Below, one piece after another: positions 1 to 64,000 of a stretch of DNA of 64,000 nt. The DNA is from Rhabdophis nuchalis (Eukaryota; Chordata; Lepidosauria; Squamata; Natricidae), in contig CM077648.1 in the NCBI GenBank assembly GCA_039707465.1, positions 72,125,619 through 72,189,618 on the forward strand, in the 5' to 3' direction. Numbering within the stretch: the stretch's first letter is position 1; each line of letters opens with the position of its first letter. The position numbers and the translations under genes are program-made. The notes under the pieces were generated by a model, which did no database searches, was not told the DNA's origin, and worked only from the letters and a program-made list of their open reading frames with translations.

Positions 1-137
1 AGGTAGATAGGTAGAGGAATAGAGAAAGAGGGGGAAATATAGTAGGTAGGTAGGTAGATAGAGGGAGAAAGAAAGAAATACAGTAGGTAGGTAGGTAGAG
101 GGATAGATAGATAGGGAGAAATACAGTAGGTAGGTAG
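1..137. repeat. TAGG/GATA minisatellite
   Basis: Interspersed GGTA and GATA tetranucleotides with recurring GAGAAATACAG spacers. The same pattern fills 3318-4378, and both tracts run into the same Helitron 3-prime end, so this is probably the interior of the upstream tandem Helitron copy, cut by the window edge. Confidence 0.85.
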
Positions 138-249
138 GTTGGGCCTTATATGATGGTTGTGTGTATGTGTGCAGGTGTAGATCTACACACAGATTGGTTG
201 GCCATTTAACCAGACTGGGCCACAGCAACGCGTGGCCGGGTATAGCTAG
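138..249 (+). mobile_element. Helitron 3-prime terminus, upstream tandem copy
   Basis: The segment is repeated with few changes at 4380-4490. It ends in a short hairpin (GGCCA...TGGCC), then CCGGGTATAG and CTAG. A hairpin followed by CTRR is the known terminus of Helitron rolling-circle transposons. The next base begins a TCTATATAA-type Helitron 5-prime start, so two elements abut. No Rep/helicase gene is present. Confidence 0.7.
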
Positions 250-613
250 TCTATATAAATAAAAATGTAAAATAGTTTGTACGAATCCACTAATCTCAAA
301 AACTACTGAACCGATCTGCCTCAAATTTTGACACAATGTTGCCAAGGACTTCCGATAATAGAATACCTACTCATTTTGTGCCTAGCACACATGTATCATG
401 TGCAAGGTACACACATGTAAAATGTACCCACTGATCAGGTTTTCACCTCCGTGTAGCCCCGCCCACCAGGCATTTCCAATAGTCATTTCCTCAGGAATAC
501 TGTATGGAGGCCTAAAAGGGCCAAAAGAAGGCACTGAGATAGCAAACTCCCAGGTGGCCCATAGAGAGAGAGAGACGGAGAAATACAGTTTAATAAAAGA
601 GGGACTAGGAGAG

Positions 614-2711
614 GGAGATCGTTTCCGGCTTCGGACGCGGACGGACGTGGATTCTCACGTCCACCGCTGTGTTGCCTCAGCTGCGCCCTTGGGCGCGGGG
701 GGGGGAGGTTTAAAATCCCCCCTCTGCATGGGCGGCTTGCGGAGATGGCCCCCATCTCGACGGCGGTTGGGGGGGCTGATCCCGCTTCGCTCTAGGGGCT
801 GGGGAACTTTTGCGGGGGGAGCTTCCCCTTCGCTGAAGACACTGGAACATGGAGGATGTTAGAAAGAGCTGAAACTCCGGGGCTGAATGGCTGCGCCGAG
901 TCTCCGGATTAAAAAATAATGGTATGTGCCTTATTTGGACTTTTTTAAAATTCAATTTGATGGAAAGAGAAGATAGGGGGGAGTTGGAAACAACCCCCCT
1001 GGAAATAAAGCGGCATTGGATAAGAGTCCCGCGCTGCGGAGAGAGTGAAAGTGGCTTCCGTCGGATTTATTGAAAAAGGAAGTCTCTTGTTAACCAAGGG
1101 ATTTGCTGTTAAACAATGTATCCTGAGCCTTGCTACATTTTAAATTGACTGTTTGTACTTTTGCTTTCTCCACCCTGCCGGCAAGGCGGAAAGATGGCGT
1201 TCTCTTTGTTCTCAGGATGGAACTTTTTCTTTTTGAAAATAAGCATTCCTCTATTTCAACAAAGCTAAACTAATTTCAAAATATATAAGAAAAGGACCTC
1301 CTCTGGTGTCTCCTGGTGTTCTCTCCTTTTGTGAAACTTTCTGCTTTGTTTGGAAATTTTTTTTCTTTTTTTCCCTTTTCTCTCTGGACGTTGTAAACTC
1401 AATTTGAACTTCAGCTGCATTTGTCTCGGACTTCACAGACTGCCCACCCAACAGCGCCATCTTTTCTTCCCTTTCTTCTTCTCTACGCATTAACACCTAA
1501 AACTTTAATTATGGCATCGAGGAAACCTCCATCTGGGAAACCAAGTTTTGCTCCAGCATCTACAAAACCCAGTCCATCCTCACAACTAAAGATTTCAGCT
1601 TTGTTACAGAAGGAAGTAGAAGCAGAGGTTCCTAAGTCACCAAGCCCTCAGCCATTAAATGTAGAGGAGATGTTTCAAAGGATAATGAATGAAATGCAAC
1701 AAATCCGGAAAGACAATTTAAGCACAAGATTGGAATTATTGGAGGCGCAAAGAGAAATAACAAATAATAAACAAAAAATTGTGGGGCTGGAAGGGGGGGC
1801 GGTTGAGATGAAGGAAGAGATAAAAGACTTTAAGAAAGAACTTACAGACATTACTGGTCAAATGTCTAAAATTGATTTTGAACGCATGTCTTTCTTTTTA
1901 AGATTTCAGAATGTTCCAGAATTACCGAATGAGAATCTGAGAGAGTTGATGGCTACTATGTTAGCGGATTATATTAAGAAAGATAAGGAATTTATTTGGG
2001 GGGACATTAATTTGATTTATAGAATTAATTCAGCATTTGCCAGAATAAATGAGGTACCCAGAGAGATACATATTAAATTTATAAGAAGGTCAACGAGAGA
2101 AGAGATACTGAGAGCGCAAAGAGGGGGCACTTTGATGTATCAGCAAAACGAGGTGGCCATATTGAAGCAGATCCCAAAGAAAATAAGAGATATAAGAAGG
2201 AATTATTCCTTCTTAACTAAAAAATTATTCAAAAAGGGGGTGTGGTTCAAGTGGTTGATGCCTGAAGGGATGCTGGTATTCTGGGAGGGAGGAAGAGTTA
2301 GAATCAAAACAGTTGAAGAGGCGCATAATTTTCTTAAAAAACACTCCTCAATCCTGGATGATGATGAGATGGGAACGGGAGGGGCCATGGGTCCGCCTGC
2401 TGGTGGGGGGGAGGAGGAAGAGACTATAGCAAAGAGGCTCAGATCGCAAAAATAATTTGTTATATTTATTTTTGATAGTAATTCCTGTACAGTTGTCAAT
2501 ATCAAAGTAACTGAATGTATAAAATAATATGAAAATTTATGATTTTAAAATGTATGTACCCCTTCCCTTTAATAATTTTTTTCTAATTGAATATGTATGA
2601 AGACTCGGAGGTGGTCATCAAACCCGTTGTGGATGCTCTAAATATTATCAACTACCTTACCTACCCCTTTCCTAATATAAATTGTTAAAACCAATAAAAC
2701 TTTTTACAAAC
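614..2711 (+). mobile_element. ORF1-only L1-type LINE (HAL1-like), complete
   Basis: The element is bounded by a 19-bp target duplication (595-613 and 2712-2730, AAAAGAGGG-A/G-CTAGGAGAG, one mismatch) that lies in CR1 sequence. Order: GC-rich 5-prime UTR (614-1510), ORF1 (1511-2455), then a 256-bp 3-prime UTR ending in CCAATAAAACTTTTTACAAAC. No ORF2 or EN/RT sequence lies between ORF1 and the 3-prime end. Because both ends are intact, this looks like the natural structure and not a deletion remnant. A second copy with the same plan is at 28073-30083. Confidence 0.85.
1511..2455 (+). CDS. L1 ORF1p-like RNA-binding protein
   Basis: 314 codons from the ATG at 1511. An in-frame upstream ATG at 1421 would add 30 residues of UTR-like sequence, and the second copy's ORF also starts with MAS. 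Visible parts: Ser/Pro/Lys-rich N terminus (1-50), a coiled-coil-like heptad region (about 60-130), an RRM-like segment beginning near DFERMSFFLRFQNVPE, and a basic C-terminal domain containing INSAFARINEVPREIHIKF and MPEGMLVFWEGGRVRIKT. In L1, ORF1p forms trimers and chaperones element RNA. The frame is uninterrupted, so the copy is fairly young. Confidence 0.88.
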   Translation: MASRKPPSGKPSFAPASTKPSPSSQLKISALLQKEVEAEVPKSPSPQPLNVEEMFQRIMNEMQQIRKDNLSTRLELLEAQREITNNKQKIVGLEGGAVEMKEEIKDFKKELTDITGQMSKIDFERMSFFLRFQNVPELPNENLRELMATMLADYIKKDKEFIWGDINLIYRINSAFARINEVPREIHIKFIRRSTREEILRAQRGGTLMYQQNEVAILKQIPKKIRDIRRNYSFLTKKLFKKGVWFKWLMPEGMLVFWEGGRVRIKTVEEAHNFLKKHSSILDDDEMGTGGAMGPPAGGGEEEETIAKRLRSQK

Positions 2712-3070
2712 AAAAGAGGGGCTAGGAGAGACAGGATAGCAGCCTTCCAATATCTCAGGGGTTGCCACAAAGAAGAGGAAGTCAAGCTATTCTCCAAAGC
2801 ACCTGAGGGCAGAACAAGAAGCAATGGGTGGAAACTAATCAAGGAGAGAAGCAACTTAGAACTGAGGAGAAATTTCCTGACAGTTAGAACAATTAACCAG
2901 TGGAACAGAAGTTGCCTCCAGAAGTTGTGAATGCCCCAACACTGCAAGTCTTCAAGAAGATGTTGGATAGCCATTTGTCTGAAATGGTATAGGGCTTCCT
3001 GACTAGGCAGTGAGTTGGACTAGATGACCTCCAAAGTCCCTTCCAACTCTGCTATTGTATTATTGTATTA
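2712..3070 (+). mobile_element. CR1 LINE 3-prime end
   Basis: This encodes the conserved CR1-type C terminus (FQYLRGCHKEE, LFSKAPEGRTRSNGWKLIKE) and the typical end TTGGACTAGATGACCTCC with a TATTG-type tail. The upstream part continues at 587-613 on the other side of the ORF1-only LINE. It is a pseudogene fragment with no RT core. Confidence 0.85.
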
Positions 3071-3114
3071 CAGTAGGTATGTAGATAGGGGAATAGAGAG
3101 AGGAGAAATACAGT

Positions 3115-3317
3115 TTAATAAAAGAGGGACTAGGGGAGACAGGATAGCAGCCTTCCAATATCTCAGGGGTTGCCAAAAAGAAGAGGGAGTTAAACTATTC
3201 TCCAAAGCACCTGAGGGTAGAACAAGAAGCAATGGGTGGAAATTAATCAAGAAATTAGGAAATTTCTCCTCAGTTCTAAGGTCCCTTCCAACTCTGCTAT
3301 TGTATTATTGTATTGTA
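3115..3317 (+). mobile_element. CR1 LINE fragment, rearranged
   Basis: A second copy of the CR1 C-terminal region. It lacks the segment between AATTAATCAAGA and the 3-prime TATTG tail and carries a short inverted piece (AGGAAATTTCTCCTCAGTTC is antisense to CR1). The GAGAAATACAG spacer precedes it, so it has been duplicated together with the surrounding minisatellite. Confidence 0.75.
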
Positions 3318-4378
3318 GTAGATAGGTAGGTACGTAGGTAGGTACGTAGATAGAGGGATAGATAGGGAGAAATATGGTAGGTAGGTAGGTAGGGGGATAG
3401 ATAGATAGGGAGAAACACAGTAGGTAGGTAGGTAGGTAGAGGGAGAAAGGAAGAAATACAGTAGGTAGGTAGGTAGGTAGGTAGGTAGGTAGGTAGGTAG
3501 GTGGGTGGATAGATAGAGAGGGAGAAATACAGTAGGTAGGTAGGTAGAGGGAGTAGTAGGTAGGTAGGTAGAGGGAGAAAGGAAGAAATACAGTAGGTAG
3601 GTAGGTAGGTGGGTGGATAGATAGAGAGGGAGAAATACAGTAGGTAGGTAGGTAAGGGAATAGAGAGGGAGAAATACAGTAGGTAGCTAGGTAGATGGGA
3701 TAGATAGAGAGGGAGAATTACAGTAGGTAGGTAGGTAGATAGAGGGAGAAAGGAAGAAATACAGTAGGTAGGTAAGTAGAGGGATAGACAGAGGGAGAAA
3801 TACAGTAGGTAGGTTAGGTAGGTAGGGGGATAGATAGATAGGGAGAAATATGGGAGGGAGAGGGATAGATAGGGAGAAATACAGTAGGTAGGTAGAGGAA
3901 TAGAGATTGGAAAAAATACAGTAGGTAGTTAGGTAGAGGGATAGATAGAGAGGGGGAAATACGGTAGGTAGGTAGGTAGAGGGAGAAAGGAAGAAATACA
4001 GTGGGTAGGTAGGTAGGTGGGTAGGTGGATAGATAGAGAGGGAGAAATACAGTAGGTAGGTAGGTAGATAGAGGGTGAAAGGAAGAAATACAGTAGGTAG
4101 GTAAGTAGAGGGATAGACAGGGAGAAATACAGTAGCAGGTAGGTATCGGGATAGATAGGGAGAAATGCAGTAGGTAGATAGGTAGAGGAATAGAAAGAAA
4201 GGGAGAAATACAGTAGGTAGGTAGGTAGAAGAATAGAGAGGGAGAAATACAGTAGGTAGGTAGGTAGATAGAGGAAGAAATACAGTAGGTAGGTAGGTAG
4301 AGGGATAGATAGGGAGAAATACGGTAGGTAGGTAGGTAGAGGGATAGATAGAGAGGGAGAAATACAGTAGGTAGGTAG
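3318..4378. repeat. TAGG/GATA minisatellite, higher-order units
   Basis: About 1 kb of GGTA runs alternating with GGGATAGATAG and GGAGAAATACAG spacers, in irregular 40-60 bp higher-order units. The 260-codon minus-strand frame across it is repeat translation (Leu-Pro-Thr-Tyr cycles), not a gene. Confidence 0.92.
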
Positions 4379-4490
4379 GTTGGGGGTTATACGGTGGTTG
4401 TGTGTATGTGTGCAGGTGTAGATCTACACACCGATTGGTTGGCCATTTAACCAAACTGGGCCACAGCAATGCATGGCCGGGTATAGCTAG

Positions 4491-5202
4491 TATCTAAAAT
4501 ATTTTTCACAAGTTAAGATAGTTTCAATAACTATTTATAGAGAAAAGAGTGGAGTAATTTTATAAGAGTTATATTTTCATAGCAATAAAATCTTACATTA
4601 GTTGGATTTTCTTTAGAGAGCATGAATTACACTTTAGATTATGGGCAGATGGCAATTATAGAAATTATTCAGTCATTTTTTTAAAGTATTTATTTATGAA
4701 ATGAACTCAGTAGTCATTGAATCACTTGATCCCCACCCCCCACCCCCCAGTGGTCATTCTACATTCCATATGAATAAACTCATAAAATATTTGTCTGTTT
4801 AAACAATGCCTCAGCCAGCATATGTTCAAATTAAACCCAGAATCTACTTGAAAGCAATGCCTATTTTTAGTTTTCCTTTCAGGCAAGTTGAACATAAAAA
4901 TAATTAATTGTTTAAAGTTCCATTTAAAATGGCCCAGTTTTACAAGAGAGTTTTAAATGAAAACCAAGACTAAGATGGTGGCTACATTATAGCCAGAATT
5001 AGTGGCCATTTCATCTCCCATTCCAGAACCAGGAAAATATTAATAGGATGGTGTTGACGCAGTTTTCCACAGTGAACTAACTGGCCTCTATTGGAACAAA
5101 ATGCTCTTTAGATAACCTTGTGGTTGGATCCAGCACATTTTTTAATTTTTCTGATTCTAGTTTTCAACTATACAAAGATTATCACTAGGAACATACAACA
5201 TC
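4491..5202. other. Unique AT-rich DNA, no gene seen
   Basis: No coding frame, TIR, LTR or recognisable LINE/SINE. There is only a short C-rich run near 4731-4748. Confidence 0.6.
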
Positions 5203-5377
5203 CTGATTGGTAGATGAAATTGATGTTTGTTGAGGATAATTGGTGATGGTGTCAGTTTTTGTGGCTGGGACTCGTTTAATGGCCAGAGCTATTTTCCAGA
5301 TTAAACGAGTCCCAGCCACAAAAACTGACACCATCACCAATTATCCTCAACAAACATCAACTCCATCTACCAATCAG
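5203..5377. repeat. Inverted repeat from PLE coding DNA
   Basis: Arms at about 5203-5278 and 5301-5377 are near-perfect reverse complements with a spacer of about 22 nt. The right arm is the C-terminal coding region of the PLE that continues to 5509. The left arm is an inverted copy of the same sequence. Confidence 0.88.
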
Positions 5378-5509
5378 TATGTGACAAATCAGCCAACCAA
5401 TCCGTTTAAAGCAGCAGAGCCAGCATTCCAACCCCCCCCACCTCTACTTATAGAAAAACTGCCACTTCGATCACAGTTTACTCGCAAGAAAACAAAGGCA
5501 CCAGCCTGA
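5301..5509 (+). pseudogene. Penelope-like element, C-terminal coding fragment
   Basis: The open frame ends at TGA 5507-5509. It is rich in Pro, Gln and Asn, like the low-complexity tail of the larger PLE ORF at 40172-41854, and ends in Lys-Ala-Pro-Ala as that ORF ends in Glu-Ala-Pro-Ala. RT and endonuclease parts are missing. The stop codon lies inside the hammerhead core that begins at 5506. Confidence 0.7.
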
Positions 5510-5553
5510 TGATGACGGGTGTGATCCCGTTGAAACGTTGCAAAAACACTTTT
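5494..5553 (+). ncRNA. PLE-associated hammerhead ribozyme
   Basis: 60-nt fold: outer stem I AAAGG (5494-5498) with CUUUU (5549-5553); internal loop CACCA against AAAAACA; inner stem GC/GC; CUGAUGA (5506-5512); one extra U (5513); stem II GACGGG/CCCGUU with loop UGUGAU; GAAAC (5532-5536); GUU cleavage triplet (5537-5539). Stem III is only AC/GU with no loop. Hammerheads in PLE terminal repeats are established, including forms with almost no stem III that act as dimers. The extra U departs from the canonical core, so activity is inferred. Confidence 0.8.
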
Positions 5554-5643
5554 AATTTTACACGGGAAAAGACCCGAATAAACCAAAACCTACATACCTA
5601 TACCCGTGAAAATCTATGGAAACAAATATATATGTATATGTAT

Positions 5644-5676
<33 letters not shown>

Positions 5677-5712
5677 CACGGGAAAACACTCGAAGACAGC
5701 AATACCAGCAGA
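5554..5712 (+). mobile_element. PLE terminal-repeat (pLTR) remainder
   Basis: Downstream of the ribozyme come ACACGGGAAAAGACCCGAA (a CGGG/CCCG hairpin) and TACCCGTGAAAATCTA, the conserved distal end of these PLE repeats. An alternating TA/CA run follows, then a second short pLTR piece (ACACGGGAAAACAC...) near 5676-5712. Confidence 0.75.
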
Positions 5713-5954
<242 letters not shown>

Positions 5955-5955
<1 letters not shown>

Positions 5956-5966
5956 GATAGATAGAT

Positions 5967-6033
<67 letters not shown>
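5955..6033. repeat. (GATA)n microsatellite
   Basis: GATA repeats replace the usual CA/TA run at the end of the preceding unit's CTAACA tail. Confidence 0.95.
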
Positions 6034-6035
<2 letters not shown>

Positions 6036-6203
6036 ATTGTTTTCACAACTTCCTGTAAGGGCCCCATTAAGGGAGGAGACATACAATTATCTATACTAAA
6101 TACTCCTGTCTTAGCTGATGAAATGGGTAGAACCAATTAGGCTGAATTGCTAGGCTTCTGCCTTGAATGCATTGCAGCCCCGGTTCGAATCCCAGTGGAG
6201 TGT

Positions 6204-6250
6204 GGCCAACTGATGAGAGCTAATAAGCTCGAAATAGATCTATCTTGGTC
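6204..6250 (+). ncRNA. Type-I hammerhead ribozyme, unit 1
   Basis: Stem I GGCCAA (6204-6209) with UUGGUC (6245-6250); CUGAUGA core; stem II GAGC/GCUC with loop UAAUAA; GAAA; stem III AUAG-AU-CUAU; AUC cleavage triplet ending at 6244. Compared with units 2 and 3, the first stem-I pair changes from G-C to A-U on both strands, a compensatory change. Confidence 0.9.
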
Positions 6251-6549
6251 TCTCAAATTTAAATAAATTTATTGATCAGCACATAAAAAACTAACACACA
6301 CACACACACACACACAGATATATATATGTTAGTTTTATGAGATGATCAATAAATTAAATATCTAAAAAATTACACAACGTAATTCTTGGCTTGCTGTCTA
6401 GATGGTCTCTGGTGATGAGCCGAAAGGCAGGAAAGGAAACAGTATGTCTCCTCCCTTAATTGGGGCCTAATAATAACAGGTTGTTGTGAAACAATTACCT
6501 ATACTAATATACCCTGTCTAAGCTGATGCAATGAATAGGGGAACTGGTT

Positions 6550-6604
6550 TGGCTTAAGTGTGAGGCTTCTCGCCTTACATGCAACATAGCCCCGGTTCGA
6601 ATCC
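6550..6604 (+). promoter_or_regulatory. tRNA-like Pol III A and B boxes, unit 2
   Basis: A box TGGCTTAAGTG (6550-6560) fits TRGYNNANNNG. B box GGTTCGAATCC (6594-6604) is a perfect match. Start-to-start spacing is 44 bp, normal for an internal Pol III promoter. It lies just upstream of the hammerhead at 6618. The surrounding sequence does not close a full tRNA cloverleaf, so it is a tRNA-derived promoter and not a tRNA gene. Confidence 0.8.
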
Positions 6605-6617
6605 CAGTAAGGGGTAT

Positions 6618-6664
6618 GGCCAGCTGATGAAAGCTAATAAGCTCGAAATAGATCTATCCTGGTC
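6618..6664 (+). ncRNA. Type-I hammerhead ribozyme, unit 2
   Basis: Stem I GGCCAG/CUGGUC, CUGAUGA, GAAA, palindromic AUAGAUCUAU stem III and C17. The stem II 5-prime strand is AAGC in place of GAGC, which breaks the closing G10.1-C11.1 pair, so this copy may be impaired. Confidence 0.87.
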
Positions 6665-6895
6665 TCTTCTAATTTAATTTATTGATCAGCTCATAAAACT
6701 AACACACATATCTAAAATATTATACAACGTAATTCTTGGCTTGCTGTCTGGATGGTCTCTAGCGATGAGCCGATAGGCAGTAAGGGAAACAGTATGTCTC
6801 CTCCCTTAATTGGGGCCTAATAATAACAGGTTGTTGTGAAACAATTACCTATACTAATATACCCTGTCTAAGCTGATGCAATAGGGGAACTGGTT

Positions 6896-6950
6896 TGGCT
6901 TAAGTGTGAGGCTTCTCGCCTTACATGCAACATAGCCCCGGTTCGAAGCC
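6896..6950 (+). promoter_or_regulatory. tRNA-like Pol III A and B boxes, unit 3
   Basis: A box TGGCTTAAGTG at 6896-6906 and B box GGTTCGAAGCC (one change) at 6940-6950, with the same 44-bp spacing as unit 2. It lies 14 bp upstream of the unit-3 hammerhead. Confidence 0.78.
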
Positions 6951-6963
6951 CAGTAAGGGGTAT

Positions 6964-7010
6964 GGCCAGCTGATGAGAGCTAATAAGCTCGAAATAGATC
7001 TATCCTGGTC
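6964..7010 (+). ncRNA. Type-I hammerhead ribozyme, unit 3 (consensus form)
   Basis: Consensus copy: GGCCAG (6964-6969), CUGAUGA (6970-6976), GAGC-UAAUAA-GCUC, GAAA (6991-6994), UAG-AU-CUA with U16.1 and C17 (7004), CUGGUC (7005-7010). All invariant core positions are present and G10.1-C11.1 is paired. The 10-nt stem III is a perfect palindrome with a 2-nt loop, more suited to pairing between two ribozymes than to a monomer hairpin. Confidence 0.92.
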
Positions 7011-7093
7011 TCTTCTAATTTAATTTATAGATCAGCTCATAAAACTAACACATATATATATATGATTTTTAAGGGCTAATTAATAAATAAGAG

Positions 7094-7207
<114 letters not shown>

Positions 7208-7242
7208 AGTTTTGAGTGTCACACTCACAGACACAAGCCTGC

Positions 7243-7276
7243 CTGATGATGACAAGTGAGATCTTGTCGAAACGTT
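7243..7276 (+). ncRNA. PLE hammerhead core
   Basis: CUGAUGA (7243-7249), extra U, stem II GACAAG/CUUGUC (perfect 6 bp), loop UGAGAU, GAAAC and GUU. The inner stem I GC/GC flanks it. The outer stem I is weak (AAG/CUU). Confidence 0.72.
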
Positions 7277-7482
7277 GCAACAACTTTTCTATGCCTTATA
7301 CATGGGAAAATCCCCGAAGCCAGCTATGCCAGCATACCTACACCCGTGAAAATCTACGAAAACAAATATATACATATATATACATATATATATTTGCTTT
7401 CGTAGATTTTCACGGGTATAGGTATGCTGGTATTGCCATCCTCGGGTGTTTTCCCATGTATATAGCATGGAATTGTTATTGC

Positions 7483-7516
7483 AACATTTCGGCAAGATCT
7501 CACTTGCCATCCTCAG
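7483..7516 (-). ncRNA. PLE hammerhead core, minus strand
   Basis: Read on the minus strand: CUGAGGA, U, stem II GGCAAG/CUUGCC, loop UGAGAU, GAAAU, GUU. The A-U to G-C change in stem II relative to 7243-7276 is compensatory. GAAAU in place of GAAAC changes C15.2 but still allows a U-G pair. Confidence 0.7.
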
Positions 7517-7991
7517 GCTTCGGTCTGTTATTGCGAAGGCGTCGCCCTTCCTTAAATCTTGGTGGGGTGTGTGTGGAGTGCTGACTATTGTTGTGAGTGG
7601 GTTGATTGGCTGTACAGCTGTATCATGATTGGTAGATTGATGCTGATTGGTCTTATTTGTATGTTTCTCCTTATTTTGAATTTCAACGGCTTGGGTGGAG
7701 GGTGGGGATCGTCTGTTGGTCAGTGCTGGTTTCCAGATGTCTGGTAGGCGGGAGGTGTCGTCACGTTTGTTCATATTGTTAGGTATTGAAATAGAGAAGC
7801 AACCTAACAATATGAACAAACGTGACGACACCTCCCACCTACCAGACATCTGGAAACCAGCACTGACCAACAGACGATCCCCACCCTCCACCCAAGCCGT
7901 TGAAATTCAAAATAAGGAGAAACATACAAATAAGACCAATCAGCATCAATCTACCAATCATGATACAGCTGCACAGCCAATCAACCCACTC

Positions 7992-8157
7992 ATTTATTTT
8001 TATTTTATTTTTCACATTTATATACCACCCTATCTCCCTTGCGGGACTCAGGGCGGTGCACAGGGAGTAATAAAATACTCTTAACACTAAATGCAGTAGC
8101 AATATATTAAAAAATAAATTAAATTAGAAACCCGTGCTAAAAACATAAAAAACCCTT
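7992..8157 (-). mobile_element. L2 LINE 3-prime tail, cut by LTR element
   Basis: Antisense L2 3-prime end: (TTTTA)n, then CCCTTGCGGGACTCAGGGCGGTG and the short downstream motif ending in CCCGTGCTAA. It stops exactly where the Gypsy LTR begins, so the LTR element landed in an L2 copy. The rest of that copy is not found on the other side. Confidence 0.85.
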
Positions 8158-8535
8158 TGTCAGGCTTGCTTCTTCCATTATCCAAGAAAGACCACACTTA
8201 AGCACATCTCATATGATTAAGGTTACTTTTACTGAATAAGAAAGGACAGCAGCGAAAGTTAAGCCAGGAATGGCTACTTTAGGCGCGAAGCGTACATATC
8301 AAAGCATAAGCCAACCCCAATAACCCATGACCCCCACAGTAGTGTCCAATGCAATATCATCCACGATGTCAAATGGGTAACACGTCCAGAGTGGTCATCA
8401 GAATGGAATGTGATACCGTTGGGTCTAGCGATATCCCCACCTAGCTCCATCTTCCTCCAGTACACATAATAAACACCATCCCCCACCCTCCCCGTTTCCA
8501 TGGCAGCCAAGCATGCAGCAAAGCAAAGGCTGACA
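8158..8535 (-). mobile_element. 3-prime LTR of chromodomain Gypsy element
   Basis: A 378-bp sequence with TGTCAG/CTGACA inverted termini (8158-8163 and 8530-8535). On the coding strand it follows a purine-rich GGAGGAGGGCCGGA tract (polypurine tract) about 100 bp after the chromodomain frame ends. I found no second copy to the right of the gag region, so the 5-prime LTR is missing. Confidence 0.8.
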
Positions 8536-8633
8536 TCCGGCCCTCCTCCAGAAGAAAAGGAGTTCAACCCTGTAAAACAGACGAAAAAGACAGGAACACA
8601 CAACAATACACATAGAAAGTAAAAAGATAGAGG

Positions 8634-9026
8634 TTAAGGCTTATTAGGATATTTAGCATAAAACTGTCTCAGTAACTTCGGGGCCTTAACGTGGCGTTTT
8701 TCAACCCATTCATTATGGGAGGGAGGAAAGTCCTTCCAAACTACAAGGTACTGTACTTTGTTCCTATACACCCTGGAATCTAAAATGTCCCGAACTTCGT
8801 AATGTTGTTCCCCGTCAACTATCACGGGATTGGGAGAGCCAGGGTACGGTTTGCGAAGGTGTGACAGGCGTTCTGGTTTCAACAAGTGGACATGGAAAAT
8901 TGGGTAAAGGCGTCGATAGGTTTTTGGAAGGTCTAATTTAACAGAAACAGAACTTATTATTTTAGTGATCGTAAAAGGGCCCACAAATTTCAGACCAAGC
9001 TTTTTGCATTTCTGAGGACTGTCCAA
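8634..9026 (-). pseudogene. Gypsy integrase C terminus with chromodomain
   Basis: 130 codons. The first half is an integrase C-terminal (GPF-type) region (LKFVGPFTITKI). The last 60 residues are a chromodomain: YEVRDILDSRV, YLVVWKDFP, NEWV, followed by a short tail. Chromodomains bind histone marks and steer integration. It is in frame with the integrase upstream; only one TGA (9081-9083) separates them, so they were one polyprotein. Confidence 0.9.
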
Positions 9027-9080
9027 ATTCCTAGTAGAAACGTATACACGATCACCAACTTTGTACGGTGGAGGTACCGC

Positions 9081-10142
9081 TCATTTCTTATCGGCGTAAA
9101 GCTTATGCGATTCGTGAGCATCATCCAACGTTTTTCGTATAATGGGCCAGACAGCAGATAGTTTACCACTCCAGTCCGAGAGCGAAAGAATCGTAGGAGG
9201 GTCGTGAGGAAGCTCGGGGATTGGTACAAAGTCCTGACCATAAAGTATTTTGAATGGGGTCATGCCAGTACTACTATGAACTGAATTATTGTACGCCACC
9301 TCAGCATGAATCAGGAGGTCAGCCCAGTCATCCTGCTGGAAGTTTATAAAATAACGTAAGTATTGTTCCAGAACCGAATTGGCCCTCTCACAAGCTCCAT
9401 TAGTCTGCGGATGGTGGGAGGAGCTTAAGCCTTGGGCGGAGCCAATCAGTCTCAAAAATTCCTTCCAAAATTGCGAAGTAAATTGAACACCTCTATCCGA
9501 GATAATGCGCTTCGGGACACCATGCAAGCGATAAATATGAGTCAGAAATAGCTTTGCCAAAGTCTTAGCTGATGGGATTTTTGAGCATGGTACAAAGTGA
9601 ACTTGTTTGGAGAATAAATCTGTAACAACCCATATAATGGTAAAGCCTTGGCTACTTGGAAGATCAACAATAAAGTCCATAGATATTTCTTTCCAAGGAG
9701 CCTCCGGCCTCGCTACGGATTGGAGGAGACCGTGAGGTTTACCAGGAGAACGTTTTGACGCGGCACAGACTGGGCAACTGGCAATATAGGATTCAACGTC
9801 CTTTTTGAGGGAAGGCCACCAAAACTGGCGTTTAACTAAATGCATAGTCTTTACAAATCCAAAATGCCCAGCAAGCCTTGAATTATGCGCTTTTTGCAAT
9901 ACAAATGGACGAAGAGTTGCAGGGACATAAATTTTCGACCCAATCCAAAGTAGATCATCTCTCAAAGTACAATCCCCAGAGTGTGCGGAATACCATTCAT
10001 CGGTGAGAAGTTCCGTTTTAATTTTAGCCATAAATTCCAGGGATGGCTCAGTTTGCAGAACGGAATGACTTCTGGTTACAACCGGGGTCGCCATGCTATA
10101 CAGTGGAATCACAGGTTGAATAACAGAGTTTAGAGCTGTCAT
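9081..10142 (-). pseudogene. Gypsy integrase (zinc-binding and catalytic core)
   Basis: 353 codons. HHCC domain: HNSRLAGHF near residues 86-93 and CPVC at 123-126. Catalytic triad: Asp at about 156 or 160 (SMDFIVDLP), Asp216 (ISDRGVQF) and Glu252 (NGACERAN), with the usual 35 residues between the last two. It inserts element cDNA into host DNA. The frame differs from the RNase H frame, so an indel lies near 10140. Confidence 0.92.
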
Positions 10143-10539
10143 ATTGAGGTAGTCTGGATAAGGCGTCAGCCATAAAGTTTTTCCCTCCAGGGATGTATTT
10201 AAGAGTAAAGTTGAAACGATTGAAGTATTGAGACCAGCGCACTTGCTTTGGGGAGAGTTTACGAGGTGTCTTCAGCGATTCCAAATTTTTGTGATCAGTC
10301 CATACCTCAAATGGGTGAGGGGCACCTTCTAGAAAATGGCGCCAAGACATGAGTGCCCAACGAACTGCAAATGCCTCTTTCTCCCAAATCGCCCATCTTC
10401 TCTCAGTGTTGGACAACTTACGAGAGGTGTAAGCGCAGGGTTGTAATTGACCTAGTTGGTTGTATTGTAATAAGACAGCTCCAACTGCTACGTCGCTAGC
10501 ATCTGCTTGAATCACGAAAGGTGCATTGACATCTGGATG
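10096..10539 (-). pseudogene. Gypsy RNase H fragment
   Basis: Minus-strand frame resuming at the L2 insertion point (HPDVNAPFVIQADASD). RNase H features are the Asp in QADASDVAVGAVL, Glu in EKEAFAV and Asp in VWTDHKNLESL, ending with ALSRLPQYD at the linker to integrase. It degrades RNA in the RNA-DNA hybrid. It is separated from its RT by the L2 element. Confidence 0.9.
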
Positions 10540-10544
10540 CTTTA

Positions 10545-13457
10545 AATAATAATAATAATAATAATTTTTATTTTATAGACCGCCTCCTCTCCCCAGAGGG
10601 ACTCGGAGCGGTGCACAGGGAAGTTAAAAAATACAAATATAAAATACATAAATAGCTAAGATAGAAAATTAAACAAGAAATCCCTGCTAAAACCCACTAT
10701 ACTAAAACTAAGCCCCCCTAAAAACCCAATTAAAAACGGAAGACTAACCTAGGCCGGCCAAGCAGAAAAAGTGTGTTTTTAGTTTTGGACGGAAGGAGCG
10801 GAGGTCCGTCGTTGTTCTAATTTCGGGAGGAAGGTTGTTCCAGAGGGCTGGGCCCGCCACAGAGAAGGCCCTTCCCCTGGGCGTCGCTCGCTGGCATAGC
10901 CTAGTGGACGGCACCCGGAGAAGTCCCTCTCTATGGGAGCGAATCGGCCGCAGGGATGTATGGGGCAGAATCCGATCCCGCAGATAGCTAGGTCCCGTGC
11001 CATGGAGTGCTTTAAAGATGATAACTAACACCTTGAAGCGCACCCGAAAGACGACAGGCAGCCAATGCAGCTCGCGCAAGAGCGGTGTTACGTGGGCAAA
11101 CCTCGAGGTTCCCATAATTGCTCGCGCGGAGCATTCTGGACAAGCTGAAGTCTTCGGATGCACCTCAAGGGGAGCCCCATGTAGAGAGAATTGCAGTAGT
11201 CCAGTCGGGATGTCACGAGGGCATGAGTGACTGTGCATAGGGCATCCCGATCCAATAGGGGACGCAACTGGCGTACCAGGCGAACCTGGTAAAATGCCCT
11301 CCTGGCCACGGCTGTCACTTGATCTTCCATGGACAGCCGGGTATCCAGGAGGACGCCCAAGTTGCGTGCCCCATCCACTGGGGTAAGATGTTCGTCCCCT
11401 ATGGCCAGTGATGGAGTCAACTGGTTGTACCAGGATGCCGGAAACCACAGCCACTCGGTCTTGGACGGGTTGAATCTGATTCTGTTACTTCCCATCCAGG
11501 CCCGCACGGCTTCCAGGCACTGGCACATCACCGCTACGGCATCGTTGGGGTGGTTTGGGGTAGATATATACAGCTGCGTATCATCAGCGTAGAGATGGTA
11601 CTCTACCCCAAAACCACGGATGATCTCGCCCAGCGGTTTCATATATGTGTTGAACAGGAGAGGCGAGAGGACCGACCCCTGAGGCACCCCACAAGTGAGA
11701 GGTCTGGAGGTCGACCTCTGCTCTCCTGCCAACACAAATTGCGATCGCCCGGTGAGGTAGGAGGAGAACCACCGTAAAACGGTGCCCCTCACCCCCAACC
11801 CCTCCAGCCGATGCAATAGGATAACATGGTCGATGGTATCAAAAGCCGCTGAGAGATCTAATAGGACCAGGATGGAGGAACAACCCCCATCTCTGGCCCT
11901 CCAGAGATCATCCACCAATGCCGTCTCGGTGCTGTGCCCGGGCCGGAAGCCGGACTGGCGCGGGTCCAGATAATCAACTTCCTCCAGATGACGGGGAAAC
12001 TGTTGTGCCACCACACTCTCTACAACCTTCGCCAAAAAGTGAAGGTTGGAGACCGGACGGTAATTAACCAACAATGCTGGGTCCAGAGAGGGCTTCTTCA
12101 GGAGGGGTCTCACCATCGCCTCTTTAAGGGAAGCAGGCAAGAAACCCTCACGTAGAGAAGCGTTGACCACCTCCTGGAGCCATCCTCGTGTAACCTCCCA
12201 GGATGCCAGTACAAGCCAGGAGGGACACGGGTCCAATAAACATGTGGTGGCTCGCAGTCGCCCACGTAACCTGTCCATATCTTTGGAAGTAACAGAGTCA
12301 AACTCTTCCCACAAAACTGTCTCAAGATCTGCCTCGAGGCATCCCACTGGGCCACTATCGATGGGGACTAACTCGCTCTGAATCTGAGCGATTTTATCCT
12401 GCAGATAAATCCCAAATTCCTCTGCTCTACCCTGTAACGGGACTTCCCGCACCCTCTGATGAAGGAGGGAGCGGGTCACCCTAAACAGGGCGGCAGGGCG
12501 GTTATCTGCGGATGCGATGAGAGTGGCACAATGATGACATTTAGCCACTCTCAGTGCCACAAGGTAACTCCGTAAATAGGCTCTCACCTGTGTTCGGTCA
12601 GATTCAGACCGTGTGGATCTCCACATCCTCTCTAGGCATCTCTTGCGGCACTTCATCACCCTCAGCTCCTCAGTAAACCAAGGAGCCTGGGTGGTTCGTC
12701 GCCGCAAGAGAGGCCGCAAGGGTGCGACCCGATCCAAGGCTCCCGTGGCCGCCGTATTTCATGCGGCCACGAGGTCCTCCATCGGGGCGCGGGTCAGGGA
12801 CACAGGAAGTGGCCCAAGCACCGTCTGGAACCTATCAGGGTCCATCAGGCGCCTGGGGCGGAACCATATAGGTGACTCAGGTTCCGCCTCCCCGCGGTAG
12901 GGTGTAGCGATTGGAAAGTCGAGCCAGAGAAGTGAGTGATCTGACCATGACAGGGGTGTGATGGCTATATCCCCTATACCCAGATCACTCTTCCATTGGC
13001 CAGAGACAAAGATTAGATCCAGCGTATGTCCACCCTCGTGCGTGGGGCCCTGAATTACTTGGGTCAGGTCCATGGCCGTCATGGAGGCCATGAACTCCCG
13101 AGCTACCTCTGATGATTCGCCCACCGATGGCAGGTTAAAGTCCCCCATGACCACTAGTCTGGGGGTCTCAACCGCCATCATGGCGATCACCTCAAGGAGC
13201 GTGGGCAGGGCTGCTGTTACATAGCGGGGAGCCAGGTATACAATCAGCACGCCCAACTGCCTCCCTAGGCCCCACTTCACGCAGAGGGACTCACAACCAG
13301 TGGTCTGTGGTACAATGGTCTCTCTCGGCTCAAGACCTTCCCTAACAATAACCGCTACCCCTCCACCCCTGCCTAGGGCCCGGGGCTGATGAAAAGCACG
13401 GTAACCTGGCGGGCACATTTCAACGAGGGGGAGTCCTCCCTCGTGGCCCAGCCAGGT
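10545..13457 (-). mobile_element. L2-clade LINE inserted in Gypsy pol
   Basis: 2.9-kb copy with (AAT)n tail at 10545-10564 and a 5-base target duplication CTTTA (10540-10544 and 13458-13462). It holds most of the apurinic-type endonuclease, full RT and the short 3-prime UTR (GACTCGGAGCGGTGCAC). The 5-prime end is truncated within the endonuclease. Confidence 0.92.
10744..13457 (-). pseudogene. L2 endonuclease-reverse transcriptase
   Basis: EN part (13457-12760) contains LVVMGDFNLPS, DLIFVSGQW and SDHSLLWLDF, the usual Asp/Asn/His residues. A TGA at about 12757-12759 replaces a Trp codon of the sister copy at 60520. The RT part (12737-11100) has [19 protein letters not shown] and YADDTQLY. 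A 2-nt loss near 11125 shifts the frame. The final part (to 10744) ends RLAGLG-like. It primes on nicked DNA and reverse transcribes L2 RNA. Confidence 0.9.
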
Positions 13458-14354
13458 CTTTAGCACTGGTTCCACCGCAAATAAGTGTTTCAGCTTTTCA
13501 AATGCGGCCTGGCACTCCATAGTCCAGTTCAAGGGCGAACCTGGCCATGGTTTGCACTCCCCGTTTGTTTTGAGTAGGTTCTTGATAGGTAGAGCAATAC
13601 TAGCAAAAGAAGGGATAAATTGGCGGTAAAAGTTGGCAAAACCTAAGAAACTTTGTAATTGCTTACGGGTACGAGGAGGGGCCCATTCCTTTACAGCTTT
13701 GACTTTTCCAGGATCCATCTCAATTCCTTCTGCCGAGATGCGATACCCAAGATAGTCTATTTTCTCTTGGTTAAATTCACACTTAGAAAGTTTAGCGTAA
13801 AGTTCAGCTGCTCTCAGTTTACGTAAAACAGAACGGACTAGTTTTACGTGTTCCTCACGTGTTTCCGTGTAGATGACGATATCATCAAGATATACGATAA
13901 CGCCCTTGTACAGGTGCTCATGCAATACTTCGTTGATCAGTTGCATAAAAACTGATGGCGCCCCCTGGAGGCCGAAGGGTAATACTTTAAATTGAAAGCA
14001 CCCTAAAGGACAGTTAAAAGCAGTCTTCCACTCGTCTCCTTCTTTAATTCTTATTCTGTAATAAGCTTTTCTGAGATCAAGTTTAGTGAAGATTTTGCCT
14101 GTAGCCAAATGCGCTAACATGTCCTTCATGAGAGGCAGGGGGTAGATGTTGTGCGCGCATATCGTGTTCAGGAACCTGTAGTCCTGTACAAGACGGAGAG
14201 AGCCATCTTTCTTTTCTCTAAACATTACAGGGGCTGCTACTCGTGGTCTAACAGGTTCAATGAAACCTCTTTTCAAGTTTTTGTCAATAAATTTGCGAAG
14301 TTCAACCATTTCGCGCGGTGTCATAGAGTAAATACATGGTTTGGGAAGTTGCAC
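13458..14354 (-). pseudogene. Gypsy reverse transcriptase
   Basis: About 299 codons. RT motifs in order: KKDGSLRLVQDYR, FTKLDLRKAYYRIRI, LPFGLQGAPSVF, VYLDDIVIY (catalytic YxDD), LGYRIS and FLGFANFYRQFIP. The frame runs without a stop across the L2 junction into the L2 endonuclease, giving a 531-codon chimeric frame by chance. Upstream it is one frame away from the protease frame; the switch lies at a C9 run (14393-14401). Confidence 0.93.
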
Positions 14355-15313
14355 CCCCGGGAGGAAATCAATGGAACAGTCTGTAGCACGGTGGGGGGGG
14401 GCAATGTGTCAGAGGACTTCTCGCTAAAAACGTCTTTAAGGTCCCAATACTCTTTTGGAATCTTTTCTTCCTCTGGTATTACTTCCAGTATGGGAACAAT
14501 CTGGCCTGTGTTTACAGTTCCCTGGATGGGTACAGGTTCAACAAGAGTCTGCATGGTGGGGCTTTGCGGAGCTGGTTGGGCGTTGTGAGTAGGAGGCATA
14601 GGCAAAGGAATGCGAACCCTTCTTTCAATTAGTGGGTTCCATTTCCGTAGCCAATTCAGGCCCAATATGATTGGGTTTTCAGCAATGGGGGCTACAATAA
14701 AGTTAAGGAATTCCTGATGGTGGTCGCCAATAGATACTTGAATTGGTTCTGTTACAAACAGTGCTGGGTTACCACCTGCTACGGTACCATCCATTTGGCA
14801 GAAAGCTATAGGAACTTTTAAATTTTTAAGGTGAAAACCCATTTGCTGTACTAATTCTTGGCTGATAAGGCATCGTGAACAACCAGAATCTAAAAGGGCT
14901 AGTACTTTACAGTTGCGGCCACTAGAGGGAGCCAAAATATCTAAAGGTATAGTAAGGGGCCCTGAGCGGGGACTCACCCAGTTCTCATCAGTGGAGTCCG
15001 TGTCTTTTTCCCAGTCATCTGGCTCCTCCCTCTGTTGCTGATGGCCGGTAGTTAGATCCAGAGGTTCAGCTCCGCGCATCGCTTGTTTCGTACGCATGCT
15101 CGGGTGTTTCGCGGGCTTTCTCAATTCAGTGGATGGCTGCGGCCGGGGTTTTTCTTTCATTTTGCAGTTATTCGCCCAATGCCCCTCCCTCCCGCAGCAG
15201 AAGCAAACATTAGATCGGGGAGCAGTAGGCTTTCCTCCTTTAGTTTCTCTTTGGTAATCACGCCCAAAATTCGGGGGGGGGGGATTTTTTCTTCCTTTCT
15301 CCCTCCATCTCAA
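14321..15313 (-). pseudogene. Gypsy nucleocapsid zinc knuckle and protease
   Basis: 330-codon frame. A CCHC knuckle, CFCCGREGHWANNC (C-x2-C-x4-H-x4-C), lies near residues 37-50. A retroviral-type aspartic protease follows with LALLDSGCSRCLIS (DSG) near 140-155 and ILGLNWL near 220. Basic, Arg/Lys-rich linkers flank them. Knuckle and protease share a frame here, while the capsid upstream is in another frame across a C11 run (15273-15283). Confidence 0.88.
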
Positions 15314-16336
15314 GCAGGCTGTTGTTCCTAATCAGGTCAATCTCTACATCAGCGGCAAGATCAAACCAGTCCTCGAGCGTATCAGGTGTACGTCTGTTAA
15401 TACAGCTCTGATATATAGAGGGGTTCAAGCCTTCAGTATAATTATCAATTAGAGCCTCAACGCTCCACCCTCTCATATAAATGGCAAGTTCACGAAAGCG
15501 TTGAGTATAATCCTGCACTGGCCTGTTCCTTTGGCATACGTTTTTCATTTCAAGCCGTGCCTTTCTATGGAAAAGAGGGTCTTCGAACCGACTTCTTAGA
15601 GCGTTCATAAATCTGTCGAAGTTTCCCATTAATGGGGAATTATCATTATGCAATGAAACTATCCAATCGGCCGCCCTCCCCTCAAGGGCTAGAGAAACAA
15701 TTCTTATTTTAGACTCATCATTTGGTAATTCGCAGGCAAATTCCCTTATGAAATTACTGACTTGCAGCAAGAAAAATCCCAGCTCTTTAGAGTTCCCTCC
15801 AAACTTAATCCCCAGGGGGGGGGGGAGTCTTGACATTCTACGTGGTGCGGGGCTTGGTTCTCTCTGCTGAACTGCTCCTGGGCCACCCCCCCTAAGTGTT
15901 TCAACGCGTGGAGGGGGGTTCTCTCTCTCCCTTGCCGGGGTGTGTGTCTTCCGCCCTTGTTCTTTTTGTTCCCAATCCGAAGGGCTAGGATCCCTCCCCC
16001 ACTTTCGTTCTCTGGTACTCTTTATGTCATCCGCTTGACGGAGTAATGCTCTTGCCGGCTCTCTTAAGTGGTTTTCCTCCTCAATCTGTTCCCACAAGGG
16101 GGGGGGGAGTGGGCTTGTCTGCGTCGGGTGGTTGTAACCCCGGGGGCAATCCCTTCAGAGGCGGCTCCCTTCATCCCCACTCCCTCGGACCAGTGATGGC
16201 GAACTGGTTTATCTTCGGGTTTCGTTTCCAAAGAAACATCAGCCAATAATTCCATTACTGACCTTGTGTCCTCTGTCAGGACCGTCGGGTCGAGCGCTGT
16301 GGCCCCCAGACTTCCTTCTTTCCCTGGATCCGACAT
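15258..16336 (-). pseudogene. Gypsy gag (capsid region)
   Basis: Two frames: 16336-16064 (starts MSDPGKEG, likely the original start) and 16097-15258. They switch at a C10 run (16098-16107). The second frame has a Pro/Arg-rich linker, then a capsid-like helical region around LEGRAADWIVSL, FEDPLFHRKARLEM and RFRELAIYMRGW, typical of Ty3/Gypsy gag. It packages element RNA in particles. A further C11 run (15815-15825) does not break the frame. Confidence 0.85.
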
Positions 16337-16340
16337 TTGG

Positions 16341-17136
16341 TTTCGGTTTTTTTTTTTAATTACACTTACTACTGAAGTTGTTAGCTCAGAGATAAGTGTG
16401 ATTTTCAGCTTTGTAGGTTTTTTTTACCTGCATGGCAACATCAGCAATTAGACATTCCAAACTCTTTAATCATGGCATGTATAACATTGGTATTTCTAAA
16501 AACCATCAGCTCTTCTTCACACATGTATTAAATGCCAGCCAATGGAGGCATGATCTTTTTAATTACAACAGCAAAGGCATTATTTCATACTATGTGGGGA
16601 AAAGAAATGGTAAACCACTCCTATATTTTACAAAGAAAACCACATGGAAAAACATTCATACTTGAAGATGTATGAATTATGTAGAGACATATGCACAGTT
16701 TGAGTAATAAGTTCTCAAACACTTAGATTAATAAACCTAGGATCAGTCACTAGTGGTAGCTCCAGAATTGGCGATATTTATTCCAAAGCTGGGACCTGCC
16801 TTTCAAAGTTACAATAGCAGTGAAAAAAGTGAATTATGATTGTTTTTTGAACTTATGACCATTTTAGCATTCCCCTAGTCACTTGATAAAATTCAGATGC
16901 TTGGCAATTGACTCATATTTATGACTATTGCAGCTAATTTTCCATTAAAATGTTTTCTGGCCAAATTGAAATAATATCAATTAAATAGCTAATTTCTCCC
17001 TTTTTACATTCTGCAGAAGTAAGAAAATACTGGATCAACAGGAATAGATTTTTATTTTTTTAATAGAAAAGATTCAAGAAGAGCTCTGGAATTAAGCTAT
17101 TAAGCTATCTCTAGCCTGCTTCCATCCCAAAGCTGA
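16341..17136. other. Unique DNA, no gene seen
   Basis: Begins with a T-rich run (16349-16360). There is no copy of the LTR and no tRNA-complementary primer site next to gag, which supports loss of the element's 5-prime end. No other feature recognised. Confidence 0.6.
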
Positions 17137-17358
17137 GCAAGCAATAGCAATAGCACTTAGACTTACATACCACTTCACAGTGCTTTATAGCCCTCTCTAA
17201 GCAGTCAGCATATTGCCCCCAACAATCTGAGTCCTCATTTTACTGACCTTGGAAAGATGGAAGGCTGAGTCATCCTTGAGCCTGGTGAGATTAGATCCAC
17301 CAAACTGCTGGCAGCCAGTGATTAGCAGGAGTAGCCTGCATCACCTTGGCTCTGTAGC
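17137..17358 (-). mobile_element. Sauria-type tRNA SINE (BovB-like tail)
   Basis: On the minus strand: degenerate tRNA-like head, then GACTCAGCCTTCCATCTTTCC, ATGAGGACTCAGATTGTTGG, TTAGAGAGGGCT and a GCTATTGC tail. A better copy of the same SINE is at 38192-38420. This tail is one I associate with squamate Sauria SINEs, which use BovB LINEs. Part of the middle is deleted. Confidence 0.75.
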
Positions 17359-17511
17359 AACAACATTATGTGTTAAGTTGATCCCTCATAGAATCCCTCC
17401 TCAAATTGGATCTAATCAATTAAATTTAAACAAGTCCCAGATGGAGAATGCCACCAAAATTAACATGGTGGAGAAAAGACTAAAAAAAACCCCAACAACA
17501 ATGTATTAGGA

Positions 17512-18320
17512 TAAGGTGACCAGACGTTCCGCTTTTGGCGGGACAGTCCCACTTTTCAAGAATTGGTCCCGCGTCCCACATCCTCTTAAAAATGTCCCGA
17601 TTTTTGCCTGGGCTGGCGGCAGGGGGCAGACGCTCTGCACACGCTCAAAGGCGTGGGCAGGAAGTGGCAGCCGGAGCGGGCTAGCAGGCAGGCAGAAGGG
17701 GAGGGCTGGCGAGGGAGGAGCCAGGCAGGGAGCAGACAGCGGAAGAGGAGGAGAGCTGTGTGCGGCGGGGCTCCAGCCGGAGCCCACGCGGCCCTGAAAT
17801 GTGCGGCAGCGATGCACTGAGAGTGGCCGGCCGGAAGCCCCACCCCCGCCCGCCCGTCTGTCCCGCCATGGGTGCCCGGGACGAGCCCGGTGGAGAGGCG
17901 GCGGCGGTGGGGCTTCCGGCCAGCCACTCTCAGCGCATCGCGGTGGTGGCACAAAGTTCAGGGCCGCGTGTGCTCCGGCTGCAGCCCCACCACGCACAGC
18001 TCTACTTTCTCGCCGGCCCTCCCCTTCCGCCTGCCCACCAGCCCGCTCCGCCCGCCGCTTCTTGGTCGTGCAGAGTGCCCGTGGCCGCCCAGCCCTGCTC
18101 CGCTGCCCCACCAGACGCCTACACCTGCAGGTGCCCCGCTCGGAGGAGAGAGAGAGAGGGGTTCGGCCTGCACGCCCCCCCACCAGATGCCTTCCGACCA
18201 GCGAGGGAAGCAGGTGGCGAGGCAGCCTCTACGGTGGCTGCGGAGCCGGGAAAGACCGCTGCTCCCCCCCCCCCAATCGATGGTGTCCCACTTTAGTAAA
18301 CTTGAAATCTGGTCACCTTA
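17512..18320. mobile_element. Non-autonomous hAT transposon, GC-rich
   Basis: Terminal inverted repeats TAAGGTGACCAGA / TCTGGTCACCTTA (13 bp) with an 8-bp target duplication TATTAGGA at 17504-17511 and 18321-18328, which marks hAT. The 809-bp interior is GC- and CpG-rich and contains internal inverted segments (GAGAGTGGCCGGCCGG... near 17820 against ...CCGGCCAGCCACTCTC near 17920). The 120-225 codon frames in it are low-complexity and not credible genes. Confidence 0.9.
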
Positions 18321-18328
18321 TATTAGGA

Positions 18329-18645
18329 GAGGAAGAAAAATGGAGCTCAGGAGCCAGTTTTCACTGGCAGAAGCATGGTGGGCCAGTCCTTCTCTGTTTC
18401 CAGGGTGACCCTGAGGGCCAGATCTAAATACCCCGGAGCATGGCAGAGCATTCTTCCAAGCTCCATTTTCACTGGCAGTGAGTTGCAGGAGGCTGTGGCA
18501 GCTGAAAACAAAGCTTGGGAGCCCGTTTTCACTGGCAGAAGCACCGTGGGCCAGTCCTTCGCTGTTTCCAGGGCAGCCCTGCAGGCCAGATCTAAATACC
18601 CCGGAGGCCAGCTCCAGCTCCCGGGCCTTGAGTTTGACACCCCTG
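18329..18645 (-). mobile_element. hAT fragment with internal tandem duplication
   Basis: The right end TTTGACACCCCTG is a hAT-type terminus (CAGGGGTGTCAAA on the other strand). The body holds two imperfect copies of a block containing TTTTCACTGGCAGAAGCA and GGCCAGATCTAAATACCCCG, about 180 bp apart. No matching left terminus was found. Confidence 0.65.
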
Positions 18646-20162
18646 CCCTAGAAAGTTAAATATACAGTATACAAGTTCAGATACTTGAAAACATATCACT
18701 TTCATGTAATAAAAATAGTCACAGCTTAAACAAGAGGGGTATTTTTAGAATTGATTTTTAGCTCTTTCAACTAATAACGCTTTAAATAGAAAAAAGAAAA
18801 CAAAGTGAGGGGAAGAGAATTTAGTAGCCAAGGTCTGAAAATACCTATTATTTTATTGAATTAAGAAGCACAAACAAAAGCATCTTCATGCTTTTTGGAT
18901 AAAAAAATAAGGTTAATAATTGGTGGACAGTGCAAGAATGTTATTTTTAGTTAGTAGCTAAGTAGCAGTTAGCAGAGGAAGAGATTAAAATCTAAAGGTA
19001 GGCGTTTTCTCCAAGAAAGTATAAAATATCTGTCAGTAGTAGTTCAGGAATAATTTGTTAACATACAGTCATGTCAAGGTCTCTTTGTGCTTCCTGTGTA
19101 GTTTCCTAGATTTCCTCTTTCGTCCATTTTGAAGTTAGGGACAAATTCCTTCCCAGAATGTAATGCATTTGACTCTGGAGATTTAAATCTATTCAAAGCA
19201 AAATATTGCTTGACGGACAATATTTCTAAAAGTCTCTTTTAGTATTTTTAATGTCAACATGTTTTTCATTATTCTCTCGGTCCTAGTTAATTAACACAAA
19301 AAGTAGGCTTGTATTTTTCTCCCTCTGCCTAGAATTTCAATCCCCTCCAGTATCCCGTATCATAAAATGTCTTCATTGTGTATTGCAAAAACTAGGATTT
19401 ATTTCCCATAATTAATTTTTTGAGAATTTGTCTTGAGTTGGATAAACAGTTAATAGTAAACAACAGACTAATAAACGAACCACCAAGACCACTCCCACCA
19501 CTCCTGACAGGGCAAGTATTTAAAATGAGAGCAAGCTTCCCTCCCTCCTAGCACTGAAGATGTTACTTAGTTTGGTAATAAAACTTCTGTAAGAAAACAA
19601 CCAAGCTCAGATCATCAAGGACGCCACAAGTCACCCTTGAGATATTCTGTTCCATATTTTTAATCACTTGCCAGTTTTATTCAGTAATAAAAACAGAAGC
19701 ATTGATGATACAATTATACTGCATGCTTCATTTCATATGTGTATTTTCATAAACTTTTTTGTACATCTTAAACCTTTTATGTTGATTTTAAATGAAATTA
19801 TTAAGGAATATTCATAAGAATGTTTCTATTTGGTGGGGCAGACATTCAAAAATCCAGAAACATACGGAAATAAACATAAAATGCACTTTTCCCTGACTTT
19901 TTTTAAGGCTTCATAACTGTAATGGAGGAAATAACCATGAATGCACAGGAAGAAATAACAAAAATTGTGCATCTGCTATTGATGAATGGGAATATTAACT
20001 GAAAATAATCTAAAAAAGATATTTTCATTTGAAATAACTAAATGTTTCATTTTATGTAATAAAAATTGATATGGCTTCATAAAATGTAGCATTTTATTTC
20101 AAAAGTTGAAATAATAAAAATATAAGATTCTGATAAATTCTCACTTTTCCATAATTAGGAAT
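18646..20162. other. Unique AT-rich DNA, no gene seen
   Basis: No long frame, no repeat family recognised. A purine-poor stretch ending AGCACTGAAGATG near 19551 is unremarkable. Confidence 0.55.
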
Positions 20163-21826
20163 ATTTATTTATTTATTTATTTATTTATTTTTCATATTTA
20201 TAACCCGCTCCCATCTCACAACAAGGGACTCGGGGCGGCGAACATAGAATTAAATCAATAAATACAAAATACAATACATAGATATTAGATGCCTGTGTTG
20301 TAACCGTTTTTAAAACCCTCGTTTATAATTGGCGGTGTTGGGCTTACGCAAGGCTGGCTAGTTGGAAGAAGTGAGTCTTAAGACATTTGCGGAAGAGGCG
20401 GAGGTCAGGAATGGTGCGGATTTGAGGGGGCAGGTCGTTCCAAAGGGCCGGCCCTGCCACAGAGAAGGCCCTCCCCCTGGGCGCCGACAGTCGACATTGC
20501 CCGACCGCCGGCACCCTGAGGAGGCCCTCTCTGTGGGAGCGTGTCGGTCCCAGGGATGTATGGGGCAGGAGACGGTCTTGCAGATAGCTAGGTCCCGAGC
20601 CATGGAGCGTTTTGAAGATGGTCGTTAGGACCTTGAAGCGCACCCGAAAGACCACAGGAAGCCAGTGGAGCTCGCGTAGGACAGGTGTTATATGGGAGTG
20701 TTTAGGCGCTCCCGTAATTATCCGTGCGGCCGCGTTCTGGACTAACTGTAGTCTTCGGGTGCACTTCAAGGGAAGCCCCATGTAGAGAGCATTGCAATAG
20801 TCAAGTTGAGATGTGACGAGTGCTTGAGTGACTGTGCGTAAGGCTCCCCGATCCAGTAAGGGACGCAATTGGCGCATCAGGCGTACCTGATGGAATGCCC
20901 CCCTGGCCACGGCCGCCACCTGGTCTTCCATAGTCAGCCGGGAGTCCAGGAGGACACCTAGATTGCGTGCCTTCTCAACAGGGGCTGGTGTTTCGCCCCC
21001 AATGGCCAGAGTTGGAATAATCTGGCTGAAACGGGGTGCCGGAAGCCACAGCCACTCAGTCTTGGACGGGTTGAGCCTGAGTTTGTTACTACCCATCCAG
21101 ATCCATACAGCCTCCAAGCACCGGGACATAACCTCGACGGCATCATTGGGGTGGTCCGGGGTGGATATGTACAGCTGGGTATCATCAGCGTACAGATGAT
21201 ATCCCACCCCGAAACCACGGATGATCTCACCCAGCGGCTTCATATATATGTTGAACAGTAGGGGCGAGAGGACCGACCCCTGAGGGACCCCACATAAGAG
21301 GGATCTAGAAGTCGACCTCTTCCCCCCCGTCAACACATATTGTGACCGACCAGAGAGGTAGGACGAGAACCACCGTAAAACGGTGCCTCTCAGCCCCAAC
21401 CCCCCCAGTCGGCGTAATAGGATACCATGGTCGATGGTATCAAAAGCCGCTGAAAGGTCTAATAGGACTAGGATAGAGGAAAATCCTCTATCTCGTGCCC
21501 TCCAGAGATCATCGACCAATGCGACCAATGCCGTCTCGGTACTGTGCCCGGGTCGGAAGCCGGACTGGCGCGAATCTAGATAGTCAACTTCATCCAAATG
21601 TCGTGGAAACTGTTGGGCCACCACACTCTCAACAACCTTCACTAGAAAGTGGAGGTTGGAGACGGGACGATAGTTTTCTAATAATGCCGGATCCAGGGAC
21701 GGCTTCTTGAGGAGGGGCCTCACCACCGCCTCTTTCAAGAAGGTAGGTAAGGACCCCTCACTCAGAGATGCGTTGACAATGCCCTGAAGCCAGCCTCGTG
21801 TCGTCTCCCAGGATTCCAGTACAAGC
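20163..21826 (-). mobile_element. L2 LINE, 5-prime truncated
   Basis: Antisense L2 with (TTTA)n tail at 20163-20190 and the 3-prime motif GGGACTCGGGGCGGCG. The 5-prime end stops in the region just before the RT (CCAGTACAAGC at 21816-21826). No clear target duplication. Confidence 0.92.
20344..21738 (-). CDS. L2 reverse transcriptase, uninterrupted partial frame
   Basis: 464 codons open from the first Met to the natural stop. The frame continues upstream of 21738. Motifs: [26 protein letters not shown] (near 98), [13 protein letters not shown] (near 150), [10 protein letters not shown] (near 181) and the L2 C terminus with LRELHWLPV and [11 protein letters not shown]. It lacks the endonuclease, so it cannot mobilise itself. 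The open frame suggests a recent copy. Confidence 0.9.
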
Positions 21827-24800
21827 TTTTTTCAGTTACTTATTTACTATTATTTTATTTCTTGTATATGTTATTTGAAGCTTTCTTGTTTCTTATATAG
21901 TCAAGATTAAGACTGACAACTTTTGATTAACTATACTTTATTTTAAACACAAAAATTTAGTAAAGACATTAAAATGGATATTGAAAGAAATAATAGGCTG
22001 TAAAGGTGCAAAGTGTACCTTCATTATTCAAGAATAAAGAATAAATTAGCTTATCATTAATAGATGCTTTGTGGATTTGATGGTCCTTGCAACACCTGTT
22101 AATTCATAATGCCTACCAGTTTATTTGAGTTTAGTAGCTAATTTTAATGCAACAGATTGTGCACAGATGGCAAAAGCTGTTCATTCCCACAGAACCTTAA
22201 AACACATGACTGCAAAAAGTGTTGCCCCAACTAAGAAAAATTAAAGGAGCATATTAAAAAAAATACTAATGTCCTTCCCTTGAATAACAACTCAGATCCA
22301 GCCACAATAAACCTAATGATAAAAATATTATGAACATTAGAAAAAAAGAACATGATTAGGTTTTCTTGTTACTCAAGTATAAATGGAAACAAGCTGAACT
22401 CTCTTTTGTATTTCTTCTCTATGAGCCACAAAATACGCCAATATGCTATCAAAGGGAAACAATAGCTGAAAGTGAAAAAAAAAATTCTTCCTGTTGAATT
22501 CAATCATTTATCTTGTTTATATCTAACATAAACCTTTTACTCATCTATTTTAAATTGCTTTACAAAGGTTAAACAATATTTTACCCCAGAAAATGTATTT
22601 GTGTGCTTGGGAGAAAGGATAAACTGCTGCATAGGTAATTCTTGACTTACCACCATTTGTTCAACCACTGCTCAGAGTTCAAGGCACTAAATATTGGGAC
22701 TTAAAACCAATCCCCAAAGTTACGAGTCTTGCAGTGCTTCCCCAGTCATGTGATCAAAGGTCAGTTGCTTGGCAGTCTACCCACCTTTATAATCTCAGGG
22801 CTGCTTCAACTCGCCCACCCACCTATCTTCCCTTTCATCTCTGCTTTTTGAGTGCCCTGAACTCCACTACATGCCCTTCTGCCATCAACACTTCACCCAG
22901 GTGAACTTCATTGTCTTCTCCTGACCCAGATCTATGTGTTAAGTAAGAGCGTAGCCTACGATACGTGCAGTGAGAGAAGCAGAGCCTTGTCTGCCAAAGG
23001 GAGCATGCCAGGCCTGGCTATGAAGTCGACGTGGTACTCAATTTGACTGGATGGAGAAGCAGAGCTAACAGCTGCTCCTTAGGCAAACGTGAAAGCTGTG
23101 TGATAGACACTGTTTGGGGTGATGGCAGAACTGAGGGATATGCCCCAGCAGAATTGGTCTCCTGCTTTAGCATATTAGAAATTACTGATGGTTTATGTAG
23201 CTTTGCAGGAGTAAACCTGGAATGAGACTGAGCTCATAGGCCACTTTTCCATAAGCACTTCAACCTGAGCTGCATAGTATGCGCTGCACCTCCCCAAACC
23301 CTGCACCACTCTCCTGCCTTGCTCAGCTATGCCTCTCTGTCTCTGCCTCCTCCCTGGCCAGGCCTGGCAAACTCCTTTTGACAGATGAGACTCCACATGC
23401 CCTACCTTGTGCATTCCTTTCTCATCACTTGGATCCTGGTCCAGCTGCAGGAGGACGAACACGGTGAAAGTCAGCTCTGGGCAGCAGTGGTGGCAAGGGT
23501 AGACAGCCAAAGTGCAGGGCAACCAAAAAGGTACAGATCAGCGGAGATTGGTGGGTTGGGAGAATTGATCAAAGGCAAGCACAGCAGACATAAATGTGAA
23601 GTCCTCACCTAATTCTCCTAGACTAACAATTGCAACTGGGATTATTGGAACTGCCATTATTAAGGTGTGCAGTTACAAGATAGCCTAACAATTGCATCAC
23701 TTAGTTATGGAAATTCTGATCCAAGTTATAGTTACAAGTTGTGGACTATTTGTAGTATTTATTTTATCTATAGGAGATTTGTGTGGCAACAAACAGGCTG
23801 CTATTCTCTCTCTTTTAAGAACCTCTTGGACTAAATAAACTAGAAAAAGAGTATAAGGATTGAAATTGGCTTACAGTGGCATTAAAATGAAGTTACAAAA
23901 TTCAGGAATGTGCTTAAAATTATTAGTTGGGGTTTTTTTTCCTCCTGAAATACAAGGAAGAAACAGAGGAGGGAAGCTTGATATTTTATATGTTCTTGTT
24001 ACTGCACCTAATACTTAAGGAAATCTGGCATTGCATTGTTGCAAAAAAATTAAACAAAACTTAAAGGAGTTGTCTAATGCCTCAAAAAGCACAAAGGGTA
24101 GGCTATCACCTAACTTGACTGTCATAATTTAGAAAGCCTTCCATATAAATGCTACCCACCTTTTTAAATTACAGGACTTTGGAAAGGGATTGCTCGTATT
24201 TAAGAAAAGGGCGTCATATTCAGATATCTTGGCTTCATGCAGTTAGGGCCTTATAGTTTAATATCAGCACTATGAACTGGGTTCAAAAATTAATTGAAAG
24301 CCTGTGTATACTGTGATAATAGCTACTAAAACCCATTAAAACATACATTTATTTTGAACCACCAAGAGTTTCTGGATCTCGTTCAAAGACTGCGTCATCT
24401 CTAACACATGCTAGTAAGCCAACCATATTTCATTGCAACTAAAAAGCTCCTCATGAGGTCATAGCTGGGACAACAACAGCCATCTGTGAACCAAATTGCA
24501 GCTTGGGAGCTAACCTCTCTGTGATTAACCCCAAATTGGTAAGGCAGACAAGCAGCAGTTTGTAATAGTAGATGAGACAAAAAAAATCTAGTATTCAGAT
24601 ATGACTGAAGAGTCATATATTTTGTTCAATGTAGGCATACATTTAAACAGACATATACATTTCAAACAGATAGTGTCTTAACAATATGTGATTGATATGA
24701 GTTTTGATTTTGTGTCTTTCATGTTCTAATCTGCTAAAAGAAGAAGAGATATTTCAAATGTCTTGCTTCTTATATGTAAATAACTGAAAGTATTATATAC

Positions 24801-25250
24801 TGTATAAGCTGATTTAAACATTTTTACTTTAGATAAGATCTGTCCACATGTTGCTCTGTTGTATATCACAGATGTTCATTTGAGTACAATGCTTCTGGCC
24901 TTTCCTCCCCTGGGAAATCTGCTAAGAAAGAATTTCGCTAAAAAAAACTACAATGCCATTTTGTAGAGTATGTGTAGTAGGAGCAGCTGATAATTGAAAC
25001 AGGTGAATTTAAAGAAAAATGGATAAAATACCTATTTTTGCATTATTACTATTACTTAGGCCTTAAACCCTAAACATGGCTGAAGAATGGAAGCCACTTC
25101 ATATTCTCTCTGTATGTATGCTCACATACACATATAAAACACTTTTTTTATCCACTGCTGTGAGAACAATTAAATGTTTCTCTCCCAAATCATTTTGTGA
25201 ATTAGCCCATGCACTCTCTGTCTTAGTTTGTTGTAATTGTCTCTGGAACA
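21827..25250. other. Unique DNA, no gene seen
   Basis: 3.4 kb without a recognisable transposon or credible coding frame. Frames of 60-110 codons at 23031-23612 have no visible domain, no splice context and ordinary composition. Confidence 0.55.
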
Positions 25251-25612
25251 CCATAAAGCAGGGGTCCCCAACCTTTTTTGCACCAGGGACCGGTTTCATT
25301 TTAAAGAAAATTCTGCGGACCGGCTGGCCTAGAGGAAGAGGGGGGAGGGGGAACAGGCAGCGCATGCGCACGTGGGGGGGGGGAGTCGGCTCACTTGGCC
25401 GTCTAGGGCAGTGGTGAGCAAACTTATTAGTCAATAGAGCCAAATATCAACAGTACCACTACTGAAATTTCTTTTGAGAGCCAAAAGGTGTGGCCTTTTT
25501 TGTGGGAGTGGCTCAGTTGTCATGTGACCCGTGGCCAACTTGGAAAATGTGGTGAAACTCACTTAACAGTCTTGCTTAGCAACCAAAATTTTGGGCTCAA
25601 TTGTGGTCATAA

Positions 25613-25614
25613 GT

Positions 25615-25675
<61 letters not shown>
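25613..25675. repeat. (CTTT)n microsatellite
   Basis: About 15 CTTT units inside the hAT element. Confidence 0.97.
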
Positions 25676-25678
<3 letters not shown>

Positions 25679-25897
25679 CTCTGGCTGGTCTTTGGTCTTC
25701 TGAAGATGGTAAAAATGGATTTATGGGCACTCATTATATATAAAGGCAGCCCATGACTCTTTGGGATGCTGGTTTGAATCCAGGAAATGACTCAGAGGAT
25801 GTGATTCCTTTGAAATAACCACTGGGAGAAAAATTGATCTTTAACCTGGTTAACCAAACAGGTAGCTTGAGGTGGAAGGAAGTAGGAAAATAGATTT

Positions 25898-26151
25898 CTT
25901 CCTTTCCTTTCCTTTCCTTTCTTTTCCTTTCCATTCCTTTCCTTTCCTTCCTTCCATTGCCTCCCTCCCCCTTCCTCCCTTCTTTCCTTCCTTCCCTCCT
26001 ACCCTCCATCCCTCTTTCTTTTTCTTTCTTTCTTTCCTTCTTTCCTTCTTTCACTCCTCCCTTCCTCCTCCCTCCCCCTTCTTTCCTTCACTCCCTCCCT
26101 CCCACCCTCCATCTTTTTTTCCCTATTTTTCTTTCTTTCTCTGTTTTTTTG

Positions 26152-26182
<31 letters not shown>

Positions 26183-26330
26183 CTGTCTCTCTCTCCTCCC
26201 CCCCATCTGTCACTCTGTGTGTGTGTGTGTCTGTGTGTGTGTCTGTTTCCCTCTCTCTCTCTCTTTCTGTCTCTCTAAGTCTGCCTCTCTGTGTGTCTGC
26301 CATTCTTTCCCTCCCTCCACCCGGGGAAGC
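25898..26330. repeat. Pyrimidine tract, CTT/CCT/CT/GTGT mixed
   Basis: More than 400 bp almost pure pyrimidine on the plus strand, grading from CCTTT units to CT and then GTGT/CTCT. The 334-codon frame across it is low-complexity translation. Confidence 0.95.
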
Positions 26331-26408
26331 AGCAGAGGGGTCAGCATGTCGGTTGTGGAGGTTATCCCGCAGCGAGCGAACGGAGGACCCGAGCTGCGGC
26401 TAGTGCAG

Positions 26409-26800
26409 GCGAGGAGGAGGGAGCAGCGCCCTGGGCAGAGGATGGGCGAGCGCGCCTCCACCACCTCCTTCCGACGGCCACCGCAGCGCACTGCACTTTC
26501 CGGGGCTTCCTGGAGGGGCCAGCATGTCGACTGGGGAGGTTATCCCGCAGCGGGCGGGCGAAGGACCCAAGCTGCGTGCTGCCGAAGCCGTCCGGGGCTG
26601 GGCGTGCGGCGCCCGGATGGCTTTGGCGGCACGCAGCTTGGGTCCTTTGCCCGCCCGCTGCGGGATAACCTCCCCAGTCGACATGCTGCCCCTCCAGGAA
26701 GCCCCGGAAAGTGCAGTGCGCTGCGGTGGCCGTTGGAAGGAGGTGGTGGAGGCGCACTCGCCCATCCTCTGCCCAGGGGGCTGCTCCTTCCTCCTCGCCG
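26409..26800. repeat. GC-rich inverted repeat within hAT
   Basis: Arms of about 180 bp (26409-26589 and 26619-26800) around a 29-nt spacer. Matching ends are GAGGAGGAGGGAGCAG and CTGCTCCTTCCTCCTC; inner ends are GCCGAAGCC and GGCTTTGGC. A direct partial copy of the left arm (CGGAGGTTATCCCGCAGCG type) lies just upstream at 26338-26405. Confidence 0.88.
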
Positions 26801-28072
26801 GCCCTGCGGCCCGGTTCCTATGAAGCCGCAGACCGGCACCGGTCTGCGGACCGGGGGTTGGGGACCCCTGCCATAAAGAACATTTTCCTTACTTATCTCT
26901 TTCTTTTACCTTATGTCATCCAGTTAATTTCAATTTTCTCTTCCCTTCCCTATTCATCTTCCTCTTCCCCTTGAAGAAACTCAATCCCATTTTTGATGTT
27001 TCTTTGTTGAAAGAGGGGGGAAAATCTGGTTGTGTGAGAAAGGTTTATGTTGTTTGGCCTATCGATGTGGAATTAATTTTTTAGTATGGGACATATTATT
27101 TTATAGCAATTCATTCTTAATCAATATATATTAATTCAATTATTTTTTTATTTTTTATTTTCAAAACAAACACAACACAAAGAATCCTCCTTCTTTACAT
27201 ACTGTCAAAAGTGTATCAGTTGGTTACAAAAAGCTTTCGTGCGTTTCTTCCACTGTCGTCACATAATTCGTATTAACTCAAGTATTTTAAATCATAAATT
27301 TTTATACATATTACCATCATCATACCTCCATTTTCATTTATCTTTAATTGATAACACAAGTGGTGTTATCAATGATGTTGCTAATAAAATTTCTCTCTTT
27401 AAATCCATAAATTATTTTGTTTTTTCTTCTGTGTTTTGCCATCTGGGGTAGAGTTCCCCTCCATTTAATTCCCCTTTCCGTATTCCACTCTTTCCATTTC
27501 CAGACACAAACCAATCACCATAGATATCAGCAGATTTTAATTTTTTTTGTGATCATTTTTCTCTTCAGTTTTTAGGATTCTAACCTCCACTTTTTCCAAT
27601 TGATAAACATCTCCAAGTTCATCATATTTTACTGTTAGATGATCTTGATTTTCCAACTTCTTCTCTGTCCTCTCAAATTTATTTGATAATTTCTGAATTT
27701 CAAACATTTATCTTTTGCAAACTTAAAGCTTCTTTCTGCTGTTGAAATTGTGCCATAATTTCCAGGTGACAAATGCTGTTGCTCTGGCTTGAAGGATTTT
27801 TACAAGGTTAAACATAAATTCACAGTAAAATCTTCTTTTCACTGTCTCTGGTTAAAGATATAGTTCAAAAGAACACCTGTATAAACAATTCGTCCTTTGG
27901 TTCTTATCACTCTCTATAAACAAACTGTGAGACTTTGAATTGCCAAGCCAGACTGTTCAGTGAGGAAAGTGAACGCTTTGTTCCCAATACACAAGCCTCC
28001 AGCCTCCGAGCATCAGCACTAACTTTCCCTCTGTTGTTAGAATTCTGTTTCCTTTTTAAAAAAATTTATCTT

Positions 28073-30083
28073 GGTTCTTCCTTCCGATTTCCCGGAGGCA
28101 ACGGTCGAGTCCTGGGACTCGTCCGCCTTTTGCTTCTTTTACGGCCCCCAACGGGGCAGGGAATTCCTTTTAAAGGATTCCTGCCATACGGTTGGCTCGC
28201 TGGGACTTCCCTATCCTGATGGCGGTCAGGGGGGGTCCTTGTCCTCGACCCAGGAATAAAGGAACATGCTGCGGGAGGCTTGGTTCCCTTTGCTGAAGGA
28301 GGACCGGAACATCTAATGCTTTGTGAGAGGGCTGGATCGCTGGAGTCGGAGGCACAGCTGAGACTCTTCGCTGCAGAGTGGATTGTGAGTGACTTTCTCT
28401 TTCTGCTTGCAACTTTTGCTTTACAAAACGATGGAGGGGGGAGTTTGTGAAAAAAAAACCCTTGGAACGGAAGAAAAGCGGCGTTTTGAAACTGCTCCTC
28501 AGGCTTGAGGAAGCGTAGAAACCTGCATTCAAACTTTTCTAAACGTGAGTGAAAGTCTTTCCGGAATGATCGTGGATACTTAGAATCGAAGTCTGGCAAT
28601 AAAGAAGCAATTTTCTACTTTGTTACTTCCCGGTGGCTTCCAGCTGGGCGGGGAAGATGGCGTTCCTTTGTTCTCCTGAGATACACTATTCATGGATGAT
28701 TGCTGACATTCCCTTGTGAATGGGACTGCCTCTCTTTTTCTTTACTTATGATTGTTTGTAATTGATTAATTGGTCCTTTCCCTAAAGTGCCTTTCTTTTT
28801 TCTATGGGATTGTAAAAATTTGGTCTCTCTCTGGACTTTAATTAGGTAACAACTAAGACTTTGTTTATTGGAATTTGCTCTTCTTCTGCCACACTAGCTC
28901 TTTTCCAGCAGACGCCATCTTACTGACACAGACTTAAATTATTCACCATGGCTTCAAAAAAGCAGACACATCAGCCTAAAATCACTTCGATGTTACCTGA
29001 AAAACCTGATACGGATGCTAGATTAACAGTAATGGAAGAAACGCTTCAGACCTTGGTGAAAGAAATTAAAGAAATGAGAAAGGATCAAGTCAGTTCTAAG
29101 TTAGAACTTTTGGAGGTACAGAAGAAATTAATGGAAAATACACAAAAGACTGATGAGCTGGAGGTGGGGTTAGTTGGGGCAAAGGGAGAGCTTAAAAGTA
29201 TTAATAATGAAATTGGGGATTTAACTGGTCATATGTCTAGGATGGATTTTGAAAGGATGTCATATTTTTTAAGATTTCAGAATGTTCCTGAGGAGTCTGG
29301 TGAAGATTTAACTGATTTAATGTGCACAATTTTAACAGATTATTTACACAAACCCAAGGACGAGATTAGGGGGGACATTGATTTGATATACAGAATAAAT
29401 TCAGCATATGCCAGGATAAATGAAGTACCCAGAGAGATACATATTAAATTTGTTAGAAGGTCGACAAGGGAAAGGATCTTGAGGATGCAGAGAGACAGTC
29501 CTTTAGTTTATCAACAGAAAGAGATCGCTACCTTGAAGCAGGTCCCGAAGAAGATTAGAGAGATAAGACGGAAGTATTCCTTCTTATCTAAAAGATTATT
29601 TAAACAGGGGGTCTGGTTTAAGTGGGTGATGCCAGAGGGAATGTTGGTGTTCTGGGAGGGAGGAAGAGTAAGAATTAAAACAATTGCAGAGGTGGAAGCC
29701 TTTCTCAAAAAACATTCCTCAATCCTGGAGGATGAAAATGGGGGAGCAGAGGGTGCCGCGGCCCTGCCCGCTGGGGGCCAGGGAGAAGAAGATACAATTG
29801 CCAAAAGACTTAGATCTCAAAAGTGACTTTATTTCAATATAACATAATTGTTTGGATGTTTATACATGTTTGCTAGCATAGTTTTTTTTTTACAATGATA
29901 TATTTGCATTTCTCTCCACTTTGTAGTACAAATGAAAGTTAAATGTATTATCTATATTCTGTTATGAAGTCTCGGAAGGAGTCGATGAGTTCGACGTGCA
30001 AGTTCTCAAAATGTCTTTTTACACCTTACCCTTTACCCTATTTGTAAAAAATTTATAAAACCCAATAAAACTTTTTCAAAACG
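28073..30083 (+). mobile_element. ORF1-only L1-type LINE (HAL1-like), second copy
   Basis: Same plan as 614-2711: GC-rich 5-prime UTR, single ORF1, short 3-prime UTR ending CCCAATAAAACTTTTTC. Length is about 2.0 kb, close to the first copy's 2.1 kb, with an imperfect A/T-rich target duplication (AAATTTATCTT type) at the flanks. The UTRs differ clearly from copy 1, so the copies belong to separate subfamilies. Confidence 0.8.
28948..29826 (+). CDS. L1 ORF1p-like RNA-binding protein
   Basis: 292 codons, complete. Coiled-coil-like region about 40-110, RRM-like part with DFERMSYFLRFQNVPE, and C-terminal domain with INSAYARINEVPREIHIKF and MPEGMLVFWEGGRVRIKT. It is clearly homologous to the ORF at 1511-2455, diverging mostly in the N-terminal 100 residues and the Gly/Ala-rich segment before the RLRSQK end. 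Both copies end in AKRLRSQK. The start follows CACC (CACCATGG), a good initiation context. Confidence 0.88.
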   Translation: MASKKQTHQPKITSMLPEKPDTDARLTVMEETLQTLVKEIKEMRKDQVSSKLELLEVQKKLMENTQKTDELEVGLVGAKGELKSINNEIGDLTGHMSRMDFERMSYFLRFQNVPEESGEDLTDLMCTILTDYLHKPKDEIRGDIDLIYRINSAYARINEVPREIHIKFVRRSTRERILRMQRDSPLVYQQKEIATLKQVPKKIREIRRKYSFLSKRLFKQGVWFKWVMPEGMLVFWEGGRVRIKTIAEVEAFLKKHSSILEDENGGAEGAAALPAGGQGEEDTIAKRLRSQK

Positions 30084-30695
30084 AAATTTTTTTTATCTTA
30101 AGTAAAAAAAAAATTCTTGAGTAAAATAGAGAAGAAAAAGAGGAAAACACGCAGTAATGAAGGAGAATTTTAGTCCATAGGTTGCAAAAATAATGATTAA
30201 AAAAAGATAGAAGAAGAAAACTTAATCCATTCATTTTAAAAGGCTTGCATAAATTCCCTCCATAGAAATAGCATTTAAGAAGCAAGATAACACACTGAAC
30301 AAAACCATTCAAAGCTTAATTCTGCCGCTTATTTCTTCTGTTCTCAGATTTAAATTAATTTTAAGTTTTTGTAGGCAGTCTCTTTTAAAATGGTAAAAAT
30401 TCCTCACCAGCTGTAAACACTTTCTCTTTTTGTTTCCTTCCATTCGGAGCCGTCCCAACTTCATCAACCTAGGCGCTGTGCTTTTATCGCCAGCTAGAAG
30501 AACTCCTGGATCGATCAGGGACTTTGCGGTGTCCCTGAGATCAGCAGGACGTATTCTTCCTGTTCACCATCTCTGCAGGATGGTTTAGGTCCGATTGGAC
30601 CATCCAGCGATAAAAGTTTTGGCAGCGATCTCAGAGCATTGAGATTGCATGTCCATCACATAGCAACGTGATTAAACCATATTAATCCAATTATT

Positions 30696-32100
30696 GTTGT
30701 TTGGCAGGATGTCCTAGCCCTATACTTTTTTTAATGCAGGTTCATACAGGCATGTAAACGTGTGCATGCTCAGCTTTGTTGCACATTTACTGGGAAGAGA
30801 AAGATCTTCAGGATTGTTTGCAGTTGGTATTGGCAATCCTAAACTGAATAAGTAGGAAAGATGTATTGAAGAGGGTTTTTGTCTTTTTTTATATGTATAT
30901 TTATTTGTCAATCAAATTTATTCATTTCCCTGTTTTGTGAGGCTGGGAGGGTTGTCTTAGATTTAAATTCTTCTTTTTAGTAAATGTGATAATTGCATGA
31001 ATTTAATTCAGTTCTGATTTTACCACAGGAGATGGGACGGGATGGGAGGGACATGTTTTTTTTCTTTTTACAAAGGAAGCCTGAAGCAAAGAATGCAAAA
31101 GTTTAAGTAAATAAGGAAAGAGGGTGGTAATAAGACACCACCCTTTTCAGCTTAGGTCTCTGAATTCAAATGTGGTTTATATTGCCAGAAAGCAAAAAAT
31201 TATTACCATATGGATATTATTCCATTGTCCTAGAGGGCATTAAGATGGTCAGCTAGGCAACATCCTGAGAATACCTAAATGAAATTCTGAAAGGTGCAAA
31301 AGAATCATACTTCTTTTGCAGGGAATGTAAACTCAGTGGTAACATTTTTTTGGGAACAGACACAGTACTGTACAGTCTTGGTAGGCTGAAATCGATGGTG
31401 ATGATGATGATTTTCATGTCTCACTTTTCTTTCATAAGGTCAGGATGGCTTAGATGGGGATATCCTCTCACTCTTTTTCTTTGACTTTGTGTGGTTGACT
31501 TGGCAGAAAGTGATTTGCCCTAAGTTACTTATTGAATTTCCGAAAGTCTTATATGGTTTGGTACCAAGGAATTATTGCCCACCCTGTTATATCGTGGTAA
31601 AAGAAATAATTGAAAACATGTGGTCTTCAATTATTAGTCCTTGTAAAGTTTTGTAGATAGCACCTTGATTACCCTTGCCCTCTACAAGTGGCAGCTTATT
31701 CCTTCATCTCCAATTTTTTTTAAAATTATATAAAATACAAAGAAGGAAAAGATTAAGGGAAGGAAAGGGAGCAGGAAAAAGGGGTATGCGACACAAGGCG
31801 AAAGAGAGAAAAAAGAAAGAAAAAGGGCATTGACTTCCAACTCTTCTTAGCACAGTACAAGACACAAACACTCCAACCTCAACTTTTTGCTTTTACACAT
31901 TTATAACTAGACATTCCTATAACATCAAATTTTTCTAATAATCAAAACCAAAGTCAATGTTTCAATTTTTTTCTTCACAAGCACAAATTCCAGAAGTGAT
32001 ATCCAAATGAAAGCATATTTTCCCCTTTGAATAAAACAATCTATTTAATCATTCCTGTTTTATCTTCCTTGCTATAGAAATAATGTGTATTTGTATTTAC
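30696..32100. other. Unique DNA, no gene seen
   Basis: AT-rich. 31720-32040 has A/G-rich then T/C-rich blocks that could be an old antisense LINE UTR, but no diagnostic motif is visible. Confidence 0.5.
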
Positions 32101-32337
32101 AATAAAATACAATACAATAGCAGAGTTGGAAGGGATCTTGGAGGTCATCTAGTCCAACTCCCTGCCTAGGCAGGAAGCCCTATACCATTTCAGACAAATG
32201 GCTATCCAACATCTTCTTGAAGACTTGCAATGTTGGGGCATTCACAACTTCTGGAGGCAAGCTGTTCCACTGATTAATTGTTCTAACTGTCAGGAAATTT
32301 CTCCTCAGTTCTAAGTTGCTTCTCTCCTTGATTAGTT

Positions 32338-32338
<1 letters not shown>

Positions 32339-32372
<34 letters not shown>

Positions 32373-34024
32373 TTTCAATTTTATACCGCTCCTATCTCCC
32401 AGAAGGGACTCAGGGCGGTGCACAGGAAAGTTAAAATGTAGACATATAGACATACGAATAAATACAATTACATACGAATAAATACAATGACAAACATTAA
32501 AATATGATTAAATTTGAAAATAGCCTGTGCTAAAAATACCGCTAAAACAATAAAAATTTCCAAAGATTAAAAATCAATAAAATTCAGTCTGTAAGAATGG
32601 CCTCGGGGTCTAGGCTAGGCCGGCTAGATGAACGAAGTGGGTCTTCACAAGTTGGCGGAAGAGGCGGAGGTCCGTAGTGGTCCGAAGTTCGGGGGGTAGG
32701 TCGTTCCAGAGGGCTGGGCCCGCCACAGAGAAGGCCCTTCCCCTGGGGGTCGCCAACTGGCACTGCCTGGCAGACAGCACCCGGAGAAGGCCCTCCCTGT
32801 GGGAGCGGATCGGCCGAAGGGATGTGTGTGGTAGGAGGCGGTCCCGCAAATAACTAGGCCCCGTGCCATGGAGCGTTTTAAAGATGGTTACCAGCACCTT
32901 GAAGCGCACCCTGAAAGCTACAGGTAGCCAGTGCAGCTCGCGCAGGAGAGGTGTTACATGGGAATGCCTTGAGGCTCCCAAGATCCCCCCACGTGGCCGC
33001 ATTCTGGACCAACTGCAGTCTCCGGGTGCACCTCAAGGAGCATTACAGTAGTCTAGGTGGGACGTAACGAGTGCATGAGTGACAGTGCGGAGGGCGTTCC
33101 AGTCGAGAAAGGGGTGCAGCTGATGTACCAGGTGGACCTGGTAAAAAGCCCCCCTGGCCACGGCTGTCACATGGTCATCCATGGACAGCCGAGAGTCCAG
33201 GAGGACGCCTAGCCCTTTCCACGGGGGCTAGAGACTCGCCCCCGATGGCCAGTGATGGGATCAACTGGCTGTACCGGGACGTCGGAAACCACAGCCACTC
33301 GGTCTTGGACAGGTTGAGTCGAAGTTTGTTACTCCCCATCCAGACCCGCACGGCCTCCAGGCACTGGGACATCACTTCAACGGCATCGTTGGGGTGGTTT
33401 GGGGTAGATATGTACAGCTGCGTGTCATAAGCGTACTGATGGTACTCTACCCCAAAACCACGGATGATCTCACCCAGTGGCTTCATATAGGTGTTGAACA
33501 GGAGTGGCGAGAGGACCGACCCCTGAGGTACCCCACACGTCAGGGCCTCGAGGTCGACCTCTGCCCTCCTGTCAACACGAATTGCGACTGCCCGGAGAGG
33601 TAGGAGGAGAACCACCGTAAAGCGGTGCCTCCCACCCCCAACCCCTCCAGTCAGTGCAACAGGATACCATGGTCGATGGTATAAAAAGCTGCTGAGAGGT
33701 CTAATAGGACCAGGATAGAGGAGCAACCTCTATCATGGGCCCTCCAGAGATCATCCACCAACGCGACCAATGCCATCTCGGTGCTGTGTCCAGGTCGGAA
33801 GCCAGACTGGCGCGGGTCCAGATAGGCAATTTCCTCCAGGTGCCGGGGGAACTGCTGTGCCACCACACTCTCTACAACCTTCGCAAGGAAGTGAAGGTTG
33901 GAGACCAGACGATAATTTACTAACAACGCTGGGTCCAGGGAAGGCTTCTTGAGGAGGGGCCTCACCACCACCTCTTTCAAGGCGGCTGGCAAGAACCCCT
34001 CGCTCAAAGAGGCGTTCATTAATT
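32339..34024 (-). mobile_element. L2 LINE inserted in CR1
   Basis: It is bounded by a 31-bp target duplication (32308-32338 and 34025-34055, GTTCTAAGTTGC...TAGTTT). The TTTA tail is at 32339-32370. It covers the RT region to the 3-prime end; the frame is broken near 33200 and 33550 (YADD is altered to YAYD). 5-prime truncated at NASLSEGFLPA. Confidence 0.93.
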
Positions 34025-34454
34025 GTTCTAAGTTGCTTCTCTCCTTGATTAGTTTCCACCCATTGCTTCTTGTTCTGCCCTCAGGTGCTTTGGAGAATAG
34101 TTTGTCTCCCTCTTCTTTGTGGCAACCCCTGAGATATTGGAACACTGCTATCATGTTTCCCCTAGTCCTTCTTTTTATTAAACTAGACATACCCAGTTCC
34201 TGCAACCGTTCTTCATATGTTTTAGTCTTCAGTCCCCCAATCATCTTTGTTGCTCTTCTCTGCACTCTTTCTAGAGTCTCCACATCTTTTCTACATCGTG
34301 GTGACCAAAACTGAATGCAGTATTCCAAGTGTGGCCTTACCAAGGCATTATAAAGTGGCATTAACACTTCACGTGATCTTGATTCTATCCCTCTGTTTAT
34401 GCAGCCTAGAACTACGTTGGCTTTTTTGGAAGCTGCTGCATACTGCTGCATATG

Positions 34455-34797
34455 ACGACCCCCTAGGGGGAGAGCCTTCTCTGTGGCAGCTCCTGCCCTC
34501 TGGAATGACCTACGCCCTGACCTACGCACAACCACGGACCTGTGCCTTTTTCGCCGAGCCCTGAAAACCCATCTATTTCATGCGGCCGGCCTGGCGTAGT
34601 TTTTAATTTGTTTTATTAGGGGTTTTATAGGTTATTTTAGAGCAGGACCATTGTTTAATTTAGTTTTAGAATTTTTAGTATATTTATTGAATTATTGGAT
34701 GTTTTATTGTGGTTTTTATTATTGCCTGTTCACCGCCCTGAGTCCTGCAAGAGAGAAAGGGCGGTATACAAATGTACAAATGTAATTAAATTAAATA
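34455..34797 (+). mobile_element. L2 LINE 3-prime end, opposite strand
   Basis: Plus-strand last about 45 codons (AFSVAAPALWNDL-like, RRALKTHLFHAAGLA) plus the 3-prime UTR with ACCGCCCTGAGTCCTGC. It sits in the CR1 segment encoding the QQYAAASKKAN region. Confidence 0.85.
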
Positions 34798-34941
34798 TTT
34801 AAATGGTTGTCTATTAGGACTCCAAGATCCCTTTCATAGTTACTGCTATTGAGCAAGGTACCACCTATACTGTACCTGTGCATTTCATTTTTGTTGCCTA
34901 AATGTAGAACCTTACTCTTTTCGCCATTGAATTTCATTTTA

Positions 34942-35542
34942 TTAGAGTTTGTCAAGATCCTTCTGTATCTTAAGCCTATCTTCTGGAGTGTTGGCTATTC
35001 CTGCCAGCTTGGTGTCATCTGCAAATTTGATGACTTCCCCATTTATTCCCTTGTCCAAATCATTGATGAAGATGTTGAAGAGTACTGAACCTAAAACAGA
35101 GCCTTGGGTGACTCCACTGCATACTTCCTTCCATGTAGATGCAGTTCCATTGAGGACTACACGTTGAGTGCGGTTGGTCAGCCAGTTATGAATCCATCTG
35201 GTGGTGATGCTGTCTAACTCACATTCTTCTACTTTATCTAGTAGTAGGTTATGGTCTACCTTGTCAAATGCCTTACTGAAGTCCAAGTAAACTATATCGA
35301 CGGCATTCCTCTGGTCCACTAATTTTGTCACATTATCAAACAATGCAATAAGATTAGTCTGGCATGATCTGTTTTTGAAAAAAACCATGTTGGCTTTTGG
35401 TTATTATTTTGTTTGCTTCTAGGTGTTCAGTAATTTGCTGCTTGATTGTTTTTTCCAGAATCTTTCCTGGTATTGAGGTCAAGCTGATGGGTCTGTAGTT
35501 TCCTGGATCTATCTTTTTTCCTTTTTTGAAGATGGGAACCAC
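34942..35542 (-). pseudogene. CR1 reverse transcriptase fragment
   Basis: Two frames. 35542-35354 has MVPIFKKGKK, NYRPISLTSIPGKILE and SQHGF. 35388-34942 has YLDFSKAFDKVDH, GVTQGSVLGSVLFNIFINDL and KFADDTKL (FADD catalytic box). Gln-Gly-Ser and Phe-Ala-Asp-Asp are the RT active-site motifs. A frameshift lies near 35370. Confidence 0.92.
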
Positions 35543-35631
35543 ATCAGCTCTTTTCCAGTCCTCTGGTAGTTCCCCAGTGTTCCAGGATCTCTTGAAAGAT
35601 ATAGTTCAGTGGTTCTCATCTGCCAGTTCCT

Positions 35632-36082
35632 TCAGAACCCTGGGTGTAATCCATCCGGTCCTAGTGATTTGAACTTGTCTAGGGTAGACAGGTGCTCACT
35701 TACTATTTTCTTCCCTATTTCAATTTGTGTTTCTAATCTGATTTTTGTGGTGCTGTTTTTGATAGATTGGACTGTTTTATCCCTTTGTGTAAAAGACAGA
35801 TGCAAAAGATGAGTTGAATAGTTTTGCTTTTTCCCTGTTGCTTGTCGCCTTCTTGCCATTTTCTTCCAGCAATGGACCAATTGTTTCTTTAACTTTTTTC
35901 TTGTTTTTAACATGTTGGGAAAAGCTTTTTTTGTTATTTTTTACTTTTGTGGCAAGCCTTTCTTCATTGTGAGCCTTAGCTTTCCTCACTTCATCTTTAC
36001 AGGCTCGGGCTATTTGCTGATATTCTGCCTTAGTTATGTCCCCCTCTTTCCACTTTTTATACTTATCTTTTTTGTCTTTCAA
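35632..36082 (-). pseudogene. CR1 ORF2 linker between EN and RT
   Basis: Lys/Glu-rich frames (KDKYKKWKEGDITKAEYQQIA; KVKNNKKSFSQHVKNKKK; KFKSLGPDGLHP) typical of the CR1 region between endonuclease and RT. Two frames overlap at 35777-35913. Confidence 0.85.
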
Positions 36083-36140
36083 TTTGTCAGAGAGTTCTTT
36101 ATGCAGCCATGCCGGTTTCTTTTGGGAGCTGTTATTTATT

Positions 36141-37974
36141 TATTTTTTGTTATTTGCACCTAGTAATTGTTGTGAACTGTCACCATTTTTATTTACAAAA
36201 TTCATTGTATTCTTTCAAATTTTTTGACGTTACTGGAAAAAAAGGGGGGAAGACTAACGACAAGTTGCAACTTCTTAGTGATATTCATGGGCAGCATTGT
36301 GTACAACACATTACAGTAGTTACAGGGACATGACTAAAGCATGAAGAGCCATGAATAGATCATTCCAATCCAGAAATAGACACAATTGTCACATAAGCTG
36401 GACTGTGCAAAGGCCTCCCATCCATGATTGCTGTTTAATAAGGACCCATAAGTTCTGGATGAGTGCCAGCCTCTTCAAAGTTAAAGATGAAAAGTCTTCA
36501 TGGAGGTCTCAGAATCTACAGCCATTCAGTGTGGAGGAGTGAGCCCATCCAAGCCCATAGCCTACAGAAACTATCGGGGGGAGGGGGGAAATAGCTTGAT
36601 AATATCACCTGGGTGCTCAGGGTCCATGGGGTATAGTTGGGTGTCAGTGTATTAATATCTCATCCTATGTCAGCAGGTTCCTTTACTCCCAACAGCTTCA
36701 TAAAGACAGGGATGGGAACTAAGTAGAGCAAAAATCAAGGATCTAAGCTAGATAGCTCCTTCTATTTCATTAAATTAAACAATAATTACATGTATCATCT
36801 AATGGCAATTTAATTCACCACTTAAGGAAATGTGGAAAACGTTATGAAAAGTTATAAAACCATTTGATACTGATGTTTGGAGCTATAAAGTACTTCTAAA
36901 ACCTAATGGATCTATTTAAAATAAACTCAACATATTAACAGCCAAGCAAACCAATAAAAAATAAAGATTTATGATAGTCCCATAAGAATTTTAGATATAA
37001 CAGGAATTGTTTGGTTGTGAAAGATAGGATGCCATCAACCAGTCTTCCATAAACTAGTGCCCTCTAGATGAACTACAGCTCTCATCTATAACCAACATCA
37101 AGGAGACAGTCATAAATCATTAACGGGTATCCACTTTTCCCAAAGATAAACCTGAAACAAAGTTAAGTTCATATTTTTCTGCAAAAAAATTCTTCCTTAA
37201 TTCCAAAATATTTGCTGCACTCAAATAATTGTGTGTTTAGCATTCAATTATTTATTCTCATTTTCTCTGGACAAAATAAGAATCCTTAAGAAGTATCTGT
37301 TTTTGATATATTTGAAACATCAAACTAATCCATTAAATATGTTTGGCATTTTTTAATGGTGGTTACTTTGCCAAAAGAAAGTTATATAATGAGTGCATCA
37401 GTAAAATATATGCAGACATGTATTCTAAACTATTGTACTTGCACATAGTTTCTTCTGGAAGAAAGCTGGGCAGTTCAACTTCATTGTGAATGCAGTTGAA
37501 AAGAATAATTCTGTATTGGAAGATTTATTTTTCTACAATTAAAATTAATTGCTTTTTATCATACTGGAATTACAAAAGTGTTTAAAAGGTATATGTCGTA
37601 TGATGCAGAAAATAATAGAATTTAAATTTGAAATGAAGCTACAACTTTTCTAACTAATTATATATTGTAAGGGGAAAAAATCAAGAAATATAATATTTAA
37701 TAATATTTAGTGTTGTTTAAAGATGTAATTACCTCAGCTGTGAATTTTTGTCTTGTTTTACAATATTTTAGTATTATTTTTTATTTTAGATTGTTCTGTA
37801 TTATTTTAACTTTGTGTAAGCCGCCCAAGATCATGTATGTGGGAGGGCACCTATATAAATTGAAATGAGAAAGAAATAAAAAATTTATAGACAGTATTTC
37901 CCAATACCAGTTGGTTACTTTCTTCTAATTGCATGAACTTTTTATGAGAGTGCACTTGAATTTGTAAAGAGTAT
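36141..37974. other. Mostly unique DNA, possible old LINE tail
   Basis: No gene. 37700-37880 ends in AAGCCGCCCAAGATCATG...AAATAAA, which resembles the 3-prime end of an old L2-like LINE or SINE on the plus strand. Confidence 0.5.
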
Positions 37975-38024
37975 CCTTCACCGCTCCGAGTCCCTATGGG
38001 GAGAGGGAGCGGTCAAGAAATTAA

Positions 38025-38065
<41 letters not shown>

Positions 38066-38067
38066 CC
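37975..38067 (+). mobile_element. L2 LINE tail with (ATT)n
   Basis: CACCGCTCCGAGTCCCTATG and GGGGAGAGGGAGCGGT form the L2 3-prime motif seen at 45080-45120, followed by about 36 bp of ATT repeat. Only the last 90 bp of the element are present. Confidence 0.85.
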
Positions 38068-38191
38068 TTACAAATAATTTTGAGGTGTATTGTTTTCCAT
38101 AATATTATTCCCCCAAAAAGTTGCATACATATTATAATATGTATATTGTAATTGACCAAACAATGGCATATTTCCACTGTGCAATGCCAGT

Positions 38192-38420
38192 GGAATAGCA
38201 TAGCACTTAGACTTATATACTACTTCGTAGTGTTTTACAGCCCTCTCTAAAATGGTTTACAGAGTCAGCATATTGTCCCCAACAATCTGAGTCCTCATTT
38301 TATCAACCTTGGAAGGATGAAAGGCTGAATAAACCATGAGCCCGATCAGAATCAAAGTCCAGGCTGTGGGCAGAATCAGACTGCAATATTGCATTCTAAC
38401 CACTGTACCACCATGGCTTC
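38192..38420 (-). mobile_element. Sauria-type tRNA SINE (BovB-like tail)
   Basis: Full-length minus-strand copy. It starts GCCATGGTGGTACAGTGG (A-box-like TGGTACAGTGG), has a degenerate B box, then the conserved body with ATGAGGACTCAGATTGTTGG and TTTTAGAGAGGGCTGTAAAA and a GCTATGCTATTCC end. Second copy at 17137-17358. Confidence 0.85.
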
Positions 38421-39030
38421 CCATCTTATGATGAATTGTCCTACAAAGATAGGAAGAAGTCATTTCATAAACTCACTAAGATAAGTTGTACAATCCTTTT
38501 ATATCATTTGCATTAATTAAAACCTGGAAAATAATGCAAAGTAGAATGAAAATATAGAAAAATTTAATCCACAATATGTTATGCTTGCTTGTGATGGTTT
38601 ATGAATACTAGATTGGGTAGTAAACTGAAAAAATAGAATTTGAGCAGAACTTGCAACCACTTGTTCCAGAAACCAGTGCTTTTTTAACAAAATGAAATCT
38701 ATAGAAATAAAACTAATTATGAATTACTAAATGTCTGGAGCACATATCTTAGCTACCCTTCTTTTATACATATTTTGTTAAATATGGTATTATATCCAAC
38801 CACTGCAAGCTTAGGTTAAAAAAGATTCTGACTACATGTTTAAACTTTTTTTGGAATTCTGAATAGCGCCAGTTGGTTTTAATTACAACTATGCAGAGCA
38901 AAACACTACCATTCCTGAATGATTTAGCAATTGGGAATTCTGACATCCAGTTCCATTTTGGTGTAGCTCCTATATATATATAGGAGCTACATATATATAT
39001 ATATATATACATTTATATATATATATATAT
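38421..39030. other. Unique DNA with small AT palindrome
   Basis: No gene. 38964-38991 is a perfect 28-bp palindrome (GTAGCTCC-TATA core-GGAGCTAC), followed by TA repeats. Confidence 0.65.
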
Positions 39031-39074
39031 AACTAACTAACTACATGGGAAAATACCCGAAGCAAGCAATGCCA

Positions 39075-39136
<62 letters not shown>

Positions 39137-39180
39137 TGGCATTGCTTGCTTCGGGTATTTTCCCATGTAGTTAGTTAGTT
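39031..39180. repeat. Perfect 150-bp palindrome of PLE-end DNA
   Basis: Arms 39031-39105 and 39106-39180 match base for base. The outer part is AACTAACTAACTACATGGG then AAAATACCCGAAGC (a PLE pLTR-like hairpin segment); the inner part is TG then TA repeats. The right arm runs straight into a hammerhead-SINE tail. Confidence 0.93.
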
Positions 39181-39585
39181 TTATGAGCTGATCAATAAAT
39201 TAAATTAGAAGAGACCAGGATAGATCTATTTCGAGCTTATTAGCTCTCATCAGCTGGCCATACCCCTTACTGGGATTCGAACCGGGGCTATGTTGCATGC
39301 AAGGCGAGGAACCTCACACTTAAGCCAAACCAGTTCCCCTATTACATCAGCTTAGACAGGGTATATTAGTATAGGTAATTGTTTCACAACAACCTGTTAT
39401 TATTAGGCCCCAATTAAAGGGAGGAGACATACTGTTTCCCTTACTGCCCATCGGCTCATCGCTAGTAATTCTTGGCTTGCTGTTTGGATGGTCTCTAGCG
39501 ATGAGCCGATGGGCAGTAAGGGAAACAGTATGTCTCCTCCCTTTAATTGGGGCCTAATAATAACAGGTTGTTGTGAAACAATTAC

Positions 39586-39623
<38 letters not shown>

Positions 39624-39935
39624 GTTTTTATGAGCTGATCAATAAATTTAAATTTTGAGAGACCAAGATAGATCTATTTCGAGCTTATTAGCTCTCATCA
39701 AGCTCGGAATAGATCTATCTTGGTCTCTCATCAAGCTCGAAATAGATCTATCTTGGTCTCTCAAAATTTAAATTTATTGATCAGCTCATAAAAACTAACA
39801 CATATCTAAAAAATATTACACAACGTAACTAAAAAATGGTTCTCTGTCTAGATGGTCTCTGGTGATGAGCCGACAGGCAGAGAGGGAAACAGCATGTCTC
39901 CTCCCTTAATTGGGGCCCTTACAGGAAGTTGTGGA
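39176..39935. mobile_element. Hammerhead-SINE copies in opposed orientation
   Basis: 39176-39465 is a minus-strand unit with hammerhead, B box (GGATTCGAACC on plus, 39273-39283) and A box (39317-39327). 39495-39585 is its inverted repeat (91-bp arms with 39375-39465). 39630-39700 is a minus tail and partial ribozyme, followed by two plus partial ribozymes (GCTCGGAATAGATC near 39702 and GCTCGAAATAGATC near 39735) and a plus body to 39935. Every strand switch is a palindrome. Confidence 0.85.
39213..39259 (-). ncRNA. Type-I hammerhead ribozyme, minus strand
   Basis: Intact consensus on the minus strand: GGCCAG/CUGGUC stem I, CUGAUGA, GAGC-UAAUAA-GCUC, GAAA, AUAGAUCUAU, C17. It lies 14 bp downstream of its own B box on the minus strand. 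Confidence 0.92.
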
Positions 39936-40016
39936 AACAATTATATATATACATACAAACACCCGCGAAAACCTCAGAAAACACACACACACACACATAT
40001 ATATATATAATATAAT

Positions 40017-40067
<51 letters not shown>

Positions 40068-40127
40068 GTTTTCGCGGGTGTTTGTATGTAGGTCTTTGGT
40101 TGTTCGGGTTTTCTCCCGCGTAGAATT

Positions 40128-40187
40128 GGAAGTATCTTCACGACGTTTCGATGAAATCTCATTCATCATCTTCAGGCTGGTGCTTCC
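40128..40187 (-). ncRNA. PLE hammerhead ribozyme overlapping ORF stop
   Basis: 60-nt minus-strand fold: GGAAG/CUUCC outer stem I, loops CACCA and GAAGAUA, inner GC/GU, CUGAAGA (40175-40169), extra U, stem II GAUGAA/UUCAUC (perfect), loop UGAGAU, GAAAC, GUC. Stem II and outer stem I differ from the 5494 copy on both strands, giving strong covariation. GUC is the classical cleavage triplet. Confidence 0.82.
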
Positions 40188-41854
40188 GGCTTGGTGCTTC
40201 CAGGAGCAATGTGAGATCTCAGCCGGTTCCTCTTTTTAACTGCCAGTGGGGGTGTGACCTGATTGGGTGGGAGTTTGGCTGCATTCTGATTGGGTGGAGG
40301 TGTGTTCTGATTGGTAGGGGGTTTGGCTGTGCTCTGATTGGATGGGGGCGTGTTCTGTTTGGGTGGGGGCCTGGTTGTGCTTGTGTTAGTCTGAGTAGCA
40401 GAGGAATTTGACCTGGTGAGCTGCATTGCTGTTGTTTGGCTTCGCGTTTGTGGTCGTACCACATCTCCGTGGTGGGCATCAGTTTGCTTCATGTATGGAT
40501 TGGAGGGGTTTAAAGTGGCTAATAATGCAGCTTTGGTCTGGCTTCTGGTTTGTGGTCGGGCTTCTGATTTGTGGTCATCATCGGTGTGGGTTTGGGTTTG
40601 CTTTTTGCGTGGATGTGTGATAGTGACATCCTGTGTGGTTTTCGTGAGTGTGGGTCTGGTATCATTCTTTGTGTTAGGGACTCGTTTGTCAGTGAGGGCA
40701 GGTTTCCAAATGGCTGGAAGGCGGGAGGTATCATCTCGTTTATTCATGCTGTGTGGCCGCTTTTCTATCTCAATAGCTTCTCTGATTATTCTGTTGTTAT
40801 AGTGTTCAATTTTGGCAATAGTTCTGGTCTTTTTAAAGTCTATATCATGTCCTGTGGCTTTGAAGTGTTGGACCAGGGAAGAAGTTGGTTCCTCCTTTCT
40901 GACTGAGTTTTTGTGTTCTTCAATGCGTGCCTTTATTCTTCTGTTGGTTTGTCCGATGTATGTGGTGGTGCAGGTGGTGCATGGGATTTCATATACTCCT
41001 TGATTTTCTAACTCTATTTTCTCTTTGGGGTTTCCTAGGATGGTGGATATTTTTCGGTTTGTGTAGAATGCTGTCTTGATGTTGTGTTTGTGGAGGATCT
41101 TGCTGATTCTGTCTGTGGTGCCTTTTATGTATGGGAGGAGGGCTTTGCCGTTTTCTTGTTCACTGTCTTGGACTTTAGTGGGGTTTTCTTTTTGGATTAG
41201 GTTAGTGATCTTGTTTCTTTGGAATCCGTTGGATGTTAGTACGTTGGTGAGAGTGTGTAGTTCGGTTTTTAGGTGTTGTTCGTCAGCTAAGCGTTTTGTT
41301 CTGGAGATGAGTGTCTTGGCTACAGAGTTGATCTGTGCTGGGTGGTGGTGTGAGAGTGCATGCAAATAGCGGTTTGTGTGTGTTTTCTTCTGGTAGATGG
41401 TGTGTCCTAGGGATCCGTTGGATTTCTTATAGACTAAGACATCCAGGAAGGGGAGTTGGTTATTGGCTTCTGTTTCCATGGTGAACTGTATTTTGGGGTG
41501 TAGACTGTTGAGGTGTGTGAGGAAGTTGTCCAGTTTATCTTTTCCATGTGGCCAGATTATGAAGGTGTCGTCTACATATCTGAGCCAGAGTTTGGGTTTG
41601 TGATCTGATTTTTCTAGAGCTTGGGTTTCAAAGTGTTCCATGTAGAGGTTAGCAATGACAGGTGAGAGGGGTGATCCCATGGGTGCTCCTTCTATTTGTT
41701 TGTATTTTTGTCCATTATAGATGAAGTATGTGTTGGATAGGCAGTGGTTGGTCAGATCTAGGATATGTTTGGGGGGGCTATATTTGTTTTGGATAGCTGT
41801 CAAGGCTTCTTTGATTGGTACTTGGGTGAAGAGGGATACGACATCGAAGCTCAC
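40172..41854 (-). CDS. PLE reverse transcriptase with GIY-YIG endonuclease (partial)
   Basis: 560 codons from the first internal Met; the true N terminus lies upstream and is truncated. RT: FDVVSLFTQVPI (3-14), APMGSPLSP (57-65), YVDDT catalytic box (93-97), LPFLDVLV (134-141). GIY-YIG nuclease: GVYEI (286-290), YIGQTNRR (299-306), Arg310, Glu-His 313-314. The last 180 residues are Thr/Pro/Asn/Gln-rich with RPQTRSQT and NQNTPPPNQ repeats. PLEs use telomerase-like RT with this nuclease for target-primed reverse transcription. The stop UGA lies inside the hammerhead core. Confidence 0.92.
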   Translation of the reverse strand: MSFDVVSLFTQVPIKEALTAIQNKYSPPKHILDLTNHCLSNTYFIYNGQKYKQIEGAPMGSPLSPVIANLYMEHFETQALEKSDHKPKLWLRYVDDTFIIWPHGKDKLDNFLTHLNSLHPKIQFTMETEANNQLPFLDVLVYKKSNGSLGHTIYQKKTHTNRYLHALSHHHPAQINSVAKTLISRTKRLADEQHLKTELHTLTNVLTSNGFQRNKITNLIQKENPTKVQDSEQENGKALLPYIKGTTDRISKILHKHNIKTAFYTNRKISTILGNPKEKIELENQGVYEIPCTTCTTTYIGQTNRRIKARIEEHKNSVRKEEPTSSLVQHFKATGHDIDFKKTRTIAKIEHYNNRIIREAIEIEKRPHSMNKRDDTSRLPAIWKPALTDKRVPNTKNDTRPTLTKTTQDVTITHPRKKQTQTHTDDDHKSEARPQTRSQTKAALLATLNPSNPYMKQTDAHHGDVVRPQTRSQTTAMQLTRSNSSATQTNTSTTRPPPKQNTPPSNQSTAKPPTNQNTPPPNQNAAKLPPNQVTPPLAVKKRNRLRSHIAPGSTKPEAPA

Positions 41855-42225
41855 GAGTAGGTCGCTGGGCTGTAAGTTTTGTTTCTTTATGATCTCTATG
41901 AACTGAAATGAGTTTTTTACGTGTGAGGTGATGGATTCTGCATAGGGCTGTAGTTGTTTGGCGAGAAATTTGGCTAGGTTTTGTAGAGGAGAGCCTATGG
42001 AGCTGACTATGGGTCTGAGTGGGGTTCCTTCTTTGTGTATCTTGGGGAGACCATAGAGCTTAGGGCATCTGGATGATTTTTCTCTGGGAATGATTCTTTG
42101 CTGGATTTCTTCGCTGATGGGGGAGGCTTTTATTTTGGATCTAGTGGTAGGATCGGTGCTTAGGATCGGTGCTTATATATATATATGTTAGTTTTATGAG
42201 CTGATCAATAAATTAAATTAGAAGA

Positions 42226-42272
42226 GACCAGGATAGATCTATTTCGAGCTTATTAGCTCTCATCAGCTGGCC
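42226..42272 (-). ncRNA. Type-I hammerhead ribozyme, minus
   Basis: Intact consensus copy, identical in core to 39213-39259. Confidence 0.9.
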
Positions 42273-42302
42273 ATACCCCTTACTGGGATTCGAACCGGGT
42301 AT

Positions 42303-42349
42303 GGCCAGCTGATGAGAGCTAATAAGCTCGAAATAGATCTATCCTGGTC
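42303..42349 (+). ncRNA. Type-I hammerhead ribozyme, plus
   Basis: Intact consensus copy, exact mirror of 42226-42272. A transcript through both would preferentially fold into one long hairpin, which would compete with ribozyme folding. Confidence 0.9.
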
Positions 42350-42540
42350 TCTTCTAATTTAATTTATTGATCAGCTCATAAAACTAACACACATATCTAA
42401 AATATTATACAACGTAATTCTTGGCTTGCTGTTTGGATGGTCTCTAGCGATGAGCCGATGAGCAGTAAAGGAAACAGTGTGTTTCCTCCCTGAATTGGGG
42501 CCTAATAATAACAGGTTGTTGTGAAACAATTACATATATA

Positions 42541-42712
42541 TATGAAGTGGATATATTGTTACAGCTTCCTGTTTAGGCCTATTTTAAGGGAGGAGACAAA
42601 CTTGTCATCCTTCTCTGTCCTTCGACTCAACCTAGAGACCATCCAGACAGAGACCTATTAAATTGCTGCTGTCTTTTTAGATATGTGTTAAATTTCTTTA
42701 AGGGATGATTAT
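42541..42712 (-). mobile_element. Hammerhead-SINE subfamily-2 body fragment
   Basis: Antisense body of the second subfamily (AGCTTCCTGTTTAGG, GGGAGGAGACAAAC, CCTTCGACTCAACC, then TTAGATATGTGTTAAATTTC), matching 43140-43290. No ribozyme is retained. Confidence 0.7.
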
Positions 42713-42719
42713 ATATATA

Positions 42720-42850
42720 TATATATGTAGGTCTTTGGTTGTTCGGGTTTTCTCCTGCGTAGAATTGGAAGTATCTTCACGACGTTTCGATGAAATCTCA
42801 TTCATCATCTTCAGGCTGGTGCTTCGGGCTTGGTGCTTCCAGGAGCAATT
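42720..42850 (-). mobile_element. PLE terminal repeat with hammerhead
   Basis: Minus-strand pLTR closely matching 40090-40205. Hammerhead core at 42781-42814: CUGAAGA, U, GAUGAA/UUCAUC, GAAAC, GUC. Outer stem I has one mismatch (CGAAG against CUUCC). The element is cut off at TATATATAGG on the right. Confidence 0.8.
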
Positions 42851-42861
42851 TATATATAGGC

Positions 42862-43002
42862 TGAAAATAAAGAGACCAGGATGGATCCATTTCAGGCTTA
42901 TTAGCCTTCTTCAGCTGGCCATACTCCTTCTACTGCTGAAGAAGGCTAATAAGCCTGAAATGGATCCATCCTGGTCTCTTTATTTTCCGCCCTTAAAAAT
43001 CT

Positions 43003-43007
<5 letters not shown>
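42862..43007. mobile_element. Head-to-head hammerhead-SINE pair, subfamily 2
   Basis: A minus copy (GGCTGAAAATAAAGAGACC...) and a plus copy form a near-perfect palindrome centred near 42935. The minus copy has a full hammerhead. The plus copy begins at CTGAAGA (42936) and lacks the stem I 5-prime strand. Confidence 0.85.
42874..42920 (-). ncRNA. Type-I hammerhead ribozyme, subfamily 2
   Basis: GGCCAG/CUGGUC stem I, CUGAAGA, stem II AGGC-UAAUAA-GCCU, GAAA, stem III AUGG-AU-CCAU, C17. Relative to subfamily 1, stem II (GAGC/GCUC to AGGC/GCCU) and stem III (AUAG/CUAU to AUGG/CCAU) change on both strands, while core, loop UAAUAA and stem I stay fixed. Confidence 0.9.

Positions 43008-43061
<54 letters not shown>
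43008..43061. repeat. (TA)n microsatellite
   Basis: About 27 TA units at the end of the hammerhead-SINE pair. Confidence 0.97.
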
Positions 43062-43063
<2 letters not shown>

Positions 43064-43105
43064 CTTCGGGTATACACGGGAAAATACCTGAAGCAAGCAA
43101 TGCCA

Positions 43106-43133
<28 letters not shown>
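43062..43133. mobile_element. PLE-end fragment and (TG)n
   Basis: TTGCTTCGGGTATACACGGG, AAAATACCTGAAGCAAGCAA (hairpin) and CCAG, then TG repeats. Same sequence as the arms of the 39031-39180 palindrome. Confidence 0.7.
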
Positions 43134-43136
<3 letters not shown>

Positions 43137-43309
43137 CGAGAGATAATTATCACAGCTCCTGTTCAGAGGTCCCTTTAAGGGGAGGAGACTCAACGTCATC
43201 TCTCTCTGCCCTTCGACTCATCCTAGAGATCATCCAGACAGAGAACCTAATTAGATTACTGCTGTATTTTTTAGATATGTGTTAGATTTTTAAGGGCTGA
43301 AAATAAAGG

Positions 43310-43356
43310 GACCAGGATGGATCCATTTCAGGCTTATTAGCCTTCTTCAGCTGGCC
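43310..43356 (-). ncRNA. Type-I hammerhead ribozyme, subfamily 2
   Basis: Intact on the minus strand with CUGAAGA, AGGC/GCCU and AUGGAUCCAU. The stem I pair is GGCCAG/CUGGUC. Confidence 0.9.
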
Positions 43357-43371
43357 ATACTCCTTCTACTG

Positions 43372-43427
43372 GGATTTGAACTGGTGCTTTCCAGCATATG
43401 AGACAGGCTTCTCTATGCCTTGAGCTA
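43372..43427 (-). promoter_or_regulatory. tRNA-like Pol III A and B boxes, subfamily 2
   Basis: On the minus strand: A box TAGCTCAAGGC (43427-43417) and B box AGTTCAAATCC (43382-43372), with tRNA-like spacing. It lies 16 bp upstream of the hammerhead at 43356. The TAGCTCA motif is closer to real tRNA genes than the subfamily-1 box. Confidence 0.8.
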
Positions 43428-43835
43428 TCCAGTATCCCTGATATATCAGCCAATTTACAGGACTCTTAAATGAAAGATAATTATCACAGCTCCTGTTCAG
43501 AGGTCCCTTTAAGGGGAGGAGACTCAACATCATCCCTCTCTGCCCTTCGACTCATCCTAGAGATCATCCAGACAGAGAACCTAATTAGATTACTGCTGTG
43601 TGACATTTTTTAGATATGTGTTAGATTTTTAAGGGCTGAAAATAAAGGGCAGAGAGGACGTTGAGTCTCCTCCCCTTAAAGGGACCTCTGAACAGGAGCT
43701 GTGATAATTATCTCTCATTTAAGAGTCCTGTAAATTGGCTGATATATCAGGGATACTGGACAGCTCAAGGCATAGATAAGCCTGTCTCATATGCTGGAAA
43801 GCACCAGTTCAAATCCCAGTAGAAGGAGTATGGCC

Positions 43836-45155
43836 GGCTTTCGATACCATCGACCATGGTATCCTATTGCATCGGCTGGGGGGGTTGGGGGTGGGAGGCA
43901 CCGTTTTACGGTGGTTCTCCTCCTACCTCTCTGGCCGATCGCAATTTGTGTTGGCAGGAGAGCAGAGGTCGACCCCGAGACCCCTCACATGTGGGGTGCC
44001 TCAGGGGTCGGTCCTCTCGCCTCTCTTGTTTAATGCATACATGAAGCCGCTGGGTGAGATCATCCGTGGTTTTGGGGTAGAGTACCATCTCTACGCTGAT
44101 GACACTCAGCTGTATATATCTACCCCAAACCACCCCAACGATGCCGTAGCGGTGATGTGCCAGTGCCTGGAAGCCGTGCGGATCTGGATGGGAAGTAACG
44201 GACTCGGGCTCAACCCGACCAAGACCGAGTGGCTGTGGTTTCCGGCTGCCCGATTCAACCAGCTTTCTCCAACGCTGGCCATAGGGGGCGAACATCTTGC
44301 CCCTGTGGATGGGGCGCGCAATTTGGGAGTCCTCCTGGATACCCGGCTGTCTATGGAAGAGCAAGTGACAGCCGTGGCCAGGAGGGCGTTTTACCAGGTT
44401 CGCCTGGTTCGCCAATTGCGCCCCCTATTGGATCGGGACGCCCTTCGCACAGTCACTCATGCCCTCGTGACATCCCGACTGGACTACTGTAACTCCCTCT
44501 ACATGGGGCTCCCCTTGAGGTGCACCCGGAGGCTTCAGTTAGTTCAGAATGCAGCCGCGCGAGCAATTATGGGAACCACTAGGTTTACCCATGTAACACC
44601 GCTCTTGCGCGAGCTGCACTGGCTGCCTGTCGTCTTCCGGGTGCGCTTCAAGGTGTTGGTTATCATCTTTAAAGCGCTCCATGGCTCGGGACCTAGCTAC
44701 CTGCGGGATCGGATACTGCCTCACACATCCTCACGGCCGATTCGCTCCCACAGAGAGGGACTTCTCCGGGTGCCGTCCACTAGACTTTGTCAGCGGGCGA
44801 CGCCCAGGGGAAGGGCTCTCTCTGTGGCGGGCCCGGCCCTCTGGAACGACCTTCCCCCCGATATTAGAACGACCACGGACCTCCGCTCCTTCCGCCTGAA
44901 ACTAAAGACACATCTTTTCCGCCTGGCCGGCCTAGGGTAGTCTCTCTCTCTATGGGTTTTTTAATTGTTTATGTATATTGAGTGGGGATTTTTAGTTAAT
45001 GGGATTTTAGCACAGGAGTTTGTTTAATCTGTTTTAAATTGTATGTATTTTTGTATATTTATGGTTTTTATTCTCCCTGTGCACCGCCCCGAGTCCCTGT
45101 GGGGAGAGGGAGCGGTTAATAAATTCAGCTTTATTTATTTATTATTTATATTTAT
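43836..45155 (+). mobile_element. L2 LINE inserted in a hammerhead core
   Basis: 5-prime truncated at the FDTIDHG codons. It has the RT C-terminal half, a 3-prime UTR with ACCGCCCCGAGTCCCTGTGG and a TTTA-rich tail (45128-45155). The flanks are the two halves of one hammerhead (TATGGCC at left, GAAGAAGGC at right), with about 4 bp of target (AGCT) missing. Confidence 0.92.
43867..44940 (+). CDS. L2 reverse transcriptase C-terminal half, open frame
   Basis: 357 codons without a stop: [13 protein letters not shown] near 41-53, [10 protein letters not shown] near 76, [39 protein letters not shown], and end RLAGLG. The N-terminal fingers and endonuclease are absent, so it is a 5-prime truncated copy. 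Closely similar to the copy at 58313-60520. Confidence 0.9.
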   Translation: MHRLGGLGVGGTVLRWFSSYLSGRSQFVLAGEQRSTPRPLTCGVPQGSVLSPLLFNAYMKPLGEIIRGFGVEYHLYADDTQLYISTPNHPNDAVAVMCQCLEAVRIWMGSNGLGLNPTKTEWLWFPAARFNQLSPTLAIGGEHLAPVDGARNLGVLLDTRLSMEEQVTAVARRAFYQVRLVRQLRPLLDRDALRTVTHALVTSRLDYCNSLYMGLPLRCTRRLQLVQNAAARAIMGTTRFTHVTPLLRELHWLPVVFRVRFKVLVIIFKALHGSGPSYLRDRILPHTSSRPIRSHREGLLRVPSTRLCQRATPRGRALSVAGPALWNDLPPDIRTTTDLRSFRLKLKTHLFRLAGLG

Positions 45156-45194
45156 GAAGAAGGCTAATGAGCCTGAAATGGATCCATCCTGGTC
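45156..45194 (+). ncRNA. Hammerhead 3-prime half, separated by L2
   Basis: GAAGA, AGGC-UAAUGA-GCCU, GAAA, UGGAUCCAUC, CUGGUC. It continues the unit ending at 43835. One loop base differs (UAAUGA). Inactive as it stands, because stem I and the CU of the core are about 1.3 kb away. Confidence 0.85.
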
Positions 45195-45216
45195 TCTTTA
45201 TTTTCAGCCCTTAAAA

Positions 45217-45267
<51 letters not shown>

Positions 45268-45275
45268 ATATATAT
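45195..45275. repeat. SINE tail and (TA)n microsatellite
   Basis: TTTATTTTCAGCCCTTAAAA tail of the hammerhead unit followed by about 50 bp of TA. Confidence 0.9.
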
Positions 45276-45404
45276 ATGTTTTTGTAGATTTTCACGGGTG
45301 TAGGTATGCTGGCATAGCTGGCTTCGGGGATTTTCCCGTGTATAAGGCATAGAAATGTTATTGCAACGTTTCGACAAGATCTCACTTGTCATCATCAGGC
45401 ATAT
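45276..45404 (-). mobile_element. PLE terminal repeat with hammerhead
   Basis: Minus-strand pLTR from TTTTTGTAGATTTTCACGGG to the hammerhead core at 45365-45398: CUGAUGA, U, GACAAG/CUUGUC, loop UGAGAU, GAAAC, GUU. It ends just after the core at an ATAT run. Nearly identical to 7216-7368 in reverse. Confidence 0.8.
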
Positions 45405-45431
45405 ATTATATATTATAATATATAATATTAT

Positions 45432-45588
45432 ATTAAGGTTTTAGAACAGGCCTACCATTTAATATATTTTTAAACGTATTTTATGTATTTTATATTTTAT
45501 ACCACTGATTTTTATTGCTGCCTGTACACTGCCCTGAGTCCCGGAAGGGAGAAGGGCGGTATAAAAATTTAATAAATAAATATATATT
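45432..45588 (+). mobile_element. L2 LINE 3-prime UTR fragment
   Basis: AT-rich UTR, CACTGCCCTGAGTCCCGG, GGAGAAGGGCGGTAT and AATAAATAAAT tail. No coding part. Confidence 0.85.
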
Positions 45589-45589
45589 T

Positions 45590-45812
45590 CACAACACCCT
45601 GTTAGAGCCCCATTAAGGGAAGAGACACACTGTTTCCTTTTCTGCCTTTTGGTTCATCCCCAGAGACCATTTAAACAGAAACCCATGAGTTCCGTTATGT
45701 TAATTTTTTTAAAATATGTGTGTTAGTTTTATGAGCTGATCAATAAATAAATCAGATCTATCCTAGTCTCTGATTTATTTATTGATCAGCTCATAAAACT
45801 AACACACACACA
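45590..45812. mobile_element. Hammerhead-SINE fragments, palindromic
   Basis: Antisense body (CACAACACCCTGTTAGAGCC, GGGAAGAGACACAC), then an inverted repeat of the tail (TTAGTTTTATGAGCTGATC at 45724 against GATCAGCTCATAAAACTAA at 45783). A degraded ribozyme 3-prime half (AGATCTATCCTAGTCTC) sits in the middle. Confidence 0.75.
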
Positions 45813-45827
45813 CACATATATATATAT

Positions 45828-46018
45828 GCTTTTGTAGATTTTCACGGGTTTAATAGATATGCTGGTGTTGCCATCCTCGGGTGTTTTCCCGTGTATATAG
45901 CATGGAATTTATTTTGCAACGTTTCGACAAGATCTCACTTGTCATCCTCAGGCTTCGGTCTGTGACTCTGTCACAGACCGAAGCCTGTGGATGACAAGTG
46001 AGATCTTGTTGAAACTAT
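45828..46018. mobile_element. PLE terminal repeats, inverted pair
   Basis: A minus pLTR with intact hammerhead core at 45918-45951 (CUGAGGA, U, GACAAG/CUUGUC, GAAAC, GUU), then a plus copy at 45970-46018 with a degraded core (CUGUGGA, GACAAG/CUUGUU, GAAAC). They meet in a palindrome around GACTCTGTCACAGACCG. Confidence 0.78.
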
Positions 46019-48022
46019 CTTTATATTATTTTTTCAAGTATTGTTGTAAGTGGATGTTTATGAGCAATGCAATATTTGGAAAAGGGCCATTCTCAATTCT
46101 CTAAAGGTCCTTTGTCATAACTTGTCTTTTTTCTCATTTCTATCTATATCTCATCCTTCTTCCAACTTTTGCCTAGTTTTGGAACTAGGTTTTGGAATGT
46201 CCAGTTTTGGAACTAAGTCACAAGGAACTGATCTCACTTTCCCTTTTAATTGCTGAGCATTACTGATTAATTATTCATACCTGAAAATGCAGAATAGCTA
46301 GGATGAAAGCATTTTAGGCTGTCCTTCACAAAATTAGAATACTTGCTAATTCAAAGTACTGTATATTCATAATAGTTTTGCAAGTATAAACAACATGTTT
46401 GGTAAAATATATGTTTTATTTCTAAACCCCAACAAACTGCTTATTTTTAGAATCCAGTTATAGCTCAGCAATGTGCCATATGCAGATCCAGAATTTTTAC
46501 TAGTTCTGCCCATAAGTATTTTTTCTAATAATCTAATGAGATCTAATAATAAGATATTTTCTAATAATATTGATCATACAAGCCCATTTGCCTCTTGCCT
46601 CTCTCCTGCTGATTATACCTGTAAACGACATGTTTCCTCCAAAACCACATCAAACCCATGTACATTCTTGTAGGCTAATTGATTTCTACTACTCAGAAAT
46701 CCCCTTTTTCTTGGCAGTGTTCCTGGCATTCATGTGACTCCTGCACACTGCAACTCAATGAAATCCTCTGAAACAGCTGCCAACTCACCAAATTTTCCAT
46801 GAATTAGGTCCTGACACTTCAATGAGAGGAAAGACAATGTTTGAAATAAGGCCAGCTCTGGCTTACTGCCTAGTATGTGTCACATAATTCTACCAGCTGC
46901 CCTTCCACACAACACTTCATACTTTACAGACCACCAAGCAGATCCTTGAATACTTAAATGCTGTTTAGGCTCAGAGCTGCCAGTATGTTTTCTCAGCCTC
47001 TGGCACCCACTGGCTCCAGACTGGGCTCCGAAAGTTTTTGTAGGCGTTTGTTTTGATTTGTTTTTATTTTTATGAATGACTGCAGAAGAGGAGTCTGACT
47101 GAACTGAGGCACAATACTGCAGCCATTCATGGAAAAAAAGCAAAAGGAAACATTGTACTTTGATTGGATACAGACCAAAGTTTAGAGGAATCTTACTCAT
47201 GCAGGGCTTTTCCTAACAGCTCCGATAAAAGTTTTGCCAACTAGATTACTGTTTATGATTTAGAAAGCATAGAATTGTGATTGGAGATGGTTTAGTTATT
47301 CTTCCATAAATTAGTTCTGCCTTCTTTTTTTTCCCCATTTGCATTTTTATTCTTTCTCCTGTTCACTTTGAGAAAAGTTCGCTTTTTTTTTTCAGTTTCA
47401 TTTTTATATTTTCAGCAAGCTTCCATATGTCTAATTTTACAAAGAAAAATGGTATCTGTCAGACAAGGAGAAATTGTTTAGCTGCTGCTACTGATACATA
47501 ATAATTTAAATTTTAGTCTTTGATAACATTATGATCAAAATTCCATTGTAAAAATTGGAAATGAGGGATTATATAGATGTTGGTTGCATATTAACTGCTA
47601 AAGCAAATTTACCATGAACAAATGAGTGCTCAATAGTTATCAAATATTTCCTTTTATTATGGCAGTGGATGCTTATTCCCATACCTTAATTCATTGTATC
47701 CTAAACTTTCCACTAAAAACTTAGGCATTCATATAGAAAAAATCAACACACATTTTTATGAGATTTGGCCATATTCTAAGACATTGTACTGGAAAATAGT
47801 TCACTTTTGATATCCTCAGCATAAATGTATACATATGGCGAATAGTATCCGCTGTATCTCTGTAGAGATCGGTTTCACTATTTCATGAACTTGATATATA
47901 CAGAATATTTTGCTTGATGCTCAAGCCTGAAGCTTAGTCAGTAATAAGTTAGTGAGAGCTAAACAAAAAAAATTGAATTGATGAGGGATTATCTATATAT
48001 ATAAAAGGCAAGTACCACTCAC
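46019..48022. other. Unique DNA, no gene seen
   Basis: 2 kb without recognisable repeats or credible coding frames. The 106-codon minus frame at 46880-47200 has no visible domain. Confidence 0.55.
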
Positions 48023-48398
48023 TTTTTTTTTTAATTTTTTTTAATTTAAATTTATACCCCGCCCTTCTCCAAACGGACCCAGGGCGGCGCACAGGGATGT
48101 TAAAACACATATAAAACATATAAAATTTTAAAAAACTTATTCTAATAGACCCTGCGCTAAAAACCGAATTTAAAAAACCCAAATTTAAAACTATCTAAGA
48201 GTCAGTAATGGGGGTTATGCTAGGCCGGCTAGATGGAATAGGTGTGTCTTCAGACACTTGCGGAAGAGGCGGAGGTCAGAGATGGTGCGGAGTTCAGGGG
48301 GTAGGTCGTTCCAAAGGGCAGGGCCCGCCACAGAGAAGGCTCTTCCCCTGGGTGTCGCCAGTCGGCATTGTCCAGCCGACGGCACCCTGAGGAGGGTA
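48023..48398 (-). mobile_element. L2 LINE 3-prime end
   Basis: Antisense T-rich tail, CCCGCCCTTCTCCAAACGG motif, then the last 60 codons ([45 protein letters not shown]) with an open frame. Truncated at 48398. Confidence 0.9.
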
Positions 48399-48551
48399 CA
48401 CAAGTTACTCAGTGAGAGCCTGAGTTTAAGTAAAGATTTACATATTTCCCTGATACTTGATCAAAACCAAAAGGAATTTCAGATTAATTTGACAAATAAT
48501 AAAACCATTTCAGACTGCTGTTAAGTATGGCATATCTGAAGTTTATATATA

Positions 48552-49588
48552 CCGTATTTTTCAGAGTATAAAACACACCGGAGTATAAGATACACCCAGG
48601 TTTTGAAGAGGCAATTTTTTTTAAGTAGGTGGTAGATAGAGGGAGAGAAAGAGAGAGAAATGCAGGAGGGAGGGAGGGAGGGAGGGAGAGAGAGAGTAGT
48701 TAGGTATGTAGGGAGATAAAGGGATAGAGAGAAAGAAATAGAGAAAGAGAGAGAGAGAGCAAAATACAGTAGGGAGGAAGGGAGAGAGTGTACATAGGTA
48801 GGTAAGTAGAGGGATGGAGGGAAAGAAATAGAGAGAGAGAGAAATAGAGTAGATAGGTAGGGGGAGAGAGAGTAGGTAGGTTGGTAGGTAGAGGAATAGA
48901 GAGAGAGAAATAGAGAGAAATAGAGTAAATAGATAGGGAGAGAGAGAGAAGGTAGGTAGAGGGATAGAGAGAGAGAGAAATACAGTAGGTAGGTTGGTAG
49001 GGAGAGAGAATGTGTAGATAGGTAAGTAGGTAGGTAGGTAGGTAGATGCTTCCAGGTGTATTTACCCATGTGCTGGAGAAGGAAATCACTGTAGCATCTA
49101 AAACTTTGTTTCTGCTGGGACAGCACTTGATCAGTGTAATTCTTATCAATCCCTCTAACTAAATGGCTTTCCGAAAAGAAAAAAAAGTTTTTGCACTCTG
49201 CAAACCACCCCAAAATGGCCTGTTTTTTGTGAAAATGGGCCCTTTTTTTCAAATAAAAGGCATAAATAGCCTTGGGGGGGGCTTGCAGAGTGCTTGGGGG
49301 GGGGCAAAATGAGCAAAAAACAGCTCTTTTTTGGTCAAGAAAATTGCATGCATAGCCTTATAGAGTGCTTCTGGGGGGGGGCAAAAAACGGCCCTTTTTT
49401 CTCATTTCTGCCCCCTCCAGCCCCCAGGAGCTTTCTGAAAGCCTCCATAAGGGTATGCACAGCCATTTTGGTGAGGGGGCGGCGCTTCAGGAGGCAAAAA
49501 AATGCTGTATTCGGTGTATAAGACACACCCATATTTTCAGCCTCCTTTTAGAGGAAAAAAGATGCGTCTTATACTCCGAAAAATACAG
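48552..49588. mobile_element. TIR DNA transposon, non-autonomous, with purine tract
   Basis: Imperfect inverted termini of about 28 bp: CCGTATTTTTCAGAGTATAA at left and TTATACTCCGAAAAATACAG at right, each followed inward by a second ACACACC/GTGTATAAGACACACCC copy. Flanks are TATATA. The interior has a GAGA/GGTA purine tract (48620-49050) and a G-run-rich block. I cannot assign the superfamily. No transposase is visible. Confidence 0.75.
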
Positions 49589-49639
49589 AGTATATATATA
49601 TAAGGAAAACAGTATGCTTCCTCCCTTAATTGAGGCTTA

Positions 49640-50557
49640 CCAGATAAACTCTGTAGCCAAAACCCTCATATACAGAACCAAACGCCTACCTGACAAAGAC
49701 CACCTGAAAACCGAATTACACTTTCTCACAAATGCATTAATATCCAATGGATTCCGAAGAAAAACAATCACCAACCTAATCCAAAAAGAGACACCCCCCA
49801 AGAGCCAAGACAAAGAACAGGAAAATGGCATTGCCCTCCTCCCATACATCAAAGGTACCACAGACAAAATCAGCAAAATTCTCCACAAGCACAATATCAA
49901 GACAGCCTTCAACACCGACCAAAAAATAACCAATATCCTAAGGAATCCCAAAGACAAGGAGTCTACAAAATTCCATGTAAAATCTGCCCGGCCACTTACA
50001 TAGGACAAACCAACAGAAGAATAAGTGCACATGTTGCAGAACATAAGAATGCAGTAAAAAATCATCTTAATACCTCATCTCTCTATCAACACTTCAAAGC
50101 TACAGGACATGATATTGACTTTCAAGGAATTAAATTGATCTCCAAGGCTGAACAACTGAACAGGAGAATAATCAGAGAAGCCATCGAAATAGAGAAGCAA
50201 CCTAACAATATGAACAAACGTGATGACACCTCCCGCCTACCATACATCTGAAAACCAGCACTGACCAACAGACGAGCCCCACCCTCCATCCAAGCGTTGA
50301 AATTCAAAATAAGGAGAAACATACTAATAAGACCAATCAGCATCAATCTACCAATCATGATACAGCTGCACAGCCAATCAACCCACTCACAACAACAGTC
50401 AGCACTCCCCCCACCCCCACCAAGATTTAAGGAAGGCCGACGCCTTCGAAACCGCAGACCAAAGCCTGAAGATGGCAAGTGAGATCTTGCCGAAACGTTG
50501 CAAAAACAATTTCATACTTACACGGGAAAACACCTGAAGACAGCAATACCAGCATAG
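49640..50557 (+). mobile_element. PLE, 3-prime half, with hammerhead pLTR
   Basis: Coding remnant 49640-50250: LKTELHFLTNALISNGFRR-type linker, then GIY-YIG parts in another frame after a deletion near 49960 (YIGQTNRRISAH), and NRRIIREAIEIEKQ followed by a stop near the RLPYI codons. The pLTR follows with hammerhead core 50466-50499 and ACACGGGAAAACACC to AGCATA at 50557. Broken by at least one frameshift. Confidence 0.85.
50466..50499 (+). ncRNA. PLE hammerhead core
   Basis: CUGAAGA (50466-50472), U, stem II GGCAAG/CUUGCC, loop UGAGAU, GAAAC, GUU. Inner stem I GC/GC; the outer stem is not clear in this subfamily. Confidence 0.75.
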
Positions 50558-50588
50558 GTTTCGGCAAGATCTCACTTGCCATCCTCAG
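50558..50588 (-). ncRNA. PLE hammerhead core, cut at 3-prime side
   Basis: Minus strand: CUGAGGA, U, GGCAAG/CUUGCC, GAAAC, after which the copy ends, three bases before the expected cleavage point. It joins the neighbouring plus-strand pLTR end at 50557. Inactive because the GUH triplet is lost. Confidence 0.72.
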
Positions 50589-50761
50589 GCTTCGGTCTGC
50601 GATTACGAACGTTGCAATAACAATTCCATGCTATATACACGGGAAAACACCCAAAGACAGCAATACCAGCATACCTACACCTGTGAAAATCTACGAAAGC
50701 AATATCTTACCTCTACGGGGAGGAAACCTTTCTGCTCACCAAGACCTACGAAAAACTTGAA

Positions 50762-52852
50762 GTGATAAGAGCCACCACCTGGTGTGACCTCACATTCCTA
50801 CGAAACTGCCGAGACAAAAGCCTCATCCCCACATACTTTCAACTAAAATTCCATTCTAAAACCTCAGCCATTGAAAGGATCCTGAAAAGAACTGAATTAA
50901 CCCTAATCAGAAACGAACTTCACAGGAAAAGATTCTTGCTAGACCAAATAAACCGGGATCTACTCAAACTCCACCTGAAACTCAGCAACAAAATCCACCC
51001 AGCACTCTGGGACAAACTAAAACAACTAGCCTTCTGGAGAACTGAAACAAACCTCCTACAAGACAGAAAAACACACCAACAAACTCCAAAGACTAGAAAA
51101 ACAACAGAAGCCCAACTCCCCGCCCCCACAGCAACTCCTGAAACAAAGAGTACACAACATATCAGACAGAAGCCTCACCACAGCTGAAACCAATGTCCTT
51201 TCCAGAGGATTCAACTTTGCAGTCGCCCCTAAACGTATCCCCACAGAAGACATCATATGCGGAGTGGAAGCTTCACTCACCAAAATCAACCCAGATGAAG
51301 CCAATAAAATCAGACTTGCAGTTACTAACGTGCTCTGTTCCAGCAATCCACCCAGGAACAACTTACACGCAGAAGAAAGGAAAGCTCTCTAACCTGAAGA
51401 AAGACAACAACAACATCATCATTCTCCCAGCAGATAAAGGCAACGCCACAGTGGTGATGAACACATCTAGCCAACCTACCCCAAGACCCACACCAAACTA
51501 GCCAACCTACTCCAAGACCCTGCCTGCAAACCTCTAAACAAAAACCCCACCACCTACCTAGAAAAAACCACCAAAGCCAAAATAAAAACCTCTCCCATCA
51601 GTGAAGAGATCCAGCAAAGAATCATCCCCAGAGAGAAATCTTCCAGATGCCCCAAAATCTATGGCCTCCCCAAGATACACAAAGAAGGAACACCACTCAG
51701 ACCCATAGTCGGCTCCATAGGCTCACCTCTACAGAATCTTGCCAAGTTCCTCGCAAAGGAATTACAACCCTATGCAGAATCCATCAACTCACATGTACAA
51801 AACTCATTCCACTTCATAGAAACAATAAAGAAACAAAATCTACAGCCCAGCGATCTACTCGTGAGTTTTGATGTCATATCCCTCTTCACCCAAGTGCCTA
51901 TAAAAAAAGCCTTGACAACCATCCAGAACAAATACAACCCCCCCAAGCACATCCTGGATCTGACCAACCACTGTCTAACCAACACATACTTCATTCATAA
52001 TGGACAAAGATACAAACAGATAGAAGGAGCACCCATGGGATCACCCCTCTCACCCGTCATCGCAAACTTATACATGGAACATTTTGAAACCAACGCCTTA
52101 GACAAATCTGAACACAAACCCAAACTCTGGCTCAGATATGTAGATGACACTTTCGTAATTTGGCCACATGGGAAAGAAAAACTGGACAACTTCCTCACAC
52201 ACCTCAACTCCCTACACCCCAAAATACAATTCACCATGGAAATAGAAGCTAATAACCAACTTCCTTTTCTAGAAATCCTAATCTACAAAAAACCCAATGG
52301 CTCCCTGGGACACACCATATACTGGAAAAAAACACACACCAACCGCTACCTAAATGCACAATCCCATCACCACCCTGCACAGATAAACTCTGTAGCCAAA
52401 ACCCTCATATACAGAACCAAACACCTAACTGACAAAGACCACCTGAAAACCGAATTACACTTCCTCACAAATACATTAATATCCAACAGATTCCAAAAAA
52501 AACAATCACCAAACTAATCCAAAAAGAGACACCCCCCAAGAGCCAAGACAAAGAACAGGAAAATGGCATTGCCCTCCTCCCATACATTAAAGGTACCACA
52601 GACAAAATCAGCAAAATTCTCCACAAGCACAACATCAAGACAGCCTTCAACACCGACCAAAAAATAACCAATATCCTAAGGAATCCCAAAGACAAGATCC
52701 AGCTAGAAAGCCAAGGAGTCTACAAAATTCCATGTAAAATCTGCCCGGCCACTTACATAGGACAAACCAACAGAAAGATAAGTGCACGTATCGCAGAACA
52801 TAAAAATGCATTTAAAAATAACCTTAATACCTCATCTCTTTATCAACATTTC
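50762..52852 (+). pseudogene. PLE N-terminal region, reverse transcriptase, start of GIY-YIG
   Basis: 50762-51187: Lys/Leu/Arg-rich N-terminal domain (LKRTELTLIRNELHRKR). 51193-51501: shifted frame with NIIILPADKGNATVVM, the conserved PLE RT start. 51560-52510: KIYGLPKIHKEGTPLRPI, FDVISLFTQVPI, APMGSPLSP, YVDDTFVIW catalytic box. 52510-52850: another frame (A-run shift near 52500) with YIGQTNRK and IAEHKNA of the GIY-YIG nuclease. At least three frame changes. Confidence 0.88.
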
Positions 52853-54657
52853 GGTGGGACTGTCCGAGACTAGTCTTGAGGTTCCTTCTTGGGAGGAGTT
52901 TGACTTTGTTACCACCGAGGATATGGACAGGTTGTCAAGGAAACTTAGGGCGACCACATGTTTATTGGACCCGTGTCCCTCCTGGCTTGTACTGGCATCC
53001 TGGGAGACGACACAAGGCTGGCTCCAGGGCATTGTCAACGCATCTTTGAGTGAGGGGTCCTTACCTGCCGTCTTGAAAGAGGCGGTAGTGAGGCCCCTCC
53101 TCAAGAAGCCGTCCCTGGACCCAGCTTTATTAGAGAACTATCGTCCGGTCTCCAACCTTCACTTTCTGGTGAAGGTTGTTGAGAGTGTGGTAGCCCAACA
53201 GTTCCCGTGACACCTGGAGGAAGTTGATTATCTAGACCCGCGCCAGTCCGGCTTCCGACCCGGTCACAGCACCGAGACGGCATTGGTCGCGTTGGTTGAT
53301 GATCTCTGGAGGGCGAGGGATAGAGGATATTCCTCTATCCTAGTCCTATTAGACCTCTCGGCGGCTTTTGATACCATCGACCATGGTATCCTATTGCACC
53401 GATTGGGGGGGTTGGGGCTGGGAGGCACCGTTCTGCGGTGGTTCTCATCCTACCTCTCTGGTCGGTCGCAATATGTGTTGACGGGAGGGCAGAGGTCGAC
53501 CTCGAGGCCTCTCTTATGTGGGGTTCCTCAGGGGTCGGTCCTCTCGCCCCTCCTATTTAACACATATATGAAGCCGCTGGGTGAGATCATCCGTGGTTTT
53601 GGGGTGGAGTACCACCTGTACGCTGATGACACTCAGCTGTACATATCCACCCCAAACCACCCCAACGATGCCGCCGAAGGGCTGTCCCGGTGTTTGGAAG
53701 CCGTACGGATCTGGATGGGTGGTAACAAACTCAAGCTCAACCCTGCCAATACTGAGTGGCTGTGGTTTCCGGCACCCCGGTTCAGCCAGGTCACTCCAAC
53801 TCTGGCCATTGGGGGCGAAACACTGGCCCCCGTGAGAGGGCGCGCAATTTGGGTGTCCTCCTGGATTCCCGGCTGTCCTTGGAGGATCATGTGGCGGCCG
53901 TGGCCAGGGGGGCGTTTCATCAGGTACGCCTGATGCGCCAATTGCGCCCCTTACTGGACCGGGCTGCCCTTCGCACAGTCACTCAAGCTCTCGTGACGTC
54001 CCGACTCGACTACTGTAATGCTCTCTACATGAGGCTTCCCTTGAGGTGCACCCGAAAGCTACAGCTAGTCCAAAACGCAGCCGCGCGGGTGATTATGGGG
54101 GCCACTAGATGCTCCCACATAACACCGATCCTGTGCGAGCTGCATTGGCTTCCTGTGGCCTTTCGGGTGCGCTTCAAGGTTTTGACGACCATCTTTAAAG
54201 CGCTCCATGGCTCGGGACCTAGTTACATGCGAGACCGCCTCCTGCCCCATACATCCCTTAGACCGATACGCTCCCACAGAGAGGGCCTTCTCAGGGTGCC
54301 GTCGGCCGGACAATGCCGACTGGCGACACCCAGGGGAAGAGCCTTCTCTGTGGCGGGCCCAGCCCTTTGGAATGACCTACCCCCTGAATTACGTACCATC
54401 ACCGACCTCCGCCTCTTCCGCCAATGTCTAAAGACATATTTGTTCCAACAAGCTGGCCTAGCCTAACCTCCCGTGGGGACTTTTAGGAAGTTTTTAAATT
54501 GGGTATTTTAAATTTGGTTTTAGTACAGGATGGGAATGTTTAATATTTATTTTAAATTATATATTTATCTTTGTATTTGTGTGTTTTTAAATTTCCTGTA
54601 TGCCGCCCTGGGTCCTCTGTGGAGAAGGGCGGGATATAAATTTAAATTTAAAAAAAA
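52853..54657 (+). mobile_element. L2 LINE inserted in PLE GIY-YIG region
   Basis: Target duplication ACATTTC at 52846-52852 and 54658-54664. 5-prime truncated. 3-prime UTR with GCCGCCCTGGGTCCTCTGTG and tail AAATTTAAAAAAAA. Confidence 0.93.
52859..54466 (+). pseudogene. L2 reverse transcriptase, broken
   Basis: Frames: to 53210 ([19 protein letters not shown], then TGA replacing Arg at 53208), 53211-53850 ([30 protein letters not shown]), then a small deletion near 53840 shifts to the frame ending at 54466 ([26 protein letters not shown]). It was otherwise a functional-looking RT. Confidence 0.9.
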
Positions 54658-55037
54658 ACATTTCAAAACTACAGGACATGACATTGACTTTCAAGGAACT
54701 AAAATGATTTCCAAGGCTGAACAGCTGAACAGGAGAATAATCAGAGAAGCCATTGAAATAAGAGAAGCAACCTAACAATATGAACAAACGTGACGACACC
54801 TCCCGCCTACCAGACATCTGGAAACCAGCACTGACCAACAGACGAGCCCCACCCTCCACCCAAGCCGTTGAAATTCAAAATAAGGAGAAACATACAAATA
54901 AGACCAATCAGCATCAATCTACCAGTCATGATACAGCTGCACAGCCAATCAAACCACTCACAACAATAGCCAGCACTCCACCCCCCCACCCCCAACATTT
55001 AAGGAAGGTTGACGCCTTCGTAATCGCAGACTGAAGC
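54658..55037 (+). pseudogene. PLE C-terminal coding end
   Basis: It resumes after the L2: TGHDIDFQGTK, NRRIIREAIEI, then MNKRDDTSRLPDIWKPAL and a low-complexity tail to the stop near 55034. An extra base near 54760 (ATAAGAGAAGC against ATAGAGAAGC in other copies) shifts the frame. Confidence 0.82.
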
Positions 55038-55071
55038 CTGAGGATGGCAAGTGAGATCTTGCCGAAATGTT
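55038..55071 (+). ncRNA. PLE hammerhead core
   Basis: CUGAGGA, U, GGCAAG/CUUGCC, UGAGAU, GAAAU, GUU. Shares the C-to-U change in GAAAU with 7483-7516, so these copies are from one subfamily. Confidence 0.73.
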
Positions 55072-55170
55072 GCAATAACAATTCCATGCTATATGCACAG
55101 GAAAACACCCGAAGACAGCAATACCAGCATACCTACACCCGTGAAAATCTACGAAAGCAAATATATTATT

Positions 55171-55187
55171 GACCAACTCATAAAAAC

Positions 55188-55221
<34 letters not shown>
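55171..55221. repeat. Hammerhead-SINE tail and (CA)n
   Basis: TTGACCAACTCATAAAAACTAACACAC tail-like sequence (compare TTGATCAGCTCATAAAAC) leading into CA then TA repeats; it joins two PLE ends of opposite orientation. Confidence 0.75.
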
Positions 55222-55229
<8 letters not shown>

Positions 55230-55376
55230 GTTTTCGTAGATTTTCACGGGTATAGGTATGTAGATTTTGGTTTATTCAGCTCTTTTCCCGTGTAAAATTA
55301 AAGGTGTTTTTGCAACGTTTCGATGGGATCACCCCCATCATCATCAGGCCTGGGCCTTTGCTTTTTTGCAATATTA
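55222..55376 (-). mobile_element. PLE terminal repeat, inverted
   Basis: Minus-strand pLTR starting GTTTTCGTAGATTTTCACGG, containing a full hammerhead, and cut just upstream of the ribozyme at a TA run. With the plus pLTR ending at 55165 it makes an inverted pair. Confidence 0.8.
55300..55359 (-). ncRNA. PLE hammerhead ribozyme, best-paired copy
   Basis: 60-nt minus-strand fold: AAAGG/CCUUU outer stem I (5 perfect pairs), loops CCCAG and AAAAACA, GC/GC, CUGAUGA, U, stem II GAUGGG/CCCAUC (perfect), loop GGUGAU, GAAAC, GUU. Same length and loop sizes as 5494-5553 and 40128-40187. Confidence 0.83.
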
Positions 55377-55440
55377 TATATATTATATATAATATATATA
55401 TATAATGTGTTGGCAGCTAAATTAGACATATGGTTTAGAA

Positions 55441-55666
55441 CAGGGCTAGTCAACCTTTTTATACCTACCACCCACTTTTGTATCTCTGTTAGTTGTAAAA
55501 TTTTCTAACTGCCCACCAGTTCCACAGTAATGGTGATTTATAAAGTAGGGAATTCAATTAAATTAAAAAAAGGAAAGTGCTTCAGTATCGGACGAAACCT
55601 CTACCGCCCACCATTAAAGCTGGAACACCCATTAGTGGGCGGTAGGGACCAGGTTGACAACCACTG
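55441..55666. mobile_element. Short hAT MITE
   Basis: 226 bp. TIRs CAGGGCTAGTCAACCT and AGGTTGACAACCACTG, with 8-bp duplication GTTTAGAA at 55433-55440 and 55667-55674. Internal CTACCGCCCACCAT and GTGGGCGGTAG pair. No coding content. Confidence 0.9.
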
Positions 55667-55674
55667 GTTTAGAA

Positions 55675-57694
55675 TGTGCAAATTGCCTGACATTCTATTT
55701 ATTTTACTGTAAATGTAAACCCAATACTGTAAATGCATCAACATGTAGTTATAAGAAAGGATAAATAAGATCTTTCATATTATGCTAAATTAGCATTTTT
55801 CTATGTATATTACATTAGAAAATGTAGTACATTTTGCTCATGTAAATTGTCTAAATGATATTTTAATATACACATATATGACCTGGGTTTATTTTGTTTT
55901 ATTGTTTTGCAGCCACAGCAAGTGGTACAGAAGAAGCCAACTAAGGTAAAAAGTGAATTATTTTGCCAGATAGTTAATTCAGTTCCTTGTAATTGTTTGT
56001 CATGCTTCTTTACTTGTAACATTACTATAAAATGAATGGACATGTACAGTTTATAAGTTCTTAAAGCAGAATGACCAAATAATTCTATGCATATTTCTTT
56101 AAAAAACATATTTTGCAAGGACTAAAAATATACCATAACATACCATTTCATCAATTTATCAGTTTAGATTCCTAATAATTTTTTTTTGCTGTATTATTTA
56201 ATTAACCATATTTTCAAACAATATGCAATAAATGCTCTGTTCTGTTTAATTGTTTTGAAATACAGAAGCAAGTTATGGTTACTTTGATTTGATTATCTTA
56301 AAGTACAATTGCAGAATTTTTACATGAATTGAGAAGAGAAGCTCAAAATCAAATTATTTCCATTTCCAGGGGCAATGAAAAATAAAAAAACTCAAAACTA
56401 CAGTCACCTTCAAAATAAATATAATTTAATTACCAGTCAGCACGTGAATCTTTTCTGGCCATTTACTAACATGGCATAATGTCATGAAAGCTTACACGTT
56501 TGTGCAAAATTTTCATTTTACTGAAAATTAGAAAAGAAAAATATTTGATATGTGTGCATTTGAAGTAAAATTAATGAGAAGGGCATAGGATAGAATATAA
56601 ATTAGAATATTAGTAATTAATTGTAAGTGAGCAACCTCCTTGATAAAGCTTAGCTTGGAAATGTGTGTTGAAATAAAGCTGCAAAAATGGGGAAAAAATA
56701 TAACATTTTGGATGAAAAATTGATAGCCTTTTCTGTGCCAGAACTGATGAAATGCTAAGAAGGATAGGGCTCTCAGTGGAATTATCTTATGAAATTTCAT
56801 TGATTAATTTTATGATATTATCTATCTTACTGATTTAAATCCTGCTAACACCTTCAATTCTCAGGAAAAAAATATGTGGGGAATTCAAAATTCAGTCTGC
56901 TAAGGAATCTATAAAGCCTCATTGCTTTACCTTGGCAGAATCTCAGTGGTGGGGACCTCATATTTCCATTCACATTCTCAATTGTGGCTAGTCTTTTTGC
57001 TGGACCAACTGAGAATAAGCCTGGATTAAATTCTAGTGCATTCAACATGCATTTCTGTAGTTTAGCACCCCAAGGGATCTCCTCTGATATTCATGGGTCA
57101 GCTACTTGCACTTTTTGGGTGGGTCAGGTTGTTTCCTGATCCCCAATAGGGCAGACCTAATAGACAGAGAAGTGGGAAGCAAGTAACAAAAAAAAATTCT
57201 GGACTCCAACAACATAGATAACTTGTAATTTATTCTCCCTAGTCTCTTGAGCATTCAGTGAATGGGTCTGAAAATAAAAATAGGCTGTTGAAATCTCCTC
57301 AATCCAAACTAAGAACTCAAAGTAACATTCAAAATAAAATGCCTAACCAGGAAGTTAAACCCCTCTGGAGTTTAACAAGCAAAACATTTTTAAAAATAAC
57401 TATTTTAATTTGTCACAAACTTGTGTTTTTTTTAAAATAATTTGCTACAAAAATAATGATGGAATTGCCTCCACTATTGCTTAGTAATGATAGGGCTTTT
57501 TAAATTGAATGATTATCTTTTCTTCAAAATAGTTCTAGTTATTAATTTATGACATTCCTTATTTTAAGAACTGAAATGTCAATTCTAATCACAATTACTA
57601 GAAATAGTAATTATGTAGAAAGTATGTAGAAATAGAAAACCTTTTGACAAAATATTAAGACCATAGGATCTAATCAAAAATATCAAGTTTTAAA
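55675..57694. other. Unique DNA with one possible microexon
   Basis: No transposon recognised and no long frame. The only gene-like signal is the exon-like block at 55913-55945. Confidence 0.5.
55913..55945 (+). other. Possible 33-nt host microexon
   Basis: A T-rich tract ending TTTTATTGTTTTGCAG precedes it and GTAAAAAGT follows, so both splice sites look good. Length is a multiple of three. Frame 1 reads Pro-Gln-Gln-Val-Val-Gln-Lys-Lys-Pro-Thr-Lys; frame 3 has a stop. I cannot identify the gene, and chance pairs of AG and GT are common. Confidence 0.25.
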
Positions 57695-58021
57695 CGATTT
57701 CACTTGTGAAAAGAGTTAAGGTTCTACATTTAGGCAAGAAAAACGAAATGCACAGGTACAGTATAGGTGGTACCTTGCTCAATAGTAGTAACTGTGAGAG
57801 GGATCTTGGAATCCTAGTGGACAACCATTGAAATATGAGCCAGCAGTGTGCAGCAGCTGCCAAAAAAGCCAACACAGTTCTAGACTGCATAAACATAGGG
57901 GTAGAATCAAGATCACGTGAAGGGTTAATACCACTTTATAATGCCTTGGTAAGGCCACATTTGGAATACTGCATTCAGTTTTGGTCGCCATGGTGTAAAA
58001 AAGATGTGGAGACTCTAGAAA

Positions 58022-60700
<2,679 letters not shown>

Positions 60701-60904
60701 AGAAAGAGTGCAGAGAAGAGCAACAAAGATGATTAGGGGCCTGGAGGCTAAAACATATGAAGAACGGTTGCAGGAACTGGGTATGTCTAGTTCAGGCATG
60801 TCCAAAGTCCGGCCCGCGGGCCATTTGCGGCCCGGGGGTCGATTTAATACGGCCCTCCAACAGCCCTCCCTGCTCTGTATAAATGTGGCCCTCCCTTCCT
60901 CCCT

Positions 60905-61629
60905 CTGTCTCTGGGGCTGTGTGGCTGGGAGGGAGGTGGACGGAGGTTACGGATGCCTCCTCCCGCAGCGGGCGAGGGAGCAGGCGGGGTGAGCACCCAA
61001 GGCTACCGTCATCTTAAGCACCACCGAGGCTGTCGCCCGGCAGGGGCGTCAGGCAGGGAAGCCGGTCGCGCCTCCATCGCTGCACGTTCTGGGGCTGCGA
61101 AGCTGGGAGGGAGGTGAACGCGCGGCCCCAGAACGTCCGCTTGGCGCGTTCACCTCCCTCCCAGCCACGCAGCCCCATAACGTGCAGCTCCCGCCGCACA
61201 AGGTCGCCCGGCAGGGGCGTCAGGCAGGGAAGACGGACGCGCGGCCTCAGAACGTAAGCCGTGGTGCCTGCCGGAGGGAGCCACGATGGAGACGCGACCG
61301 GCTTCCCTGCCTGACGCCTCTGCCAGGCGACCTTGTGCGGCGCGAACTGCACGTTCTGGGGCTGCGTGGCTGGGAGGGAGGTGAACGCGCCAAGCGGACG
61401 TTCTGGGGCCGCGCGTTCACCTCCCTCCCAGCCACGCAGCCCCAGAACGTGCAGGGATGGAGGCGCGACCGGCTTCCCTGTCTGACGCCCCTGCCGGGCG
61501 ACAGCCTCGGTGGTGCTTAAGATGACGGTAGCCTTGGGTGCTCACCCCGCCTGCTCCCTCGCCCACTGCGGGAGGAGGCGTCCGTAACCTCCGTCCACCT
61601 CCCTCCCAGCCACACAGCCCCAGAGACAG
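60905..61629. repeat. Long GC-rich inverted repeat
   Basis: Arms of about 355 bp (60905-61258 and 61265-61629) are near-perfect reverse complements: outer ends CTGTCTCTGGGGCTG and CAGCCCCAGAGACAG. Each arm holds smaller palindromes around CACGTTCTGGGGC. Small indels and mismatches separate the arms. Confidence 0.9.
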
Positions 61630-61719
61630 AAAGAAAGAGAAAGACAGAGAGAGAGAAAGAAAGAGAGAAAGAGAGAGAAATGGAGAGAGAGAAAGAGAGA
61701 GAGAGAGAAAGGGAGACAG

Positions 61720-61766
<47 letters not shown>

Positions 61767-62017
61767 AAGAAAGAGAAAGAGAGAGTAATGGAGAGAGAGG
61801 AAGAAAGAGAGAGAGTGGGAGAAAGGGAGACAGAAAGAGAAAAAGAGAGAAAGAGAGAAAGAGCGAGAGAAATGGAGAGAGAGAGAGAGAGGAAGAAAGA
61901 GAGAGAGAGACAGAAAGAAAGAGAGACAGAAAGAAAGAGAAAAAGAGAGAGAGAGAAAGAAAGAGAGAAAGAGCGAGAGAAATGGAGAGAGAGAGAGGAA
62001 GAAAGAGAGAAAGAGGT
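61621..62017. repeat. (GA)n/(GAAA)n purine tract
   Basis: About 400 bp almost pure purine. All long frames on both strands across it are Arg/Glu/Lys or Ser/Leu/Phe low-complexity translation. Confidence 0.97.
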
Positions 62018-62600
62018 AGGTAAGTTTTTTTTAAATTTATTTTCAATACATTGTGAAAACTCAACTGTCAAATGAAATGAAAAGTATGTCATTTGCAATT
62101 AACTTGGCATAAAATAATTTATTTGCATTTAATTGTAATGGTTCAAAGAATGTTCGGAAAAATGTTCGGCCCTCCACCATGTTCACTTCATCCAATCTGG
62201 CCCTCTTTGAAAAAAGTTTGGACACCACTGGTCTAGTTTAATGAAAAGAAGGACTAGGGGAGACATGATAGCAGTGTTCCAGTATCTCAGGGGTTGCCAC
62301 AAAGAAGAGGGAGTCAAACTATTCTCCAAAGCACCTGAGGGCAGAAGAAGGAGCAATGGATGGAAACTAATCAAGGAGAGAAGCAACTTAGAACGGAGGA
62401 GAAATTTCCTGATAGCTAGAACAATGAACCAGTGGAACAGCTTGCCTCCAGAAGTTGTGAATGCCTCAACACTGGAAGTCTTTAAGATGTTGGATAGCCA
62501 TTTGTCTGAAACAGTATAGGGTTTCCTGCCTAGGCAGGGGGTTAGACTAGAAGACCTCCAAGGTCCCTTCCAACTCTGCTATTGTATTGTATTGTATTGT

Positions 62601-64000
62601 ATTTCTCAGCATTTTTAAAAAAGATTAATATCAGAGCAAAGTACCAAAAGGCAAGGGACATTTTACTTCCTGCTTTCTTCTGCATTTTTCATCACATATT
62701 CTGTCTGTTAAAAGTATAATAGAAAAGAAAACACCAAGAAGACACATTTTAGAAAAGAATTTCAAAACTGCATAGGAAAGAAAAAACCTTGAAACAAATT
62801 GTCAAGATGTCAGACTCTGACAATTATGTTCTGGGGTTTTTAAAATCTTTTTTTAACTTTTCTGAATTTCAGAAACTGGGCTCCAAAACAGTCATAACTG
62901 TTTTCTATAGACAAGAACAGGATAAGCCTGAAAGGGATGTCATACCTAAGAGGGATGTGAATCCTGCCATAATTTACATTAAAGTGCTTTACTACTCCCT
63001 TTTGTTTCCTACTATCAAAATGCTTTTTAAAGGCAAATATAGTTCATATTCAAAATGGTTGAGAAGATGAGTTCATGCAGACTTCTTAATTTGAATTATC
63101 TGAGGAAGTAGTGATAAAATATAAACACAGGACTCATAGAAGTTCATGGAGAATAATGTAAATCTTTTGCTGCCTTCTGAAGAGTCACTTCCTTTTCCAT
63201 CTGTTTCCTTCTAATATCTTCACAGATGTTTTCTTCCATAATGCTTTTTGTATTAAGTCAGAAATATATATTCATCAATGAGTTGAGATCAATGAGGCTT
63301 TGAGATGTTCATAAATCCAGAATGTTTTTGTGCCCTTTTAATTAGTGGGCTAGAATAGTCTAGAGCGCAATTCCACCAACTTGAATATGTTGGACTTCAG
63401 TTCCCATCTGTGGTGTCTATAGGATTATAGGCGCTGACATCCACCTTATCTGAAAAACATCAAGCTGGAGGAAAAAAAACAAATCCAAGAATAGTTTAAA
63501 TTTGAAAGCAGATGACTGAGGAAAAATATTTAGTTAAATTAACCAGCCGCCAAAGTAGGTTCCTGTTTTTCTGCCATTATAAAATACATATGCATGTTTC
63601 TGTACAGTTTGATTTAACTTACCCTGCAAGTAGATTTGGCATCATTTTCTAGCCGCTGTTGCAAGAATATATATGTTGGCGGCATCCACGCAATTTGTCC
63701 TTTGTTACGAATGCAATGTACTGTATGAACTTACTAAGCCTATCACTATTGGGACAAGATTAGGGCAGTTTTGATCCAATTTGTACCAAGGCAGTTGCAA
63801 GTCAAATTAGCTTGTCCCAGACAGCTATGTTGTACCAAACTAAAATAAATAGTCATCTGTGAGATAGTAAAACAATTCTGCCCAGTCATTTTTCCAAGAA
63901 ATTAGAAAGAGATATAACATGGCTGAAAATACAGTGTGTTATGTTATAATATTCACTGCCAAGGCCTGGCAACATAAAACATCTCATTCAAATATTATGC
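62601..64000. other. Unique DNA, no gene seen
   Basis: AT-rich, no recognised repeat. The 93-codon frame at 62789-63070 has no visible domain. Confidence 0.55.

What the first reader, a model, noticed from the sequence alone, without database searches (positions are those of the whole stretch)
6034..7055. Amniote hammerhead SINE: tRNA-like Pol III promoter directly upstream of a type-I hammerhead, in tandem
Each unit has an A box and a perfect or near-perfect B box, followed within about 14 bp by a 47-nt type-I hammerhead with all core residues. Three units stand head to tail (ribozyme starts 6204, 6618, 6964). The closest known design is the schistosome Sm-alpha SINE, with newt satellite II and plant retrozymes as other tandem hammerhead repeats. 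I know of no named amniote family with this layout. It predicts self-cleaved, unit-length Pol III RNAs.
Basis: partly seen in the sequence, partly recalled or inferred. Interest (0 to 1): 0.92.

Follow-up and report, generated by a model that had tools for sequence, protein, structure and literature searches.

The report
Reptile self-cutting RNA jumping element
A small non-coding jumping element with a self-cutting hammerhead RNA is scattered in thousands of copies through what looks like a scaled-reptile genome, and the way its copies sit in the DNA suggests that a second, protein-coding element (a Penelope-like retrotransposon) pastes it in, a question that had been open for this class of elements.

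Summary
Three type-I hammerheads start at 6204, 6618 and 6964, each 11-13 nt after a tRNA-like B box. Only the last two form a tandem (6358-7053); the 6618 copy has a stem II mismatch. Eight more full or damaged copies lie in the window; the host genome holds 8734 exact core matches (reversed-pattern control 0). Sixty-one distinct versions show compensatory changes in all three stems. The double hammerhead is the best two-strand fold for 4 of 4 copies; no single copy prefers the hammerhead fold.

I file it as a squamate member of the metazoan non-LTR retrozymes, with two additions. (1) A Pol III-like B box is kept in three subfamilies; promoter activity is inferred. (2) Many copies sit as Penelope-type insertions: head-to-head inverted arms whose 3' ends fall at two unit sites, usually one per side (30 of 38 classed pairs), beside microsatellites. 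Penelope pieces lie in 21 of 39 and 8 of 20 retrozyme loci, 0 of 39 random loci; neighbouring Penelope tails follow the same rule (11 of 12 pairs). This points to Penelope-like elements as helper. Cleavage, circles and Pol III transcription are untested.

The parts
6083..6298 (+). unit 1 (subfamily A-I), 5'-truncated arm ending at site E1; its inverted partner arm is about 6028-6084 (-), ending at E2
6182..6192 (+). B box of unit 1, GGTTCGAATCC
6204..6250 (+). type-I hammerhead, core and all 14 pairs intact
6320..6359 (-). inverted tail arm (E1 end) head-to-head with units 2-3
6358..6707 (+). unit 2 (subfamily A-II) of the tandem
6550..6560 (+). A-box-like TGGCTTAAGTG of unit 2
   Evidence: read from the sequence; same motif as in unit 3
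6594..6604 (+). B box of unit 2, GGTTCGAATCC
6618..6664 (+). type-I hammerhead, core intact, A.C mismatch at base of stem II
6708..7053 (+). unit 3 (subfamily A-II); site E2 near 6853, site E1 near 7053
6896..6906 (+). A-box-like TGGCTTAAGTG of unit 3, starting 44 nt before the B box
6940..6950 (+). B box of unit 3, GGTTCGAAGCC
6964..7010 (+). type-I hammerhead, core and all 14 pairs intact; predicted cut after 7004
5830..5955 (.). head-to-head pair: (-) arm to E2, (+) arm to E1
39174..39590 (.). head-to-head pair E1(-)|(+)E2; intact hammerhead 39213-39259 (-)
39617..39956 (.). head-to-head pair E1(-)|(+)E2; damaged hammerhead copies
42173..42538 (.). head-to-head pair E1(-)|(+)E2 with intact hammerheads 42226-42272 (-) and 42303-42349 (+)
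42859..43014 (.). subfamily B head-to-head pair; intact hammerhead 42874-42920 (-); right end at E1, left arm truncated
43138..45212 (.). subfamily B pair: (-) arm 43138-43649 with intact hammerhead 43310-43356, (+) arm 43645-43839 that seems to resume at about 45147-45212 after an L2-like insertion
45587..45806 (.). head-to-head pair E2(-)|(+)E1
40057..42172 (-). Penelope-like element: reverse transcriptase ORF (40175-42172) with a weak GIY-YIG match (18.6 bits, cut-off 22.6), retrozyme pairs on both sides
5460..5625 (+). Penelope-like tail, left neighbour of the retrozyme block
7205..7992 (.). Penelope-like tail (+) 7205-7360 and a Penelope-like head-to-head foldback 7394-7795(-)|7802-7992(+)
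49601..50200 (+). same-strand join: 39 bp of retrozyme meeting Penelope-like sequence at 49639/49640 without a gap
55036..55196 (+). Penelope-like 3' end followed, after about ten AT-rich bases, by a same-strand retrozyme tail (about 55166-55196) and its CA repeat

Best explanation
A squamate non-LTR retrozyme: a roughly 340-350 bp retroelement carrying one type-I hammerhead per unit. Inferred life cycle: (1) multi-unit RNA is made, probably helped by a tRNA-like promoter whose B box lies 11-13 nt before the ribozyme (inferred); (2) the RNA cuts itself at every unit, mostly with two hammerheads sharing one long stem III, since a single copy has only a 3-bp stem III with a palindromic loop (structure computed, cleavage inferred); (3) monomers may be closed into circles by a host ligase, as shown for axolotl (by analogy); (4) a Penelope-like reverse transcriptase copies the RNA at AT/AC-rich sites, starting at two fixed internal places, E1 (...AAAACTAACACA) and E2 (...GTGAAACAATTA), usually one per target end, which leaves head-to-head inverted arms (insertion structure shown; enzyme inferred).
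For: Ribozyme: 8734 exact matches to a 35-nt core pattern, reversed control 0 (stem I is not in the pattern). Of 133 hammerhead-like copies (91 in 39 probe loci, 11 in the window, 31 in 20 pattern loci) 113 keep the core and 62 also all 14 pairs; 0 in 39 random loci. 61 distinct rows: 58 cells changed on both sides against 21.1 shuffled (0 of 500), at most 13 when slid. The base before the cut is C 119, A 10, T 4, G 0. The two-strand optimum is the double hammerhead in 4 of 4 copies. Monomer z -2.92.
Insertion: arm 3' ends in the E1/E2 windows 93 of 113 (probe loci), 18 of 21 (window), 35 of 45 (pattern loci); 5' ends 18 of 109, 1 of 21, 10 of 46. Mixed E1/E2 in 30 of 38 pairs with both ends classed (p about 2e-4). 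Penelope tails: 11 of 12 pairs mix short and long end (9 of 10 after collapsing one triplicated locus). Penelope pieces 21/39 and 8/20 (6/18 collapsed) against 0/39 random; an L2-like repeat is about equally common (8/39, 5/20, 7/39). 18 same-strand retrozyme/Penelope neighbours within 20 bp, 7 without a gap. PMC3846280 (passages) describes head-to-head inverted pLTRs with the tail on one side; PMC11167929 (parts 1-2) two RT start sites, AT-rich cleavage and extension of both strands by an anole PLE.
Box: GTTCRANNC within 39 nt upstream in 18 of 26 pattern-locus copies with a full 5' strand (68 of 83 in probe loci, whose probe held the box); random 6 of 2929.
Against: No RNA data. No Penelope tail resembles the retrozyme above shuffles (9 comparisons). 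Single hammerheads do not prefer the hammerhead fold (0 of 4); the longer B stretch does not fold as one. Two of the five covariation measures do not exceed shuffles: pairs with a two-sided change 6 against 5.2 (174 of 500), further pair types 14 against 16.3 (500 of 500). No tRNA hit; A box weak in A-I; lack of T4 in A units is chance-level (P about 0.5) and the B unit tested has a T4. Target-site duplications could not be read. Only 8 head-to-head pairs in the 20 pattern loci, 3 of them E1/E2, so many copies are single arms. Co-clustering may partly reflect a shared taste for microsatellites. E1/E2 and Penelope end windows were drawn after seeing the probe loci; the pattern loci are the check, and three of them look like one duplicated segment. 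The long Penelope end coincides with the cut end of my queries. The GIY-YIG match of the window's Penelope ORF is below cut-off.
Confidence: 0.68

Rival explanations
1. An ordinary tRNA-derived SINE moved by a LINE, with the hammerhead as an added 3' domain, as in schistosome Sm-alpha.
For: B box kept in three subfamilies, A-to-B spacing of 44, dispersed thousands of copies.
Against: Inverted two-armed insertions with two fixed 3' ends do not look like LINE target-primed copies; arms cross the unit junction; no tRNA model hit; an L2-like repeat is not enriched beside the copies. The tail was not compared with LINE 3' ends.
Confidence: 0.12
2. Retrozymes and Penelope elements only share a taste for AT/AC microsatellites; another enzyme moves the retrozyme and nested insertion explains the clusters.
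For: Of 30 inspected pairs (of 43) 21 have a microsatellite on the left, 27 on the right, 29 on at least one side; 2.25% of random 46-bp stretches do. No sequence in common with Penelope tails. 5 random loci with long microsatellites had no Penelope piece, too few to tell.
Against: The shared two-end, head-to-head rule and same-strand joins without microsatellite between (49639/49640; L024 at 1578/1579) need more than a shared target.
Confidence: 0.15
3. A satellite amplified as DNA (unequal exchange, DNA circles), with no RNA step.
For: Tandem units with near-identical neighbours: unit-unit identity at least 95% in 10 of 15 long arms.
Against: Copies are dispersed over chromosomes; the longest arm seen is 1129 bp, though loci of about 2 kb cap this; 5' ends scatter while 3' ends cluster, as expected of reverse transcription.
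Confidence: 0.04
4. A dead relic: the hammerheads look intact only because the copies are young.
For: Several genome copies are 100% identical over the 74-nt probe; many copies carry the A.C mismatch, although the probe itself was that variant.
Against: Compensatory changes between subfamilies in all three stems; free positions vary as the ribozyme allows.
Confidence: 0.06

Closest known systems
Metazoan non-LTR retrozymes, above all axolotl/newt 330-350 bp repeats (Cervera and de la Pena 2020, PMC7229834, parts 1-4 of 6 read)
   Same: Type-I hammerhead per unit, unit about 346 bp, GC 0.38-0.43, weak stem III with palindromic loop favouring dimers, highly paired monomer, Penelope-like elements in the same genome.
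   Different: In an amniote; a conserved Pol III-like box upstream of the ribozyme, whereas the 2020 review (PMC7761336, section 9 read) says retrozymes seem to lack promoters and show no motif naming their helper; tandems short, many copies in inverted pairs.
Schistosome Sm-alpha / Sj-alpha SINE-like elements (PMC2770079, PMC8490949 and PMC4918200, passages)
   Same: tRNA-related region plus type-I hammerhead in a short dispersed repeat.
   Different: There a whole tRNA (Gln) is recognisable; here only A/B-box-like motifs. Sequences were not compared.
Penelope-like elements, e.g. Poseidon of Anolis (PMC11167929, parts 1-2 of 4 read) and rotifer Penelope (PMC3846280, passages)
   Same: Head-to-head inverted arms, two alternative 3' ends, AT-rich targets, a hammerhead.
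   Different: The retrozyme has a fuller hammerhead and no reverse transcriptase of its own, and shares no sequence with the Penelope tails of the window.
Rfam Hammerhead_HH9 (RF02275), conserved ribozyme of amniotes
   Same: Type-I hammerhead with similar core; best hammerhead model for A copies.
   Different: 26-34 bits against a cut-off of 52; the true HH9 of this genome is a separate locus (88.7 bits) without the unit around it (best match 16 nt, E 0.002).

Membership tests
Metazoan non-LTR retrozyme | canonical type-I hammerhead | tested here: met
Metazoan non-LTR retrozyme | short tandem repeats of about 170-400 bp, dimers upward | tested here: met
   tandem 6358-7053; 15 of 134 arms exceed 480 bp, with internal periods of 335-351 in 14 and 313 in one. 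Many copies are less than one unit.
Metazoan non-LTR retrozyme | low GC (<45%) | tested here: met
   0.384-0.427 in five units
Metazoan non-LTR retrozyme | highly self-paired monomer RNA | tested here: met
   z -2.92, 0 of 100 shuffles (one unit)
Metazoan non-LTR retrozyme | Penelope-like elements in the same genome | tested here: met
Metazoan non-LTR retrozyme | expression as linear and circular RNA | not testable with these tools
   no RNA data
Metazoan non-LTR retrozyme | no LTR, PBS or PPT | not tested
   no dedicated search was made
tRNA-derived SINE | Pol III A and B boxes | tested here: inconclusive
   B-box core in 18 of 26 pattern-locus copies; A box judged by eye: good in B, near in A-II, poor in A-I
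tRNA-derived SINE | recognisable tRNA-related body | tested here: not met
   ARAGORN 0 in the window; no tRNA family at E<=1 over 5400-8000 or E<=10 over 43350-43470
tRNA-derived SINE | LINE-type 3' tail and one-sided target-primed insertion | tested here: inconclusive
   two 3' end sites and inverted arms; tail not compared with LINEs
Penelope-type insertion | head-to-head inverted arms | tested here: met
   34 pairs in 39 probe loci, 9 in the window, 8 in 20 pattern loci
Penelope-type insertion | two alternative 3' ends, one per side | tested here: met
   30 of 38 classed pairs; 13 further pairs had an end outside the windows or at a locus edge
Penelope-type insertion | AT-rich target | tested here: met
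   flank AT 0.64-0.65 against 0.556 at random; 30 of 43 pairs inspected
Penelope-type insertion | 8-10 bp target-site duplication | tested here: inconclusive
   flanks are microsatellites
Penelope-type insertion | sequence shared with the Penelope tail | tested here: not met
   no local score above shuffles in 9 comparisons
Hammerhead_HH9 (RF02275) | score above the gathering cut-off of 52 bits | tested here: not met
   26.3-33.5 bits
Schistosome Sm-alpha | homology to the Sm-alpha sequence | not tested
   sequence not at hand

The most novel reading that the evidence does not exclude
Penelope-like reverse transcriptase moves hammerhead retrozymes in trans, and does so by copying each end of the broken target from a different fixed start on the template RNA (E1 on one side, E2 on the other); the animal retrozyme cycle thus has a named helper, a readable insertion signature, and, in squamates, an internal Pol III start.
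Probability: 0.5. Interest if true: 0.86.

Novelty: new variant of a known kind. Interest (0 to 1): 0.74.

Why it matters
The texts I could read place animal hammerhead retroelements in invertebrates, amphibians and the coelacanth, call mammalian hammerheads isolated and amniote ones domesticated (PMC7229834, parts 1-4; PMC6155905, passages). They leave open what transcribes retrozymes and what inserts them (PMC7761336, section 9). A young-looking amniote family with 8734 exact core matches, a Pol III-like box and a Penelope-type insertion pattern makes both questions testable, in a group (lizards and snakes) where a Penelope protein has already been purified and assayed (PMC11167929, parts 1-2).

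Tried and rejected
Rejected: membership of HH9 (below cut-off; true HH9 locus found elsewhere). Absence of Pol III terminators as evidence: chance-level. Sequence kinship between Penelope tails and retrozyme: none seen. Identical tandem units as proof of a circular template: mixed; of 15 long arms 10 at or above 95%, 8 at least as alike as to the best other fetched locus, 4 below 85%. Relatives in viral and bacterial genome collections: none for the patterns used. A control centred on L2 and a Penelope-centred sample could not be run because the genome search did not complete; instead the L2 content of loci in hand was compared. The L1 ORF1 search gave three unnamed relatives. GIY-YIG in the window's Penelope ORFs: below cut-off (18.6 and 13.1 against 22.6); it is above cut-off in relative P0101.

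Bias and dropped rows: probe loci were found with a probe holding the B box and the A.C variant, pattern loci with an exact core, so intact-core and box shares are inflated there. Pairs touching a locus edge were left unclassed (1 of 34, 1 of 8). Penelope pairs in which a piece matched a query other than the three tail queries (L025 and three in the window) are not in the 12. Pieces under 38 bits were ignored. 47-mers cut by a locus end were skipped. In one search 30 of 43 pairs were inspected. In one search the 100 listed matches were coded by eye (paired in 98, 99 and 99 of 100 at three stem positions); they are the first 100 on contig C1, not a random sample. In one search the value for the mismatched 6618 copy included a non-standard pair; one search replaces it.
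Full report
WHAT IS THERE. A strict descriptor (core, three stems) finds seven in the window, the 6618 copy failing it, against a mean of 0.05 (maximum 2) in 60 first-order random windows. A looser pattern finds 11 with up to three mismatches, none in 100 shuffles. Only the second and third units are a tandem (6358-7053, period 346-350); the first is a separate insertion behind a CA/TA repeat and an inverted tail piece. Rfam calls nothing at gathering thresholds. With a permissive threshold over 5400-8000 and 42180-43420 the best hammerhead model is HH9 at 26-34 bits on A copies; the B hammerheads there match no hammerhead model at E<=1.

HOST AND SPREAD. The window lies in a 1.92-Gb assembly. 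The nearest named relatives of two Penelope ORFs in the window are Vipera latastei (87% over 52%, 84% over 97%), Crotalus tigris (83% over 46%) and Podarcis muralis (74% over 87%) (120 rows listed each), so I infer a squamate host; the species is not given. The core pattern CTGANGANNGCTAATAAGCNNGAAATNGATCNATC has 8734 exact matches in the genome, its reversed control none. A 74-nt box-plus-ribozyme probe gave 42 matches with 40 of 380 candidates scored, five of them 100% identical over the whole probe on three contigs (one is the window itself).

IT LOOKS LIKE A SELECTED RIBOZYME. In 39 probe loci (the 42 places less the window's own, two loci holding two places each), the window and 20 loci picked by eye from the pattern list I counted 133 hammerhead-like stretches: 113 keep the core, 62 also all 14 pairs; 39 random loci had none. 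Shares are inflated because loci were found through the core. The free core position 7 varies (T, A, C); the base before the cut is C 119, A 10, T 4, never G. Across 61 distinct versions 91.2% of pair cells form standard pairs (shuffled 87.2); 58 cells have changes on both sides against 21.1 in shuffles (0 of 500) and at most 13 with slid partners; six pairs, in stems I, II and III, have such changes. Two measures do not beat shuffles: the number of pairs with a two-sided change (6 against 5.2) and further pair types (14 against 16.3). Related sequences make shuffles generous, so I lean on the slid control and on subfamily contrasts: A-II GAGCT/AGCTC with ATAGATCTAT, B AGGCT/AGCCT with ATGGATCCAT. 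The frequent A.C variant is inflated by the probe; in the first 100 pattern matches that pair is formed in 98 (coded by eye).

DIMERS. A single copy has a 3-bp stem III with a GATC loop. The hammerhead fold is not the best fold for any of four single copies, and a longer B stretch does not fold as one; but the computed optimum for two strands is the double hammerhead in four of four, with one pair less in stem II for the 6618 copy. Amphibian retrozymes act as dimers for the same reason (PMC7229834, parts 1-4 of 6 read). The 346-nt monomer folds better than all 100 shuffles (z -2.92).

PROMOTER. A B box stands 11-13 nt before the window's three ribozymes. In the pattern loci, not chosen by the box, 18 of 26 copies with a complete 5' strand have its core within 39 nt (21 with one mismatch allowed); in probe loci, chosen with the box, 68 of 83; random stretches 6 of 2929. 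Between the distant subfamilies A-II and B the B box plus four bases is 80% identical and the ribozyme 85%, other parts 27-77%; the best 15-nt windows start at 242-255 (just after the box, into the ribozyme) and at 37-41. Against this: no tRNA is recognised, the A box is 27% identical between A-II and B as aligned, and the lack of TTTT in A units is chance-level. I take Pol III transcription as likely but unproven. The 2020 review states that retrozymes seem to lack promoters (PMC7761336, section 9); schistosome repeats with a tRNA are the known exception (PMC4918200, passages).

HOW IT INSERTS. In the 39 probe loci there are 34 head-to-head pairs of arms, in the window 9, in the 20 pattern loci 8; other copies are single arms or same-strand runs. 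The 3' ends of arms fall at two places of the unit, E1 (...AAAACTAACACA) and E2 (...GTGAAACAATTA): 93 of 113 in probe loci, 18 of 21 in the window, 35 of 45 in pattern loci, in windows covering 55 of 346 positions; 5' ends fall there in 18 of 109, 1 of 21 and 10 of 46. I drew these windows after seeing the probe loci; the pattern loci are the check (three of them look like one duplicated segment). Of 51 pairs, 38 have both outer ends classed: 30 have E1 on one side and E2 on the other, 8 the same site twice (p about 2e-4); in the pattern loci alone it is 3 of 4. Of 30 pairs inspected, 29 have a microsatellite on at least one side (left 21, right 27; random stretches 2.25%), so target duplications cannot be read.

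THE PENELOPE LINK. The neighbouring reverse transcriptase is called Penelope-like from its relatives (some carry a GIY-YIG domain), from a weak GIY-YIG match of its own (18.6 bits, cut-off 22.6) and from its insertion structure. Penelope insertions are described as inverted pseudo-LTRs, mostly head to head, with palindromes at the join and an optional 'tail' on one of the two (PMC3846280, passages). The purified anole element cuts AT-rich DNA, extends both strands and starts copying at two internal sites that match the genomic ends; the authors saw no difference in start site between top and bottom strand in vitro (PMC11167929, parts 1-2 of 4), which does not by itself predict one site per side. 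Penelope tails in my loci follow the one-per-side rule: 11 of 12 tail pairs combine the short and the long end (9 of 10 after collapsing the triplicated locus); the long end coincides with the cut end of my queries, beyond which the source copies run into microsatellite. Penelope pieces lie in 21 of 39 probe loci and 8 of 20 pattern loci, in none of 39 random loci, whereas an L2-like repeat is about equally common (8/39, 5/20, 7/39). Same-strand neighbours within 20 bp number 18, 7 of them without a gap, for example 49639/49640 in the window and 1578/1579 in L024. The two share no sequence above shuffles, so recognition, if real, rests on structure or on the ends.

WHAT IS SHOWN AND WHAT IS INFERRED. 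Shown by computation: ribozyme architecture with covariation, copy number, box, subfamilies, two-ended inverted insertions, co-location with Penelope. Inferred: cleavage, dimer use in vivo, Pol III start, circles, Penelope as the enzyme. Shared preference for microsatellites with nested insertion is the main rival and could explain part of the clustering.

NOVELTY. In the listings and passages of ten paper searches I saw no description of an amniote retrozyme, of a retrozyme with this box outside schistosomes, or of Penelope-type ends on retrozymes; most subscription papers, Repbase and Dfam were out of reach. I rate it a new variant of a known kind.

Noticed in passing
window 43839-45147: An L2-like element seems to have inserted inside a subfamily B hammerhead, splitting it into 43645-43839 and about 45147-45212.
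   Followed up: partly
L087 about 1501-1582 (G000 C1:378970325-378970406): The conserved amniote HH9 ribozyme is present in this genome (88.7 bits) as a separate locus without the retrozyme unit around it.
   Followed up: yes
window 7394-7992: A Penelope-like 3' part forms a near-perfect foldback with a short loop; cmscan scores parts of this block as several unrelated microRNA families below their cut-offs, a hairpin artefact.
   Followed up: partly
L089, L090, L091: Three loci at C1:3.41, 6.13 and 7.05 Mb carry the same subfamily B plus Penelope arrangement, probably one duplicated segment.
   Followed up: no
window 3318-4380: A GTAG/AGAT-rich minisatellite with a period of about 39-43 bp, over 1 kb long.
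   Followed up: no
pattern and probe loci: A further subfamily with stem I GGCTAG/CTAGTC, loop AAAT, a G.U at the base of stem II and often A before the cut (e.g. GGCTAGCTGATGAGAGCTAAATAGCTTGAAATAGATCTATACTAGTC).
   Followed up: no
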